Assembly: GCF_014844135.1 (NCBI RefSeq)
Contig: NZ_CP041403.1
Location: 1,178,001 to 1,242,000 of the forward strand
Source: Arcobacter sp. FWKO B
GTDB lineage: Bacteria > Campylobacterota > Campylobacteria > Campylobacterales > Arcobacteraceae
Length of the DNA: 64,000 nucleotides
Reading direction: 5' to 3'
Shown here: in pieces, positions 1-64,000 of the stretch
Position numbering within the stretch: the stretch's first letter is position 1
Layout of the letters: each line of letters starts with the position of its first letter
The notes under the pieces: model-generated
The model's input: only the letters and a program-made list of their open reading frames with translations
Databases searched by the model: none
What the model was told of the DNA's origin: nothing
Made by a program: the position numbers and the translations under genes

Positions 1-30
1 AATAAATAGATAATTTTAGGAGAATATTTA

Positions 31-1422
31 ATGGCAATAACTCGATTTGCACCAAGTCCAACTGGATATCTTCATATAGGGGGTCTAAGAACTGCACTAT
101 ATAACTATCTTTGGGCTAGAAAAACTGGCGGAGAATTTAAGCTTAGAATAGAAGATACAGATATGGCAAGAAACTCTGAAGATGCACTAAAAGCAATACT
201 TCAAGCATTTGAATGGGTTGGACTTGACTATGATGGTGAGGTAGAATACCAATCAAAAAGAATGGATATCTACAAAGGCTATATTCAAAAGCTTCTTGAT
301 GAGGATAAAGCATATTATTGCTATATGAGCAAAGAAGAGCTTGATGCATTAAGGGAGTCACAAACTGCTGCAGGACTTACTCCTAGATATGATGGAAGAT
401 ATAGAGATTTCAAAGGAACACCACCTAGTGATATATCACCTGTTATAAGAATAAAAGCACCTCAAGAGGGAGAGATTTGTTTTATAGATGGTGTTAAGTC
501 TGATATGGTATTTAGCTGTGACCAGGTAGATGATTTTATAATTGCAAGAAGTGATGGAACTCCTATATATAACTTTGTTGTAGTAATAGATGATCATTTA
601 ATGGGGATTACAGAAGTACTAAGAGGTGATGACCACCTGACAAATACAGCAAAACAAATAGTTATCTATGAAGCACTAGGATTTAATGTACCAAAGTTTT
701 ACCATATCCCTATGATAAACAACCCAGAAGGTAAGAAACTATCAAAAAGAGATGGTGCTACAGATGTAATGGAGTATAAAAACTTAGGATATCTACCTGA
801 AGCACTTTTGAACTTCCTTGTAAGACTTGGATGGAGTCATGGGGATCAAGAGATATTTAGTATGGAAGAGATGCTAACACTTTTTGATCCAAACAATATA
901 AACAAATCTTCATCTTGCTACAACGCAGAAAAACTTCTATGGCTAAATGCCCACTATATCAAAAACAAACCAAATCAAGAACTAGCAGAAATTTTAAAGT
1001 TTTATGATTGTGAAATACATGGTCATGATAAAGTAGAGATGATACTTGATTTATGTAAAGAAAGAGCTGGGACTATGCTAGAACTCAAAAACTCTATCGA
1101 GCTTATCATAAATACTCCATCAAGCTATGATGAAACAGGTGTAAATAAATTTATCAATGAAGATATAGTAAAAATACTAGAAATTTATGCAAAAATGATT
1201 ATGGATTATGAGGGTGAGTTACATCTTGCATGTGATTATGAAACCATTACAAAGCCGTTTATTGCTCAATACGCTCTTAAAATGCCTCAACTGTTCCAAC
1301 CTATAAGACTAGCTCTCACTGGAAGCACACAAGCCCCTTCTGTGTATGATATTATGGCAATACTTGGTAAAAACGAAGTATTAAAAAGAATCTATACAGC
1401 TATAGAGAAGAAATTTAGCTAA
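31..1422 (+). CDS. gltX: Glutamyl-tRNA synthetase
   Basis: Class I aminoacyl-tRNA synthetase that charges tRNA-Glu in the cytoplasm. The 463-residue protein carries the HIGH-type motif (HIGG, residues 15-18, inside PSPTGYLHIGG) and the KLSKR motif (236-240), both needed for ATP binding and adenylate formation, and the length is normal for the family. A GGAG ribosome binding site lies 8 bases before the ATG. Many Campylobacterota carry two GltX paralogues, one of which mischarges tRNA-Gln for repair by GatCAB; gatB lies further along this window, but which paralogue this is cannot be settled from the sequence alone. Confidence 0.97.
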   Translation: MAITRFAPSPTGYLHIGGLRTALYNYLWARKTGGEFKLRIEDTDMARNSEDALKAILQAFEWVGLDYDGEVEYQSKRMDIYKGYIQKLLDEDKAYYCYMSKEELDALRESQTAAGLTPRYDGRYRDFKGTPPSDISPVIRIKAPQEGEICFIDGVKSDMVFSCDQVDDFIIARSDGTPIYNFVVVIDDHLMGITEVLRGDDHLTNTAKQIVIYEALGFNVPKFYHIPMINNPEGKKLSKRDGATDVMEYKNLGYLPEALLNFLVRLGWSHGDQEIFSMEEMLTLFDPNNINKSSSCYNAEKLLWLNAHYIKNKPNQELAEILKFYDCEIHGHDKVEMILDLCKERAGTMLELKNSIELIINTPSSYDETGVNKFINEDIVKILEIYAKMIMDYEGELHLACDYETITKPFIAQYALKMPQLFQPIRLALTGSTQAPSVYDIMAILGKNEVLKRIYTAIEKKFS

Positions 1423-1432
1423 ATCACTTTAT

Positions 1433-2065
1433 ATGTGGCATATAGTAATAAAGTTCTTCTTATATAGTAGCTTGGTATTTATCCTTACTGGATGTTCTAT
1501 GAAAATACCAAGCTTAGATAATAATGGAAACTTTTCCAATCAAAATGAAGCTAAGATTGTAAATACAATTAATTCACATATAAACAAAAACATGGGCAAA
1601 GACTGCTCTGATTTTGTATCCATAGTAAATCAAGAACTTAACAATATCTATTTCGATGAAAAAGAGCTAGATTTCTCTAAAGGAATAGGTAAATCCCAAG
1701 CCATTTACAACCTATACGAAAAACAAGGCAAAATATCAACAAAAGAGTTACCAAATATCGGTGATTTGATATTTTTCAAAGATACAGTAAAATCAACTAA
1801 AACAACCTCCAAAATAACCCACATAGGAATAGTACAAAATATCAGTAACGATAATACAATCACATTCATACACAACCTAAACGGCAAAGTGACAATAGGC
1901 TATGTAAATATGAAAAATATGGATATCCACAATATAGATGGCAAAACAGTAAATAGTTTTATTGTCAGATGCCCTACAAAAAACAACCCAAATTACAAAT
2001 GCTTAAGCTCTAAGTTTTTGGCGGGGTATGGGAAGGTTAACGGTAAAGAAGGATTTAGGGAGTAG
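1433..2065 (+). CDS. Lipoprotein with NlpC/P60-like (CHAP-type) fold
   Basis: Predicted lipoprotein of 210 residues. The N-terminus is hydrophobic and ends in a lipobox (FILTGC, Cys at residue 21). The mature part resembles the papain-like NlpC/P60/CHAP group: a candidate catalytic Cys59 in GKDCSDF, the NIGDLIFF stretch at 109-116 that usually precedes the second strand, and His131 in THIGIV. This suggests a cell-wall peptidase or amidase anchored in the envelope, but the family assignment rests on motif spacing only. It follows gltX by 10 bases and may share its transcript. No clear ribosome binding site precedes the ATG, so the start is less certain than the frame. Confidence 0.75.
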   Translation: MWHIVIKFFLYSSLVFILTGCSMKIPSLDNNGNFSNQNEAKIVNTINSHINKNMGKDCSDFVSIVNQELNNIYFDEKELDFSKGIGKSQAIYNLYEKQGKISTKELPNIGDLIFFKDTVKSTKTTSKITHIGIVQNISNDNTITFIHNLNGKVTIGYVNMKNMDIHNIDGKTVNSFIVRCPTKNNPNYKCLSSKFLAGYGKVNGKEGFRE

Positions 2066-2083
2066 GATTTGGTGATTAATTCA

Positions 2084-2461
2084 CTAACCGCCATTTGTTG
2101 CATTCAATAAATCAACATATTTAATTAAAATTTCTTTACTTTTTTTCGTTTGTGGGGGATGGCGATATGGGAACTGTACTAAATTATTTTGTTTCCAAAA
2201 TAAAATTGCTTCTTTTTCAGCCAATCTCCAATCGGAATCAGCAGATATTTTTTTAAGAATAAATATCTCAGGTTGTTCATTTCTTGATAATAAACTTCTT
2301 ATCCAATGATAAACTGGTCGTTGATCATTTTCAACAGCATGTTTTATATGCTCATCTAATCTCCATTCTCTTCTCTTATGGGTTTTACCGATGTATCTAA
2401 GCCCTCTATCAATAGGGTCAACCAAACCATAAATTAAATATCTTCCAACTTTTACAGACAT
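2084..2461 (-). CDS. GIY-YIG-like nuclease domain protein
   Basis: Small protein of about 125 residues with the two-strand GIY-YIG signature: YLIYGLVD near the N-terminus, then LRYIGKT, followed by an HIKHA helix and a conserved-looking Glu in AEKEAILFW. Stand-alone GIY-YIG proteins are often selfish or DNA-processing nucleases, but the role of this one is unknown. The reading frame is open back to 2521. I prefer the ATG at 2461 because an AAAAGG ribosome binding site lies just upstream and the GIY strand begins a few residues later. It sits in the accessory patch next to a toxin-antitoxin pair. Confidence 0.7.
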   Translation of the reverse strand: MSVKVGRYLIYGLVDPIDRGLRYIGKTHKRREWRLDEHIKHAVENDQRPVYHWIRSLLSRNEQPEIFILKKISADSDWRLAEKEAILFWKQNNLVQFPYRHPPQTKKSKEILIKYVDLLNATNGG

Positions 2462-2509
2462 TGTATACCTTTTAACTTTATATACTAAGTATACACAAAA
2501 CCAAGATAG

Positions 2510-2530
2510 ACTCCGAATCAAGTTCGGAGT
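2510..2530. repeat. Short palindromic intergenic repeat
   Basis: A perfect 8-bp inverted repeat (ACTCCGAA / TTCGGAGT) with a TCAAG loop lies upstream of the GIY-YIG gene. The following bases (GTCATCCAGAACAAG, about 2543) look like a decayed relative of the same motif. It resembles the short hairpins scattered in many bacterial spacers; no function can be assigned. Confidence 0.6.
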
Positions 2531-2568
2531 GACTTTAATTTAGTCATCCAGAACAAGACTTATGGAAC

Positions 2569-2640
2569 TTATAAGCCTATATAACCCTTTTCAAGCCTCA
2601 ATAAAAACTCTTTCTTCTCTATTCCAGCACTTAGCAATTT
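2569..2640 (-). pseudogene. Remnant of an ogt 3' end
   Basis: About 68 bases here match the 3' end of ogt (3480-3547) with roughly 85% identity and one or two single-base gaps. Read on the minus strand, the fragment still encodes AGIEKKEFLLRLE, identical to the ogt C-terminus, and then runs to its own stop. The last codons of the MNT gene at 2631 lie inside this fragment. It is either what is left of a second ogt copy or a target duplication formed when the HEPN/MNT module arrived. Confidence 0.8.
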
Positions 2641-2927
2641 AATTTAATATGATTTCTTCGGATTTCTTTATACAATAATGCATCTTTAGTATTAAAATTC
2701 ACTACATCAATTTTGTATGCAAAATCAATCCTTGTCAATAAGCTTAGCAGTAAAGATTTCTTTTTTCTAAATTCTTCTTTTGAGAGGTCAACATCAATAG
2801 CCAAATCAATATCTCCACCCTTTTTGGTATCATCTGTTCTACTACCAAAAAGATAAATATTGACATTGCCAAAGCTTTTTATTATATTCTCTTGTAAAAT
2901 ATTTACTACTTTTTGTGATAATCTCAT
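2631..2927 (-). CDS. MNT-domain nucleotidyltransferase antitoxin (MntA-like)
   Basis: Minimal nucleotidyltransferase of 98 residues with the polymerase-beta-type signature: GSR at 28-30 followed, after eight residues, by the DID pair (Asp39, Asp41) that binds metal and nucleotide. In characterised MntA-HepT modules this enzyme adds AMP to a Tyr of the HEPN toxin and silences it. The gene overlaps the end of the HEPN gene by 4 bases (ATGA type), so the two are translationally coupled. Its final codons run into a duplicated piece of ogt. Confidence 0.85.
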   Translation of the reverse strand: MRLSQKVVNILQENIIKSFGNVNIYLFGSRTDDTKKGGDIDLAIDVDLSKEEFRKKKSLLLSLLTRIDFAYKIDVVNFNTKDALLYKEIRRNHIKLNC

Positions 2928-3397
2928 GATAAATACTTTTTATAGAAATTTAATGAGTTTAGGTAGTAACTCTCAAGCTTATAAAAATTATCAATACAAT
3001 ATTTCAAATCATTTAAAGCTTCTTGGAGTTCTTCTGGATAGTCATGTTCAAGTTCATTTCTAACTTCTCTTAACTCTATCCAATTTTCAAGGCTATCAAT
3101 AATATTTTCTTTTTCTATATTTGATAATACTTCACTCATTTTAGTATTATTAATGCCAGCTAGTTCTAAAAGAAGTGAAAATATTTTTGCCCCCAAAAAA
3201 TCTTGAATAGATGCAAATCTTTTCAAATAAGCATCTAAAATAGCTTTCTTTTCAGGTTTTAAAGTATTGAAAACAAATTGGTCATAAATATTAGTTTCAC
3301 TCAACAAATCATTTATCAACAATTTATACTCTTTTAATGCAATATAATGGTTTTCTAATTTATCAAATCGTTTTGCAAGTATCTCTTTTGTATTCAT
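2924..3397 (-). CDS. HEPN-domain toxin (HepT / nucleotidyltransferase substrate-binding type)
   Basis: Helical protein of 157 residues with the HEPN RNase signature RX4HXY (Arg113-NELE-His118-Asp-Tyr120), which in HepT toxins contains the RNA-cleaving Arg and His and the Tyr that the partner enzyme adenylylates. It is the first gene of the pair, as in the characterised Shewanella system. The length is at the upper end for HepT, so it could instead belong to the related HI0074 substrate-binding group. The start has only a weak ribosome binding site (TAAGAA). Confidence 0.82.
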   Translation of the reverse strand: MNTKEILAKRFDKLENHYIALKEYKLLINDLLSETNIYDQFVFNTLKPEKKAILDAYLKRFASIQDFLGAKIFSLLLELAGINNTKMSEVLSNIEKENIIDSLENWIELREVRNELEHDYPEELQEALNDLKYCIDNFYKLESYYLNSLNFYKKYLS

Positions 3398-3483
3398 AAT
3401 TCTTACCCAACCTTAATATTTATCTAAATATAGCAAATTTTATCAAAAAAGTATCTATTTTTTCTTTAAACGAATGCTTAAGC

Positions 3484-4014
3484 CTATATTGCCCCTTCAA
3501 GCCTCAACAAAAACTCTTTCTTCTCTATCCCCGCTCCATAGCCGTTTAGTTTGCCATCATGCCCTATGACCCTATGACAAGGAACAAGGATATTTATCAT
3601 ATTTTGACCGTTTGCATTTGCTACGGCTCTGTATGATTTGGGCATATTTATAGCCGTTGCTTGGGTTTTATAGCTTATGGTTTGTCCGTAGGGGATTTTT
3701 AGTAGTTCTTTCCATACAGATACCTGAAAAGGTGTACCTACTAGCTTAAGTGGCAAAGTAAAATCTTTTCTTTTGCCTTCAAAATACTCTTTTAGTTGTT
3801 CTCTCAATGTTTCAAAATATGGATTCTCACCTGCTATCACTTCAGCATCAAAGACAACTTTTAGTTTTGTAATGTGGGCATTTATATGCAGAGGATGGAC
3901 AAATGCCAACATACATATACCCTCTTTTATTGCACCTGAAACCATATCCCCAAGAGGTGTATTTATTATAGTGGTTTGGATGATGTTTTTTGTTTCAAAC
4001 TTTTTATATCTCAT
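3484..4014 (-). CDS. ogt: Methylated-DNA--protein-cysteine methyltransferase
   Basis: Suicide DNA-repair protein that moves the alkyl group from O6-alkylguanine to its own cysteine. The 176-residue protein has the active-site motif PCHRV (145-149, acceptor Cys146) and the helix-turn-helix and Asn-hinge region upstream (SYRAVANANG). The length and C-terminal LLRLEG are typical. A second, decayed copy of its 3' end lies beyond the neighbouring HEPN/MNT module. A half palindromic repeat sits directly upstream, between this gene and proA. Confidence 0.95.
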   Translation of the reverse strand: MRYKKFETKNIIQTTIINTPLGDMVSGAIKEGICMLAFVHPLHINAHITKLKVVFDAEVIAGENPYFETLREQLKEYFEGKRKDFTLPLKLVGTPFQVSVWKELLKIPYGQTISYKTQATAINMPKSYRAVANANGQNMINILVPCHRVIGHDGKLNGYGAGIEKKEFLLRLEGAI

Positions 4015-4023
4015 ATTATTTAT

Positions 4024-4046
4024 ACCAGCTAAAGCTGGCGTTCCAA
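4024..4046. repeat. Half copy of the GCGTTCCA hairpin repeat
   Basis: ACCAGCT-AA-AGCTGG followed by CGTTCCAA matches the right-hand half of the paired-hairpin repeats at 5312, 16117 and 41017, but the stem sequence is different and still fully paired. The left-hand half is absent. It fills most of the spacer between proA and ogt. Confidence 0.75.
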
Positions 4047-4054
4047 TTTATAAT

Positions 4055-5287
4055 TTATCTGATTTGTCCATTTCCGTAAACTTTATACTTATAAGTAGTC
4101 AAGTCATTTATCCCCATAGGTCCACGGGAGTGGAGTTTGTTTGTACTTATTCCCACTTCTGCCCCAAATCCAAAACATCCACCATCTGTAAATCTTGTAC
4201 TTGCATTTGCATATACACAAGCACTATCTACGCTGTTTAAGAAGTATTCTATTGAGCGGTAATCTTCACTGATTATCGCATCACTATGACCGCTTCCAAA
4301 TTTTCCTATATGAGCCACTGCTTCTTTGATGTCGTGTACTACTTTGATAGATAAAATATTTGCAAGATACTCTGTGTCATAGTCTTCTTCTGTGGCACAC
4401 TCTATAGGTATAACCTTTCTTGTCCAGTCACACCCACGAAGCTCTGTTTGGTTTTCCATAAATGCCTCATACAAAGCTGGCAATATAAACGGTGCTATTT
4501 GTTTATGAACTAGCAATGTTTCCATAGAGTTACAAACCCCTGGGCGTTGGCATTTTGCATTTATTGATATTTCAATAGCCATTTTTGCATTTGCATTTGC
4601 ATCTATATATGTATGACAAAGCCCTTTGTCGTGTTTTACCACAGGAACTGTAGAGTTTTCATTTACAAACCTTATAAGACCCTCTCCGCCTCTTGGGATT
4701 ACCAAATCCACATATTTATCTTGACCTATTAGCTCTTTGACACCCTCCCTTGAACTATCAGGGATTAGTGATATGGCTTGGGTTGGAAGATGATTTTTTG
4801 CTAGTACTTCTTGTAGTACTTTTGCTATAGCGTGATTTGAGTGTTCTGCTTCTTTTCCACCTTTTAGTACACATACATTTCCACTTTTAAAACAAAGTGC
4901 AGCTGTATCGCTTGTGACATTTGGACGGCTTTCGTAAATAATAGCAATTACCCCTATTGGTACACTTACTTTTTGGATATTTAACCCATTTTCAGTAACC
5001 CACCCATCAAGTACCCTTCCTACAGGCTCCCTAAGCTTTGCTATATCACGAATAGAATCAGCCATAGCTTTTACCCTATCACCATTTAAAAAGAGCCTAT
5101 CAAGCATAGATGAGCTTAGATTGCCTAGCTTTCCAGCGGACATATCAAGATTGTTTTTTGAAACAATATAATCACAATGAGCTATCAAAGCATCAGCCAT
5201 ATCATTTAAAACTTTTGATTTTACTTCACCACTAAGTGTTGCAATTACTGAACTTGTAGCTTTTGCTTCTTTTAAAAATTGTATCAT
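4055..5287 (-). CDS. proA: Gamma-glutamyl phosphate reductase
   Basis: Second enzyme of proline synthesis, reducing glutamate-5-phosphate to the semialdehyde with NADPH. The 410-residue length fits the family. Visible hallmarks are the aldehyde-dehydrogenase-like AIIYESRPNVTSD and SGNVCVLKGGKEA segments, the catalytic-Cys region KCQRPGVCNSMETLLVH, and the C-terminal GPMGINDLTTYKY. A GGAGG ribosome binding site precedes the ATG. proB is not adjacent. Confidence 0.97.
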   Translation of the reverse strand: MIQFLKEAKATSSVIATLSGEVKSKVLNDMADALIAHCDYIVSKNNLDMSAGKLGNLSSSMLDRLFLNGDRVKAMADSIRDIAKLREPVGRVLDGWVTENGLNIQKVSVPIGVIAIIYESRPNVTSDTAALCFKSGNVCVLKGGKEAEHSNHAIAKVLQEVLAKNHLPTQAISLIPDSSREGVKELIGQDKYVDLVIPRGGEGLIRFVNENSTVPVVKHDKGLCHTYIDANANAKMAIEISINAKCQRPGVCNSMETLLVHKQIAPFILPALYEAFMENQTELRGCDWTRKVIPIECATEEDYDTEYLANILSIKVVHDIKEAVAHIGKFGSGHSDAIISEDYRSIEYFLNSVDSACVYANASTRFTDGGCFGFGAEVGISTNKLHSRGPMGINDLTTYKYKVYGNGQIR

Positions 5288-5311
5288 TTTTTTCCTCCGT
5301 GTTCACAAGTA

Positions 5312-5375
5312 GGAACCCCAGATTCATCTGGGCTTGTCTTCACATTCAAAGAAACCGACTAAAGTCGGCGTTCCA
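5312..5375. repeat. Paired-hairpin intergenic repeat, copy 1
   Basis: GGAAC, a CCCAGAT/ATCTGGG hairpin, GCTTGTCTT, then a second hairpin (CCGACT/AGTCGG) and GCGTTCC. The outer ends GGAAC/GTTCC are complementary. Its right stem differs in sequence from the other copies but is still fully paired. It lies in the proA-gpsA spacer. Confidence 0.8.
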
Positions 5376-5378
5376 CCT

Positions 5379-5399
5379 AAATCCCAAATCCTAAATCCT
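5379..5399. repeat. Heptamer tandem array AAATCCY x3
   Basis: Three consecutive 7-base units (AAATCCC, AAATCCT, AAATCCT) abut the stop codon of gpsA. This is one of several period-7 arrays with unrelated unit sequences in the spacers of this window. Confidence 0.65.
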
Positions 5400-6295
5400 C
5401 ACCCCTTACTTAAGAGGTCTTTCAAACTTTGTTTTGGGTTTTTCCCATCTATTATAAACTTCACTTCATTTGCAATAGGTGTATAAATATTCTTTTCACT
5501 TGATATTTTATATATTGCTTCGGCTGTTTTTACCCCTTCTGCTACTTCACCAAGTTCTTGTACTATTACTTCTATATTTTTTCCCTCTGCTAGTCCAAGC
5601 CCTACTCTGTAGTTTCTGCTCATTGTGCTACTAGCACTAAGGAACAAATCCCCTGCCCCACTAAGACCAAAAAAAGTTTCACTCTTTGCACAAAAATACT
5701 CACCAAATCTATGCATTTCCACAAGCCCACGAGAAATCAAGCTAGCTCTTGCATTATTGCCAAGCTTCAATCCATCACATATCCCACTTGCAATTGCAAG
5801 TACATTTTTATATGCTCCTGCTATTTCAGAGCCTATTACATCATCACTATAATATGTCTTGATGAAATTTGGGAAAAAAGGGGCAAACTCTTCGTAAAAT
5901 TCTGTTGAAGAGGAGTTTATCACAAGAGCTGTTGGAAGTCCTAGCGATACCTCACTTGCAAATGAAGGTCCAGAGATAAAACCTATATTTTCTTGGTCAA
6001 TATATTTGCCATATATCTCATTCAAAAACCTCCCACTACTAGCTTCAATTCCCTTACTTGCAACCAATACTTTTTGCCCATTATTTACAAAGTTTTCTGC
6101 TAGCCAAGAAGCAATCTCTTGAGTTGAAATAGAAATCACAAGATACTCACACTTTAGAGCCTCTTGCAAGGTTACAAACCCTTTTATATCTCTAGGTGTT
6201 CTTGAAGTTATTAAGATATCATCAGATTTAGTAGAAAAAGCATCAAAAAGAGCTTTTCCCCACTTCCCTGCCCCAATAACTGCTAGTTTGCCCAT
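5399..6295 (-). CDS. gpsA: Glycerol-3-phosphate dehydrogenase [NAD(P)+]
   Basis: Makes sn-glycerol-3-phosphate from dihydroxyacetone phosphate for phospholipid synthesis. The 298-residue protein begins with a Rossmann motif (VIGAGKWGKA), has the catalytic-Lys region GAYKNVLAIASG, and the substrate-loop segment GLSGAGDLFLSASS and SRNYRVG typical of GpsA. Its start is 1 base from the stop of gatB, so the two are clearly co-transcribed with gatB first. Confidence 0.96.
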   Translation of the reverse strand: MGKLAVIGAGKWGKALFDAFSTKSDDILITSRTPRDIKGFVTLQEALKCEYLVISISTQEIASWLAENFVNNGQKVLVASKGIEASSGRFLNEIYGKYIDQENIGFISGPSFASEVSLGLPTALVINSSSTEFYEEFAPFFPNFIKTYYSDDVIGSEIAGAYKNVLAIASGICDGLKLGNNARASLISRGLVEMHRFGEYFCAKSETFFGLSGAGDLFLSASSTMSRNYRVGLGLAEGKNIEVIVQELGEVAEGVKTAEAIYKISSEKNIYTPIANEVKFIIDGKNPKQSLKDLLSKG

Positions 6296-6296
6296 A

Positions 6297-7721
6297 TTAA
6301 CTAAGTTTCTCTTTTAGTAAATCATTTACTTTATTTGGGTTTGCACTACCTTTGCTTAGCTTCATAACTTGACCTACAAAGAAACCAAACATTTTATCTT
6401 TTCCACTTTTGTATTCAGCTATTTTTTCAGGATTTGCACTCAAAACTTCATCAATAATAGCAATAATTGCTCCATCATCACTAACTTGCTTTAGTCCTAG
6501 TTTTTCTATGATTTCATCTATTTCACCATCATTTGCCAATAACTCATCTAGTACTTCTTTTGCAGCTTTACCACTTATTGTAGAGTCTTCTATTCTTTTT
6601 ACTATTAGGGCTAGTTTTTTTGCACTTATACCACTATTTTCTATAGTTGCACCCTCTTTTAGTCTTCCTTGAAGCTCAACTGTTAGCCAAGTTACACCGT
6701 TTTTACCGCTAATTCCCTCTTTCATCATCTCTTCAAAGAAAAGTGCCATCTCTAAAGATGAAGTCAAAACTGCTGCATCATACTCTTTGATACCAAACTC
6801 ACTTACATATCTATTTTTCTTTTCATCTGGAAGTTCTGGGATTTTTGAATACTGTTCTAGCATCTCATCACTTACTATTACAGGGCGAAGATCTGGGTCT
6901 GGGAAATATCTATAATCAGCACTATCTTCTTTGCCTCTCATACTTCTTGTCTCACCAGTATTTACATCAAAAAGTCTTGTTTCTTGAACTATCACTTTAT
7001 CATATACACCATCTTCCCACGCTTCAATTTGTCTATTTACTTCATACTCTATAGCACGAGCAATAAATCTAAATGAGTTCATATTTTTGATTTCACATCT
7101 AGTATAAAGCTTCGTATCACCTTTTGGTCTGATAGATACATTCACATCACATCTAAAAGAGCCTTCTTGCATATTAGCATCACTAATACCAAGATATCTT
7201 ACTATAGAATGGAGTTTTTTTAGGTATCTTACAGCTTCATCAGCATTTCTCATATCAGGTTCACTTACGATTTCAAGCAACGGTGTCCCTGCACGGTTCA
7301 AATCCACATGAGATACACTTCCATGGTGAATATTTTTACCAGCATCATTTTCTAAGTGAGCTCTTGTAATACCGATTTTTTTAGTACTTCCATCTTCAAA
7401 ATCTATATATAACTCACCCTCACCTACTATTGGTATCTCAAATTGAGAAATCTGATAACCACTTGGTAAATCTGGATAAAAATAGTTTTTTCTGTTAAAT
7501 ATTGATGTTTGGTTGATTTTTGCATTTACCGCTTTTCCAAACATTATAGCTTTGTGTACTGCTTCTTTATTTAGTACTGGCAAAGCCCCTGGAAGTCCTA
7601 TACAAGTAGGACAAATATTTGTATTTGGTGCTTCACCAAAACTTGTGGCACATCCACAAAAAAGCTTTGTATTTGTATTTAATTGTGCGTGAACTTCTAA
7701 ACCTATTACTACTTCAAACAT
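6297..7721 (-). CDS. gatB: Aspartyl/glutamyl-tRNA(Asn/Gln) amidotransferase subunit B
   Basis: tRNA-binding and kinase subunit of GatCAB, which converts mischarged Glu-tRNA-Gln (and Asp-tRNA-Asn) to the amide form. At 474 residues it has the N-terminal [12 protein letters not shown], the [11 protein letters not shown]-like ([12 protein letters not shown]) and [17 protein letters not shown] signatures, and the C-terminal YqeY-like tail ([16 protein letters not shown]). gatA and gatC are not nearby. It heads the gatB-gpsA pair and follows the SurA-like gene by 9 bases. Confidence 0.98.
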
Positions 7722-7730
7722 ACTCTTCCT

Positions 7731-8552
7731 TTATCTTAATACTACAATATCTGCTGAAATTTTTAATTTATCAAAATACTCTTTTAAATAGTTTTGCTCT
7801 CTTTGCATCATAATATCTTGAAAAATTTTCTCTTTTACCATATCCATTGGTATTACATCAACATCCCTTTTTTTTACAACCTTCAACCTTACAAACCCTG
7901 TGCTTGCATTTAATATAGGACTTAATTCATTTTCTTTTAAATTAAGTAAAATATATCTAAGCTCTGGATTTATATTAGCAGTTTCAAGTGTCAAACTTTT
8001 TGTTGATACATCCGTTGTAAAATTTTGTGATGAATTTAACTTACCTAATGAATCTCTACTTCTTGAAGAATACTCAACTATATCTACAACTCTTGGTATA
8101 CTAAATTTTTCCAAATTGTTTTCATAATAAAGTTTTATATCATTATCAGTTGCTATTACAAGATTTCCTCTTGCCACTTTTGAAGTAAGTTTACTATGTA
8201 ATATATTATTTCTCACTTCATTTGTATATGCTTCATAACTTCCATATTGATTAGTAACAGCTCTTTTAAATGTATCCAAATCCATATCATTGTTACTTGC
8301 AATTTGTCTTATTTGTTCATTAACTTCAAAGCTATCTACACTTATATTTAATCTTTTTAGCTCTTCTTCATAAAGCTTCTCTTCTACTAAAATACCTATA
8401 GCTACCTCTTTAGAGACTTTCAAAGTATCCATTTTTTCTTGAAGTTCATTTAAAGTAATCGCCTTTTCATTTACAATTACCGCTACAGCATTAATAAGTC
8501 CAGCACTTAAAATACCACTTAACAAACAGATTAAAAAAACTATTTTTTTCAT
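7731..8552 (-). CDS. SurA-like periplasmic chaperone / peptidyl-prolyl isomerase family protein
   Basis: Exported protein of 273 residues with a signal peptide (MKKIVFLICLLSGILSAG) followed by the SurA N-terminal pattern (INAVAVIVNEKAITLNELQEKM), then EEKLYEEELKRL and a helical region. The C-terminal half has the outline of a parvulin domain (GFVRLKVVKKRDVDVIPMD, VKEKIFQDIM), but the domain looks short and catalytic activity is doubtful. The likely role is folding of outer-membrane proteins. A good AAAGG ribosome binding site precedes the ATG. Confidence 0.85.
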   Translation of the reverse strand: MKKIVFLICLLSGILSAGLINAVAVIVNEKAITLNELQEKMDTLKVSKEVAIGILVEEKLYEEELKRLNISVDSFEVNEQIRQIASNNDMDLDTFKRAVTNQYGSYEAYTNEVRNNILHSKLTSKVARGNLVIATDNDIKLYYENNLEKFSIPRVVDIVEYSSRSRDSLGKLNSSQNFTTDVSTKSLTLETANINPELRYILLNLKENELSPILNASTGFVRLKVVKKRDVDVIPMDMVKEKIFQDIMMQREQNYLKEYFDKLKISADIVVLR

Positions 8553-8589
8553 AAATAATAACCTTTATTTAATTTTGGTAGATATTTTA

Positions 8590-9228
8590 TCATAACTTTG
8601 GTAAAAAAAATGTGATATCATTATAAAGATAGCCATCTTTTACTTTTATGTCACTACAAAATCTTCCACAATATTCTAAAACATCATCAATTTCCAAACC
8701 ATTGTAGGACTTCTCTTTTAATAGATTAAAAACAAACCCTTTTTTACTAACCTCATAACATCTTTTTATAAATAAAAATGTTTCAAAGATTCCAAGGGTA
8801 TTCATAGCCCCACTACATACATAATAATCTGCCGTTTGAAGTTCATCATTTAGTATATCCTTTTGTTTGAACTCTATATCAAAAAATCTCTTTTTTGATA
8901 ATAAAATCATATCTTCTAACAAATCATACCCAATATAATGCATTGGTAGCATATCTTCATTTTGTAGATATACATAATATTCACCAAACCCACAACCTGC
9001 ATCAATTATTGAACTAGATTTTATATCATTTTTTATAAAATCTGTTAAAACCTCAAATCTAGCATATTGAGATTGTTTAGAATGCCATCTAACTCCTTTT
9101 GCTGATATACCGTGTTCTTTTATAGCTTTTGTATAAAATTTGCGATTATCTATCTTAATGCGTGAGTCGTTAGATGTTATTTTAGAATTACTAGAACCAA
9201 ATATACCTTTAAATAAATCTTTTGTCAT
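8590..9228 (-). CDS. Class I SAM-dependent methyltransferase
   Basis: A 212-residue protein with the SAM-binding motif I SIIDAGCGFGEYYVYL (residues about 72-87), an acidic motif II at YIGYDLLEDMI and the ADYYVCSGAMNT strand. The substrate cannot be read from the sequence. It lies 8 bases after the dCMP deaminase gene and probably shares its transcript, though no functional link is evident. Confidence 0.85.
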   Translation of the reverse strand: MTKDLFKGIFGSSNSKITSNDSRIKIDNRKFYTKAIKEHGISAKGVRWHSKQSQYARFEVLTDFIKNDIKSSSIIDAGCGFGEYYVYLQNEDMLPMHYIGYDLLEDMILLSKKRFFDIEFKQKDILNDELQTADYYVCSGAMNTLGIFETFLFIKRCYEVSKKGFVFNLLKEKSYNGLEIDDVLEYCGRFCSDIKVKDGYLYNDITFFLPKL

Positions 9229-9236
9229 AGCTAAGA

Positions 9237-9674
9237 TTAGTCTTTAATTTGCTCTATAACTACACCATTGTCTTTTAAAAACTGAGAAATAATTGGTGAG
9301 TTATTGTGTTCATAAGACTTTTCATAAACTATTCTTTGAATACCACTTTGGATTATATTTTTAGAACAATCAGCACAAGGTTCAAGTGTAACATATATTG
9401 TTGCCCCTTCTATGGAGATCCCTTTTCTAGCAGCCCAAATAATAGCATTCATCTCTGCATGTATCTCATATGTTTTTGACCAGTTATGATGTTCAGGAGT
9501 ATAGTTTCCTTCCCAATGATCACAACAATTCTTGTATCCAGCTGGTGTACCATTGTATCCAGTAGAAAGAATTCTTCCATCCTTTACAATTACTGCTCCA
9601 ACTTGTTTAGAAACACATTTACTTGCACTTGCTATCTCTTTTGCTATATTTATAAAATTCTTATCATTTAACAC
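9237..9674 (-). CDS. Deoxycytidylate deaminase (ComEB-like)
   Basis: Zinc-dependent deaminase that converts dCMP to dUMP, feeding thymidylate synthesis (thyX is in this window). The 145-residue protein has the HAE (72-74) and PCADC (99-103) zinc and catalytic motifs and the dCMP-deaminase-type stretch VGAVIVKDGRILSTGYNG with Cys residues at 50-51. An AGGA ribosome binding site lies upstream. It is divergent from the porin gene. Confidence 0.93.
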   Translation of the reverse strand: MLNDKNFINIAKEIASASKCVSKQVGAVIVKDGRILSTGYNGTPAGYKNCCDHWEGNYTPEHHNWSKTYEIHAEMNAIIWAARKGISIEGATIYVTLEPCADCSKNIIQSGIQRIVYEKSYEHNNSPIISQFLKDNGVVIEQIKD

Positions 9675-9753
9675 TATTGATCCTATTTTTTAATGAATAC
9701 ATATTATATCATATAGGCATTAAATTTCTTTTAAGGAAGATTACTATAATATT

Positions 9754-9771
9754 TTGATAATCGTTATTATA
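9754..9771. promoter_or_regulatory. Possible Fur-type operator upstream of the porin gene
   Basis: TTGATAATCGTTATTATA is an imperfect palindrome close to the 7-1-7 Fur consensus (TGATAAT-N-ATTATCA; five of seven bases match in the second arm). It lies about 62 bases upstream of the porin -10 box. Iron regulation is inferred only. Confidence 0.3.
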
Positions 9772-9789
9772 TATATTAAACATTTACAA

Positions 9790-9838
9790 TTGTATATATA
9801 TTATACAACTATACAGTATAAGTTATACCATATATAAT
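9790..9838 (+). promoter_or_regulatory. Porin promoter with two palindromes
   Basis: A TATAAT -10 box at 9833-9838 is preceded by a GTATAA-G-TTATAC palindrome (9816-9828) in the -35/spacer region and by TTGTATA-N5-TATACAA (9790-9808) just upstream. Both look like regulator binding sites. No -35 hexamer is evident, which is usual for Campylobacterota sigma-70 promoters. Confidence 0.5.
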
Positions 9839-9856
9839 GTACAATTTGATTACAGT

Positions 9857-9912
9857 TTGGTTTGAATGATAAATTGTTCGTTCTCCTAAATTTCGAAATT
9901 TACTCAAACCAA
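9857..9912 (+). promoter_or_regulatory. Structured 5' leader of the porin mRNA
   Basis: TTGGTTTGA (9857-9865) pairs perfectly with TCAAACCAA (9904-9912), and a 14-base perfect palindrome AAATTTCGAAATTT (9888-9901) lies inside. The right arm ends 22 bases before the start codon, close to the AAAAAGGA ribosome binding site. Long structured leaders often stabilise or regulate porin mRNAs. Confidence 0.5.
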
Positions 9913-9934
9913 CATTTACAAAAAAGGAATAAAA

Positions 9935-11050
9935 ATGAAAAAATTAGCAAAATTAGCAACAATTTCACTTTTTGCAGCAACTTCTATATATGCAGCAAGT
10001 GATTTAGAAGAAGCATTCAAAAATGGTACAACAACTGGTGCGTTATCAGTATATACAAAAGCACAAAACAATAGTGGCACAACAAAAAATTCAGGTTTTA
10101 CAGTTGGTTCTGCTTATTTAAACTATCAAACAGCTGAGTTAAATGGTTTTTCTGCAACATTAGGTGGTAGAGCTAACCATCTTTTCAATGAAAAAGAAAA
10201 TGAAGACTACTGGGATAATGAAAAAAGAGTTAGAGCAGTTGTAACAGAAGCAAATATTGCTTATGCAAACGATTTAGGATCACTTAGAGTTGGTAGACAA
10301 GAGATTGATTTAGAGTGGATTGAAGATTATCATGACGCTGTAGTTGGAATATTAGGATATGAAAACTTAACAGTTGTTGCTGGAGTAACAAACAGATTTA
10401 TGGCAGCTGATCCTGATGGTCCATTAGCTGAAATGGGTGATATCAAAAATAGAGATGATAAAAAAATATCAGCACAAGTTCTTGATGCAACATATACAGT
10501 TAATGATGAGTTAAGTGTTGGTGCATATTTTATGAATGCTAATAAAAGCTTTAATGCAACGGGTGGTTTTGTAAGTGCTGGCGTAGCTGGGCTTGAGACT
10601 ACTTTAAAATATGCTCAAACAAGTGAAAAAGACTATGGTGTTCAAAACGGAAAAATTTCTGCAATTGATTTAAGTTATGGTATAGAAGATATGGTAACAC
10701 TTGGTGGTGGATATATCAAAGCTGGTAAGAAAAATGGTGCTGGTTCATTAAATACTCTAGGGGATAAAATAAATCCATTTGAAGAAGGTGACAAAACTTA
10801 CAATACAGATGCAAAAACATGGTATTTAAGTGCAAATACTGAAGTAGCTGGATTTGGACTTGGTGCACTTTATGGACATACAAAATATGATAATAGTGGT
10901 GTAAAAGAGAAAGAAAAAGAGTTAAATCTTTTTGTAGATAAAGAAATCTATAAAAACCTTACAGCTTCAGTTATCTACGCTGATGTAAAAACACACAATA
11001 GAGATGATAAATACAACTATGCATCTTTACAGTTAACATATAGCTTCTAA
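9935..11050 (+). CDS. Outer-membrane porin (major outer membrane protein type)
   Basis: Beta-barrel porin of 371 residues. It has a clear signal peptide (MKKLAKLATISLFAATSIYAA, cleavage near 21), the SDLEEAFKNGTTTG opening found in Campylobacterota OprD/MOMP-like porins, a mature chain of alternating short Gly/aromatic strands, and a C-terminal Phe (LQLTYSF) that is the usual sorting signal for the BAM complex. It probably lets small solutes through the outer membrane. It is monocistronic: it has its own promoter with several palindromes upstream and a strong terminator immediately downstream. Confidence 0.92.
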   Translation: MKKLAKLATISLFAATSIYAASDLEEAFKNGTTTGALSVYTKAQNNSGTTKNSGFTVGSAYLNYQTAELNGFSATLGGRANHLFNEKENEDYWDNEKRVRAVVTEANIAYANDLGSLRVGRQEIDLEWIEDYHDAVVGILGYENLTVVAGVTNRFMAADPDGPLAEMGDIKNRDDKKISAQVLDATYTVNDELSVGAYFMNANKSFNATGGFVSAGVAGLETTLKYAQTSEKDYGVQNGKISAIDLSYGIEDMVTLGGGYIKAGKKNGAGSLNTLGDKINPFEEGDKTYNTDAKTWYLSANTEVAGFGLGALYGHTKYDNSGVKEKEKELNLFVDKEIYKNLTASVIYADVKTHNRDDKYNYASLQLTYSF

Positions 11051-11053
11051 AAC

Positions 11054-11089
11054 AAAAAAGAGCAGGGTAACCCTACCCTGCTCTTTTTT
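11054..11089. terminator. Bidirectional rho-independent terminator
   Basis: Perfect 16-bp stem (arms 11054-11069 and 11074-11089) with a 4-base loop, A-run on the left and T-run on the right. It lies between the convergent porin and tpx genes and is suited to stop both. Confidence 0.93.
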
Positions 11090-11108
11090 AAAACTATTTA
11101 AAAAGTTT

Positions 11109-11618
11109 TTATCTAGCTAGTTTAATAGCTTCCAAAACTTCTGTATAATTTGGCTCAGCAGTAACTTCATCTACTATTTCTTTATAGACAACTTTACCAC
11201 TTCTATCTATTACAAAAACAGCTCTAGCACAAAGCCCTTTTAGTTTGTTATCACCCATAAGTACACCATAACTTGTAGCAAAATCTTTATCTACATAATC
11301 ACTAGCAACTGTAATATTATCTATACCTTCAGTAGAGCAAAATCTTTCACTAGCAAATGGTAAGTCCATACTTATTACGAAAGTATCCACTATATCAAGG
11401 GATGCAACTTCTTGGTTAAACTTTCTAGTCTCTGCTGCACATACTTTTGTTTCCAAAGATGGAACAGATACAATAAGCTGAATCTTATCACTTTTACCAC
11501 CAATTTCCACATCATTTAGCTTTGTATCCACAAGAGTAACAGCTGGAGCCATATCCCCTACTTTTACCTCATCACCAATCAAATCAACAATTTCACCTTT
11601 GAACTTAGTAGTAGCCAT
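11109..11618 (-). CDS. tpx: Thiol peroxidase (Tpx)
   Basis: Atypical 2-Cys peroxiredoxin that reduces hydrogen and organic peroxides with electrons from thioredoxin. The 169-residue protein has the peroxidatic Cys60 in PSLETKVCAAETRKFN and the resolving Cys94 in DLPFASERFC, the two diagnostic Tpx motifs. It is transcribed toward the porin terminator, and an AAAGGA ribosome binding site precedes the ATG. Confidence 0.96.
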   Translation of the reverse strand: MATTKFKGEIVDLIGDEVKVGDMAPAVTLVDTKLNDVEIGGKSDKIQLIVSVPSLETKVCAAETRKFNQEVASLDIVDTFVISMDLPFASERFCSTEGIDNITVASDYVDKDFATSYGVLMGDNKLKGLCARAVFVIDRSGKVVYKEIVDEVTAEPNYTEVLEAIKLAR

Positions 11619-11644
11619 TTTTTTTCCTTTATTTAAGATAATAA

Positions 11645-11668
11645 GGTACTTAGGTACTGAGGTGCTGA
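11645..11668. repeat. Octamer tandem repeat GGTACTTA/GGTRCTGA x3
   Basis: Three 8-base units (GGTACTTA, GGTACTGA, GGTGCTGA) in the tpx-tkt spacer. Unlike the other short arrays of this window the period is 8, not 7. Confidence 0.6.
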
Positions 11669-11716
11669 GCTTAATAAATTAAAACCCAACTTCCATTACT
11701 TAAATGCCATTTATAC

Positions 11717-11737
11717 CTAAGCTACTCAGTAGCTTAG
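11717..11737. other. Perfect hairpin across the tkt stop codon
   Basis: CTAAGCTACT-C-AGTAGCTTAG is a perfect 10-bp inverted repeat that includes the tkt TGA stop. No T-run follows on the minus strand, so it is not a standard terminator; it may protect the mRNA end. Confidence 0.5.
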
Positions 11738-13663
11738 CACTTCTTTAATTTTACCAACAACCGCATCAATTGTAAAGCCAAAGTGGTTAAATAAATCACT
11801 ATCTTTTCCACTTGCTCCAAAACTATCCATTCCTATTACCTCATCAGCAAATCTATACCACTCCATAGATCTACTTGCTTCTAGGGAAAATACTTTTGTT
11901 TTAGGGTCTATAATAGTGCCTATATACTCTTTGCTTTGTTCACATAAAAGGTCAAAACAAGGAACACTTACGATATTTGCCATGATACCTTGCTCTTCTA
12001 GGTGACATCCAACTTTAAGAGCCAACATTACTTCACTACCACTTGCTAGTATTGTAACTGTTGCATTATCTCTTTTTTTCAATAAATATCCACCATTTGC
12101 TACTTCACCGTATTCTTTTGTAGGTTTTAGGACATCTAGTTTTTGTCTGCTTAGTACAAATCCACTTGGTGCTTTAAGATTTAGAGCTACTTTCCAAGAC
12201 TCTACATTTTCAGTAGCATCTGCAGGTCTAAAAAGATAGAAGTTTGGCATAGCTCTAAATTGGCTTATTTGCTCAATTGGCTGATGGGTTGGTCCGTCTT
12301 CTCCTACACCTATACTATCATGAGTCCAGATGAAATGATGAGGTATATTTGATAATGCAGCAATTCTAACAGCTGGTTTTAAATAATCGCTAAATACAAA
12401 GAATGTTGCACTATAAACTCTAAATAATCCATATAAATTCATAGCATTTACAATTGCAGCCATTGAGTGTTCTTTAATACCAAAGTGGATATTTTTACCA
12501 TTTGGAAAATCCCCAAATCCGCTAAGTTCTGTTTTGTTTGAAGGTGCTAAGTCTGCACTTCCTCCCAAAAATCCTGGGATTGCTTTTGCAAGAGCGTTTA
12601 ATATCTTACCATTACTATCTCTTGTAGCTACACTTGACTCAGTGCTGAAATCTGGCCATTGTACTTTTGAATAATCTGGATTTAAAAGAGCTTCAAGTGT
12701 AACATTTTGTTCACTCAAAGGTAGGTCTTTTTTCACCATTTTTTCCCAAGCTTTTTGAGCTAGTTCACCACTAGCCGTTTTATCCATCTTAGCTTTTACC
12801 TCGTCACTTACATAAAAAGCCTCATCTGGGAAACCAGCATTTTCTTTAGATGCTTTTATATCATCATTTCCAAGTGGAGCACCGTGAGCATGGTGACTAC
12901 CTTCCATAGTAGCACTACCTTTTGCTATTTTTGTATTTGCTATTATTAAAACTGGTTTTTTACTATTTTTTGCAGTGTTTAATGCACTATCTATCTCATT
13001 AAAATCATGTCCATCTATCTCTATTACTTTAAATTTAATAGCTTTAAATCTTTTTTTGACATTCTCACTCCAAGCTAAACTTGTATCACCTTCTATTGTA
13101 ATATTGTTTGAATCATATATAATTACAAGGTTATCAAGAGCCATATGTCCAGCTGTCGCACAAGCTTCATAGCTGATACCTTCTTGTAAATCTCCATCAC
13201 CACAAAGACAATACACTTTATGGTCTATAACTTTTGCAGTTTCGCTATTTAATAGTTTTCCTGCGTATTTACCTGCCATTGCAAAACCTACAGCATTTGC
13301 AATCCCTTGCCCTAGAGGACCTGTAGTAATCTCTATACCATCGGTATGACCATATTCTGGATGTCCTGGAGTTTTTGAGTTTAATTGTCTAAAATTTTTC
13401 AAATCATCAATACTCAAATCAAATCCCCAAAGATGAAGAAGTGAATAAATAAGCCCTGTAGCGTGCCCTCCACTAAATACTATTCTATCACGATTTAACC
13501 ATTTTGAATCTTTTGGGTTTAATACTATATGTTCACTCAAAACCGTAGCTATATCAGCTAGCCCCATAGGAGCACCTGGGTGTCCACTATTAGCTCTTTG
13601 AACCATATCAGCTGCTAAAAATCTTATTGTGTTTGCACATTGTGCTCTTAACTTATTTGGCAT
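11726..13663 (-). CDS. tkt: Transketolase
   Basis: Thiamine-diphosphate enzyme of the non-oxidative pentose phosphate pathway, moving two-carbon units between sugar phosphates. At 645 residues it has the full three-domain layout: N-terminal ANSGHPGAPMG, the ThDP-binding CGDGDLQEGISYEA with downstream IIYDSN, the pyrimidine-domain HDSIGVGEDGPTHQPIEQ, and a C-terminal domain with ASGSEV. It faces the divergent topA. Confidence 0.98.
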   Translation of the reverse strand: MPNKLRAQCANTIRFLAADMVQRANSGHPGAPMGLADIATVLSEHIVLNPKDSKWLNRDRIVFSGGHATGLIYSLLHLWGFDLSIDDLKNFRQLNSKTPGHPEYGHTDGIEITTGPLGQGIANAVGFAMAGKYAGKLLNSETAKVIDHKVYCLCGDGDLQEGISYEACATAGHMALDNLVIIYDSNNITIEGDTSLAWSENVKKRFKAIKFKVIEIDGHDFNEIDSALNTAKNSKKPVLIIANTKIAKGSATMEGSHHAHGAPLGNDDIKASKENAGFPDEAFYVSDEVKAKMDKTASGELAQKAWEKMVKKDLPLSEQNVTLEALLNPDYSKVQWPDFSTESSVATRDSNGKILNALAKAIPGFLGGSADLAPSNKTELSGFGDFPNGKNIHFGIKEHSMAAIVNAMNLYGLFRVYSATFFVFSDYLKPAVRIAALSNIPHHFIWTHDSIGVGEDGPTHQPIEQISQFRAMPNFYLFRPADATENVESWKVALNLKAPSGFVLSRQKLDVLKPTKEYGEVANGGYLLKKRDNATVTILASGSEVMLALKVGCHLEEQGIMANIVSVPCFDLLCEQSKEYIGTIIDPKTKVFSLEASRSMEWYRFADEVIGMDSFGASGKDSDLFNHFGFTIDAVVGKIKEVLSY

Positions 13664-13815
13664 ATTTTTCCTTAACTCTTATTTCTTTCATTTTGTTTGA
13701 CTTATTATATCTTTTTAGCCCTTTAAAATTAATTTAATCCTTTTTACCCTACAATTTCAAATTAAAAATAAAAACAGTCTTAAATTCTCTATACTGTATC
13801 AACAAAAGGTAAAAT

Positions 13816-16077
13816 GTGCAAAATTTAGTTATCGTGGAATCTCCAGCAAAAGCAAAAACAATATCAAAATTCTTAGGAAATGATTATAAAGTCCTAGCCT
13901 CCATGGGACATGTAAGGGATTTACCAAAGACTACTTTAGGATTTGATCCTAATGATAACTTTAAACCACAATACCAAATAAGTGCCGATAAGAAAAAAGT
14001 CATAAGTGAACTTAAAAAAAATATTGCAAAAGATACTACTATTTATCTAGCTTCAGATGAGGATAGAGAAGGAGAAGCTATTTCATGGCATTTAATAGAT
14101 GCACTTAAAATACAAAAAAATCCTCTAAAAAGAATAGTTTTTCACGAAATCACAAAAGATGCTATTATGCATGCTATGGAAAATCCTAGAGAAGTTGATC
14201 AAAACCTAGTAGACGCCCAACAAGCAAGAAGAATACTTGATAGGGCAGTGGGATATAAGCTCTCTCCACTTCTTTGGAAGAAAATCAGAAAAGGGCTTAG
14301 TGCTGGGCGTGTTCAAAGTGTAGCTGTTAGAATAATAGTAGATAGAGAAAGAGAGATTAGAGCATTTGTACCTAGTGAATTTTGGAAAATAAAAGCAAAT
14401 TTCATAGACCCTACCTTGGGTGCAGAGTTAGCCAAAATAAATGGTAAAGCTGTAAAAATCCCAAATGAAACTGAAGCTAAAAAAATAGAAAAATCTTTAC
14501 TAAATGGAACATTTTTACTAAAAGATATAGAAGAAAAAGATAGTACAAGAACTCCAAGTGCTCCATTTACCACTTCAACACTACAACAAGAAGCAAGTAG
14601 AAAGTTAGGATTTAGTGTAGCTCAAACTATGATGGTAGCTCAACAACTATATGAGGGAAATGTAGATAAACAAATACCGCACCATACTGGTGGTTTGATT
14701 ACATATATGAGAACAGACTCTGTAAATCTATCTACTGTTGCAACTTCTATGGCAAAAGAGGTAATCATATCTGAATATGGCAATGAATATGCACTAAAAT
14801 CTCCTAGAATTTATAAATCTAGTGCAAAAGGGGCTCAAGAAGCTCATGAAGCTATAAGACCTGTTGACTTGAAACTAAAACCATCAATGATAAAGCCATA
14901 TGTAGATGCAAAACAATTTAGACTTTATGAACTTATTTGGAAAAGAACGATAGCTACTCAAATGGCAAATGCAAAAATAGCAAACACTACTTATATAATA
15001 GAAGCTGGCGAAGATAAAGAGTGTGAACTTCAATCAAAAGGGCAAAGAATTATATTTGCTGGATTTATGAAAGCTTATACAGAAGGGAGTGATGACCCTG
15101 AAGCAGCACTTGATAGCACAGAAAAAATCCTTCCTAGCATAAAAAAAGGAACTACCCTATCAAAAGAGTCTATATTGTTAGAGCAAAATTTCACAAAACC
15201 ACCTGCAAGATATACAGAAGCTAGTTTGGTAAAAAAACTAGAAAGTGAAGGAATAGGGCGACCATCAACTTATGCACCAACAATTTCAACTATCCAAACA
15301 AGAGAATATGTAATCAAAACTGAAGACAAAAAACTAGCTCCAACAGATATTGGTGAGGTTGTAAATGACTTTTTGGTTGAGCATTTCCCACAAATTGTAG
15401 ATCTTGGTTTTACTGCAAAAGCTGAAGAAGAATTTGATGCTATTGCAGAGGGTAAAATCCCTTGGACTGATGTTATGAGAGAGTTTTATACAAAATTTGT
15501 AGCCAATATTGAAGATAAGGAAAAAACAGCTGAACGGGTAAGTACGCCTGCTAGAGTTATTGGGACTGACCCAAAGACTGGTAAAGAGGTTCTTGCAAAA
15601 GTAGGGCGTTTTGGACCTTATGTGCAAATAGGTGAAGCAACAGAAGAAGAAAAACCAAAATTTGTTTCTATTCCTAAAGGCAAAAGTGTAGATACTATTA
15701 CACTTGAAGAGGCATTAGGACTTTTTGCACTGCCAAGAGTTGTAGGAAATGATGCTGATGGCAATGAAATCATAGCAAATATAGGAAGATTTGGACCTTA
15801 TTTACAAGTAAATAAAAAGTTCATCTCTATCAAAAAAGATGACCCATACACAATAGAGCTAGATAGAGCTTTGGAAGTAATAAGCGAAGAAGCTAATAAA
15901 AAACAAAATGAACCTATAAAAGAGTTCACAAAAGAGGGTATTTCTATACTTGATGGAAGATACGGACCATATATCAAAAAAGGGAAGAAGAACTATAAAA
16001 TCCCAAAAACAAAAGAGCCTAAAGAACTAACTTTGGAAGAAGTTTTAGAAATCATAGCAAAAACAGATAAGAAGTAG
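13816..16077 (+). CDS. topA: DNA topoisomerase I
   Basis: Type IA topoisomerase that relaxes negative supercoils. The 753-residue protein opens with a TOPRIM domain (NLVIVESPAKAKTI, then LASDEDREGEAISWH), contains the active-site Tyr in YMRTDSVNLS near residue 297, and ends with three glycine-rich repeats (GRFGPYVQIG, GRFGPYLQVN, GRYGPYIKKG) in place of the zinc fingers of enterobacterial TopA. Translation starts at GTG 13816; an AAAAGG ribosome binding site lies 8 bases upstream, and the overlapping ATG at 13814 is out of frame. Confidence 0.97.
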   Translation: MQNLVIVESPAKAKTISKFLGNDYKVLASMGHVRDLPKTTLGFDPNDNFKPQYQISADKKKVISELKKNIAKDTTIYLASDEDREGEAISWHLIDALKIQKNPLKRIVFHEITKDAIMHAMENPREVDQNLVDAQQARRILDRAVGYKLSPLLWKKIRKGLSAGRVQSVAVRIIVDREREIRAFVPSEFWKIKANFIDPTLGAELAKINGKAVKIPNETEAKKIEKSLLNGTFLLKDIEEKDSTRTPSAPFTTSTLQQEASRKLGFSVAQTMMVAQQLYEGNVDKQIPHHTGGLITYMRTDSVNLSTVATSMAKEVIISEYGNEYALKSPRIYKSSAKGAQEAHEAIRPVDLKLKPSMIKPYVDAKQFRLYELIWKRTIATQMANAKIANTTYIIEAGEDKECELQSKGQRIIFAGFMKAYTEGSDDPEAALDSTEKILPSIKKGTTLSKESILLEQNFTKPPARYTEASLVKKLESEGIGRPSTYAPTISTIQTREYVIKTEDKKLAPTDIGEVVNDFLVEHFPQIVDLGFTAKAEEEFDAIAEGKIPWTDVMREFYTKFVANIEDKEKTAERVSTPARVIGTDPKTGKEVLAKVGRFGPYVQIGEATEEEKPKFVSIPKGKSVDTITLEEALGLFALPRVVGNDADGNEIIANIGRFGPYLQVNKKFISIKKDDPYTIELDRALEVISEEANKKQNEPIKEFTKEGISILDGRYGPYIKKGKKNYKIPKTKEPKELTLEEVLEIIAKTDKK

Positions 16078-16116
16078 GGTAGTACTCAATGCCGTTAAGT
16101 TAAGGAATTTTATCTA

Positions 16117-16177
16117 TTGGAACCCCAGATTCATCTGGGCTTGTCTTAAAGATTACCAGATAAATCTGGCGTTCCAA
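16117..16177. repeat. Paired-hairpin intergenic repeat, copy 2
   Basis: TTGGAAC, hairpin CCCAGAT/ATCTGGG, GCTTGTCTTAAAGATT, hairpin CCAGAT/ATCTGG, CGTTCCAA. The outer TTGGAAC and GTTCCAA arms are complementary. The flank (TTAACTT, AAGGG) is shared with copy 3 at 41017, so similarity extends over about 80 bases. It lies after topA. Confidence 0.85.
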
Positions 16178-16208
16178 ACGGTTAACTTTAAGGGTATTAA
16201 GGGTATTA

Positions 16209-17141
16209 CTACTTTCTTATAGAAGTGGCAGTAAGGAAAACATAATTTTTACCAGTGAGGGTCACTCTAAATTTTTTTTGTTGTAAATATTTTTTACAAA
16301 AATAGACATCTTTGTATAGTAGTGTCATTTCACTAAAGCTATAATTTGGGGCTTTTGCTCCATAAATCATCTCTTTCCCCATCCATCTACAATTTGGAAA
16401 TCCAAGTATTATAGCACCATCAGTTTCAAGATAATTTTGTATCAAAGACATAAAAATAACTTTGAAATTCAACCCACTACTTTGCAAAGTTCCTATGGTT
16501 ATGATAAGGTCAAATTTCCCAAGATTTAAGCTATCTAGCTCATTTATATCGTGATTGTAAAAGGTGAAGTTTTCTTCTTTAAATCTATCTCTTGCGGTCT
16601 CTATAGCTGATGGACAAAAATCAATTCCTACAAATTCTTTATCATTTGTAACAGTAAGGTTTTTTATCACTTCAAACTCATCACCGCTATTTATTCCAAG
16701 GTTCAAAATCCTTTTTTTAGAAGATATATCAACATTTTTCAAAGCTTTTAGATAATGAGCCAAAAAAGCTGGTTCTTCATTTTTATTTATGGAAAAAAAC
16801 TCTGAATTTATACCATATTTTTCTTTTTGAGCTAATGTACTTTTGTGAAATGAGTCACTAATATCAAGTTTTTGAAACCTTATGATTACGGAATTCTTTG
16901 AATTTATAGTAGGAGTTAACATTTTGCAAAAGAGGAGTTCAGCCAAATCAGTCCAACTTTTATATCCCCGATAAAGATACTCTTGGTCATCAATTATTGT
17001 TTTTTCACCTGCATATGCACTTGTGATAATATCAGGATTTAAGACTTCAAAACTTATTATAAAATCTGGGTTTTGGTTGATTAAAGAGTTTTGTAAATAC
17101 TCAAAAATCTCTTGCATTGTTTCATTTGTAAACTTTTTCAT
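16209..17141 (-). CDS. SAM-dependent methyltransferase
   Basis: A 310-residue protein with a C-terminal class I methyltransferase domain: motif I RILNLGINSGDEFEVI (about 162-177), acidic motif II FVGIDFCPSAIE, and FDLIITIGTLQSS. The N-terminal 150 residues match nothing I recognise and may bind the substrate. The TATAAT box ends 6 bases before the ATG and there is no ribosome binding site, so the mRNA is probably leaderless. The gene is divergent from the phosphodiesterase across only 46 bases. Confidence 0.82.
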   Translation of the reverse strand: MKKFTNETMQEIFEYLQNSLINQNPDFIISFEVLNPDIITSAYAGEKTIIDDQEYLYRGYKSWTDLAELLFCKMLTPTINSKNSVIIRFQKLDISDSFHKSTLAQKEKYGINSEFFSINKNEEPAFLAHYLKALKNVDISSKKRILNLGINSGDEFEVIKNLTVTNDKEFVGIDFCPSAIETARDRFKEENFTFYNHDINELDSLNLGKFDLIITIGTLQSSGLNFKVIFMSLIQNYLETDGAIILGFPNCRWMGKEMIYGAKAPNYSFSEMTLLYKDVYFCKKYLQQKKFRVTLTGKNYVFLTATSIRK

Positions 17142-17147
17142 GACCTA

Positions 17148-17153
17148 ATTATA
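17148..17153 (-). promoter_or_regulatory. -10 box of a probable leaderless mRNA (methyltransferase)
   Basis: On the minus strand, TATAAT is separated from the ATG of the methyltransferase gene by exactly six bases (TAGGTC). The expected transcription start coincides with the first base of the start codon. Confidence 0.6.
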
Positions 17154-17175
17154 TAGTATTAAACCTATTTTTTGA

Positions 17176-17181
17176 TATAAT
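17176..17181 (+). promoter_or_regulatory. -10 box of a probable leaderless mRNA (phosphodiesterase)
   Basis: TATAAT (in TTTGATATAAT) is followed by six bases (CACACA) and then the ATG at 17188, with no ribosome binding site possible. It is back to back with the promoter at 17148-17153. Confidence 0.65.
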
Positions 17182-17187
17182 CACACA

Positions 17188-17706
17188 ATGAATACAAAAA
17201 TAGCAATAATTTCTGATAGCCACGGCAAAAGGGAATATTTAAAACTAGTACTAGACCAACTCAAAAAGCAAGGTATCCAGTATCTTTTGCATGCTGGAGA
17301 TATCTGCAAAGGTGATGACTTGGAGTTACTGCATAACATGCAAGTCCCTTACACTTGTGTATTTGGAAATAATGATGGTCACTTGATAAGCTTAAGTGAC
17401 CATTACAATATCAAACAAGAACCAAGTTATTTTAAGATAGAAGATACCACATTTAAGATGATGCATTTGCCTTTTTATATGAGTCCTGATAGTGATGTGG
17501 TTGTATCTGGGCATACTCATATTTTTGAGCATAGTTTCAATGGCAAAACTCTTTATATAAATCCAGGGGAAATTTGTGCTAGAGAAAAACCAAGAATTGA
17601 GTTTGTAATACTTGAGATATCTCAAAGAAACTACAAAATAGAATATAATTATTTCGACATTCCCGCAATGCTTTTACACAAAGAGGAATTTATATATGAA
17701 AGATAA
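17188..17706 (+). CDS. YfcE/MJ0936-family metallophosphodiesterase
   Basis: Calcineurin-like phosphoesterase of 172 residues with all five metal-binding blocks: DSHGK at the N-terminus, HAGDIC, FGNNDG, MMHLPF in the place of the usual GH block, and SGHTHIFEH. Family members hydrolyse phosphodiesters with Mn2+ or similar metals; the physiological substrate is unknown. It overlaps bioB by 11 bases, so the two genes form an operon. The start is supported by the TATAAT box six bases upstream. Confidence 0.9.
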   Translation: MNTKIAIISDSHGKREYLKLVLDQLKKQGIQYLLHAGDICKGDDLELLHNMQVPYTCVFGNNDGHLISLSDHYNIKQEPSYFKIEDTTFKMMHLPFYMSPDSDVVVSGHTHIFEHSFNGKTLYINPGEICAREKPRIEFVILEISQRNYKIEYNYFDIPAMLLHKEEFIYER

Positions 17707-18556
17707 GATATTTTTATGTGCTATATCAAACATAGAAAGTGGTACATGTGGCGAAGATTGTAAGTTTTGTACACAAAGTGTCAAATACAAGGCAAATATA
17801 GAGAGATTCAAACAAAAAGAAATCTCTACTATACTAGAAGAAGCAAAAAGGGCAAGGGCAAATAAAGCCATAGGATTTTGTCTAGTAACAGCTGGAAAAG
17901 GGCTTGATGATAAAAGACTTGATTTTGTATCTCGTGCAGCTTATGAAGTCAAAAAGCTTGAACTTGGTCTGAAAATCATAGCATGTAATGGTACAGCTAC
18001 AAAAGAGCAATTATTAGAGCTAAAAAAATCTGGTGTGGATAACTACAACCACAATCTTGAGACTTCAAGAGAGTTTTATAAAGAGATATGTACCACTCAC
18101 ACTTGGGATGAGAGATATGAAACTTGTGAAAATGTAAAATCAGTAGGACTTAGCTTGGTATGTGGTGGAATTTATGGATTAGGGGAGAGTAGGGAAGATA
18201 GAATATCTATGCTTAAATCGATTGCATCCCTTGAACCTATGAATGTACCTATAAACTTCTTCCATCCAAATGAAGCATTGCCACTTGTAAGCAACCCAAT
18301 ATCTAAAGCGGAAGCCTTTGAGCTAATTGCTCTTACAAGGAAGCTAGTACCAAATGCTCATAAAATAATGGTTGCAGGAGGAAGGGAGCTTATGTTTGGT
18401 GATGATGAATATAAGATATTTGAATATGGTGCAAACTCTTTTGTAATAGGGGATTACCTCACAACAAAAGGGAAAAGCCCTCTACAAGATATCCAAAATC
18501 TTGAAAAATTAGGGTTTAGCATATCAGAAGAATGTGGTAACAATAAGAAGAATTAG
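17696..18556 (+). CDS. bioB: Biotin synthase
   Basis: Radical-SAM enzyme that inserts sulfur into dethiobiotin in the last step of biotin synthesis. The radical-SAM cluster cysteines are Cys18, Cys22 and Cys25 (CGEDCKFC), followed by the BioB signatures YNHNLETS, CGGIYGLGE and the VPINFFHPNEALPL segment. At 286 residues it is shorter than the E. coli enzyme, as in other Campylobacterota. It starts within the end of the phosphodiesterase gene and is probably translated by coupling. A possible BioC is encoded at 55486. Confidence 0.95.
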   Translation: MKDKIFLCAISNIESGTCGEDCKFCTQSVKYKANIERFKQKEISTILEEAKRARANKAIGFCLVTAGKGLDDKRLDFVSRAAYEVKKLELGLKIIACNGTATKEQLLELKKSGVDNYNHNLETSREFYKEICTTHTWDERYETCENVKSVGLSLVCGGIYGLGESREDRISMLKSIASLEPMNVPINFFHPNEALPLVSNPISKAEAFELIALTRKLVPNAHKIMVAGGRELMFGDDEYKIFEYGANSFVIGDYLTTKGKSPLQDIQNLEKLGFSISEECGNNKKN

Positions 18557-18559
18557 AGC

Positions 18560-19318
18560 TTATTTATACTTCACCACTACTTTAGTATCAGTATATGTAG
18601 CATCAAACTTATTTATCGGCTCTTTAAGCTCCACAACTACTCTAAAGTAACCTTCACTTTTGTGGTTACCAATGGCTATTTGTTTGAAATATTTGTGATT
18701 TAAGTCCAATCTTTTGGTAAAGAAATTTACATCAGCACGAAAATCAAATACTACCTTTTTCTCTTCTTCTAAATTCAACTTCTTAAATACTTTATATGGC
18801 GAACTGATTTCTATTCTATTATCATAGTATTTAACCGTTACAAATTTAAGCCCAGTTTTTATATATTTTGCTTCATCTTTGGGTTTTATATTTTCTACTG
18901 GTTTTTTGACTTCTGGAGTAGGTTTTACCAATGCTATAGTCTGTGATTTTGGCTCAGGCTCAGCCACTACAGTAGGTTCTGTCTGAACAATAGTTGGTTC
19001 TTGTTTTGGAGTAGGTTTTGGTTGTGGTTTTTGTATTTTAGGTTCAACTACTTTTACAATAGGCTCAATCTTTGGTTCTACTTTTGGAGGTAGAGGTTTG
19101 TTTTCTACTATTATGTTATTTGTTTGTTGTATAGATTCATCCACATACACATTTTTGACATCGCCTAAGATGTCAACTTCTGGCTTTGGTTCTTGCTCTT
19201 GAGCAAATCTTTCAAGAAGTCTATTCTTTTCTTCTTCAAAAGCTTCAGTAGCCACAAATGGATTCTCTCTAGCCCAAACAAATGTAATCATTACCAACAA
19301 TAAAAATATTTTTTTCAC
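18560..19318 (-). CDS. AMIN-domain-like periplasmic protein
   Basis: Exported protein of 252 residues: signal peptide (MKKIFLLLVMITFVWA), a long Pro/Glu/Lys-rich linker (about 40-145), and a compact C-terminal domain (RIEISSPYKVFKKLNLEEEKK, VVFDFRADV, FRVVVELKEPI) whose pattern of strands resembles the AMIN peptidoglycan-binding domain. The linker would let the domain reach the cell wall. It overlaps the FtsB-like gene by 4 bases, which ties it to cell-division or envelope functions. Confidence 0.75.
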   Translation of the reverse strand: MKKIFLLLVMITFVWARENPFVATEAFEEEKNRLLERFAQEQEPKPEVDILGDVKNVYVDESIQQTNNIIVENKPLPPKVEPKIEPIVKVVEPKIQKPQPKPTPKQEPTIVQTEPTVVAEPEPKSQTIALVKPTPEVKKPVENIKPKDEAKYIKTGLKFVTVKYYDNRIEISSPYKVFKKLNLEEEKKVVFDFRADVNFFTKRLDLNHKYFKQIAIGNHKSEGYFRVVVELKEPINKFDATYTDTKVVVKYK

Positions 19319-19590
19319 TCTTTTGGCTCCAAATTTTTCAGTTCAAAGTACTCTTTTTGTAACCTTGCATTATCAGCTTGTAACCTTCTGATTTCATTTT
19401 GGAGATACTCTTCTTTAGATTTTAGTGTACTATAGACCCCCAAAGAATTATCCCCAAAAAATATATCTGCAATATGTCTTGCTAAAAATATAGTAGCCAT
19501 CACCAAAAATATAGAAACAAAAGTAAACTTTAACTTATTACTAACAAAAGGTAAAGTACTTTTTTTTATATTTTTGGGACTATTATTCAT
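19315..19590 (-). CDS. FtsB/DivIC-like septum formation initiator
   Basis: Bitopic protein of 91 residues with one transmembrane segment (FTFVSIFLVMATIFLA, about 28-43) and a C-terminal coiled coil (LKSKEEYLQNEIRRLQADNA to LQKEYFELKNLEP), the architecture of FtsB/DivIC, which links FtsL and FtsQ in the divisome. It sits 4 bases after eno and overlaps the AMIN-domain gene. The order eno-ftsB-AMIN is familiar from Campylobacter and relatives. Confidence 0.85.
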   Translation of the reverse strand: MNNSPKNIKKSTLPFVSNKLKFTFVSIFLVMATIFLARHIADIFFGDNSLGVYSTLKSKEEYLQNEIRRLQADNARLQKEYFELKNLEPKE

Positions 19591-19594
19591 ATTT

Positions 19595-20893
<1,299 letters not shown>

Positions 20894-20937
20894 CTACATT
20901 TTACTATAATTTTCATTGAAAACTGCTTTAAAACTAT

Positions 20938-22125
20938 CTAATACAAAAAGCCAAAAAGCCAAAGTGGGATTTTATCGTCAAATCCCACTTCAATATCATC
21001 AGATACAATAAAACCTTTTTTACCTTTTAGTTGACTATTATCTTTTGAAGCTCCACCAATTTCACAGATTATTTCATCATTTACAATGAAATCTCCTCTA
21101 TCGTGATAATGTACTTGATGATAAAGTCCAACTTGAGATACAAAAAAACTCTCTCTAATAGACCCTATATCACTGTTAGCACAAAGAACACTAAAAATAT
21201 TTGGGTTATCTAAGAGTAACTTATCAGGCTTATTAACTGCACGCATACCTGCTCCACCTCTTACAATATGAATTAAACTTCCAGAATCCATTCTCTCAAG
21301 ATATTTTTGTAAAGTTGGCCATGATACACCTACGGCAGTGCTAAGCTTTGAAATATTGAGTTCATAGGGTTTTGTAGAACACAGCATATAAAGTATTTTT
21401 TTTAATTTATCAAGTTTTGATGGGTCAATACAATATATTCCACAAAGGTCTGAATCTATCGTAATATTTATAACTTCAAGAAGTTTTTGAGGATAATCTT
21501 GTAGTGATTCTTGATAAAAAGGGTAACATCCATATTGTAAATAATCATTAAAAAGTTCCAAAGGTCTTAACTTTTTCATTATAGTTGCAGCTATATCTTC
21601 ATGATTATCTAATATATCTTTTAGATTATAATTTTCAAATGTTTTCTTTGTCTGTATTTCACAAAATTCCCTAAGTGACATTACTCCAAGTGTATGAATA
21701 ACTGCTCTTCTTGATAAATCAGCACTTGAATGCTCAATTTGTAGAGCAGATGAACCACTAAATATAACTTGCAAATCAAACACATCATAGATAGCTTTTA
21801 AATCTTTTGAAAAGTTTGGAATTTTATGAATCTCATCAATAATAAATAGCCTTCCACCTCTTGCATAAAAAGCTTCAGCTATATCGTATAAACTTTCTCC
21901 ACTCATTGCTGGATGGTCACAGCTAACATACAATACTTTTGAAGATTGTAAATTTAGACTTTTTGCATATTGTAATAAAATAGTACTTTTACCTGCACCT
22001 CTTGCACCTTTTATACCTATAAGCTTGCTACTAAAATCTATTTTGCCATAAAGATACCTTTTATATGTAGGCAATTCTTTCGATAAGATTTGTAGCGATA
22101 TTTTTTGGAGTCCAGATAAGTCCAT
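20938..22125 (-). CDS. AAA+ ATPase of the AAA_14/DUF4143 type
   Basis: A 395-residue ATP-binding protein. Walker A is GARGAGKST (40-48), Walker B is LFIIDE (93-98), and a sensor-like SGSSALQIE follows. The middle holds a winged-helix-like segment (LSTAVGVSWPTLQKYLERM) and the C-terminus looks like the nuclease-like DUF4143 end (IICEIGGASKDN). Such proteins are common in accessory regions and are mostly uncharacterised. A 24-bp inverted repeat covers its promoter and touches its AAGGAG ribosome binding site, suggesting tight control, perhaps by the protein itself. Confidence 0.85.
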   Translation of the reverse strand: MDLSGLQKISLQILSKELPTYKRYLYGKIDFSSKLIGIKGARGAGKSTILLQYAKSLNLQSSKVLYVSCDHPAMSGESLYDIAEAFYARGGRLFIIDEIHKIPNFSKDLKAIYDVFDLQVIFSGSSALQIEHSSADLSRRAVIHTLGVMSLREFCEIQTKKTFENYNLKDILDNHEDIAATIMKKLRPLELFNDYLQYGCYPFYQESLQDYPQKLLEVINITIDSDLCGIYCIDPSKLDKLKKILYMLCSTKPYELNISKLSTAVGVSWPTLQKYLERMDSGSLIHIVRGGAGMRAVNKPDKLLLDNPNIFSVLCANSDIGSIRESFFVSQVGLYHQVHYHDRGDFIVNDEIICEIGGASKDNSQLKGKKGFIVSDDIEVGFDDKIPLWLFGFLY

Positions 22126-22134
22126 TATAGCTCC

Positions 22135-22194
22135 TTATTATAAACTGTATTTTATAATTATAGCTAGTTTATTATAAAATATAGTTTATAATAA
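22135..22194. promoter_or_regulatory. 24-bp inverted repeat upstream of the AAA ATPase gene
   Basis: The arms at 22135-22158 and 22171-22194 match at 23 of 24 positions and are separated by 12 bases. Each arm is itself nearly palindromic (TTATAAA..TTTATAA), giving four half sites. The near arm begins at the ribosome binding site, and a TATAAT lies in the distal arm, so a bound protein would block the promoter and translation start. Confidence 0.7.
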
Positions 22195-22344
22195 ACTTAA
22201 TAGCACTAAGATATATTAAATAAGATTGCGTTTAATAGCTAAGTCTTTATCTAATCATGCTTAAAAAGTGATGTTATTAATTTTGCTTTTTAACTTTATT
22301 GGGTACCTTTTTAAGTTCAATATCAATTTCTCTTTTCTTCTTTT

Positions 22345-22716
22345 TTATACCCTTTGTTGTGGTTGTACCAAAATATCAAGTGGTATATGCAAAGCTTGAG
22401 AAAGATTTCTTATCATCCCAAGTGATAGCGATATTTTTCTATTTAAAAGTTCTGATACTTTACTTTTTGTACCAATATATGGAACTAAATCTTTTTGCTT
22501 GAGATTCATCTCTTCCATTCTATATTTGATAGCATCTATTGGGTCAGGTGTAGATATCGCCCAATTTTGTTCTTCATATTTTTCAATAAGCAAAGCAAGT
22601 ATCTCAATCTCATCACTTTCTTTAGTTCCAAGTTTTGGATTTAATTGCATCAGCTCATCTATTCTATTTAAAGCTTCATCATATGCTTTTTCATTTTTAA
22701 TAAGTTTTAATTGCAT
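22345..22716 (-). CDS. higA: HigA-type antitoxin
   Basis: A 123-residue antitoxin with an N-terminal helical part and a C-terminal helix-turn-helix of the XRE type (MNLKQKDLVPYIGTKSKVSELL, ISLSLGMIRNLSQALHIPLD). In the HigBA arrangement the toxin gene comes first, as here: higB ends 2 bases before this start. The protein should neutralise HigB and, with it, repress the palindrome upstream of higB. Divergence from other HigA proteins cannot be judged here. Confidence 0.88.
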   Translation of the reverse strand: MQLKLIKNEKAYDEALNRIDELMQLNPKLGTKESDEIEILALLIEKYEEQNWAISTPDPIDAIKYRMEEMNLKQKDLVPYIGTKSKVSELLNRKISLSLGMIRNLSQALHIPLDILVQPQQRV

Positions 22717-22718
22717 TG

Positions 22719-23012
22719 TTATATCTCCTTTGCATTTATTTTATCATACTCACTATGAGTACCTATAAATTTGACTCTAACGATTTTGCGTAAATAATCA
22801 ACATGAACTACCAAACGGTAATCATTTCCTTTTATATTAAACACCACTCTGTTGTCTTCTAAAAAAGAAGCACTAACATATACTTTTTTTATATCATCAG
22901 GCGTTTTCCATTCGGCTTTTCTAGTATCCATATGCCAAACTTCTAAAGGAGTTTTTGCTTGAGGATGTTTCTCATAAAACTGAATTAATGTTCTTTTGCT
23001 TATTACATTCAT
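22719..23012 (-). CDS. higB: HigB-type mRNA interferase toxin
   Basis: A 97-residue RelE-fold toxin of the HigB_toxin family: MNVISKRTLIQFYEKHPQA, TPLEVWHMDTRKAEWKTPDDIKKVY, the NIKGNDYRLVVHVDY strand pair and the end VRVKFIGTHSEYDKI are typical. It should cut mRNA on the ribosome. There is no ribosome binding site: the -10 box (TATAAT) ends six bases before the ATG, so the transcript probably starts at the toxin's first codon. Confidence 0.92.
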   Translation of the reverse strand: MNVISKRTLIQFYEKHPQAKTPLEVWHMDTRKAEWKTPDDIKKVYVSASFLEDNRVVFNIKGNDYRLVVHVDYLRKIVRVKFIGTHSEYDKINAKEI

Positions 23013-23018
23013 AAGTTG

Positions 23019-23047
23019 ATTATATCTTATGTTCCTTTAAAGGGAAC
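23019..23047 (-). promoter_or_regulatory. higBA promoter and operator
   Basis: The minus-strand -10 TATAAT (23019-23024) is six bases from the higB ATG. A near-perfect palindrome, GTTCCYTTTAAAGGRAAC-like (23031-23047), covers the spacer and -35 region, where a HigA-HigB complex would be expected to bind and repress. Confidence 0.65.
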
Positions 23048-23184
23048 TTAATTTGCCATTCCAATTATCTTAGAGAGTGTTTGCTTGAGGGGTATGATGA
23101 TAGTAGCAATTGCAATGATGAAGATTTTAATGTTGGGGGTAGAGTCTTGCGTGAATAGGAATCGAAAAAGAAGATAAGGGCGTG

Positions 23185-23204
23185 GCGGGCTTACCCCACC
23201 ACTT
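23185..23204 (-). terminator. Possible terminator of the 516-residue protein gene
   Basis: A stem of about 8 bp (GTGGTGGGG / CCCGCCAC, one mismatch) with a short loop lies just past the stop codon. The T-run on the minus strand is weak and interrupted. Confidence 0.35.
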
Positions 23205-23208
23205 ATTG

Positions 23209-24759
23209 TTATACCAAATGCCCACTAAAACTAGCTATTCTATCAAATGGCTTGTCAAGACCTTTAATTCTCCATAGCTCATCCCAATAGTCAAATGCTT
23301 CATGCCAATCTTTTGCTTCAGGAGTTTTTGAGAACTCGAATGAGTTGAATATTTCTTTTATTCTTTGTTGGCGGTTCTTCCCGTAAGCTCTTGTTCTTTT
23401 GTCATCTTCTGTTACCCATCTGTTGTGTGCAGCTACTTGTTCTCTCATTGCAGTTTTATGGGGCATCGCGATAGTATCAAGATATAAACTCTCTAAGTAT
23501 AAGTGAATCTCTCTTTTTGTTAATGTCTTGCAATACTGCTCCATTCTTGCCAAATCTTTTAATATGTGTGGCTCTTGGGTGTTCTCTTTTAAAGCGCGAT
23601 AATAATCTTCACTTACATAGCCCATAAAATGTTCAACATCGTTCAGGACAAAGGGACCATTTTTTACATTAAGCCCTTTTTCTCTTAAATCACTTATAAA
23701 ATCTTCCTCGAAAGCAAACCCATATCCATCAAACATGTCATTGAATTTGAAATCAATTCCTTTATATACATTTCTATCCAAAAAGGCATCTTTGATTTTG
23801 TATTTGCTGTCTTTTGAACCTTCTATATTATAATTTCTTTCAGCAGCACTACGCATTGTTTGAAAATAAGAAATATGTCTCCCATACTCTTTTATTTCAG
23901 CTATAGTATAAGGTTTTATTGTGTAATAATCATCACTTCTTTGTATATTTCTTTTTCTCTCAAACTGTTTCATATCCTCATATCCTTTATATATATTATC
24001 TAAAGGTTCTAGTATATGTTGGAAGCTTCTTCTAGCACCATAAGAAGCTTTTTCAAAGCCTATGGCGAAGCCATAATTTATATTGTTAATACCGTCTTTT
24101 AATGGGTTATCTAAAAACTTATCAAGTGTTGTTTGTGGAGTTTTTGCCCCAGCACTATTGTATCCTTCTATATTTAAACCCATGTTATATAATCTATCAA
24201 CATCCGTAATAGGTAGCGGAGCTACATTCTCAGCCTTTACTGCTTTGGAATCACCATTATATGGTAGGAGTGCGACATTAAGATGAAATAAAGCAAATCT
24301 TAGTCTTTGTAAATCCAATTTATCCAATTTGTGTGATAAGTTATATCCTTCTCCGCCAACAGGATGGTAGCCAATCTCTTCAAAATATGTTGTTATAGCC
24401 ACAGGTCCATTACCGCTTTTAAAGTAAGGCTCTTTTTCTCCCTTTGCGTTGGTTGTTTCACTTAGATACATATGCTCATTTTTAGCGTTTATATAAGCGT
24501 GTTTTGCTTTTTTGTAGTTTGGTTTTGGGAGTAGCCAATCTTTAAGTAGTTCAAACTTTTCTTCTTTACTTGCACCATTTGTTTCAAGCTCATGATACTT
24601 CAATCTATAAGCTATAGCTTTTTGCAAAGCTTTTAGCTCAGAATATTTCGCAACTTCTTTTGCTTCTTGACCAGTATAGACTTTTTCTTTAAAGAATGTA
24701 CCATATACTACTATTATTGCAACTACTGATGCTAGTGCTATTAATATTTTTTTGAACAT
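23209..24759 (-). CDS. Unrecognised membrane-anchored protein
   Basis: I do not recognise this 516-residue protein. It has one N-terminal transmembrane segment (ILIALASVVAIIVVYGTFF, about 5-23) with no obvious cleavage site, followed by a long, highly charged, Tyr- and Lys-rich region with mostly helical character and no visible repeat, cysteine motif or nucleotide-binding motif. Aromatic-rich stretches such as HPVGGEGYNLSHKL and YGARRSFQHILEPLDN might belong to a ligand-binding domain facing the periplasm. A good AAAGG ribosome binding site precedes the ATG. It lies alone between HigBA and an orphan XRE gene in an accessory patch. Confidence 0.8.
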   Translation of the reverse strand: MFKKILIALASVVAIIVVYGTFFKEKVYTGQEAKEVAKYSELKALQKAIAYRLKYHELETNGASKEEKFELLKDWLLPKPNYKKAKHAYINAKNEHMYLSETTNAKGEKEPYFKSGNGPVAITTYFEEIGYHPVGGEGYNLSHKLDKLDLQRLRFALFHLNVALLPYNGDSKAVKAENVAPLPITDVDRLYNMGLNIEGYNSAGAKTPQTTLDKFLDNPLKDGINNINYGFAIGFEKASYGARRSFQHILEPLDNIYKGYEDMKQFERKRNIQRSDDYYTIKPYTIAEIKEYGRHISYFQTMRSAAERNYNIEGSKDSKYKIKDAFLDRNVYKGIDFKFNDMFDGYGFAFEEDFISDLREKGLNVKNGPFVLNDVEHFMGYVSEDYYRALKENTQEPHILKDLARMEQYCKTLTKREIHLYLESLYLDTIAMPHKTAMREQVAAHNRWVTEDDKRTRAYGKNRQQRIKEIFNSFEFSKTPEAKDWHEAFDYWDELWRIKGLDKPFDRIASFSGHLV

Positions 24760-24879
24760 GATTTATAACCTTTAAAATGGTAATTTAAATATAAAAATTA
24801 TTATATCAAAAAATTACTTTTTTTATAAAGCAAATTGGCTAGAAAGTGCTATAAAAGATTATTTCAAATAATCTTTATC

Positions 24880-25164
24880 CTAAGCAAAATCTATTTTCAT
24901 CTTATGCCCCGTTGCTTCTGCATAAGCTATCAAAGTTGAGATTCTTGGGCTTGAATCACTAGAAAAACTTTCAAGTCTTGAAATATTGCTTTTTTTAGTG
25001 TGCAAAATTTTTGCTAATTGCTCTTGCGTAAGATTAGCATCTTTTCTCATTTGTATAAGTTTTTTCTTTAGTTCATATTCTGGTTTTAATCTTTCGTATT
25101 CTTCTTTAACGCCATCTTTTTTTAATGCTTCAACTTTGAAGTCTTCAAATGTAGGTCTAGTCAT
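24880..25164 (-). CDS. XRE-family antitoxin-like regulator
   Basis: A 94-residue protein with a charged N-terminal helix (FEDFKVEALKKDGVKEEYERL) typical of HigA/RelB-like antitoxins and a helix-turn-helix (LTQEQLAKILHTKKSNISRLES). Such genes normally follow a RelE/HigB toxin gene, but here the upstream gene is recQ, which ends 3 bases before this start; the GGAG used for initiation lies inside the last recQ codons. It is therefore an orphan antitoxin or a regulator coupled to recQ. Confidence 0.85.
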   Translation of the reverse strand: MTRPTFEDFKVEALKKDGVKEEYERLKPEYELKKKLIQMRKDANLTQEQLAKILHTKKSNISRLESFSSDSSPRISTLIAYAEATGHKMKIDFA

Positions 25165-25167
25165 TGT

Positions 25168-26973
25168 CTAACTCCATTTTTCGTTTTTTAGCTCACCTAT
25201 CAACCCCAAAAACATCTCCCCATAACTTTCAAACTTTTTAGGTCCTACGCCATTTACTTCTAGCATTTGTTCTTTTGTTTTTGGTAGGGTATTTGATAGC
25301 TCTTTTAGTGTTTTGTCGCTAAATACTATATATGCTGGGATATTTTCATCTTTTGCTATTTTTGCTCTTAAGGCTTTTAATTGTTCAAAAACTTCATGAT
25401 TATACTCATCACTTTCAAATCTTTTTTTGATTGTTGGTTCTTTTATTTGAAGTCGTTCTTTTTTGATATCAACTTTTGTGATACCTTTGAGTATTTCGAT
25501 ACCTTTATTGGTGAGCTTGAGGGAATGAAACTCACCTGAAGTGATAGCTTCAAGTTCCAAAAGTCTATCAAATATCACAAACCACTCTTTTTGTGACATA
25601 GTTGTACCTATTGCATAAACAGAGAGTTTGTCATGTCCATTTTGTAAGATTTTTTGATTTTTAGAGCCTCTTAGTACATCAATTATATAGTTTTTACCAA
25701 AACTTTGGTTTGTTCTATACATCGCTGATAAAAATTTTTGGCAATCATTTGTAATATCTTGTTTTTCAAAATCACTATTTATACAATTATCACATCTATC
25801 ATCACAATCATCAATATTATCTTCAAAATAATTGGCAATATACTTATGTCTGCAATTTTGACTACTTGTATATCTATACATTGAGTTTAGTTTATCTAGT
25901 AGATGTGCTTTATAAGTAGCGTCACTTACATCATCTATAAAAACTTTTTGTTGGATTATATCTGATGAGTTAAAAAGCAACAATACATCACTATCATCGC
26001 CGTCTCTTCCAGCTCTACCCATCTCTTGGAAATAGTTTTCTATAGTCTTAGGTAGTGACATATGTACTACAAATCTAATATTACTTTTATCTATCCCCAT
26101 ACCAAAAGCTATAGTGGCTACCACTATTCTTATCTGGTCACTTATAAACATATGATAAGTTTTTTGCCTATCCTCCGTGCTTAATCCTGCATGATATGAC
26201 CTTGCACTATACCCAATCTCACTTAGATATTTTGCCAAATCATCCGCTTTTTTTCTTGAAAATGTGTATATAATACCAGATTCATCTGCGTAGTTTGCCA
26301 GAAATGAGCGAAGTTGTTCATAGCCATTATTTATTCTATGCTTTACCGTAATGTTTAGGTTTTTCCTAAATATCTTACCTTGGATGATTTTTGGATTTTT
26401 AAGATTTAGAGTTTTGAGGATATCATTTTTGACATGTGTTGTGGCAGTTGCTGTAAATGTAGCTACAGATGTATTTGGGAAATATTTCTTTAGATTTGAC
26501 AAAGCCTTATAATCAGCTCGAAACTCATGCCCCCATTCACTAAGACAATGAGCTTCATCAATAACAAAAAAATTCAAGTCTATCTTTTGCAACAAACTAT
26601 AAATAAACTCCGTATTAAGTCGTTCTGGTGATAAATATAAAAATTTTAGTTTATTTTGCAAAAGAAGATTTATAATCTCACTAGATTCTTCCTCATTTTG
26701 CATAGAGCTTAACATCTTGGCACTAATATTTTGAGCATTTAGACTAGTAACTTGATCTTGCATAAGTGCAAGAAGTGGGGATATAACCACACTCACACCA
26801 CTCATCATCAAAGATGGCAACTGATATGTAAGAGACTTCCCACCGCCAGTAGGAAGCACCATCAGTAAATCTTGATGATTTAGTATCGCATCTATAGCTT
26901 CTTCTTGAAAATCTCTGAAATTATTGTGACCAAATACCTCTTTTAGTATTTGTTGTTTTTGATTAGTTTGCAT
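25168..26973 (-). CDS. recQ: ATP-dependent DNA helicase RecQ
   Basis: 3'-5' DNA helicase of 601 residues acting in recombination and replication restart. It shows helicase motif I (LPTGGGKSLTYQLP), the DEAH box (VIDEAHCLSEWGHEFR), motif VI (QEMGRAGRDG), zinc-binding cysteines (CRHKYIANYFED..CDDRCDNC) and a C-terminal HRDC domain (FEQLKALRAKIAKDENIPAY). All domains are present and the length is normal. An XRE regulator gene is translationally coupled downstream. Confidence 0.97.
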   Translation of the reverse strand: MQTNQKQQILKEVFGHNNFRDFQEEAIDAILNHQDLLMVLPTGGGKSLTYQLPSLMMSGVSVVISPLLALMQDQVTSLNAQNISAKMLSSMQNEEESSEIINLLLQNKLKFLYLSPERLNTEFIYSLLQKIDLNFFVIDEAHCLSEWGHEFRADYKALSNLKKYFPNTSVATFTATATTHVKNDILKTLNLKNPKIIQGKIFRKNLNITVKHRINNGYEQLRSFLANYADESGIIYTFSRKKADDLAKYLSEIGYSARSYHAGLSTEDRQKTYHMFISDQIRIVVATIAFGMGIDKSNIRFVVHMSLPKTIENYFQEMGRAGRDGDDSDVLLLFNSSDIIQQKVFIDDVSDATYKAHLLDKLNSMYRYTSSQNCRHKYIANYFEDNIDDCDDRCDNCINSDFEKQDITNDCQKFLSAMYRTNQSFGKNYIIDVLRGSKNQKILQNGHDKLSVYAIGTTMSQKEWFVIFDRLLELEAITSGEFHSLKLTNKGIEILKGITKVDIKKERLQIKEPTIKKRFESDEYNHEVFEQLKALRAKIAKDENIPAYIVFSDKTLKELSNTLPKTKEQMLEVNGVGPKKFESYGEMFLGLIGELKNEKWS

Positions 26974-27064
26974 ACATATATCTTACTATAATTTGGCTTT
27001 TATAATATGTTTTAAGGAATAAAAAAGCTTAAATAAGTTTAGAGTAAAAAGATACTCACCGACT

Positions 27065-27192
27065 AAAGCAATAAATATTTTTTAGGAAGTTCTAGGCAGT
27101 AACATACTCAAATCAAGGAGTTTACAAATAGTAAATGACGCAAATTTGAGTATGTTGATAACGACGAAATTTCAAAAAAGATTTATTGCTTT
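27065..27192. repeat. 128-bp nested palindromic element downstream of recA
   Basis: Outer arms AAAGCAATAAAT.. (27065-27083) and ..ATTTATTGCTTT (27174-27192) match at 18 of 19 positions; inside, a perfect 13-bp stem AACATACTCAAAT/ATTTGAGTATGTT (27101-27113, 27144-27156) encloses a TTTAC/GTAAA hairpin. On the plus strand the outer stem ends in a T-run, and a TATAAT lies near 27000. It could be a MITE-like element, a small RNA with its own terminator, or a structured recA 3' end. Confidence 0.65.
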
Positions 27193-27194
27193 TT

Positions 27195-28217
27195 TTATTC
27201 GTCGTCAGCTGAGCTATCTAAAATATTTACCATACCCATAGCATCTTTTATCTTACCTTCTATCTCTGTTGCAATAGCTGGGTTGTCTCTTAAAAATTGT
27301 TTTGAGTTTTCTCTACCTTGACCTATTTTTTGGTCATTGTAGCTAAACCAAGCTCCTGCTTTATCAATAATATCAAGCTTTACACCATAGTCCACAAGTT
27401 CACCCATTTTACTTATACCCTCACCAAACATAATATCAAATTCTGCTTGTTTAAATGGAGCTGCAACTTTGTTTTTTACTACTTTTACTTTAGCACGATT
27501 TCCTATACTTTGTTCACCTTGTTTAAGTGTAGCAATTCTTCTAATATCAAGTCTAACTGATGAGTAAAACTTCAAAGCATTTCCACCAGTTGTAGTCTCT
27601 GGGCTTCCATATCCAGTCATTCCTATCTTCATACGAATTTGGTTGATAAATACAACTGTACAATTCATTTTATTTAGCAATCCTGTGATTTTTCTTAGAG
27701 CCTTAGACATCAACCTTGCTTGAACACCCACTTGTTGATCATCCATATCACCATCAATTTCTACTTTTGGAGTAAGAGCTGCAACAGAATCCACTACTAT
27801 TAAGTTCACTGCACCACTTCTTATTACAGTTTCAAGTATCTCCAAAGCTTGCTCACCATAATCAGGCTGAGATACAAGAAGGTTATCTATATCCACACCA
27901 AGATTTCTAGCATACATCGTATCAAGTGCATGTTCAGCATCTATAAATGCACAAACACCCCCTTTTTTCTGACATTCTGCTATCATATGAAGTGTAAGAG
28001 TTGTTTTACCACTACTTTCTGGTCCATAAACCTCAACTACCCTTCCAACAGGAACACCACCAACACCTAAAGCCAAATCAAGTCCTAATGAACCTGTACT
28101 AATAGTTTCTACTGGGATAACTTCTTTATCTCCAAGTCTTATCATTGTCCCTTTACCAAATGTCTTATCTATTTGTTTTAAAGCGAGTTCAAGTGATTTT
28201 TTTTGTTCTTCAGTCAT
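27195..28217 (-). CDS. recA: Recombinase RecA
   Basis: DNA-dependent ATPase that forms filaments on single-stranded DNA for homologous recombination. The 340-residue protein shows the P-loop [10 protein letters not shown], Walker [12 protein letters not shown], the L1/L2 loops ([36 protein letters not shown]) and the acidic C-terminal tail (SSADDE). The length is typical for Campylobacterota. No LexA box was evident upstream, in keeping with the usual absence of LexA in this group. Confidence 0.99.
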
Positions 28218-28301
28218 TTTATACCCTTTTGTTTGTTATGTTGGAATTTTAGCGAAAAAATCTTCTTTATATCAAAAATATTGCAAATTGCAATATTTTA
28301 T

Positions 28302-29630
28302 CTATTTAAATACCCTTTTGAAAATATTATCCACATTTTTTGTGTAATACTCATAGTTAAAACACTCTCTTATTTGCTCTTCACTTAGTTTACTTCTAAG
28401 CTCATTATCTGCTAGAAGATATTGAAGATATAAAGACTCCCCTTTTTCATTAGTTGTAGGTTTACCTTGTTGTATCTCTTCCCACACTTTCATAGCATTT
28501 CTTTGGATGATTCTATAAGCATCTTCTCTACTTACCCCTTGTAAAGGAAGCTCAAGAAGTACCCTTTGAGAAAATACAAGTCCACCTGTTAAGTTTAGGT
28601 TTTTCATCATATTTTCTGGCATTACCGTTAAATTTGCGATAACGCTATTCATTCTATGAAGCATAAAGTCGGTTGTTATGAAGCTATCAGGAAGCCAAAA
28701 TCTCTCCGTTGAACTGTGACTTATATCTCTTTCATGCCAAAGAGCTACATTTTCCATAGCAGGGATACAATATGCTCTTATCATCCTTGCAAGTCCCGTG
28801 ATATTTTCAGTCAAAATAGGGTTTCTTTTGTGTGGCATAGCCGAACTTCCCTTTTGCCCTTTTGCAAAATACTCTTCAGCCTCATAAACTTCAGTTCTTT
28901 GAAGGTGTCTTACTTGAACTGCAAATTTTTCAACCGAACTAGCCAATAATGCCAAAGCAGTTGCAAGTCTTGCATATCTATCTCTATGGATTACTTGATT
29001 TGAACAAGGCTCAGGTTTAAGACCAAGCTCTGCCATAGCAAACTCTTCAAGCTCCAAAGGAGCATGGGCAAAATTCCCCATAGCACCGCTTATTTGTCCT
29101 ACAGCAATAACTTCCATAGTCTCTTCAAGATTTTTTAAATGTCTTGCCACTTCATCATACCACACCGCAAGTGTTAAACCAAAAGTAATAGGCTCACCGT
29201 GAATACCGTGACTTCTACCTACCATTAGAGTATATTTATGTTCCATTGCTCTTTTTTTGATAGATTCCATAAGCATTTTTACATCATCAATAATTATTTG
29301 TAAAGAATCTCTCATTTGTAAAGCAACACCAGTATCAACTGCGTCACTACTTGTCATACCGTAGTGAAACCATCTTGATTCTTCACCTAGCGACTCGCTT
29401 ACACTTGTATTAAAAGCTATTAGGTCGTGTTTTGTAACAGCTTCTATCTCTTCTATTCTCTCTACAGAAAATTTTGCATTTTGTACAATCTTTTGACAAT
29501 CCTCATCTGGTATTAGCCCTAATTTGTTCCAAGCTTTAACAGCAGCTTTTTCTACTTCTAGCCATGCAGCATATCTTGCTTGTTGTGTCCATAATTCAGC
29601 CATTTGAGGTCTTGCGTATCTTTCAACCAT
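28302..29630 (-). CDS. purB: Adenylosuccinate lyase
   Basis: Acts twice in purine synthesis, splitting SAICAR and adenylosuccinate to release fumarate. The 442-residue protein has the fumarase-superfamily signature GSSAMPHKRNP in the mobile catalytic loop, the TSSDAVDTG segment and the GRSHGIHGEPITFG catalytic-His region. Length and motifs are complete. The upstream spacer is largely made of heptamer arrays. Confidence 0.98.
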   Translation of the reverse strand: MVERYARPQMAELWTQQARYAAWLEVEKAAVKAWNKLGLIPDEDCQKIVQNAKFSVERIEEIEAVTKHDLIAFNTSVSESLGEESRWFHYGMTSSDAVDTGVALQMRDSLQIIIDDVKMLMESIKKRAMEHKYTLMVGRSHGIHGEPITFGLTLAVWYDEVARHLKNLEETMEVIAVGQISGAMGNFAHAPLELEEFAMAELGLKPEPCSNQVIHRDRYARLATALALLASSVEKFAVQVRHLQRTEVYEAEEYFAKGQKGSSAMPHKRNPILTENITGLARMIRAYCIPAMENVALWHERDISHSSTERFWLPDSFITTDFMLHRMNSVIANLTVMPENMMKNLNLTGGLVFSQRVLLELPLQGVSREDAYRIIQRNAMKVWEEIQQGKPTTNEKGESLYLQYLLADNELRSKLSEEQIRECFNYEYYTKNVDNIFKRVFK

Positions 29631-29643
29631 CTTTTTTCCTTGA

Positions 29644-29678
29644 AAAAGGTAAAAGGTAAAAGGTAAAAGGTAAAAAGT
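29644..29678. repeat. Heptamer tandem array AAAAGGT x4-5
   Basis: Four perfect AAAAGGT units (29644-29671) followed by a degenerate fifth (AAAAAGT). It lies immediately upstream of purB. Confidence 0.85.
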
Positions 29679-29709
29679 AAGATGTAAAAAGTAACAATAT
29701 AAAATTCTT

Positions 29710-29751
29710 AACCCTGAACCCTGAACTCTGAACCCTTAAACCTAAACTCTT
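29710..29751. repeat. Heptamer tandem array AACCCTG x6, degenerate
   Basis: Six consecutive 7-base units: AACCCTG twice, AACTCTG, AACCCTT, AAACCTA, AACTCTT. It keeps period 7 throughout despite substitutions and has a different unit from the array 30 bases away. Confidence 0.85.
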
Positions 29752-29808
29752 CAACCTTATAATTTAATTTATTGTATAATATCAAAAATTCTCAAAAAAA
29801 GAGCTAAA

Positions 29809-30711
29809 TTGCCATTTGTATTAAAAGAGTATCCAGCTAAAATTGGAGAAAAAATCAATGTTTATCTAATCAAAAACCATGGTCTATCACCATCAAATGC
29901 CCAAAATCTTCTTGATCGTGGAAAAGTATTTGATAAAGAGATGAAACAACTAAAAAAAACTGATATAATAACAACAGAAGATATTTTTATATCAGAATTT
30001 ATTGGTATAACAAAAGGGTTAAAACCTATATTTTCTACAGATGATTTTGCTATTTTTGACAAACCAAGTGGGATAATGGTTCATCCTGTTAATAAATTCA
30101 CCCCTTATTGTTTGCTTGATGAAGTAAAGTACCATTTTGGAAGTAGTGCAAATATAGTTCATAGGATAGATGCAGAGACTTCAGGTCTTGTTTTGATTTC
30201 AAAAAATAAAGAAGCCGAAATAGAACTCAAAACAATGTTTGAGAAAAAACTTTACACAAAAAAATATCTAGCTATCGCAAATGGCATCTTACAAAACCAA
30301 AAAACAATAAATTCACCCATAAAAGATGATTTAGCTAGTACCATAAGGGTAAAAATGACAACAGCTGATGATGGAAAAGAATCTCTAACTATAATAAATC
30401 CTATTAAAATAAATCATACCAAAAACCAAACTTTAGTGGAAGCCTTGCCTCTAACTGGACGACAACACCAAATAAGAGTACATCTTGAATCCATAGGACA
30501 CAAAATCCTAGGTGACCCAATATATGGAATAGATGAAATCATAGCCGATAAATACCTATGCAAAGAACTTTCCCCTGAAGATAGACTATATCACACATCT
30601 TCACACAGACTTTGGCTTCACGCTGATTATCTTGAATTTTCATATAAAGATATTATTTATAAATTCCACTCAAAAAACAAAGAACTATTGGACTTCTTCA
30701 ACAAAAATTAG
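29809..30711 (+). CDS. RluA-family pseudouridine synthase
   Basis: RNA-modifying enzyme of 300 residues that isomerises specific uridines in rRNA or tRNA. It has the catalytic-Asp motif HRIDAETSGLVLISK, the preceding FDKPSGIMVHP, and the later PLTGRQHQIRVHL and GDPIYG motifs of the RluA/C/D group. An S4-like N-terminus (SPSNAQNLLDRGKVF) is present, as in RluC and RluD. Translation starts at TTG 29809, preceded by an AAGAG ribosome binding site. The exact RNA target cannot be told. Confidence 0.93.
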   Translation: MPFVLKEYPAKIGEKINVYLIKNHGLSPSNAQNLLDRGKVFDKEMKQLKKTDIITTEDIFISEFIGITKGLKPIFSTDDFAIFDKPSGIMVHPVNKFTPYCLLDEVKYHFGSSANIVHRIDAETSGLVLISKNKEAEIELKTMFEKKLYTKKYLAIANGILQNQKTINSPIKDDLASTIRVKMTTADDGKESLTIINPIKINHTKNQTLVEALPLTGRQHQIRVHLESIGHKILGDPIYGIDEIIADKYLCKELSPEDRLYHTSSHRLWLHADYLEFSYKDIIYKFHSKNKELLDFFNKN

Positions 30712-30733
30712 CTAAAATTCCACTATCTTTAAC

Positions 30734-30768
30734 TTTTTAGTTTTTAGATATTAGATTTTACCTAATAT
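30734..30768. repeat. Heptamer tandem array TTTTTAG x5, degenerate
   Basis: Units TTTTTAG, TTTTTAG, ATATTAG, ATTTTAC, CTAATAT stand in register just before the tRNA-Ser gene. Related TTTTAGA-type units recur in the rRNA operon spacers. Confidence 0.6.
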
Positions 30769-30771
30769 TAT

Positions 30772-30859
30772 AGAGAGGTGTCCGAGTGGTTTAAGGAGCA
30801 CGCCTGGAACGCGTGTGTAGGGCAACTTACCGAGAGTTCGAATCTCTTCCTCTCTGCCA
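30772..30859 (+). tRNA. tRNA-Ser (GGA)
   Basis: 88-base class II tRNA. The acceptor arms AGAGAGG and CCTCTCT pair fully, discriminator G and encoded CCA follow, and the anticodon loop CTGGAAC sits in a CACGC/GCGTG stem (anticodon GGA at 30806-30808). A long variable arm and GTTCGAATC T-arm are visible. Confidence 0.97.
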
Positions 30860-30899
30860 TTAAGCAAATTTTAATATTTGTTTGATATAATTTCATTCC

Positions 30900-30940
30900 C
30901 AAAGAGTAGCATTGAGTCTAAAAGTGTTTTAGATTGAATG
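30900..30940 (+). other. Hairpin in the SRP RNA leader
   Basis: A TATAAT at about 30886 predicts transcription from about 30897. The first 45 bases form a long hairpin (AGCATTGAGTCTAAAA / TTTTAGATTGAATGCT) directly before the SRP RNA. It is either a processed leader or a 5' extension of the RNA. Confidence 0.5.
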
Positions 30941-31042
30941 CTCCTCTTTAGCCCCTTACAATTGCTTTAAAAGACAACGCCCCAGGATGGGAACATAGCA
31001 AGGCACCTTTTATTGTGGTGTGTTTGGGTATCTGAAGAGGGG
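30941..31042 (+). ncRNA. ffs: Signal recognition particle RNA, small bacterial type
   Basis: About 102 bases. The Ffh-binding hairpin is recognisable in CCAGGATGGGAACATAGCAAGG (30981 on): a GGAA tetraloop and the symmetric AGG/AGCA internal loop align position by position with the E. coli element. The ends pair over 8 bases (CTCCTCTT 30941-30948 with AAGAGGGG 31035-31042). It works with Ffh in co-translational membrane targeting. It is convergent with the sensor kinase gene, 3 bases away. Confidence 0.88.
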
Positions 31043-31045
31043 TAC

Positions 31046-32569
31046 TTATGATATAGTATTCAACTCTATCACAAAAGTTGCCCCTTTAAAAATCTTCCCA
31101 TCTATTGTATGATTTTCATTAAGTGCATAAATTTTACCACCAACTTTTTCTATTATAACTTTTGACATATCAAGTCCTATACCTGTTCCTTTATCATCAG
31201 GTTTTGTTGTAAAGTATGGTTCAAATATTTTTTCAATTATCTCTTCTGGTATACCACCAGCAAAATCTTTGATTTTAATTACAATCTTATTTTCAACTTT
31301 CTTAGCTTCAATAACAATATTACAAATATAAGGTTTACTTTCTATAATAACATCTCTTGCATTATTTAAAATATTAATAAATACCTGTGTAAGCTCATTT
31401 GGATAACCTGAAGTTTTACAATCATCTTGAATATCAGATATTAAATTTATACCATTAGATTTATAAACAGCACCTATTAAGTGAAATACATCATCAACAA
31501 CTTTTTTTATATCATACTCTGCTTTTTGAGATGGCTTAAAAAATGATCTAAAATCATTCATAGTATTATTCATATGTTCAATTTGTTGTTCGATATTATC
31601 TGTTTGTCTTTCTAAATTTTCTTTATTTATATTATTCATCATTAAATCAAGTTGTAATGAACTATTAGCGATACTTATTACATTTAGTGGCTGTTTCCAT
31701 TGATGTACTATCGCAGACATCATTTCACCCATTGTAGATGTTTTATTTTGCTGAATTAACAATCTCTCTTTTTTTAGTGAATTCTCAACTTCACTAGAAA
31801 CCCTTTCTTCAAGTATATGATTTATATCAAGAAGTTCTTTTTCTCTTTTAATTATCATGTATGAATAATAAGTTATCAATAAACCTAAAGATACCGCTAT
31901 AAAAATTAATATCTTATTTCTCATCTCTTTATTTGCAGCAAGCTCTTCATCAAGAGGCATAATAATCTCTATAACACCCCTTTTATCCCCAAGTTTCCAT
32001 ACAAGTGTTTGATCCCAAGCTTTTAAATTACTAGAGTTATGACAATCCACACAAGCTTGATCAGTCATAAAATCTGCAACAGCAACCCTTAACACTTCCT
32101 TATTATCTATAACATCTCTCTTATAATAAATTCCATAATCATTTTGTTCTACAAAATACAAAGCCTCTTTTTGAAAATCATCTAAAACTCTATCAGCTCT
32201 ATTTTTAAAAGGATAATCACTATAAAATCTAAAAATCATCCCTATTTCATCATTTTGTGTAAAAATTTGACTCAAATCGTGCACTGTAGTTGTAGGAAAA
32301 GGTATTTTTCCATTTATCCCAAAATGGTCATAACTAAACTCAATTTGTGGTGCAAAATTTTTTATATCTCCAACTATGCTTTTTGTATAATATTCCCTAG
32401 TCAATAAAATCTTCTGAACATCCACTTTTGCATGCCTAATAGATGCATCAATTAAATTTTGCTCAGTAATTCTAGGTATAAAAACAAATAAAAACACTAT
32501 TATAAAAACAGCTACTATAACAACTGGTAAGATAAGTTTACTTTGTGTAAAATTTTTTATTTTAATCAT
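31046..32569 (-). CDS. Sensor histidine kinase with a CxxCH periplasmic domain
   Basis: A 507-residue kinase. Transmembrane helices at about 12-31 and 219-240 bracket a periplasmic domain of the Tll0287/DUF3365 type containing CVDCH (173-177), a c-type haem attachment motif. The cytoplasmic part has a coiled coil, the dimerisation box with phospho-acceptor His289 (SAIVHQWKQPLN), and the ATPase motifs FINILNNARD, GGIPEEIIEKIFEPYFTTK and GTGIGLDMSK. It probably senses redox state, oxygen or a gas through haem. No cognate response regulator is adjacent; the neighbour upstream is a helix-turn-helix coiled-coil protein 11 bases away. Confidence 0.9.
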   Translation of the reverse strand: MIKIKNFTQSKLILPVVIVAVFIIVFLFVFIPRITEQNLIDASIRHAKVDVQKILLTREYYTKSIVGDIKNFAPQIEFSYDHFGINGKIPFPTTTVHDLSQIFTQNDEIGMIFRFYSDYPFKNRADRVLDDFQKEALYFVEQNDYGIYYKRDVIDNKEVLRVAVADFMTDQACVDCHNSSNLKAWDQTLVWKLGDKRGVIEIIMPLDEELAANKEMRNKILIFIAVSLGLLITYYSYMIIKREKELLDINHILEERVSSEVENSLKKERLLIQQNKTSTMGEMMSAIVHQWKQPLNVISIANSSLQLDLMMNNINKENLERQTDNIEQQIEHMNNTMNDFRSFFKPSQKAEYDIKKVVDDVFHLIGAVYKSNGINLISDIQDDCKTSGYPNELTQVFINILNNARDVIIESKPYICNIVIEAKKVENKIVIKIKDFAGGIPEEIIEKIFEPYFTTKPDDKGTGIGLDMSKVIIEKVGGKIYALNENHTIDGKIFKGATFVIELNTIS

Positions 32570-32580
32570 TACTAATTCTA

Positions 32581-33177
32581 TTATACCAAATCTAAAAAAT
32601 AGCTTTTATGAACAAAAATTTCTTTTTTTTCTTTATCATATACAAATCTGTCATCTTTTTGTTTAATTTTATCTATTATTGTTTTTTTTATATCTAAATT
32701 ATTATCACTGTATTTTTTCACTAATAATATAAAATCTTTTAATGATATTAACTCATCATCTTTATTAATAGGGATTTGATTTTTTGAATGATATGAAATA
32801 TGTTGCTGATAAATTTTTTTCATTTCAGCAAATGCATCTTGTAAAAGTTTTATTTCAGATTGAAATACATCTTTTAATTCGTTATGTGATTTTTGAAGCC
32901 TAATTAACTCTTTTTTATATTGTTTCTTATGCCATTTTATAACCGTTTTTAAAAGTTCTATTTGTTCATCTTTTAAAATAAGTAAAGAGTTAATTTCATT
33001 TTCATTGTGTAAGTTATTTGAGTTTAATTTGTTTATATCAGATTCATCGACATATACAAATACTTTACCATTTTTTTTGATGGAATTTAATTGATTTGAT
33101 TTAATTCTATAATGTACACCTTGTAAGGAAAGATTTAGTATTTTAGCAGCTTCGCTAGTAGTTACCAATCTTTCCAA
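32581..33177 (-). CDS. Helix-turn-helix / coiled-coil DNA-binding protein
   Basis: A 198-residue protein with an N-terminal excisionase/MerR-like winged helix (TTSEAAKILNLSLQGVHYRI, then KKNGKVFVYVDESD) followed by a long Lys/Glu/Gln-rich coiled coil (about 65-130) and a short C-terminal domain. It has no effector-binding domain. It lies in the dnaN-gyrB-queF transcript close to the replication origin, with 10 and 11 bases to its neighbours. The architecture (DNA-binding head plus coiled coil) recalls chromosome-organising proteins such as RacA, but this is analogy only; it could equally partner the adjacent sensor kinase. Confidence 0.8.
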   Translation of the reverse strand: MERLVTTSEAAKILNLSLQGVHYRIKSNQLNSIKKNGKVFVYVDESDINKLNSNNLHNENEINSLLILKDEQIELLKTVIKWHKKQYKKELIRLQKSHNELKDVFQSEIKLLQDAFAEMKKIYQQHISYHSKNQIPINKDDELISLKDFILLVKKYSDNNLDIKKTIIDKIKQKDDRFVYDKEKKEIFVHKSYFLDLV

Positions 33178-33187
33178 TACAAACTCC

Positions 33188-33568
33188 TTATTTAAAATCG
33201 TTGCTATCTATCTCTATAACTGTATGTACATTACCTCTTGGGTAAAAGTCTGCCTTTAATTTCATCCATTTCGGTTTTATTTTATTATAAACTGTATCAA
33301 ATATTTCATTTGCTACATTTTCATGGGAAATACTTTTATTTCTATATGTATTAATAAATAACTTCAAAGCTTTTAATTCAACTACGAACTTATCAGGAGT
33401 ATAACTCAAATATAATGTTGCAAAATCAGGATAACCACTCCTTGGACAAAGTGCTGTAAATTCAGGAAGTGTTACATTAATAGTATAATTTTTTTGGTGT
33501 ACATTTTCCCAAATTTCTAAATCTTTTTCCACATCAAAATTTAATATCTCTAATTCACCATATTTCAT
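33188..33568 (-). CDS. queF: NADPH-dependent 7-cyano-7-deazaguanine reductase
   Basis: Reduces preQ0 to preQ1 in queuosine synthesis. The 126-residue protein is a unimodular, YkvM-type QueF with the thioimide-forming Cys in FTALCPRSGYPDFA, the VELKALKLFINTYRN strand and the SHENVANEIFD substrate-binding segment. It sits 9 bases after gyrB, a placement seen in Arcobacter-like genomes. Confidence 0.93.
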   Translation of the reverse strand: MKYGELEILNFDVEKDLEIWENVHQKNYTINVTLPEFTALCPRSGYPDFATLYLSYTPDKFVVELKALKLFINTYRNKSISHENVANEIFDTVYNKIKPKWMKLKADFYPRGNVHTVIEIDSNDFK

Positions 33569-33577
33569 AAAATATCC

Positions 33578-35893
<2,316 letters not shown>

Positions 35894-35914
35894 TTATAAA
35901 TTCCTTTTTTAGTC

Positions 35915-36991
35915 TTATTTTTCTAGTATAATTGGCATTATGATAGTAAAAAATTTATCATCTTCTAAATAAAATGGTAAATTAGAAGAATTAAATCCTA
36001 ATTTAAAATTTTCATGATTTACTTGAGATAAAAAGTCAAGTAAATATTTACTATTAACTGCTATATAAAAATCTTCATTAATATTTAATTCTATATCTAT
36101 TTGAGTTTTTGCTTCACTATCTTCATCTAATGATTCAAAAACTATTTTATCATTTGAAAATGATACTTTGATATTTGCAAATAATGATGTTACAAGTTTT
36201 ATAGATTCTATAAACTCATCTTTTGGTATCATTAAATTATATTTTAAACTTGAAGGTATAATTCTTTGATAATCTGGGAATTTACCATTTATTAATTTTG
36301 TAAAAAATTGAACATTAGTACTATGTATTACTAAGTTAGTTTCATCATAGTTCACACTTATTTCATTGTTTAAAAATATTTTACCAATTTCTATAACAGC
36401 TTTTTTAGGGATGATAAGTTGAGCTTGACTATTATTAGTATTATTTAAATAAGTAACACTAAGTCTTCTTGTATCTGTAGAAACAAAATTTATCTTACTT
36501 TCTTTGATATCTATTAAAGCACCATTTAATTCATATTTTGGGTTGTTATTATCAATTGAAGGGATTATCTTCTTCATTGAATTTATAAGATTTACTATAT
36601 TAATATCAAGTTTATTTAATTCTTGTAATTTAGGAAATTGTGGAAATTCATCTGCATTATACATTGGAAGTTTAAAGTTACTTCTTGATTGTTTTATTTC
36701 TAATTGACCATTTTGTAATGTTTGAATAGATATATCATCATTTTTTAATCTTCTTATAATTCCAAGTAAATTTACACCATTAACTGTTGCTTTTCCATCA
36801 GATGAATTATTTATATCATTTATTATGACTTTTAATCCTATTTCATAATCAGTCGATTTTACAACTAATGAATTATTTGTCACTTCTAAATATATATGTG
36901 ATGTGATAGAGCTTGCATCTTTTTTATCTAAAAAAGGTTGCATTGAAGATATTACATTTTCAAACAGAGATTTATTTATATTTAGTTTCAT
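35915..36991 (-). CDS. dnaN: DNA polymerase III subunit beta (sliding clamp)
   Basis: Ring-shaped processivity clamp. The 358-residue protein has the three-domain clamp pattern; TDTRRLSVTYL in domain 2 and the C-terminal MPI segment (FFTIIMPIILEK) are diagnostic. Its upstream spacer contains DnaA boxes, so expression and replication initiation may be linked. Confidence 0.97.
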   Translation of the reverse strand: MKLNINKSLFENVISSMQPFLDKKDASSITSHIYLEVTNNSLVVKSTDYEIGLKVIINDINNSSDGKATVNGVNLLGIIRRLKNDDISIQTLQNGQLEIKQSRSNFKLPMYNADEFPQFPKLQELNKLDINIVNLINSMKKIIPSIDNNNPKYELNGALIDIKESKINFVSTDTRRLSVTYLNNTNNSQAQLIIPKKAVIEIGKIFLNNEISVNYDETNLVIHSTNVQFFTKLINGKFPDYQRIIPSSLKYNLMIPKDEFIESIKLVTSLFANIKVSFSNDKIVFESLDEDSEAKTQIDIELNINEDFYIAVNSKYLLDFLSQVNHENFKLGFNSSNLPFYLEDDKFFTIIMPIILEK

Positions 36992-37040
36992 CTTTTTTCC
37001 CTCTTTATCTTTTCTTTTTTTAGTATTGGTAGTAGTTTCA

Positions 37041-37130
37041 TGTGAATAGATGAAAATATGCTTTGAAGTCCCAAATTGTCACTATTTGTCATAGTGATTG
37101 TTTTTGGAAAAATATTCACATCTATTCACA
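37041..37130. other. oriC: DnaA-box cluster between dnaA and dnaN (candidate oriC2)
   Basis: Three DnaA boxes with the TTCAC core used in Campylobacterota: TGTGAATAG (37041-37049), ATATTCACA (37112-37120) and CTATTCACA (37122-37130). The first and last flank the region as part of a TGTGAATAGATG/CATCTATTCACA inverted repeat. A perfect hairpin TCACTAT-N5-ATAGTGA lies between at 37079-37097. Together with the cluster upstream of dnaA this matches the bipartite origin described in Helicobacter pylori. Confidence 0.75.
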
Positions 37131-37149
37131 TTTATTGTTTAAACTTTTT

Positions 37150-38475
37150 CTACCACTCCTTGTTTATTACTTTGTTTTTCAAGTTTTCAATTATGATTTT
37201 GAAGTTTTCATCTTGTTCTATAAGCTCATTTGCTTTTTTGATATTATGGCTTATAGAAGAGTGATCTTTCATACCTAAGAACTTTGCAATATCTGGCATA
37301 GAATTATGAGTAAGCTCTCTTGTTAAATATATAACTATTCTTCTAGCATTTGCAACTGTAGCAGTTCTTTTTTTTGATTTAATGTCACTTGGTTTTATAT
37401 TAAGTTCTTTTGCAACTATATTTATAATATCTGGAAGCTTTATATTTTCTTTTTGTTCTTTTATTTGTTCTTTAAGAAGATTTTTTACAAGATCAAGATT
37501 TATCTCTTGATTTAATAAATTTGCTGAAGCATTTATTCTTATTAAAACACCTTCAATTTCCCTTATTGAATTATCAAGGTTTGTTGCTATATAGTCTATT
37601 ACATCTTTTGTTAGTTTTATGCCATTAAGCTCACTTTTCTTTTCTATAATTGCAATTTTTGTTTCAAGCCCTGGTATTTGAACATCTGCTGTTAATCCCC
37701 ATTCAAAACGACTTTTTAATCTATCTACAAGAGACGCTATTTGAGATGGAAGTCTATCTGAAGTCATTACAATTTGTTTATTTGCACTATGGAGTTCATT
37801 GAATGTATGGAAAAATTCCTCTTGAGTTTGTTCTTTTCCACTTAAAAACTGAACATCATCAATAAGTAATAAGTCACATTTACGATATTTATTTCTAAAA
37901 TGTTCCATATTTTGGTTTCGTAGTGCAAATGTAAAGTCATTCATAAATTGTTCTATTGTTACATATATAACAGTTTTACCAAGTTCAACATTATAGTTTC
38001 CTATTGCTTGAAGAAGGTGAGTTTTACCAAGACCAGTACCACCATAGATAAAAAGAGGATTATACTGAACTCCTGGCTTTTTTGCAACTGCTAAAGAGGC
38101 ATTAAAAGCCATCTGATTAGAACTTCCAACTACAAATGAATCAAAAGTGTAAGAAGGGTTTAAAATAGTACTATCACCAAGTTTAGAAGTTTGAATACTA
38201 TCAGATTGCTCTTTTTTAGTCCCTTTTTTTTCTCCTATTACTTTAATCTCTATTTTAGGTTTTTGATTTGTAATTTTTTCTATTGCATATTTGATATTAT
38301 TTAAAAATTTTGTTTTTATCCAGTTAGCTAGATATTTATTTGGTACTTCAAAAATTACTAGTTTTTCATTAGAACCACTTTTTTTGTATATTAGTTGTTT
38401 TAAAAATCTCTCATAATCTGTAGCAGTTGATTCTTCTTTTAAAATTGCAAGTACATCTTTTGTATTAATATTCAT
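37150..38475 (-). CDS. dnaA: Chromosomal replication initiator DnaA
   Basis: Initiator AAA+ ATPase of 441 residues. It shows Walker A GGTGLGKTHLLQAIGN, Walker B LLLIDDVQFLSGKE, the box VII/sensor 2 region, and the C-terminal DNA-binding domain IV with KKRTATVANARRIVIYLTRE and the signature MPDIAKFLGMKDHSSISHN. A GAGGAA ribosome binding site precedes the ATG. Box clusters lie on both sides of the gene. Confidence 0.99.
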   Translation of the reverse strand: MNINTKDVLAILKEESTATDYERFLKQLIYKKSGSNEKLVIFEVPNKYLANWIKTKFLNNIKYAIEKITNQKPKIEIKVIGEKKGTKKEQSDSIQTSKLGDSTILNPSYTFDSFVVGSSNQMAFNASLAVAKKPGVQYNPLFIYGGTGLGKTHLLQAIGNYNVELGKTVIYVTIEQFMNDFTFALRNQNMEHFRNKYRKCDLLLIDDVQFLSGKEQTQEEFFHTFNELHSANKQIVMTSDRLPSQIASLVDRLKSRFEWGLTADVQIPGLETKIAIIEKKSELNGIKLTKDVIDYIATNLDNSIREIEGVLIRINASANLLNQEINLDLVKNLLKEQIKEQKENIKLPDIINIVAKELNIKPSDIKSKKRTATVANARRIVIYLTRELTHNSMPDIAKFLGMKDHSSISHNIKKANELIEQDENFKIIIENLKNKVINKEW

Positions 38476-38537
38476 AATTCCTCTAAATTCAATTACTAAT
38501 TTCGTATCATTATATCCTTATTTATATTAAAAATCAA

Positions 38538-38577
38538 TGTGAATAACTCTAAATATTTAATGTGAATATGTGAATAA
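38538..38577. other. oriC: DnaA-box cluster upstream of dnaA (candidate oriC1)
   Basis: Three same-direction boxes, TGTGAATAA (38538-38546), TGTGAATAT (38561-38569) and TGTGAATAA (38569-38577), in a very AT-rich spacer. The last two share one base, a tight array like those at other origins. This spacer separates dnaA from the divergent HD-GYP gene and also holds both promoters. Confidence 0.75.
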
Positions 38578-38639
38578 TTGAAATTCATTACCCAATAAGT
38601 AAAAAAAGTGTATAATCAAACATATATATTGGAGTTATT

Positions 38640-40466
38640 ATGAATAGTCAGTTAAAGAAAAGAGAAATTTCTATTTTATATGTTGAGGATGAAGATATTA
38701 TAAGGGAAGAAGTTCATAAAATTTTGTCAATGTTATGTGAAAAAGTTGATGTAGCTATTGATGGAAAAGATGGATTAGAAAAATTTAAAAGTGGTCAATA
38801 CGATTTAATTATTACTGATATAAATATGCCTTATATGAGTGGATTTGAAATGTTAAAAGAGATAAAAAATATTGATCCAATTATTCCAGCTATTATAATC
38901 TCAGCATATTCACAAGAGGAGTATTTTCTTCAAGCAAGTAAACTTGATATTGTAAATGACTATTTGTTTAAACCATTGAAAATAGTAGATCTAATGGATA
39001 AAATAAATAAACATGTACAAAAAATTGAAGAAAAAAGAGAATATAAAAAAACATTTAAATTACTAGAACAGTATAAGATAGCTGTAGATGAATCATCTAT
39101 TTTATCAAAAACAGATACAAAAGGTAATATTACATATGTTAATGATACCTTTTGTCAAATTTCAAAATATACTAGAGATGAACTTATAGGAAAACCACAT
39201 AATATTGTAAGACATCCAGATATGACAAAAGAGGTATTTAAAGAACTTTGGAAAACAATAAAAGAAGATAAAAAAATATGGCAGGGTAAAATAAAAAATT
39301 TAGCCAAAGATGGGTCAATTTATATTGTTAATACTACAGTGGTACCTATTTTAGATACTTTTGGGAATATTGAAGAATTTATTGCTTTGAGGTATGATAT
39401 TACAGAATTAGAAACATATAAAGAGTTATTAGAAATAAAATTGAATACTACAGATTTAAATCTAAGAAATAAAATGCATTTAGTAAAGGAGTATGAAACA
39501 GCACTTGATGTTTCAACATCACTTATAAGAGTAGATTTAAACTATAACATTACCTATGTAAATGAAAGATTTTTAACAGATAGTGGATATAAAAAAGAAC
39601 AAATTCTTAATAAAAATTTCTTTGATATTATAAAATCAGATATAAAAGATGAAATTAAAAAACATTTTCAGACAGTTGCTACATTTGGACAATGGATTGG
39701 AGTAATAGAAGGGATAAAGAATAATGGTTCAATCTTTTATATGGATTTTACATTTAAAGCAATCAAAGATATAAATGATCAAATAAGTGAATTTATGGGA
39801 ATTGGTAAAGATATAACAGAAATTATAGAACTCCATAAAGAGATTGAAGATACACAAAAAGATGTTATATTTTCATTAGGAAGTATTGGTGAAGCAAGAA
39901 GTAAAGAAACAGGTAACCATGTAAAAAGAGTTGCAGAGTATTCTAAACTATTGGCACTATTATATGGGCTTAGTGAAGTAGAAGCTGAACTTTTAAAGAT
40001 AGCTTCACCAATGCATGATATAGGTAAAATTGGCATTCCTGATGTGATATTAAATAAACCTGCTAAATTTACCCCTGAAGAGTTTGAGATAATGAAAAAT
40101 CACTCTACAATAGGGTACAATATGCTTAATGGTAGTGATAGAAAACTTCTTAAAATATCAGCAATAATAGCATATGAACATCACGAAAAATATGATGGTA
40201 GTGGTTATCCAAGAGGATTAAAAGGTGAGGATATTCATCTTTATGGAAGAATTACGGCTATAGCTGATGTGTTTGATGCATTAGGTAGTGATAGATGTTA
40301 TAAAAAGGCTTGGGAGCTTGATAGAATATTAAATCTTTTAAAAGAAGAAAAAGGGAGACATTTTGATCCTATCTTAATAGATTTATTTTTTGAAAATCTT
40401 AATAAATTTTTGGCAATTCGTGATACATATAAAGATGAATTTGAAAATGAAAAGATAGTGGGTTAA
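38640..40466 (+). CDS. Response regulator with PAS domains and HD-GYP phosphodiesterase
   Basis: A 608-residue signalling protein: receiver domain (YVEDED acidic pocket, phospho-acceptor Asp in [10 protein letters not shown], Lys in LFKPLK), two PAS domains ([12 protein letters not shown].., [10 protein letters not shown]..) and a C-terminal HD-GYP domain with [13 protein letters not shown], the [12 protein letters not shown] signature and [16 protein letters not shown] domains hydrolyse cyclic di-GMP. Its GGAG ribosome binding site and TATAAT are in the dnaA upstream spacer, so it is fired from the origin side. The cognate kinase is unknown. Confidence 0.95.
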
Positions 40467-40467
40467 A

Positions 40468-40938
40468 ATGTTGATACTTGGAATAGATCCTGGGACTATA
40501 AATTGTGGATATGCAATATTAGAAGTTATAGGTACAAAGAAAAAAATTGTTGAAGCTGGTTTAATAAAAATTAAATCAAAAATACTTCAAGAACAAATTA
40601 TAGAACTTGTTGAAGCAATAGATTTTATCCTTAAAAATCATAAAATTGATGAGGTTGCAATAGAAGATATTTTTTATGCTTTCAATCCAAAAACAGTGAT
40701 TAAGTTGGCTCAATTTCGTGGGGCATTATCTTTGAAAATACTCCAAGAAATAGGAAATTTTAGTGAATATACACCTTTGCAGGTGAAAAAAGCGGTTACT
40801 GGAAATGGAAAAGCAGCAAAAGAGCAGGTTGCTTTTATGGTGAAGACTTTGCTAGGGATTAAACAAGAGATAAAGCCATTAGATATTACAGATGCCATAG
40901 CCGTAGCCATAACTCACTCCCAACGCATAAAAGGGTGA
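40468..40938 (+). CDS. ruvC: Crossover junction endodeoxyribonuclease RuvC
   Basis: Holliday-junction resolvase of 156 residues. The RNase H-fold active site is recognisable: Asp7 in [13 protein letters not shown], Glu in [12 protein letters not shown], and the C-terminal acidic pair in [13 protein letters not shown]. Its ATG comes 1 base after the stop of the HD-GYP gene, so the two share a transcript. A long hairpin at 40929 probably ends it. Confidence 0.96.
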
Positions 40939-41009
40939 TTTGGGGTAGCTCTTTTATAAATAACTTAGGATACAAACAGATTTCTGGATTTGCCCTAAAT
41001 CACCCTTTT
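40929..41009 (+). terminator. Long-loop terminator-like hairpin after ruvC
   Basis: AAAAGGGTGATTTGGGG (40929-40945) pairs with CCCTAAATCACCCTTTT (40993-41009) at 16 of 17 positions around a 47-base loop. The left arm includes the ruvC stop codon and T-rich sequence follows the right arm. Confidence 0.6.
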
Positions 41010-41016
41010 AAATTTT

Positions 41017-41077
41017 TTGGAACCCCAGATTTATCTGGGCTTGTCTTAAAGATTACCAGATGAATCTGGCGTTCCAA
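41017..41077. repeat. Paired-hairpin intergenic repeat, copy 3
   Basis: Nearly identical to copy 2 (16117-16177), differing at one loop base in each hairpin, with the shared flank continuing to about 41097 (CTTAACTTAAGGG). It lies between the convergent ruvC and thyX genes. Confidence 0.85.
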
Positions 41078-41134
41078 ACGCTTAACTTAAGGGCATTGCG
41101 AATCAGCCTATAATTCAAAATTCAACATTAAATT

Positions 41135-41740
41135 CTAGTGTTCTTCGTTGTTCACACACTTTTCAAACAAATATTTATGTTCAGCTGGTAGTTCTTCATA
41201 AATAGCAAATGAAAGATTTCTTATCTCCCAAAGGGCAGCTTTAGAGCTTCTAAGACTCAAAAAGTTTTGTAAACTTCTTGCATTTATAGTCCAGCTTAGT
41301 TCTGTTTTGTAGCTTTCAGGAAGGCAGTATTTTGCAATATCATTTCCTACACCACTTTGAAGGATTCTTTGTAGATTATCTAATGCCATTCTTGATGCAC
41401 TATCAACTGCTTCATTTCCTGTAACAACCAAAAACTTATCATAATCTATATCATCACACTCTTTTAGTTCTTTTAGAGTGTATCTAGTAGATTTTACAGA
41501 TAAGCTAGCCATTCTATGTCGTGCAAGTTCTTGCAATAAAGCACGACTAATTCCAGCTATGTAGAAATTGTAAGTGATATGCTCTAGGGTTGAAGAGTGC
41601 TTGAATTTATTCCCCACCCTATCAATCAAAGCCATATCAGCTTCACCGCCATTGTCGCTTTTATCAAAGCTTTGCCAACAAGTTCGTATAGCATTTGAAC
41701 ATATAACCAAAGGTGTGTAGTTTAATAGGGTCACTTTCAT
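41135..41740 (-). CDS. thyX: Flavin-dependent thymidylate synthase
   Basis: Methylates dUMP to dTMP using methylene-tetrahydrofolate, FAD and NADPH. The 201-residue protein carries the ThyX signature RHRX7S (Arg74-His75-Arg76 to Ser84) in ELARHRMASLSVKSTRYT. This replaces ThyA, as in most Campylobacterota, and fits with the dCMP deaminase at 9237 as a dUMP supplier. A GAGGAA ribosome binding site precedes the ATG. Confidence 0.97.
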   Translation of the reverse strand: MKVTLLNYTPLVICSNAIRTCWQSFDKSDNGGEADMALIDRVGNKFKHSSTLEHITYNFYIAGISRALLQELARHRMASLSVKSTRYTLKELKECDDIDYDKFLVVTGNEAVDSASRMALDNLQRILQSGVGNDIAKYCLPESYKTELSWTINARSLQNFLSLRSSKAALWEIRNLSFAIYEELPAEHKYLFEKCVNNEEH

Positions 41741-41802
41741 GCAAATTCCTCAAAATATTTGTTATAATTATATAGAATAATTTATAAATTAAAGGTTAAT
41801 TT

Positions 41803-42120
41803 ATGGTCAGTGTATTGTTAGAATTTAGTATGTTTCCTACAGATGTGGGTGAGAGTAAAAGTGAATATGTGTCAAAAGTGGTAGAACATGTACGAAAGAG
41901 TGGTTACCCTTATCAGCTTACCCCTATGGCTACTATTGTAGAGGCTCAAAGTATTGAAGAGGCTTTAGAACTTGTAAAAGAGTGTTATTATATTTTAGAG
42001 CAAAGTGGATGCAATAGAATTTATAGTGTTTTAAAGTTTGATATACGAAAAAACCAACAAAATCGTATGAAATCAAAGATAGAATCAGTTGTAACCAAAA
42101 TTGGTGATGTAAATAAATAG
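41803..42120 (+). CDS. MTH1187/YkoF-family thiamine-binding protein
   Basis: A 105-residue protein of the UPF0045 family, recognisable from VLLEFSMFPTDVG at the start and the SGYPYQLTPMATIVEA segment. Members bind thiamine-like pyrimidines in a small ferredoxin-like fold; the cellular role is unclear. It is divergent from thyX and has an AAAGG ribosome binding site. Confidence 0.9.
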   Translation: MVSVLLEFSMFPTDVGESKSEYVSKVVEHVRKSGYPYQLTPMATIVEAQSIEEALELVKECYYILEQSGCNRIYSVLKFDIRKNQQNRMKSKIESVVTKIGDVNK

Positions 42121-42198
42121 TTTTTAAGCAAAGTTTTAGTATAATCGCGAAAATTTAAATAAATAATTGAAGTTTATTTATTACACAAAAGGAAAACT

Positions 42199-44007
42199 TT
42201 GAGACAAATTAGAAATATTGCAGTTATTGCACACGTTGACCACGGTAAAACTACTCTAGTAGATGGACTACTTAGACAATCAGGTACATTTTCAGCTCAC
42301 CAAGAAGTAGCAGAAAGAGTTATGGATAGCAATGCTATCGAAAAAGAAAGAGGGATTACAATCCTAGCTAAAAATACAGCTATTGACTATGAAGGTTATA
42401 GAATCAACATCATAGATACTCCAGGACACGCCGATTTTGGTGGAGAGGTTGAGAGGGTTCTTAAGATGGTGGACTCTGTTTTATTACTTGTTGATGCACA
42501 AGAAGGTGTTATGCCTCAAACAAAATTCGTTGTTAAAAAAGCTCTAGCTCTTGGACATAGACCAATCGTAGTTGTAAATAAAATAGACAAACCAGCTGCT
42601 GAGCCAGATAGGGTTGTAGATGAAGTATTTGACCTTTTTGATCAAATGGGTGCAACTGAAGAACAATTAGAATTCCCAGTTATTTATGCAGCTGCTAGAA
42701 ATGGTTTTGCAAAATATGCTCTTGAAGATGAGGATAAAGATTTAACTCCATTATTCCAAACAATTCTAAAAGAAGTACCAGCTCCAAAAGGTAGCGATGA
42801 CAATGGTCTTCAACTTCAAGTTTTCACACTTGATTATGATAGCTATATTGGTAAAATAGGTATTTCTAGAATATTTAATGGAACTATATCTTTAGGTGAA
42901 ACTGTAATGCTTGTAAAAGCTGATGGCGAGAAAATTAAAGGAAGAGTTACAAAACTTATTGGTTTCAAAGGTCTAGAAAGAATTGAAATCAAAACAGCAG
43001 GTGCAGGTGATATTGTTGCTGTTGCTGGATTTGAAACTATTGATGTGGGTGATAGTCTTTGTGACCCAGCTAATCCAATGCCACTTGATCCAATGCACAT
43101 AGAAGAGCCAACACTTAGTGTTACTTTTGCAGTAAATGACTCTCCATTAGCTGGAACAGAAGGTAAATATGTAACTTCAAACAAAATTCAAGAAAGACTT
43201 GAAGCTGAAATGAACACAAATATTGCTATGAATTATGAGCAAGTTGGTGAAGGTAAATTTAAAGTAAACGGAAGAGGTGAACTTCAAATTACTATTTTGG
43301 CAGAAAATATGAGAAGAGAAGGTTTTGAGTTTTCAATAGGAAGACCAGAAGTTATCTTAAAAGAAGAAAATGGTGTTAAAATGGAGCCATTTGAGCATTT
43401 AGTTGTGGATGTTCCAGATGAATTTAGTGGTTCTGTTATTGAAAAACTTGGTAGAAGAAAAGCTGTTATGTCAAATATGACTCCAATGGGTATTGGATAT
43501 ACAAGGGTAGAATTTGAAATCCCAGCAAGGGGACTTATTGGATATAGAACAGAGTTTTTAACTGATACAAAAGGTGAGGGTGTATTAAATCACTCATTCT
43601 TAGAGTTCCGTCCATTTAGTGGTACAGTTGAAAGTAGAAAAAATGGTGCATTAGTTTCTATGGAAAATGGTGTAGCTGTTGGTTATTCACTATTCAACCT
43701 ACAAGATAGAGGTATGATGTTTGTTAAACCTCAAGATAAAGTTTATGCTGGTATGGTAATAGGCGAACACTCAAAAGATAATGACCTTGATGTAAACCCA
43801 ATCAAAGGTAAAGCTCAATCAAATGTTAGAAGTAGTGGAGCTGATGAAGCTATCAAAATAATCCCACCAAAAACACATTCACTAGAGAGTGCTTTAGAGT
43901 GGATTGAAGATGATGAATTGGTTGAAATTACACCAATCTCTATTAGAATAAGAAAAAGAGAATTAGACCCTACTAAGAGAAAAAGAACTGCAAAAAAAGG
44001 TAGCTAA
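42199..44007 (+). CDS. typA: Ribosome-associated GTPase TypA/BipA
   Basis: Translational GTPase of 602 residues related to EF-G, assisting ribosome assembly and stress adaptation. It shows the G motifs [27 protein letters not shown] and NKIDKP, then domains II, III and V and the BipA-specific C-terminal domain ([25 protein letters not shown]). Translation starts at TTG 42199, preceded by an AAAAGG ribosome binding site. Confidence 0.97.
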
Positions 44008-44012
44008 TTTTT

Positions 44013-44447
44013 ATGACTTATTATAGTTATGAAGAATTTATAAGTGATCTTAAATCACTAAAACTTCCCCTAGAAGTTTACTCACCAGAGGCTATAGTAT
44101 CTATAGCTAGAGGTGGGGTAACTTTTGGACACTTTCTATCTAGTATGCTTGATATTAGAGAACTTTACTCTATCAATTCAATACATTATAACGATACAAA
44201 AAAACTTGATACTATAGATATTTTTAATATTCCAGACTTACATACATATACAAAAATATTACTTGTAGATGATATAGTAGATAGTGGGGATACATTAGAT
44301 ACCATTGTAAAAATATTAAAAGAAAAGTACCCAAAACTTCAAATAAAAACAGTTTCAATTTTTTATAAAAAAACTGCCAAAATACAACCAGATTTTATGG
44401 TAAAAGAGGCACATGACTGGATAGAGTTTTTTTGGGAAGAATTTTAA
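44013..44447 (+). CDS. Phosphoribosyltransferase-fold protein
   Basis: A 144-residue protein with the PRPP-binding loop ILLVDDIVDSGDTLDTI and the N-terminal SIARGGVTFGHFLS that forms the PPi loop. It resembles hypoxanthine/xanthine-guanine phosphoribosyltransferases of the Gpt type, but the base cannot be told. It follows typA by 5 bases and its end overlaps the convergent diguanylate cyclase gene by 4 bases. Confidence 0.9.
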   Translation: MTYYSYEEFISDLKSLKLPLEVYSPEAIVSIARGGVTFGHFLSSMLDIRELYSINSIHYNDTKKLDTIDIFNIPDLHTYTKILLVDDIVDSGDTLDTIVKILKEKYPKLQIKTVSIFYKKTAKIQPDFMVKEAHDWIEFFWEEF

Positions 44448-45952
44448 CTATTTATATATTCTACAACCTGATTTCTTCCTTGTGTTTTTGCTCGATAAAG
44501 AGCACTATCAGCTCTTGAAATGGCACATTGGATCTCTGTATCACTAATATTAAGGGCACTTACTCCAATACTTACAGTAAATTTTAATAACCCATTTTCA
44601 TTAGTATTTATGCTCAATTTTTCAATTGATTTGATGATATCTAATCCTTTCTTAAAAGCTTGTTGTTGATTGGTCTCAAGTAATAATATTACAAATTCTT
44701 CCCCACCGATTCTTGCAAAAACATCATTATCTCTCAAAAGAGAAGAGATTGTATGTGAAAAAAGTTTAAGTGCTTTATCTCCGACATTGTGCCCATATGT
44801 ATCATTAATACTTTTGAAGTGATCAATATCAAGCATAAGCAAAGAGCATAAAGTATGGTGTCTTTTTACTCTACTTAACTCTTTATTTGCAATATCAAAG
44901 AAATATCTTCTATTATAAAGTCCAGTTAATTGATCTGTTGTTGCTAATGTTTCAAGTAAGATTTGTTGTTGTTGAATATTATTTAGTGTATTTTTTACAA
45001 GAGTAGTAGCTTTTCCTATTTCGTCAATTTCTTTTAATAACTCTTTTTTTATAGATATGTTTTCTTCACCATTTTCAATGTTATGAAGTGCATTAGTAAT
45101 CCTTACAATAGGTGCAAAAACGAAAATATATAGTAAAATACCTAAAATAGTAAATAATAAACCAATAATTAAAACAAATACAACTATCTTATGTTTAGAA
45201 TTATCAGCACTTTGTGAAATCCCTAATACCTGCTCTATACCAGATTCTGTTGCATGTAAAGTTGTTGTGTTTACAGTTTGTTGAATAGAATCTATTATTT
45301 CAGATTTTAATTTCCATAATAAATTAGCTTCTGTTTCCATAATGTGTGCATTTAATAATAGCCCTGCCAAATGATACATTTGTTTAAATATAGGAGATGA
45401 TTTAATTTCACTATTCATATTATCCATAGATAGAATGACCAAATTAATATTTGACAAATGTTTTTTATCAATAATAAGTTTAATAGAATCTCTAATAACA
45501 CTAAATTGTGAATCTAGAGTTAAATTTTGTATAACTTCAAAAGATGTAGATACATTAGTTAGAATAATATCTACTTGATTTTTTAGGAAATATATGTTTT
45601 TTATATCTTTCCAAATCTCATTTACTTCACTTTTTAGTTTTGGGTTTTCATCAAATATTGGGTCAAACGCTATCACCTGAGCAGTAACTCTAGCTTTTAA
45701 TCTCTCTTTAGTATCAGAAGATGAATATATTATATCACCAGCAGTTTTTAGTCTGTTCATATTAACAACAAATCTTATTTTTGAGGCAATATCTAAGAAT
45801 GATTCATCTTTTGCTTTACTTGATAATGTAGATATTTTGTTTTGAGAAACAATAAGCTCATAGGCAAGATATGTAAATAAAATTACAGTTATAAAAGTTA
45901 TAATAAAAAAAGCATGTAAACTTTTCAAACTAACCTCTTTAGTATATTTCAA
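44444..45952 (-). CDS. Membrane-bound diguanylate cyclase (GGDEF)
   Basis: A 502-residue protein: transmembrane helices at about 12-30 and 252-276 enclose a helical periplasmic sensor region, then a HAMP-like linker and a C-terminal GGDEF domain with the active motif RIGGEEF. An inhibitory-site RxxD (RDND) lies five residues before it, so product inhibition should work. It makes cyclic di-GMP. Its start lies within the end of the substrate-binding-protein gene (14-base overlap), indicating coupled translation and a likely sensory partnership. Confidence 0.95.
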   Translation of the reverse strand: MKYTKEVSLKSLHAFFIITFITVILFTYLAYELIVSQNKISTLSSKAKDESFLDIASKIRFVVNMNRLKTAGDIIYSSSDTKERLKARVTAQVIAFDPIFDENPKLKSEVNEIWKDIKNIYFLKNQVDIILTNVSTSFEVIQNLTLDSQFSVIRDSIKLIIDKKHLSNINLVILSMDNMNSEIKSSPIFKQMYHLAGLLLNAHIMETEANLLWKLKSEIIDSIQQTVNTTTLHATESGIEQVLGISQSADNSKHKIVVFVLIIGLLFTILGILLYIFVFAPIVRITNALHNIENGEENISIKKELLKEIDEIGKATTLVKNTLNNIQQQQILLETLATTDQLTGLYNRRYFFDIANKELSRVKRHHTLCSLLMLDIDHFKSINDTYGHNVGDKALKLFSHTISSLLRDNDVFARIGGEEFVILLLETNQQQAFKKGLDIIKSIEKLSINTNENGLLKFTVSIGVSALNISDTEIQCAISRADSALYRAKTQGRNQVVEYINS

Positions 45953-46685
45953 AAGGGAAATATTTTCTACTTATTTTGCCAAGAGTACCATTTTGATGAA
46001 TTTTGCTAATAACTTCATTTACTTTTATTTGTAGTTCTTTATTATTCTTTGTAATCCCGATATAAGCATAGCTAACATCAGGTGAATTTGGAATATCAGG
46101 TAAATTTCCAATTATCTCAAACTTATCTCCATTATTTCCTGTAGTTAGAAAAAAAAATGCACTAAGTGTATCTCCAAATACTACATCAGCACTGCCATCA
46201 ACAAGTAGGTTTACAGAATCATCAAAAGTACTAGTAGTTACAACTTTAGTACTATGAGCTGAGAGATTTTTTGCATAAGTTTCTTGAATTGTACCACCTT
46301 GAATTGCAATCGTCTTATTTATAAAGAAATCTTTATTATTATAAAAAGTACCCATTTTACCTATTACTACAGGTTTTGCTCTATAGTAAGCTATAGAAAA
46401 ATCAATTTTTTCTTCTCTTTGTTGTGTTTTAGCCATACTAGCAACTATTAAATCAATTTTACCATCACTCATAGCAGGAATTAATTCATTAAAATCCATC
46501 TCTTTAAAAATACATTTTATTTGCAATTCTTCACATATGGTATTTGCTATATCTATATCAAACCCATATAAATTACCATCTGCATCTTTTGAGCTAAATG
46601 GAGGATAACCAGATTCTATCCCTATATATAACTCCTTAGATAGAGCAAAAGTTGAATAAAACGCCCATTCAAGAGATAAATGCAT
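45939..46685 (-). CDS. Family 3 solute-binding protein, 5' end replaced by an IS30 element
   Basis: The 248-residue frame is a periplasmic amino-acid-type binding protein (LYIGIESGYPPFSSKDADGN, FDIDIANTICEELQIKC, DGKIDLIVASMAKTQQREEKI, QGGTIQETYAK). It now begins inside the end of an IS30 element: ATG CAT TTA come from the IS inverted repeat, and a GGTGA ribosome binding site just upstream is also IS sequence. The original start and signal-peptide region lie on the other side of the IS (47757-47817). The present product lacks a normal signal peptide and is probably not exported. No permease genes are near; the neighbour is a diguanylate cyclase, so the protein was probably a sensory subunit. 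Confidence 0.9.
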   Translation of the reverse strand: MHLSLEWAFYSTFALSKELYIGIESGYPPFSSKDADGNLYGFDIDIANTICEELQIKCIFKEMDFNELIPAMSDGKIDLIVASMAKTQQREEKIDFSIAYYRAKPVVIGKMGTFYNNKDFFINKTIAIQGGTIQETYAKNLSAHSTKVVTTSTFDDSVNLLVDGSADVVFGDTLSAFFFLTTGNNGDKFEIIGNLPDIPNSPDVSYAYIGITKNNKELQIKVNEVISKIHQNGTLGKISRKYFPFEIY

Positions 46686-47756
46686 ATTTTCACCAAATTA
46701 AGCTGTTAAGACTTTTGCAACTTTAGCATAAAAAACCTCAGATGGAGTTTTATATCCAAGTGATTTTCTAGGTCTGTTATTTAATCTATTTTGGATTTCT
46801 CTAATTTCTTTTCTTTTCACTTTAGTGAAATCTGTCTGTTTGGGTAAATATTGTCGTATTAGACCATTTGTATGTTCATTTAATCCTCTCTCCCAAGAGT
46901 GATATGGATTTGCAAAGTAAAACTTTGTATCTAATGCTTTTGATACATTTTCATGATATGCAAACTCTTTGCCATTATCTGATGTAATGGTATGCGTAAG
47001 TTCTCTTATTGGATAAAGCATATCTATTAAAGCTTGAGATACAATATCTGCTTTTTTAGAATCAACTTTTTTGATTAATGTAAACTTTGATGCTCTATCA
47101 ACAATAGTAACTAATGCACCAATATGATTTTTACCTATTACTGTATCTATCTCAAAGTCACCAACTCTTTTTTTATGTTCAACAATTTTTGGTCTTTGTT
47201 CAATAGATACTCTGTTTTTAATAACTCCTCTAGAGTTATATTCATTTCCTCTTTTATGATACTTTTTATTCTTATATCTGAGTTTTAAATATAGTTTTCC
47301 ACCGTGATATTTGTTCTTGTAAATATACTGATAAATAGTTTCATGGGATACCCAAGGCAGTTTCTTCAATTTCATAACTCCAGATATTTGTTCAGGAGAC
47401 CAATCCTCTTTAAGCTTATCTTTGATGTAGTTCATAACTTTTCTAGTAAGCTTTAAATGTTTGGTTTTATATTTGTGTCTATAAAAACTCAACTGTTCTG
47501 CAACTTCAGGTTTATAGTCGCCTTCAGAACTATTTCTTTTTAGTTCTCTACTAATTGTAGATTGTGAAGTACCTAAACAATCAGCAATTTCCTTTTGAGT
47601 ATATCCAACCTTAATATAAGCATATATTTGGTATCTTTCTTTTAGGGTTAACTGTGTGAATTTCTTCATAAATATTTTCCTATTTTGTGGTGAAAAAGGA
47701 TAACAAAATATTTGTTAACCCCTCCTATAACCTTTACTTTAAGAAAATATGCATTT
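46678..47756 (-). mobile_element. IS30-family insertion sequence
   Basis: An element of about 1079 bases bounded by perfect 14-base inverted repeats (AAATGCATATTTTC at 46678-46691, its complement at 47743-47756), flanked by AT on both sides, consistent with a 2-base target duplication. It carries one transposase gene. The element has landed inside the signal-peptide region of a substrate-binding-protein gene. The intact ends and intact transposase suggest a recent insertion. Confidence 0.88.
46698..47669 (-). CDS. IS30-family transposase
   Basis: An intact 323-residue DDE transposase: N-terminal helix-turn-helix (LTLKERYQIYAYIKVGYTQ, KEIADCLGTSQSTISRELKR), then the catalytic core with FEIDTVIGK (first Asp), ITSDNGKEFAYHE (second Asp) and the Glu-containing HSWERGLNEHTNGLIRQYLP segment typical of IS30. 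The length is normal. It is read in the same direction as the gene it interrupts. Confidence 0.95.
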   Translation of the reverse strand: MKKFTQLTLKERYQIYAYIKVGYTQKEIADCLGTSQSTISRELKRNSSEGDYKPEVAEQLSFYRHKYKTKHLKLTRKVMNYIKDKLKEDWSPEQISGVMKLKKLPWVSHETIYQYIYKNKYHGGKLYLKLRYKNKKYHKRGNEYNSRGVIKNRVSIEQRPKIVEHKKRVGDFEIDTVIGKNHIGALVTIVDRASKFTLIKKVDSKKADIVSQALIDMLYPIRELTHTITSDNGKEFAYHENVSKALDTKFYFANPYHSWERGLNEHTNGLIRQYLPKQTDFTKVKRKEIREIQNRLNNRPRKSLGYKTPSEVFYAKVAKVLTA

Positions 47757-47817
47757 ATGATTTGAACTTAGGAAATAATAAGCTTAAGAAGAAGATAATT
47801 TTGATATTTAGCATCAT
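47757..47817 (-). pseudogene. Separated 5' end of the solute-binding-protein gene
   Basis: On the minus strand an AAGGAA ribosome binding site (47825-47830) is followed after 7 bases by ATG ATG and 19 codons encoding MMLNIKIIFFLSLLFPKFK. With the IS and one AT copy removed, this joins in frame to SSLEWAFYSTFALSKE of the downstream gene. It is the original start and hydrophobic signal region of the binding protein. The rest of the spacer to 48083 shows only AT-rich sequence and the promoter of the next gene. Confidence 0.85.
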
Positions 47818-48083
47818 TAGATAGTTCCTTATAATTTTTTAATTATAAATTCAGCTTCTTGTATAATATCAAAATATAAATAAAAATAATCTTATTTTGC
47901 ATATAAAACTATTATTAGTTAGTTTCGTTGTTTATTTTTAAAACAAAAGATATAAATATAAAAATTCTTTATAACTATATAGAAAGAGTTTTTTTATATT
48001 GTAGATTAACTGTTATATTCTTGAATAAAAGCAAATAGAGTATATAATACAAAAATTAGATATATTGTATAAAAAGGTATAAA

Positions 48084-48881
48084 ATGGAATCAATTTTAGG
48101 ATTTGCAGGTATATATGCTATGAAGGTAATTGTTGCAATAGCAATATTTGTAATAGGGAAAAAAGTTGCTAGATTTGCCGTTAATATGCTTGTTAAAATA
48201 ATGGAAAAAGCAAAAGTTGATGTTACATTAATAAAATTCTTGGATAATGTTTTATATGCTGTTGCAATAGTAGCTATAGTTTTAGCAGCATTATCACAGC
48301 TTGGAATTGAAACGACATCTTTTATAGCAATACTTGGAGCTGCTGGTTTAGCTGTTGGTTTGGCATTTAAAGACTCATTATCAAATGTAGGTTCAGGCAT
48401 TATGATAATATTGTTTCGTCCATTTAAGGTTGGTGATTTTGTTCAAACTGCAGGAGAAATGGGTATAGTACAAGAGATATCAATATTCCATACAATTATG
48501 AAAACAACAGACAATAAAGTAGTGATTATTCCAAATTCAAAAATTACAAATGATAATATTACAAATTTTACTGGCGAAGATACAAGAAGGTGTGATTTTG
48601 TATTTGGAGTAAGTTATAGTGATGATATAAAACTTGTAAAAGAGACATTAAAAGAGATTATAGATCAAGATCCAAGAGTTTTAAAAGAGCCTGAACCTAT
48701 GGTTGCAGTAAGCGAACTGGGAAATTCAAGTGTAGATTTTACGGTTCGTGCTTGGGTTAAGACTGAGGATTTCTGGAAATTTAGATTTGATACTATTGAA
48801 AAAGTAAAATTAACCTTTGATGAACGGGGGATTTGTATCCCATTTCCTCAAATGGATATCTATTATAAGCAAAAAGACTAA
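48084..48881 (+). CDS. MscS-family mechanosensitive channel
   Basis: A 265-residue small-conductance channel that opens under membrane tension in hypo-osmotic shock. It has two or three N-terminal transmembrane helices, the pore-lining TM3 with Gly/Ala packing (AILGAAGLAVGLAFKDSLSN) and the MscS beta domain (LFRPFKVGDFVQTAGEMG, VVIIPNSKITNDNITNF). The length is close to E. coli MscS. An AAAGG ribosome binding site precedes the ATG. Confidence 0.95.
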   Translation: MESILGFAGIYAMKVIVAIAIFVIGKKVARFAVNMLVKIMEKAKVDVTLIKFLDNVLYAVAIVAIVLAALSQLGIETTSFIAILGAAGLAVGLAFKDSLSNVGSGIMIILFRPFKVGDFVQTAGEMGIVQEISIFHTIMKTTDNKVVIIPNSKITNDNITNFTGEDTRRCDFVFGVSYSDDIKLVKETLKEIIDQDPRVLKEPEPMVAVSELGNSSVDFTVRAWVKTEDFWKFRFDTIEKVKLTFDERGICIPFPQMDIYYKQKD

Positions 48882-49297
48882 TGAAATTTTCTATTAACTC
48901 AAAATGTCCTTGTGGCAGTGGAAATAAGTATAAAAATTGTTGTCTGTCTTTGCATAAGGGTGCACTTGCAAAAGATGCGTTACAATTAATGAAGTCACGA
49001 TATAGTGCCTATGTAGCTGGTGATATTAATTATATTATTAAAACAACTCATCCAGATAATAAAGAGTATAAACAAGATTTAAAAGAGTGGAAAGCTGAGA
49101 TAAAATCATTTAGTGATGAAACAGAGTTTGTTAGACTTGAGGTATTTGATTTTATTGATGGTGAATTTGAATCTTATGTCACTTTTAGAGTCAGTATGAA
49201 AGTAGATGAAACTTATACATTCTTTACTGAAAAAAGTAGATTTGTCAAAGTTGATAATAGATGGCTATATATTGATGGTGAATTTATAAATAGATAA
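48881..49297 (+). CDS. YchJ-like SEC-C motif protein
   Basis: A 138-residue protein of the UPF0225/YchJ type: an N-terminal zinc-binding SEC-C motif (CPCGSGNKYKNCC) and an NTF2-like domain (MKSRYSAYVAGDINYIIKTT). The C-terminal SEC-C motif of some homologues is missing. Function unknown. Its ATG overlaps the TAA stop of the MscS gene by one base. Confidence 0.88.
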   Translation: MKFSINSKCPCGSGNKYKNCCLSLHKGALAKDALQLMKSRYSAYVAGDINYIIKTTHPDNKEYKQDLKEWKAEIKSFSDETEFVRLEVFDFIDGEFESYVTFRVSMKVDETYTFFTEKSRFVKVDNRWLYIDGEFINR

Positions 49298-49299
49298 AC

Positions 49300-49797
49300 C
49301 TAACTATTTAACAACTTAGGATATGTAAATAAAAACAAACTACAGTTTGTACTATCAATCATATCCCAACGCTCACAACTAAATTCAAGCCCAACAATAC
49401 CACTTGTAGGTATATTATCATAGAAATCTGGAATAAAATTGTTTACAAAGTCATTTAGACTAGGATTATGAGCAATTAAAAACACATTATTATACGCATT
49501 ATTAATTGTATGAATTGAATTAATTAATATATCAGAAGTAGTTTCGTAAAGTTTGTCATCAAAAACAATTATACTCTCTTTTATATCTAACAACTCTTTG
49601 TAAGCTTTTAGACTCTTTTTTGTTCTAAGTGCAGGACTACACAATACCAAATCAGGATGTATTTTATTATCTTTTAGGTACTGAGCCATAAGATATCTAT
49701 CCTTTTTACCCCTACTATTTAGTGGTCTATTAAAGTCATCTAATGATGGATTATCCCAAGAAGATTTAGAATGTCTAATTAAATATAGCTTTTTCAT
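49300..49797 (-). CDS. SixA-like histidine phosphatase
   Basis: A 165-residue phosphatase of the histidine-phosphatase superfamily with the RHG-type motif LIRHSKSSWD, where the phospho-accepting His is next to Arg, and the later catalytic-His segment LIAHNPSLND. SixA enzymes remove phosphate from His-phosphotransfer domains. It is convergent with the YchJ-like gene, 2 bases apart. Confidence 0.9.
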   Translation of the reverse strand: MKKLYLIRHSKSSWDNPSLDDFNRPLNSRGKKDRYLMAQYLKDNKIHPDLVLCSPALRTKKSLKAYKELLDIKESIIVFDDKLYETTSDILINSIHTINNAYNNVFLIAHNPSLNDFVNNFIPDFYDNIPTSGIVGLEFSCERWDMIDSTNCSLFLFTYPKLLNS

Positions 49798-49837
49798 AGT
49801 ATAATTGTATCATAATTTTTAATATTAAGGAATTATT

Positions 49838-50476
49838 TTGGATTTAAATAAAATAGAATCAAGAATGTTACTTCTAGGACTTTTCTTATTATTGTTGCTA
49901 TTAGCAAGCATTGGAGTAGTAGCACTATTCGATGTTGAACTAGCTAGTAAACTATTTGGGACAGCTGTTACAAACTTAATTGTTGGGAGAATGGGAGGTT
50001 TGTCTTTTGGTTTTGCTAGTGGGATAGATTTTTATGTGGTATTATTTATTAATCTATATTTTGAGGTATTACTTGTCTTGATAGTTTATTCATTATTTGT
50101 TTTAAGTTGGGATAATGCTGTTAAATTCAAGAAATTAGAACATTTTTTTGATGTGATTAAATCATTTGTTGCTAAATATCACGATCAATTTCATAGATAT
50201 GGTCCGTATGGGATATTTTTCTTTGTATTTTTTCCATTATTTATGAGTGGACCAGTTGTTGGTGCAATTATTGGTTTTATTATAGGAATAAGTCATATTA
50301 GAAATATATTAATTGTATTATCAAGTACATTTATAGCAACGACACTTTGGGCATTTTTTTTAAACGAGATAGTTGCTTTTTTAAATAATATAAATCAATA
50401 TGCATCTTGGGGTATACTGATAGTATTGGTTTTAGTTGCTTTAATTGCAAGAAAAAATTCTAAAAAAGGGGTATAA
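49838..50476 (+). CDS. Small multidrug export protein family membrane protein
   Basis: A 212-residue integral membrane protein with about five helices. The loop FHRYGPYGIFFFVFFPLFMSGPVVGAIIG matches the Sm_multidrug_ex family. The transported substrate is unknown. It starts at TTG 49838, preceded by a TAAGGA ribosome binding site, and ends 3 bases before the YaaA-like gene. Confidence 0.82.
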   Translation: MDLNKIESRMLLLGLFLLLLLLASIGVVALFDVELASKLFGTAVTNLIVGRMGGLSFGFASGIDFYVVLFINLYFEVLLVLIVYSLFVLSWDNAVKFKKLEHFFDVIKSFVAKYHDQFHRYGPYGIFFFVFFPLFMSGPVVGAIIGFIIGISHIRNILIVLSSTFIATTLWAFFLNEIVAFLNNINQYASWGILIVLVLVALIARKNSKKGV

Positions 50477-50479
50477 AGT

Positions 50480-51217
50480 ATGAAAATATTATTAGCCCCT
50501 AGTGAAACAAAAGTCTCAAATTTTGGTGAAAATAAGCCATTTTGTAAAGAGAATTTTAGTTTTGAAGAGCTTTTTGATAAAAGAGAGCATATACTACGCA
50601 TATATGAAGAATATCTTAAAAAATCATCTATTGAAGAACTTAGCAATTGGTTTGGTTTGAAATCACTTGTAGAGGTTGAAAAATATAGTAAGTCACCTAG
50701 ATTTGAAAAAAGTACAAAAGCAATTCAAAGATATACAGGTGTAGCGTATGAGGCACTTGGATATGATACATTAGATGAATATGCAAAAAGCTATATTGAA
50801 AATAATGTAGTTATATTCTCAAACCTTTTTGGAGCAATCTTAGCAAAAGATGAAATACCTGATTATAAATATAAACAAGGAGCAAAACTCCCTTCTTTAA
50901 ATATAGAACAATATATGAAAACAGAATTTAGTCCTATTTTGGATGAGTATTTCGATGATGTAGTTGTAGACCTAAGAGCTGGTTACTATGAAAAATTTTA
51001 CACACCAAAGTGCCAAGTGGTTACCTACAAATTCCTAAAAGGTGGTAAAGTTGTAAGCCACTGGGCAAAGTATTATAGAGGAATAGTCGCTAAAGCTATG
51101 GCACAAAACAATATCAAAACCCTACAAGAGCTTTATAACACCCAAATACAAGGTCTGAAAATTAAAGAAATCACAGAGTCAAAGAATATCAAAACAATAG
51201 TTTGTGATGTAGATTGA
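50480..51217 (+). CDS. YaaA-family peroxide stress protein
   Basis: A 245-residue DUF328/YaaA protein, recognised from MKILLAPSETK at the start, the TGVAYEALGYDTL segment and KYYRGIVAKAMA near the C-terminus. E. coli YaaA limits free iron and DNA damage under peroxide stress and binds DNA. It is the second gene of a two-gene transcript with the membrane protein upstream. Confidence 0.9.
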   Translation: MKILLAPSETKVSNFGENKPFCKENFSFEELFDKREHILRIYEEYLKKSSIEELSNWFGLKSLVEVEKYSKSPRFEKSTKAIQRYTGVAYEALGYDTLDEYAKSYIENNVVIFSNLFGAILAKDEIPDYKYKQGAKLPSLNIEQYMKTEFSPILDEYFDDVVVDLRAGYYEKFYTPKCQVVTYKFLKGGKVVSHWAKYYRGIVAKAMAQNNIKTLQELYNTQIQGLKIKEITESKNIKTIVCDVD

Positions 51218-51330
51218 TGTAGAACCACAACTTTCATTTCTGCCAGATAGATGCTTCAAAAAGAGTTCAATCAAAAACATCTGCTATCTTTAAGACAACC
51301 CCAGTTAAAACTGTGTTGCCCAAAGGTAGC

Positions 51331-52425
51331 TTAAATCGAGATATGCCTTTTGCTATGAATATGAAGAGCCACAAAAGCAACCAAAGCAAAAATTGCAGAA
51401 TATAAAAATAAGTACTCACCATAAAGCCATCCAGCTACAAAAGCCCCAATAAATCCACCAAGACCATAAGCAATACCAAACATAAACTGTTGGGCTAGTT
51501 TTTTGTTTGAGTACATAGTATAAAGATATACTATAATAGCACTATGATAAAGCCCAAAACTAAAAGCATGTATACTTTGAGATATAAATAAAACTGTTAG
51601 ATTATCGGGATACAAATATACAAGTATCCATCTTATAATAGTGATAAAAATTGAGAACTTAATAAGTAATAATAAATTGTTTTTTAGTATATTACCTTGA
51701 AAATAAAGCATTACTATCTCACATAATACGCCAAAAGACCACAGATAACTTGCCATTTCAAGGGTTATGCCATTTTCAGTTGTATATATTGTAAAGAAGT
51801 TATAAAAACCTCCAAAGCTTATTTGCATAAAAAGAAGACTTATCCAAAATGGTATGTACTTTAGTATAGAAAAAGGTTCATCTTCTAGTCCTTCAACTTT
51901 ATCACTTTCATCATACTTTAGAATAATCAATGAAAACACTATAGTCAATATTGCAGTTGCAAGATAAAAATGTAAAGCAATGATAGATTCACTTAAATAT
52001 CTAGCAAGAATTAGAGCTATAAGCATAAATCCAATAGACCCAAACAATCTAGTCTTACCATATCTCTCTTTGCCTACATGTTTAAGTGCAATTATCTCAA
52101 CATATGGTAGTATCAAGCTAAGGGCAGCTCCAAGTAGGGCATTGGTTATCAAAAAAAGATAAAAGTTATCTATAGTTACATAAAAAGACAATGAACATAA
52201 GAATATAAGTAAAAGGGCTATTTTAAAGGTTTGTTGATTTAATTCAATATGTTTTAAAAACAAAAAAGGGGTTAAAAATCTCATCAAAGGAGCAAGTGCA
52301 AATATGATACCTATTTCATATGGAGTATATCCAATATCATGCAAAACTTTTGGTAAGAATATTACATATACACCAACAGCAGCAAAATAAAAAAAGTAAA
52401 ATGCTGATATTTTAAAAAATAGCAT
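51331..52425 (-). CDS. Major facilitator superfamily transporter
   Basis: A 364-residue protein with about 12 hydrophobic helices and the MFS_1-like/phenylpropionate-permease pattern (YTPYEIGIIFALAPLMRFLTP, KERYGKTRLFGSIGFML, IVYLYTMYSNKKLAQQFMFG). Substrate unknown. Its ATG overlaps the end of the RDD gene by one base, placing it last in the secG-frr-pyrE transcript. Confidence 0.9.
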   Translation of the reverse strand: MLFFKISAFYFFYFAAVGVYVIFLPKVLHDIGYTPYEIGIIFALAPLMRFLTPFLFLKHIELNQQTFKIALLLIFLCSLSFYVTIDNFYLFLITNALLGAALSLILPYVEIIALKHVGKERYGKTRLFGSIGFMLIALILARYLSESIIALHFYLATAILTIVFSLIILKYDESDKVEGLEDEPFSILKYIPFWISLLFMQISFGGFYNFFTIYTTENGITLEMASYLWSFGVLCEIVMLYFQGNILKNNLLLLIKFSIFITIIRWILVYLYPDNLTVLFISQSIHAFSFGLYHSAIIVYLYTMYSNKKLAQQFMFGIAYGLGGFIGAFVAGWLYGEYLFLYSAIFALVAFVALHIHSKRHISI

Positions 52426-52907
52426 TATTCTTTTGAGTCTTGACTGACTACAATGCTATTTGCTACCATATCTTGTAAAGTAGCTTTATCTTTTCTAAAA
52501 AATGGGACAAACCACCCTATAATACTCATTGCTGATATTATAAATATTATATATCTAATTATTGATTTTGTGAAAGTTAGTTTATTTTTTGTATTTTGAT
52601 CAACTACAACTAAATTATAAGCTTTTAGCCCTGGTGTTTGCCCTTTTATTTTCCAAAACAATACTATTATTGCCCCATAAACAAAAGATGTTATCCACCT
52701 TGCCATCTCACTACTTTGGAAATCATCTTTCCCATCCATGATAAGATATGTCGTGATATACATGATAGGCATCATAATTAAAAACATATCTACAATAAAA
52801 GCTTTTAATCTTTGTGCTATAGGAGCATTAAGATCTTGTGTAGATGAAGATATCGTTGTTTGTTGGTTTGTTATTTTACCTTTTTTAGTATCTCTCCATC
52901 TACTCAA
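52425..52907 (-). CDS. RDD family membrane protein
   Basis: A 160-residue protein with the RDD-domain opening APIAQRLKAFIVDMFLIMMP (Arg-Asp pair) and two to three further helices (VYGAIIVLFWKIKGQTPGLKA). Function unknown. It follows pyrE by 3 bases; the pyrE-RDD order is conserved in Campylobacter relatives. Confidence 0.9.
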   Translation of the reverse strand: MSRWRDTKKGKITNQQTTISSSTQDLNAPIAQRLKAFIVDMFLIMMPIMYITTYLIMDGKDDFQSSEMARWITSFVYGAIIVLFWKIKGQTPGLKAYNLVVVDQNTKNKLTFTKSIIRYIIFIISAMSIIGWFVPFFRKDKATLQDMVANSIVVSQDSKE

Positions 52908-52910
52908 GTT

Positions 52911-53516
52911 TTAGTTACCTCTGCTTCCTGGTTTGTATGCAATATCTTTGAAATCACACTCATCTGGTGAATACATAGCAAAATCAAAATCAGCCAGAGC
53001 AAAAAGTGGTTTATCACAAGGTAGTTTACAGTTTGGTTTTGAGTCTATGTTGCTACCAACTCTTTTACAAAAGCCTCTATTAGCAAGTGCTGCAAATGCT
53101 ACTACTTTGCCACCACCAGCTTCTATTTGTGCAGCAGCTTCTAGTGCACTCCCACCAGTTGTGATAATATCTTCACACATAATGTATCTCTCACCCTCTT
53201 TTACCTCAAAGCCTCTTCTTATACTCATCTCACCATTTACTCTTTCAGCAAAAATAAATCTTACATCAAGAGCAGTTGCAAGTGCAAATCCAGCAAGAAG
53301 TCCACCAAGAGCAGGTGAACAAACTGCATCAAATTCTATGCCACTTTTTCTTATCTCATTTGCTAGTGCTTCAGCTAGTAGTTTAGCAGTTTTTGGGTCT
53401 TCAAGTACTTTTGCTGATTGAAGGTAATGTTTTGAGTAATTCCCACTACTAAGTTTAAAATGCCCCTCTAAGTAGGCTCCTGCGTCTTTGTAAATTTGTT
53501 CTATGTTTAAGTTCAT
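52911..53516 (-). CDS. pyrE: Orotate phosphoribosyltransferase
   Basis: Joins orotate to PRPP in pyrimidine synthesis. The 201-residue protein has the PRPP motif [19 protein letters not shown], the flexible loop [11 protein letters not shown] and GALGGLLAG-type PPi loop ([14 protein letters not shown]). It follows frr by 4 bases. Confidence 0.97.
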
Positions 53517-53520
53517 TTTG

Positions 53521-54078
53521 TTATACCGTTAATATTTCTTTTTCTTTTGCTTTTAATACTTCATCAGCTTTTGCGACATAAGCGTCAGTTATTTTTTGAA
53601 CTTCTGCTTCACCTTTTTTACTTTCATCATCTGTAATTAGTTTATCTTTATGAAGTTTTTTAATTTTGTCATTAGAATTCTTTCTTATATTTCTAATTGC
53701 AACTTTAGCATCTTCAGTCATACCCTTTGCTTTCTTTACTGTGTCATTTCTTTGTTCCATAGTCATTGGAGGGAAAAAAAGTTTTACAGCACTTCCATCA
53801 TTATTTGGATTTACTCCAATATTAGCTTCTTGAATAGCTTTTTCAATAGCTCCAACCATATTTTTTTCCCAAGGAGTAATAGATATAGTTGTTGCATCTA
53901 CCGCTAATACTGTAGCAACTTGACTTAAGTCAGTAGGTGTACCATAATAATTAACTTTGATGTTATCAAGTACTTTTGTAGTTACTTTACCTGTTCTTAG
54001 TGTTCCATAATCTTTTTTTAAAGACTCTATAGACTTTTCCATATGTTCTTTTGAGTAGTCATATATTTCATTCAACAT
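53521..54078 (-). CDS. frr: Ribosome recycling factor
   Basis: Splits post-termination ribosomes together with EF-G. The 185-residue length and the sequence pattern ([40 protein letters not shown], RRxx-like [15 protein letters not shown]) are typical. An AAGGAGC ribosome binding site precedes the ATG. Confidence 0.98.
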
Positions 54079-54091
54079 TTTTGCTCCTTAT

Positions 54092-55039
54092 TTATTTGAT
54101 TAAGATTTTATTTGATATATGATGGTATGTTGTACCTAGTATCACTCTAGTTCTAGAGTTTTGAAGATGTATATTCAAATCAACATCAACTATACCATCT
54201 TTGACTTCAATATTTTCTATCCATTGGTTACCAGTAACAAAAAGTTTTACTTTTGCTACATCTTTAGGTACTTTTGCTCTTACTTTTTTTAGTATGCCAT
54301 CTTTTGGAAATTCTAGTGGCTCAATCCACTGAACATCAAATACTCTATATCTAAGTCCTGCGGATATATTTGATGTTCCAACAAGTGGTACACGAAATAA
54401 ATCATATACATCACTTTTTAGATTTGTTCCACCAGAGGTTTGATTCAATATCCCTTCAAAACCAAAGCTTTTTATTGCATCTTTAACTTTTTGATTATAT
54501 GAACCATAAGGATAAGCATAAAATTTAGGTTTATACCCCATATTGGCTTGAAAAATTTCCATACCAATTTTTGTATCTTTTATAATATCTTCTTTGCTTA
54601 GAGTGGTTAGTCTTGGGTGATTATATGAGTGAAACTCTACATCACCATAAGGTAAAACATTTTTTAACATATCCCATGTCATAAAGTCACCATATTTATG
54701 ATCAGTTGCTTTTACATATACAAACAAGGTAAAGTGATAACCATATTCTTTAAATATTGCTAAGCCATTTTCATAAAAACTTTTATAAGCGTCATCTATA
54801 GTAAGAACTACCCACTTATCTGGTATATCTTCATTTTTTTTTATTTTATCCACTACTGCACTAAGAGGAACAACATGATAGTTGTTGTTTTTTAAAAACT
54901 CAAAGTCTTTTCTTAATTGTTCAAGGGATGTATTTGTGCTTGGATGTCTATCATCGCCAAAACGGTGATAAACAAATATTGTTGCATCCGCAATTGAATA
55001 CACATACATAAATAGTAAAACAAAAAGAGTTTTCCTCAT
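54092..55039 (-). CDS. Exported polysaccharide deacetylase
   Basis: A 315-residue secreted NodB-fold deacetylase with a signal peptide (MRKTLFVLLFMYVYSIADA). Motif 1 is LTIDDAYKS (Asp pair for metal and catalysis, replacing the usual TFDDG), motif 2 is the metal-binding HSYNHP, and YAYPYGSYNQKV follows. A C-terminal beta-rich region (about 225-315) may bind the glycan. The substrate, peptidoglycan or an exopolysaccharide, is unknown. It sits between secG and frr, which are neighbours in Campylobacter. Confidence 0.9.
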   Translation of the reverse strand: MRKTLFVLLFMYVYSIADATIFVYHRFGDDRHPSTNTSLEQLRKDFEFLKNNNYHVVPLSAVVDKIKKNEDIPDKWVVLTIDDAYKSFYENGLAIFKEYGYHFTLFVYVKATDHKYGDFMTWDMLKNVLPYGDVEFHSYNHPRLTTLSKEDIIKDTKIGMEIFQANMGYKPKFYAYPYGSYNQKVKDAIKSFGFEGILNQTSGGTNLKSDVYDLFRVPLVGTSNISAGLRYRVFDVQWIEPLEFPKDGILKKVRAKVPKDVAKVKLFVTGNQWIENIEVKDGIVDVDLNIHLQNSRTRVILGTTYHHISNKILIK

Positions 55040-55077
55040 TTAAATAATCCCTTTAGTAGCACAAAGGCTACTATATT

Positions 55078-55398
55078 TTAGTTTGACGCTGGAGCTGATG
55101 GTACGCTATTTGTGCTAGGAGCACTTGGTACTATAGAGTGAATGTCTATCTTATCAATAGCACTTTTTGAACTCTCTTGATTGTAGAAATACCCCAATGC
55201 TAGAGTGTTTAAAACAAATAATAAACCTAAAGTATATGTAGCCTTTTGTAAAAAGTTTGTAGGTCCTTTTGAACCAAACATAGAGTCATTACTGCCACTA
55301 TATGCACCAAGTCCTATACTTGTACTTTTTTGTAATAATATAACTATAGTTATCAGTATAGTTAAAACAAATTGAATGATTAACATTGTAGTTGTCAT
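55078..55398 (-). CDS. secG: Protein translocase subunit SecG
   Basis: Small membrane subunit of the SecYEG channel. The 106-residue protein has two transmembrane helices (MLIIQFVLTILITIVILLQ and TLGLLFVLNTLALGYFY) separated by the GLGAYSGSNDSMFGSKGPTNFL loop characteristic of SecG, and a Pro/Ser/Ala-rich tail. An AAGGA ribosome binding site precedes the ATG. Confidence 0.95.
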   Translation of the reverse strand: MTTTMLIIQFVLTILITIVILLQKSTSIGLGAYSGSNDSMFGSKGPTNFLQKATYTLGLLFVLNTLALGYFYNQESSKSAIDKIDIHSIVPSAPSTNSVPSAPASN

Positions 55399-55473
55399 TT
55401 TTGTATAATCCTTAACAAGCCACTAAAGAGCTTAAAATTTGCATATTTTATCTAAATTTTATTTAAACAAAGT

Positions 55474-55479
55474 TAAAAT
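55474..55479 (+). promoter_or_regulatory. Possible -10 box of a leaderless mRNA (BioC-like gene)
   Basis: TAAAAT is separated from the ATG at 55486 by exactly six bases (TGCGAA), and no ribosome binding site is present. The box is weaker than at the other four loci. Confidence 0.4.
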
Positions 55480-55485
55480 TGCGAA

Positions 55486-56184
55486 ATGATAGAAATAAGA
55501 AAAGAATTTTCAACCCATAGTAAAGAGTATGGAAGCCATAATATTATTCAACAACTTGTTGCAAAGGCGTTAGTTAGGGATATTAACAGTACACCAAAGA
55601 CTATTTTAGAACTTGGTTGTGGTAGTGGACAAATTTATAAAAATATTAATTTTCCTGTAGATTACTATTATGGTGTAGATTTTTCACAACAAATGTGTGA
55701 ATTGCATCCAAAAGGTGATGGTATAGATATTTCTTGTTTTGATTTTGATAGTGATGAATTTTATAGTGAATTTAAAAATCATAAGTATGAATTGATCTTA
55801 TCTTCATCAGCCCTTCAATGGTCTAAGGATTTATCAAAGTTAGTAAAGTTTCTCTCAACCATATCAAAAGTGATAAATGTAACTTTATTTACTTCTAATA
55901 CATTCAAGTCAATTTTTGATATTACAGGACAAAAATCTCCTATTTTATCTAAAGAAGAGATTATCAATGCATTTGAAAGTTCTTGTCAATGTGTTTATGA
56001 AGTTTTCCAGTATAAATTAGAATTTAATACAAAAAAAGAGTTGTTTGATTATATAAAAAAAAGTGGTGTTCGAGGTGGTCTTAACCCTCTAAAATATAAA
56101 GAATCAAAAAAACTATATACAAATTACCCATATAACTATTTAGAGTTTGAAGTAATCTTTATTAAAGCAAGTTCAAGATCATAA
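55486..56184 (+). CDS. BioC-like SAM-dependent methyltransferase
   Basis: A 232-residue methyltransferase with motif I ILELGCGSGQIYKNI, YYGVDFSQQM and LILSSSALQWSKDLSKLV; this last segment and the opening FSTHSKEYGSHNIIQQLVAKAL resemble BioC, the malonyl-ACP methyltransferase that starts biotin synthesis. Since bioB is present in the window, BioC is plausible but not proven. Its last 49 bases overlap the convergent ThiD2-like gene. Confidence 0.8.
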   Translation: MIEIRKEFSTHSKEYGSHNIIQQLVAKALVRDINSTPKTILELGCGSGQIYKNINFPVDYYYGVDFSQQMCELHPKGDGIDISCFDFDSDEFYSEFKNHKYELILSSSALQWSKDLSKLVKFLSTISKVINVTLFTSNTFKSIFDITGQKSPILSKEEIINAFESSCQCVYEVFQYKLEFNTKKELFDYIKKSGVRGGLNPLKYKESKKLYTNYPYNYLEFEVIFIKASSRS

Positions 56185-56552
56185 AGTTCATATCTTATAT
56201 GCTTAAATTTATCAGCAGTCTCATTTGATAATAACTTACAAAACTCTTCAAGTACTCTTGCACTCTCTTGAGCTCTTTTAAAATTAGCTACCAATATTGA
56301 GTATAAATCTTCTCTAGAGTTTTCAGATTTTGTAGTTTTTTTTAATACATCATTTTTTATATCTCTTGAATCAAGTAATTCATTATAAATATCAAGTCTA
56401 GATAAGTGTCTTAACTCTTTTAGTTTTGAAGCAGTTATAGAGTCGTTGTAGATATACCTAAATATATCTTCAACAACCCTGATGCCTTCTCTAAGTCTAT
56501 TTAGATTGGCATCTAGGATTCTAAGATGAGATTTAGTCATCACTTCTTGCAA
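56136..56552 (-). CDS. Stand-alone ThiD2-domain protein
   Basis: A 138-residue helical protein matching the ThiD2 domain (RILDANLNRLREGIRVVEDIFRY, ELRHLSRLDIY, NFKRAQESARVLEEF). This domain is usually fused to thiamine-phosphate synthase ThiE, and the stand-alone form in Campylobacterota is often labelled thiamine-phosphate pyrophosphorylase; whether it phosphorylates a thiamine precursor is unknown. ATG 56552 overlaps the Bax-inhibitor gene end by 20 bases; the in-frame ATG 56540 is an alternative. Confidence 0.82.
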   Translation of the reverse strand: MQEVMTKSHLRILDANLNRLREGIRVVEDIFRYIYNDSITASKLKELRHLSRLDIYNELLDSRDIKNDVLKKTTKSENSREDLYSILVANFKRAQESARVLEEFCKLLSNETADKFKHIRYELYDLELALIKITSNSK

Positions 56553-57246
56553 ATGCTGAAAGTATATGTAATAATGATATAAATAGATTAAAGAAATCTA
56601 AATACAATGCTATTGCAGCTTCAACAGGAGTACTGAAATTTCCTTTAATGATTTGTTGTGTATCATAAAGGATAAAAGCTGAAAACAAAATTGCACCAAT
56701 TCCTGAAATAGCAAGTTGCAATACAGGAGAAGCAAAGAATATATTCAATAGTGAAGCTATAACTATTACTATTAATGTAATAAATAGCATTTTACCTATT
56801 GAAGAAAAGTCTCTTTTTGTTGTAAGTGCAAACATAGATATACCACCAAAAGCAACACTAGTCATCAAAAACGCTTGTGCAACTATTGCAGCACCACCTG
56901 GTAAATTAAATACAGATGCCAAAAGTGGAGTAATAGTTAAACCACTTATAAATGTAAAACCAAATAAAACAGCTAAATTAATACCAGGCTTGTCCTTTAC
57001 TGCAAAAAGTGCAAAAAGTAACACAAACTCTAAAATTACTAGACCCCAATACCAACTTGAAATAGTACTTACCATGTCTAAACCAATGTAAGCTCCAGCA
57101 GTTGCAGCTAATAGTGAACCAGCAAATAATTGATATGTAGCTTTTAAGAAAGCCATTAAATCAACTCTTGACCTTTGTTGTGTAGCATCACCATTAGTAT
57201 AAGTACCAGAAGTACTGCTACTACTTAAATAATCTCTTTTGTACAT
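56533..57246 (-). CDS. Bax inhibitor-1/YccA-family membrane protein
   Basis: A 237-residue protein with about seven transmembrane helices and the family pattern (FLKATYQLFAGSLLAATAGAY, TPLLASVFNLPGGAAIVAQAF, SAFILYDTQQIIKG). Members are calcium-leak or FtsH-associated proteins; the role here is unknown. A GAGAGG ribosome binding site precedes the ATG. It is the first gene of a pair with the ThiD2-like gene. Confidence 0.92.
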   Translation of the reverse strand: MYKRDYLSSSSTSGTYTNGDATQQRSRVDLMAFLKATYQLFAGSLLAATAGAYIGLDMVSTISSWYWGLVILEFVLLFALFAVKDKPGINLAVLFGFTFISGLTITPLLASVFNLPGGAAIVAQAFLMTSVAFGGISMFALTTKRDFSSIGKMLFITLIVIVIASLLNIFFASPVLQLAISGIGAILFSAFILYDTQQIIKGNFSTPVEAAIALYLDFFNLFISLLHILSAFARSDD

Positions 57247-57422
57247 AAACTACCTCTCTTTGTTATTTTATGTTAAGTTTTGGTATTTTAGTAAGTATTG
57301 CTTAATAAAACCTTTAAATATAAAAACTAAATTTATAAAAAAAGTTGTTTAATGCAAAAAAGAGATTTAAAATGTCATATATATAATATAGTATATATAA
57401 CTATTTATTGTAGCAGAGTCAT

Positions 57423-57632
57423 TTGTGTAATTTATGTAAATATAAACACTATTGTAAGTCTATTGTAGAAGATTTGCAAGAAAATCTTAAAAAAAAGCAA
57501 CAAACGAATATAAGAAGTAAAAAAAAGAAAAGAAAAGAAGATGACGATATAGAAAAAAAACCCAAAAACCGCCAAAAAATAGAAAAAAAGAGTAAAAAGA
57601 GCAAAAAAATTGCAAATTTAAGTAAAATTTAA
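57423..57632 (+). CDS. Possible small Cys-motif protein
   Basis: A 69-residue frame starting at TTG. Residues 1-30 look protein-like, with CNLCKYKHYCKSIVEDL (a CxxC..C pattern that could bind metal), but the rest is low-complexity Lys/Asn from poly-A tracts. No ribosome binding site is visible. It lies just upstream of the rRNA promoter. It may be a real small protein or a chance frame; the remainder of the 57247-57643 spacer holds only AT-rich sequence and a TATAAT-like promoter region. Confidence 0.4.
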   Translation: MCNLCKYKHYCKSIVEDLQENLKKKQQTNIRSKKKKRKEDDDIEKKPKNRQKIEKKSKKSKKIANLSKI

Positions 57633-57643
57633 GCGTAAACCCC

Positions 57644-57672
57644 TTGACAAAGGGTAAAAATTCTATTATAAT
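57644..57672 (+). promoter_or_regulatory. rRNA operon promoter
   Basis: Consensus sigma-70 promoter: TTGACA (57644-57649), a 17-base spacer and TATAAT (57667-57672). A perfect -35 box is rare in Campylobacterota and fits a strong rRNA promoter. A boxA-like GTTCTTTAAAA follows at about 57719 in the leader. Confidence 0.88.
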
Positions 57673-57919
57673 TCCCGTCCAATTTGAGTGACACACGAAA
57701 GTTTGAAACTACAAATTAGTTCTTTAAAATCATAACGGTTTTATGAAGGTAATCTTTATAAACCGAATAAATTAACAACCTTGTCTATTTCTGTTTTAAT
57801 TAGCAGATTTAGAAAAAATATTTATTTAAAAGTAAACGAGTAGCAAACATAAAATTCTATGTTTGTTTCAAAAACTTGAAGTCAGATTGACATTCAATTA
57901 GTCATATTCGTATGACATA

Positions 57920-59434
<1,515 letters not shown>

Positions 59435-59525
59435 CAGAGAAAGTCATACCTTTATTGAGTATGACTTGAAAAACAAGGAAAAGTTAATTTGTTCGGTTTG
59501 TAAAGATTATCTGAAGTAGGCATGT

Positions 59526-59602
59526 GGGCCTATAGCTCAGCTGGCTAGAGCGCTCGACTGATAATCGTGAGGTCACAGGTTCAAGTCCTGTTAGGCCCAC
59601 CA
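59526..59602 (+). tRNA. tRNA-Ile (GAT)
   Basis: 77 bases; acceptor arms GGGCCTA/TAGGCCC, discriminator A and encoded CCA; anticodon GAT at 59560-59562. It lies in the 16S-23S spacer as in most bacteria. Confidence 0.97.
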
Positions 59603-59611
59603 TTTATTTAA

Positions 59612-59699
59612 GTAAAAAGTAAAATCTAAAATCTAAAAAGTAATGTATCGCAAAGCGATTCTTTATCCTACCTTTTAGATTTTAGATATTAGATATTAC
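59612..59699. repeat. Two heptamer arrays forming an inverted pair in the rRNA spacer
   Basis: GTAAAAA/GTAAAAT/CTAAAAT/CTAAAAA units (59612-59646) and CTTTTAG/ATTTTAG/ATATTAG/ATATTAC units (59672-59699) both keep period 7, and ATCTAAAATCTAAAA pairs with TTTTAGATTTTAGAT. A small ATCGC/GCGAT hairpin lies at the tip. The structure separates tRNA-Ile from tRNA-Ala. Confidence 0.75.
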
Positions 59700-59710
59700 C
59701 TAAAAAGTCT

Positions 59711-59786
59711 GGGGAATTAGCTCAGCTGGGAGAGCGCCTGCCTTGCACGCAGGAGGTCAGCGGTTCGATCCCGCTATTCTCCACCA
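59711..59786 (+). tRNA. tRNA-Ala (TGC)
   Basis: 76 bases; acceptor arms GGGGAAT/ATTCTCC with one G-T pair, discriminator A and encoded CCA; anticodon TGC at 59744-59746 in a CCTGC/GCAGG stem. Confidence 0.97.
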
Positions 59787-59952
59787 GAATATAAAATTAG
59801 ATATAAATCTTTTGCGAAAGATTTATATCTGGTTTTACCAGTGTTATTTTTACAATTTAATGTTAAAGTCAAAAGTTTTTTCCAACGATTAATGAAAATT
59901 AATTGTTAATAAACGCAAAAACAACAATTATTACTTGTTAAATACTTGTATT

Positions 59953-59978
59953 TAATAAGATAGTAGTCAAAGAATACT
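59953..59978 (+). other. 23S processing stem, 5' arm
   Basis: This 26-base arm pairs with 62905-62929 along its whole length, with one bulged base. It is the expected double-stranded substrate for RNase III that frees pre-23S RNA. Confidence 0.8.
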
Positions 59979-60013
59979 CATTTATACGAAGTTGCCAACT
60001 TGTTGGTAACTAT

Positions 60014-62903
<2,890 letters not shown>

Positions 62904-62904
62904 T

Positions 62905-62929
62905 AGTATTCTTTGCTACTATCTTATTA
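62905..62929 (+). other. 23S processing stem, 3' arm
   Basis: AGTATTCTTTGCTACTATCTTATTA in two parts, AGTATTCTTTG and CTACTATCTTATTA, complements 59953-59978 and starts directly after the mature 23S end. Confidence 0.8.
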
Positions 62930-62951
62930 AGTACAACAAAACAAGTAATAA

Positions 62952-62972
62952 CTAAAATCTAAAATCTAAAAA
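62952..62972. repeat. Heptamer array CTAAAAT x3 with hairpin
   Basis: CTAAAAT, CTAAAAT, CTAAAAA, followed by GTTTTAG, so that ATCTAAAA pairs with TTTTAGAT. Same unit as in the 16S-23S spacer. It lies between 23S and 5S. Confidence 0.7.
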
Positions 62973-63064
62973 GTTTTAGATAATGACTTTAACATAAATA
63001 TAACTCAACTCAACATTATAAGTTGAGTGAAAAGAATTACTTTTAGTTTTTTTCACTCAACTTT

Positions 63065-63179
63065 ACTAGTGGCTATAGAGGGAGGGAAATACCCAGCTCC
63101 ATTTCGAACCTGGAAGTCAAGCCTCCCATCGCTGATAATACTGCAGTTTTCAATTGTGGAAAGGTAAGTCGCTGCTAGT
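63065..63179 (+). rRNA. 5S ribosomal RNA
   Basis: About 115 bases; the terminal arms ACTAGTGGC and GCTGCTAGT pair, and the internal CCAGCTCCATTTCGAACCTGGAAGTCAAGC block is typical of 5S. The flanks ACTCAAC and GTTGAGT extend the stem and are followed by a T-run (63187 on), which would serve as the operon terminator. Confidence 0.93.
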
Positions 63180-63195
63180 GTTGAGTTTTTTTATT
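63180..63195 (+). terminator. rRNA operon terminator
   Basis: GTTGAGT pairs with ACTCAAC upstream of 5S and runs into a 7-base T-run, followed by a second 8-base T-run at about 63201. Confidence 0.55.
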
Positions 63196-63270
63196 GCCTT
63201 TTTTTTACCTAATTATCAAATTTATACATCAATTCTTACATACTTCCTTACTAATACACTAAAATTACCA

Positions 63271-63333
63271 TTAACCATCAACCATTAACTATTAACTATT
63301 AACTATTAACCATTAACCATCAGCTATCAACTA
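63271..63333. repeat. Heptamer tandem array TTAACYA x9
   Basis: Nine consecutive 7-base units without drift: TTAACCA, TCAACCA, TTAACTA three times, TTAACCA twice, TCAGCTA, TCAACTA. It lies 28 bases upstream of the -10 box of the last gene. Confidence 0.9.
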
Positions 63334-63360
63334 AATTATCAACTTCTTTCTAATTTATGT

Positions 63361-63366
63361 TATAAT
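63361..63366 (+). promoter_or_regulatory. -10 box of a probable leaderless mRNA (DUF3108-like gene)
   Basis: TATAAT is followed by six bases (TATCGC) and the ATG at 63373; no ribosome binding site fits. The predicted transcript starts at the start codon. Confidence 0.65.
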
Positions 63367-63372
63367 TATCGC

Positions 63373-64000
63373 ATGAGATATGTAGTATTAATGTTTTTCT
63401 TTATTTCGTCACTTTTTTCTAGTGTTACTATTTTGGAAAGGAGTTATTCTATTTCTTATGGAATTTTTTCTAGTCTAGGTGTTGCTAATGCTAAATTAGT
63501 AGTAGATTATGACAAGAAAGAGTATATAGCAACTATTGAAGCTAATACGATAGGTTTAGCTAAGGTTTTAAGTCGAAATAGATATGAGAAATACCAAAGT
63601 ATTGGTTATCTAACTGATGATGGCTCGTTCTTACCAAAAGAGTTTTATAAATTGACATCTACGAATTCTAGATTTAGAAAAACTACTTATAATTTCAACC
63701 ATTTAGATAATATTGTTTATACCACTAAAGAATATAAAAAAGCAAAAGATAAAGAAGCTACAATTACAACAGATATATTAGAGTATTATGCACAAAATGA
63801 TATCTTATCACTTTTTTTTAATTTAAAAGATATTTTAAAGAACTTAAAATCAAAAATAGAATACGACTACTTAGCTGTTGGAAGTGATAAAACTAAAGGT
63901 ATTATTACTATAGAACTATTAAATAATACTACTAATAAATCAGATTTAAAGGTATACTTAAATCAACCAATTTTTTCAAGTCCAAGAGGTGAACTTGATA
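63373..64000 (+). CDS. DUF3108-like exported protein, truncated by the window end
   Basis: 209 codons are visible and the frame is open to the end of the window. The protein starts with a signal peptide (MRYVVLMFFFISSLFSS), then a beta-rich region (SYSISYGIFSSLGVANAKL, YIATIEANTIGLAKVL, SIGYLTDDGSFLPKEFYKL) that resembles the periplasmic DUF3108 family of Campylobacterota. Function unknown. The start is supported by the TATAAT box six bases upstream and the signal peptide beginning at the first codon. Confidence 0.8.
   Translation, partial: MRYVVLMFFFISSLFSSVTILERSYSISYGIFSSLGVANAKLVVDYDKKEYIATIEANTIGLAKVLSRNRYEKYQSIGYLTDDGSFLPKEFYKLTSTNSRFRKTTYNFNHLDNIVYTTKEYKKAKDKEATITTDILEYYAQNDILSLFFNLKDILKNLKSKIEYDYLAVGSDKTKGIITIELLNNTTNKSDLKVYLNQPIFSSPRGELD

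What the first reader, a model, noticed from the sequence alone, without database searches (positions are those of the whole stretch)
45939..47830. IS30 element has cut a binding-protein gene in its signal region and supplied a new ribosome binding site and ATG
Removing the element (46678-47756) and one AT copy joins MMLNIKIIFFLSLLFPKFK to SSLEWAFYSTFALSKE in one frame, preceded by a proper AAGGAA site. The current frame starts at an ATG in the IS inverted repeat behind an IS-borne GGTGA. The binding protein is therefore probably still made but no longer exported, which should uncouple it from the membrane diguanylate cyclase encoded 14 bases into its end. An automatic annotation would report an intact gene.
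Basis: partly seen in the sequence, partly recalled or inferred. Interest (0 to 1): 0.75.

Follow-up and report, generated by a model that had tools for sequence, protein, structure and literature searches.

The report
IS30 cuts off a signal peptide
A jumping gene has landed in the export-signal end of a gene for an amino-acid-binding protein, leaving the rest of the protein intact behind a start signal that the jumping gene itself carries; the protein is therefore probably stranded inside the cell and cut off from the membrane signalling enzyme encoded next to it, a neat but basically ordinary insertion event.

Summary
The core observation is right: an IS30-family element splits a periplasmic-type binding-protein gene inside its signal-peptide codons, and today's ORF begins at an ATG in the element, behind an element-borne GGTGA site. 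Several details are wrong. By comparison with two other full copies in the genome, the element is 46662-47772 (1111 bp, 30-bp imperfect inverted repeats) with a 3-bp AAA duplication, not 46678-47756 with AT. The true empty allele reads MMLNIKIIFFLSLLFYSTFALSKELYIG. An uninterrupted orthologue in a congener (MKLLTFLILLFYSTFTLSKELNIG, about 85% identical, same flanking genes) confirms this. The current N-terminus (MHLSLEWA...) has no signal-peptide character; the mature domain is complete. The diguanylate cyclase does not start inside the binding-protein gene: its likely TTG start lies after the stop. Expression of a stranded cytoplasmic protein, by read-through transcription and reinitiation 12 nt after the transposase stop, is plausible but untested. 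Its link to the cyclase rests on conserved gene order and analogy (NspS-MbaA, TorT-TorS). ISAba1-adeS is a published precedent. New member of a known kind.

The parts
46662..47772 (-). IS30-family element, 1111 bp
   Evidence: Ends set by three full copies in the genome and a 77% relative in another genus whose similarity also runs to the last base
46659..46661 (.). Target duplication AAA, copy 1
   Evidence: other copies have CTT and ATT
47773..47775 (.). Target duplication AAA, copy 2
46662..46691 (.). Terminal inverted repeat CGCCCATTCAAGAGATAAATGCATATTTTC (end at the 3' side of the transposase gene)
47743..47772 (.). Terminal inverted repeat (transposase 5' side): CCTAAGTTCAAATCATAAATGCATATTTTC on the minus strand
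46698..47669 (-). Intact IS30 transposase, 323 aa
   Evidence: NF033563 E 3e-94
46690..46694 (-). Element-borne Shine-Dalgarno-like GGTGA
   Evidence: -7.4 kcal/mol with the genome's own 16S tail GATCACCTCCTTT
45939..46685 (-). Current beheaded binding-protein ORF, 248 aa; first 8 codons (MHLSLEWA, 46662-46685) are element DNA
45939..46637 (-). Mature family-3 solute-binding protein (KELYIG... to stop), complete
   Evidence: PF00497 E 3e-37; 85% identical to congener; PDB lysine/arginine/ornithine-binding proteins E about 1e-31
47755..47817 (-). Stranded original start: MMLNIKIIFFLSLLF followed by element-coded PKFKS and stop
47825..47830 (-). Original ribosome-binding site AAGGAA
   Evidence: AAGG also precedes the congener's start
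44444..45928 (-). Membrane diguanylate cyclase, next gene of the operon, TTG start after the binding-protein stop
   Evidence: PF00990 E 1e-47; start by pairing and by alignment with the congener

Best explanation
An IS30-family element transposed into codon 15/16 of a gene for a secreted, amino-acid-type family-3 solute-binding protein, duplicating AAA. The original start now makes only a 20-residue signal-like peptide ending in element-coded PKFKS. The element lies in the same orientation as the gene, so transcripts from the original or the element's promoter can run through it; ribosomes finishing the transposase can reinitiate 12 nt downstream at the element's GGTGA-ATG, which is in frame and adds MHLSLEWA. 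The product is the complete mature domain without a usable Sec signal, so it should stay in the cytoplasm; the membrane cyclase downstream is intact and would lose its likely periplasmic partner. Shown: insertion, ends, duplication, empty allele, orthologue, frame. Inferred: expression, cytoplasmic location, partnership with the cyclase.
For: Same outer ends and different 3-bp duplications in three full copies. Congener gene without IS, same neighbours, normal N-terminus. The restored N-terminus aligns without a gap at the junction, LLF-YSTF, in both species. Hydrophobicity 0.85 against 2.67, which falls among the non-secreted-type ORFs of the window. SD pairing -7.4 kcal/mol, stronger than the original -5.2. 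No terminator-like site in 45900-48100. Mature-domain dN/dS 0.13 between the species, cyclase 0.12. Residues that bind the amino and carboxyl groups in the LAO protein (R77, D161, T121, S70, Y14; positions from my own knowledge) are kept in the alignment.
Against: No transcript, protein or localisation data. About 10% of random ATGs in the window have an equally good upstream site. dN/dS sums over both lineages and mostly predates the insertion, so it does not show that the beheaded gene is still selected. The sensor domain's resemblance to TorS is below significance (best E 0.11).
Confidence: 0.6

Rival explanations
1. Plain gene inactivation: the beheaded ORF is little or not translated and is a pseudogene that has not yet decayed; the open frame with a start and GGTGA is a one-in-three accident of the element's end sequence.
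For: The ATG lies in the palindromic ATGCAT of the inverted repeat, so every copy has it; it makes only short ORFs at other ends (L003, 12 aa; L004, 14 aa; L006, 9 aa). IS transposases are usually weakly expressed (general knowledge).
Against: Good ribosome site, coupling distance of 12 nt, same orientation, no terminator, and no stop or frameshift in the remaining 248 codons.
Confidence: 0.33
2. The binding protein never served the cyclase but fed an ABC transporter or had another role; its loss does not affect cyclic-di-GMP.
For: The closest named families are transporter binding proteins; co-location in an operon is not proof of interaction.
Against: No permease or ATPase gene adjoins in either species; binding protein and cyclase are present together in G000 and G001 and absent together from the other relatives searched; the cyclase has a large all-helical periplasmic domain weakly like TorS, a domain type read through a binding protein.
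Confidence: 0.35
3. One reading: element 46678-47756, AT duplication, ancestral protein MMLNIKIIFFLSLLFPKFK-SSLEWAFYSTFALSKE.
For: AT occurs at both places and the frame also closes.
Against: The extra bases recur at other copies in unrelated genes and are absent from the congener.
Confidence: 0.01

Closest known systems
ISAba1 in adeS of Acinetobacter baumannii (PMC3498117)
   Same: IS inside a signalling gene; the remaining 3' part is predicted as a cytoplasmic truncated protein made from IS-derived expression signals
   Different: There an outward promoter (Pout) drives it and effects were shown by experiment; here the element supplies ribosome site and ATG, and nothing is tested
NspS-MbaA of Vibrio cholerae (PMC8079147)
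   Same: Periplasmic binding protein that controls a membrane cyclic-di-GMP enzyme; deleting nspS locks the enzyme and abolishes the polyamine response
   Different: Polyamine-type binding protein and a GGDEF-EAL enzyme; here a family-3 amino-acid-type protein and a GGDEF-only enzyme
ArtI and STM1987 of Salmonella (in review PMC8846402)
   Same: Amino-acid-type periplasmic binding protein needed for L-arginine sensing by a membrane cyclase
   Different: STM1987 senses through a dCACHE_1 domain; here the periplasmic domain is predicted all-helical
IS30 family (IS30; PMC9333248)
   Same: Single DDE-type transposase, terminal inverted repeats, short duplication
   Different: E. coli IS30 makes 2-bp repeats; this element makes 3-bp repeats

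Membership tests
IS30-family insertion sequence | Transposase of the family, above curated cut-off | tested here: met
   NF033563 315 bits, cut-off 80
IS30-family insertion sequence | Terminal inverted repeats of 20-30 bp and short target duplication | tested here: met
   30-bp imperfect repeats, 3-bp duplications at three copies
IS30-family insertion sequence | Transposition through circle intermediates | not testable with these tools
   Needs experiment
Family-3 extracellular solute-binding protein (PF00497) | Complete domain above gathering score | tested here: met
   127.8 bits, cut-off 26.4, profile 2-131 of 132
Family-3 extracellular solute-binding protein (PF00497) | N-terminal export signal | tested here: not met
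   Present in the congener and the empty allele, absent from the current ORF by hydrophobicity; no SignalP-type predictor available
Lysine/arginine/ornithine ABC binding protein (TIGR01096) | Above curated cut-off | tested here: not met
   167.8 bits, cut-off 256: related, not a named member
Diguanylate cyclase | GGDEF domain with catalytic motif | tested here: met
   PF00990 161.9 bits, GGEEF motif in the sequence
NspS-MbaA-like binding-protein/cyclase pair | Adjacent genes on one strand, kept together | tested here: met
   Both genomes that have them
NspS-MbaA-like binding-protein/cyclase pair | Physical or genetic interaction | not testable with these tools
   Needs experiment
TorS-type sensor domain | Significant structural match | tested here: inconclusive
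   Top hit TorS 3i9y, probability 0.99, TM 0.47, but E 0.11 and a shallow model (pLDDT 69)

The most novel reading that the evidence does not exclude
The element's end works as a portable outward ribosome-site-plus-start module: two of its three full copies (binding protein here, secretin in L002) leave the downstream half of the host gene in frame with the same MHLSLEWA start, and all three copies lie in the sense orientation, so the element may regularly turn host genes into separately made halves.
Probability: 0.07. Interest if true: 0.5.

Novelty: new member of a known kind. Interest (0 to 1): 0.3.

Why it matters
It is a clean case of an insertion that an automatic annotation would pass as an intact ATG-to-stop gene although the protein has lost its export signal. 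If the partnership with the cyclase is real, the strain is a natural test of what a cyclic-di-GMP enzyme does without its periplasmic input. As biology of insertion sequences it is ordinary.

Tried and rejected
Overlap of the cyclase start with the binding-protein end (rejected). Dating the insertion from IS copies: this copy differs from the two identical ones at 21 sites (15 synonymous and 4 amino-acid-changing codons), so it is a separately evolving or converted copy rather than one that decayed in place; no date follows. Wider search for the cyclase's sensor domain: only the window's own genome hit among 298 phylum genomes. Foldseek of the sensor domain: no significant hit. The G003 contig ends beside the MscS gene, so the locus cannot be read there.

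Full report
What is there. The region is in a 2.24-Mb complete genome (one contig; window = C1:1178001-1242000). The congener that holds the same locus is a Campylobacterota metagenome-assembled genome (Epsilonproteobacteria bacterium UBA6211). On the minus strand lie, in order, a stranded original start (47817), an IS30 element, a binding-protein ORF (45939-46685) and a membrane diguanylate cyclase; the convergent neighbour is a phosphoribosyltransferase-like gene and the divergent one an MscS-type gene (these two names are my reading of the sequence).

Element ends. The genome holds three full copies and three fragments of the element. Each copy is flanked by its own 3-bp duplication: AAA here, CTT in L002, ATT in L003. 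A 77% identical relative in another genus also aligns to the last base, 1111. The element is therefore 46662-47772, with 30-bp imperfect inverted repeats.

Empty allele. Removing 1111 bp and one AAA gives MMLNIKIIFFLSLLFYSTFALSKELYIGIESGYPPF.... A congener carries the uninterrupted gene with the same neighbours on both sides: MKLLTFLILLFYSTFTLSKELNIGVESGYPPF...; it has no copy of this IS at the threshold used. Both are ordinary short signal peptides and they align without a gap across the insertion point. The same PKFKS-stop and MHLSLEWA occur where the L002 copy splits a secretin gene into 401 and 107 residues.

What the current gene can make. The ORF starts ATG CAT TTA TCT CTT GAA TGG GCG, all element DNA, then continues in the host frame at TTT TAT TCA. 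The mature domain is whole. Its N-terminus has a maximum 10-residue hydrophobicity of 0.85, against 2.67 for the restored and 2.71 for the congener N-terminus, and ranks among the ordinary non-hydrophobic N-termini of the window's long ORFs. No dedicated signal-peptide predictor was available. Pairing of the upstream GGTGA with the genome's 16S tail (three copies of GGATCACCTCCTTT) is -7.4 kcal/mol, better than the original site (-5.2) and than 84% of 45 long ATG ORFs; about 10% of random ATGs do as well. The transposase stop is in the same frame, 12 nt upstream, a distance that allows termination-reinitiation (general knowledge). No terminator-like site was found between 45900 and 48100.

The partner. 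The downstream gene is a membrane protein with two hydrophobic segments around a periplasmic domain, and a GGDEF domain. Its start is most likely TTG 45928: the upstream TTG 45952 in the ORF list pairs at -1.3 kcal/mol, while 45928 pairs at -7.0 and aligns with the congener's start. The genes do not overlap. Binding protein and cyclase are found together in two genomes and in none of the other relatives searched (thresholds 1e-40 and 1e-8). The periplasmic domain is predicted all-helical; the best structural neighbours are TorS, PilJ and McpS sensor domains, none significant. TorS has the binding protein TorT as its partner (PMC8534201); McpS was solved with its own small ligands bound, so this is only a lead.

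Known comparators. In V. cholerae, deletion of nspS locks MbaA and removes the polyamine response (PMC8079147). In Salmonella, ArtI is required for arginine sensing by STM1987 (review PMC8846402). In A. baumannii, ISAba1 in adeS leaves a truncated cytoplasmic kinase made from IS signals, shown to act (PMC3498117). The present case combines known kinds of events.

Verdict. Insertion, ends and orthologue are firm. Loss of the export signal is nearly certain. A stranded cytoplasmic binding protein is more likely than not; uncoupling of the cyclase is a fair hypothesis. New member of a known kind, interest 0.3.

Noticed in passing
L002 (genome C1:514794-518872), 298-1503 and 2572-2895: The same element splits a pilus/secretion secretin gene near a gene with a prepilin-type N-methylation motif; the 107-residue C-terminal part is in frame with the element's ATG.
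   Followed up: partly
L003 (genome C1:493348-497426): The third full copy sits about 7 codons into a small gene (MDKDFIF-ITFEGFTFQPD...), duplication ATT; identical in sequence to the L002 copy.
   Followed up: partly
46662-47772: This copy differs from the other two at 21 sites, 7 of them within 34 bp (element 468-501), suggesting gene conversion or a separate arrival.
   Followed up: partly
L004, L005, L006 (genome C1:2033387, 1657382, 1973392): End fragments of the element; L006 holds both ends with the middle deleted, like a mini-element.
   Followed up: no
L009 (genome C1:355936-359265): A 1243-residue open frame with tandem binding-protein-like stretches followed by a membrane segment, the only other weak relative of the binding protein in the genome.
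   Followed up: no
44444-46637: Binding protein and cyclase have lower synonymous divergence from the congener (0.65, 0.75) than four neighbouring genes (0.9-1.5), perhaps a sign of later exchange between the species.
   Followed up: no
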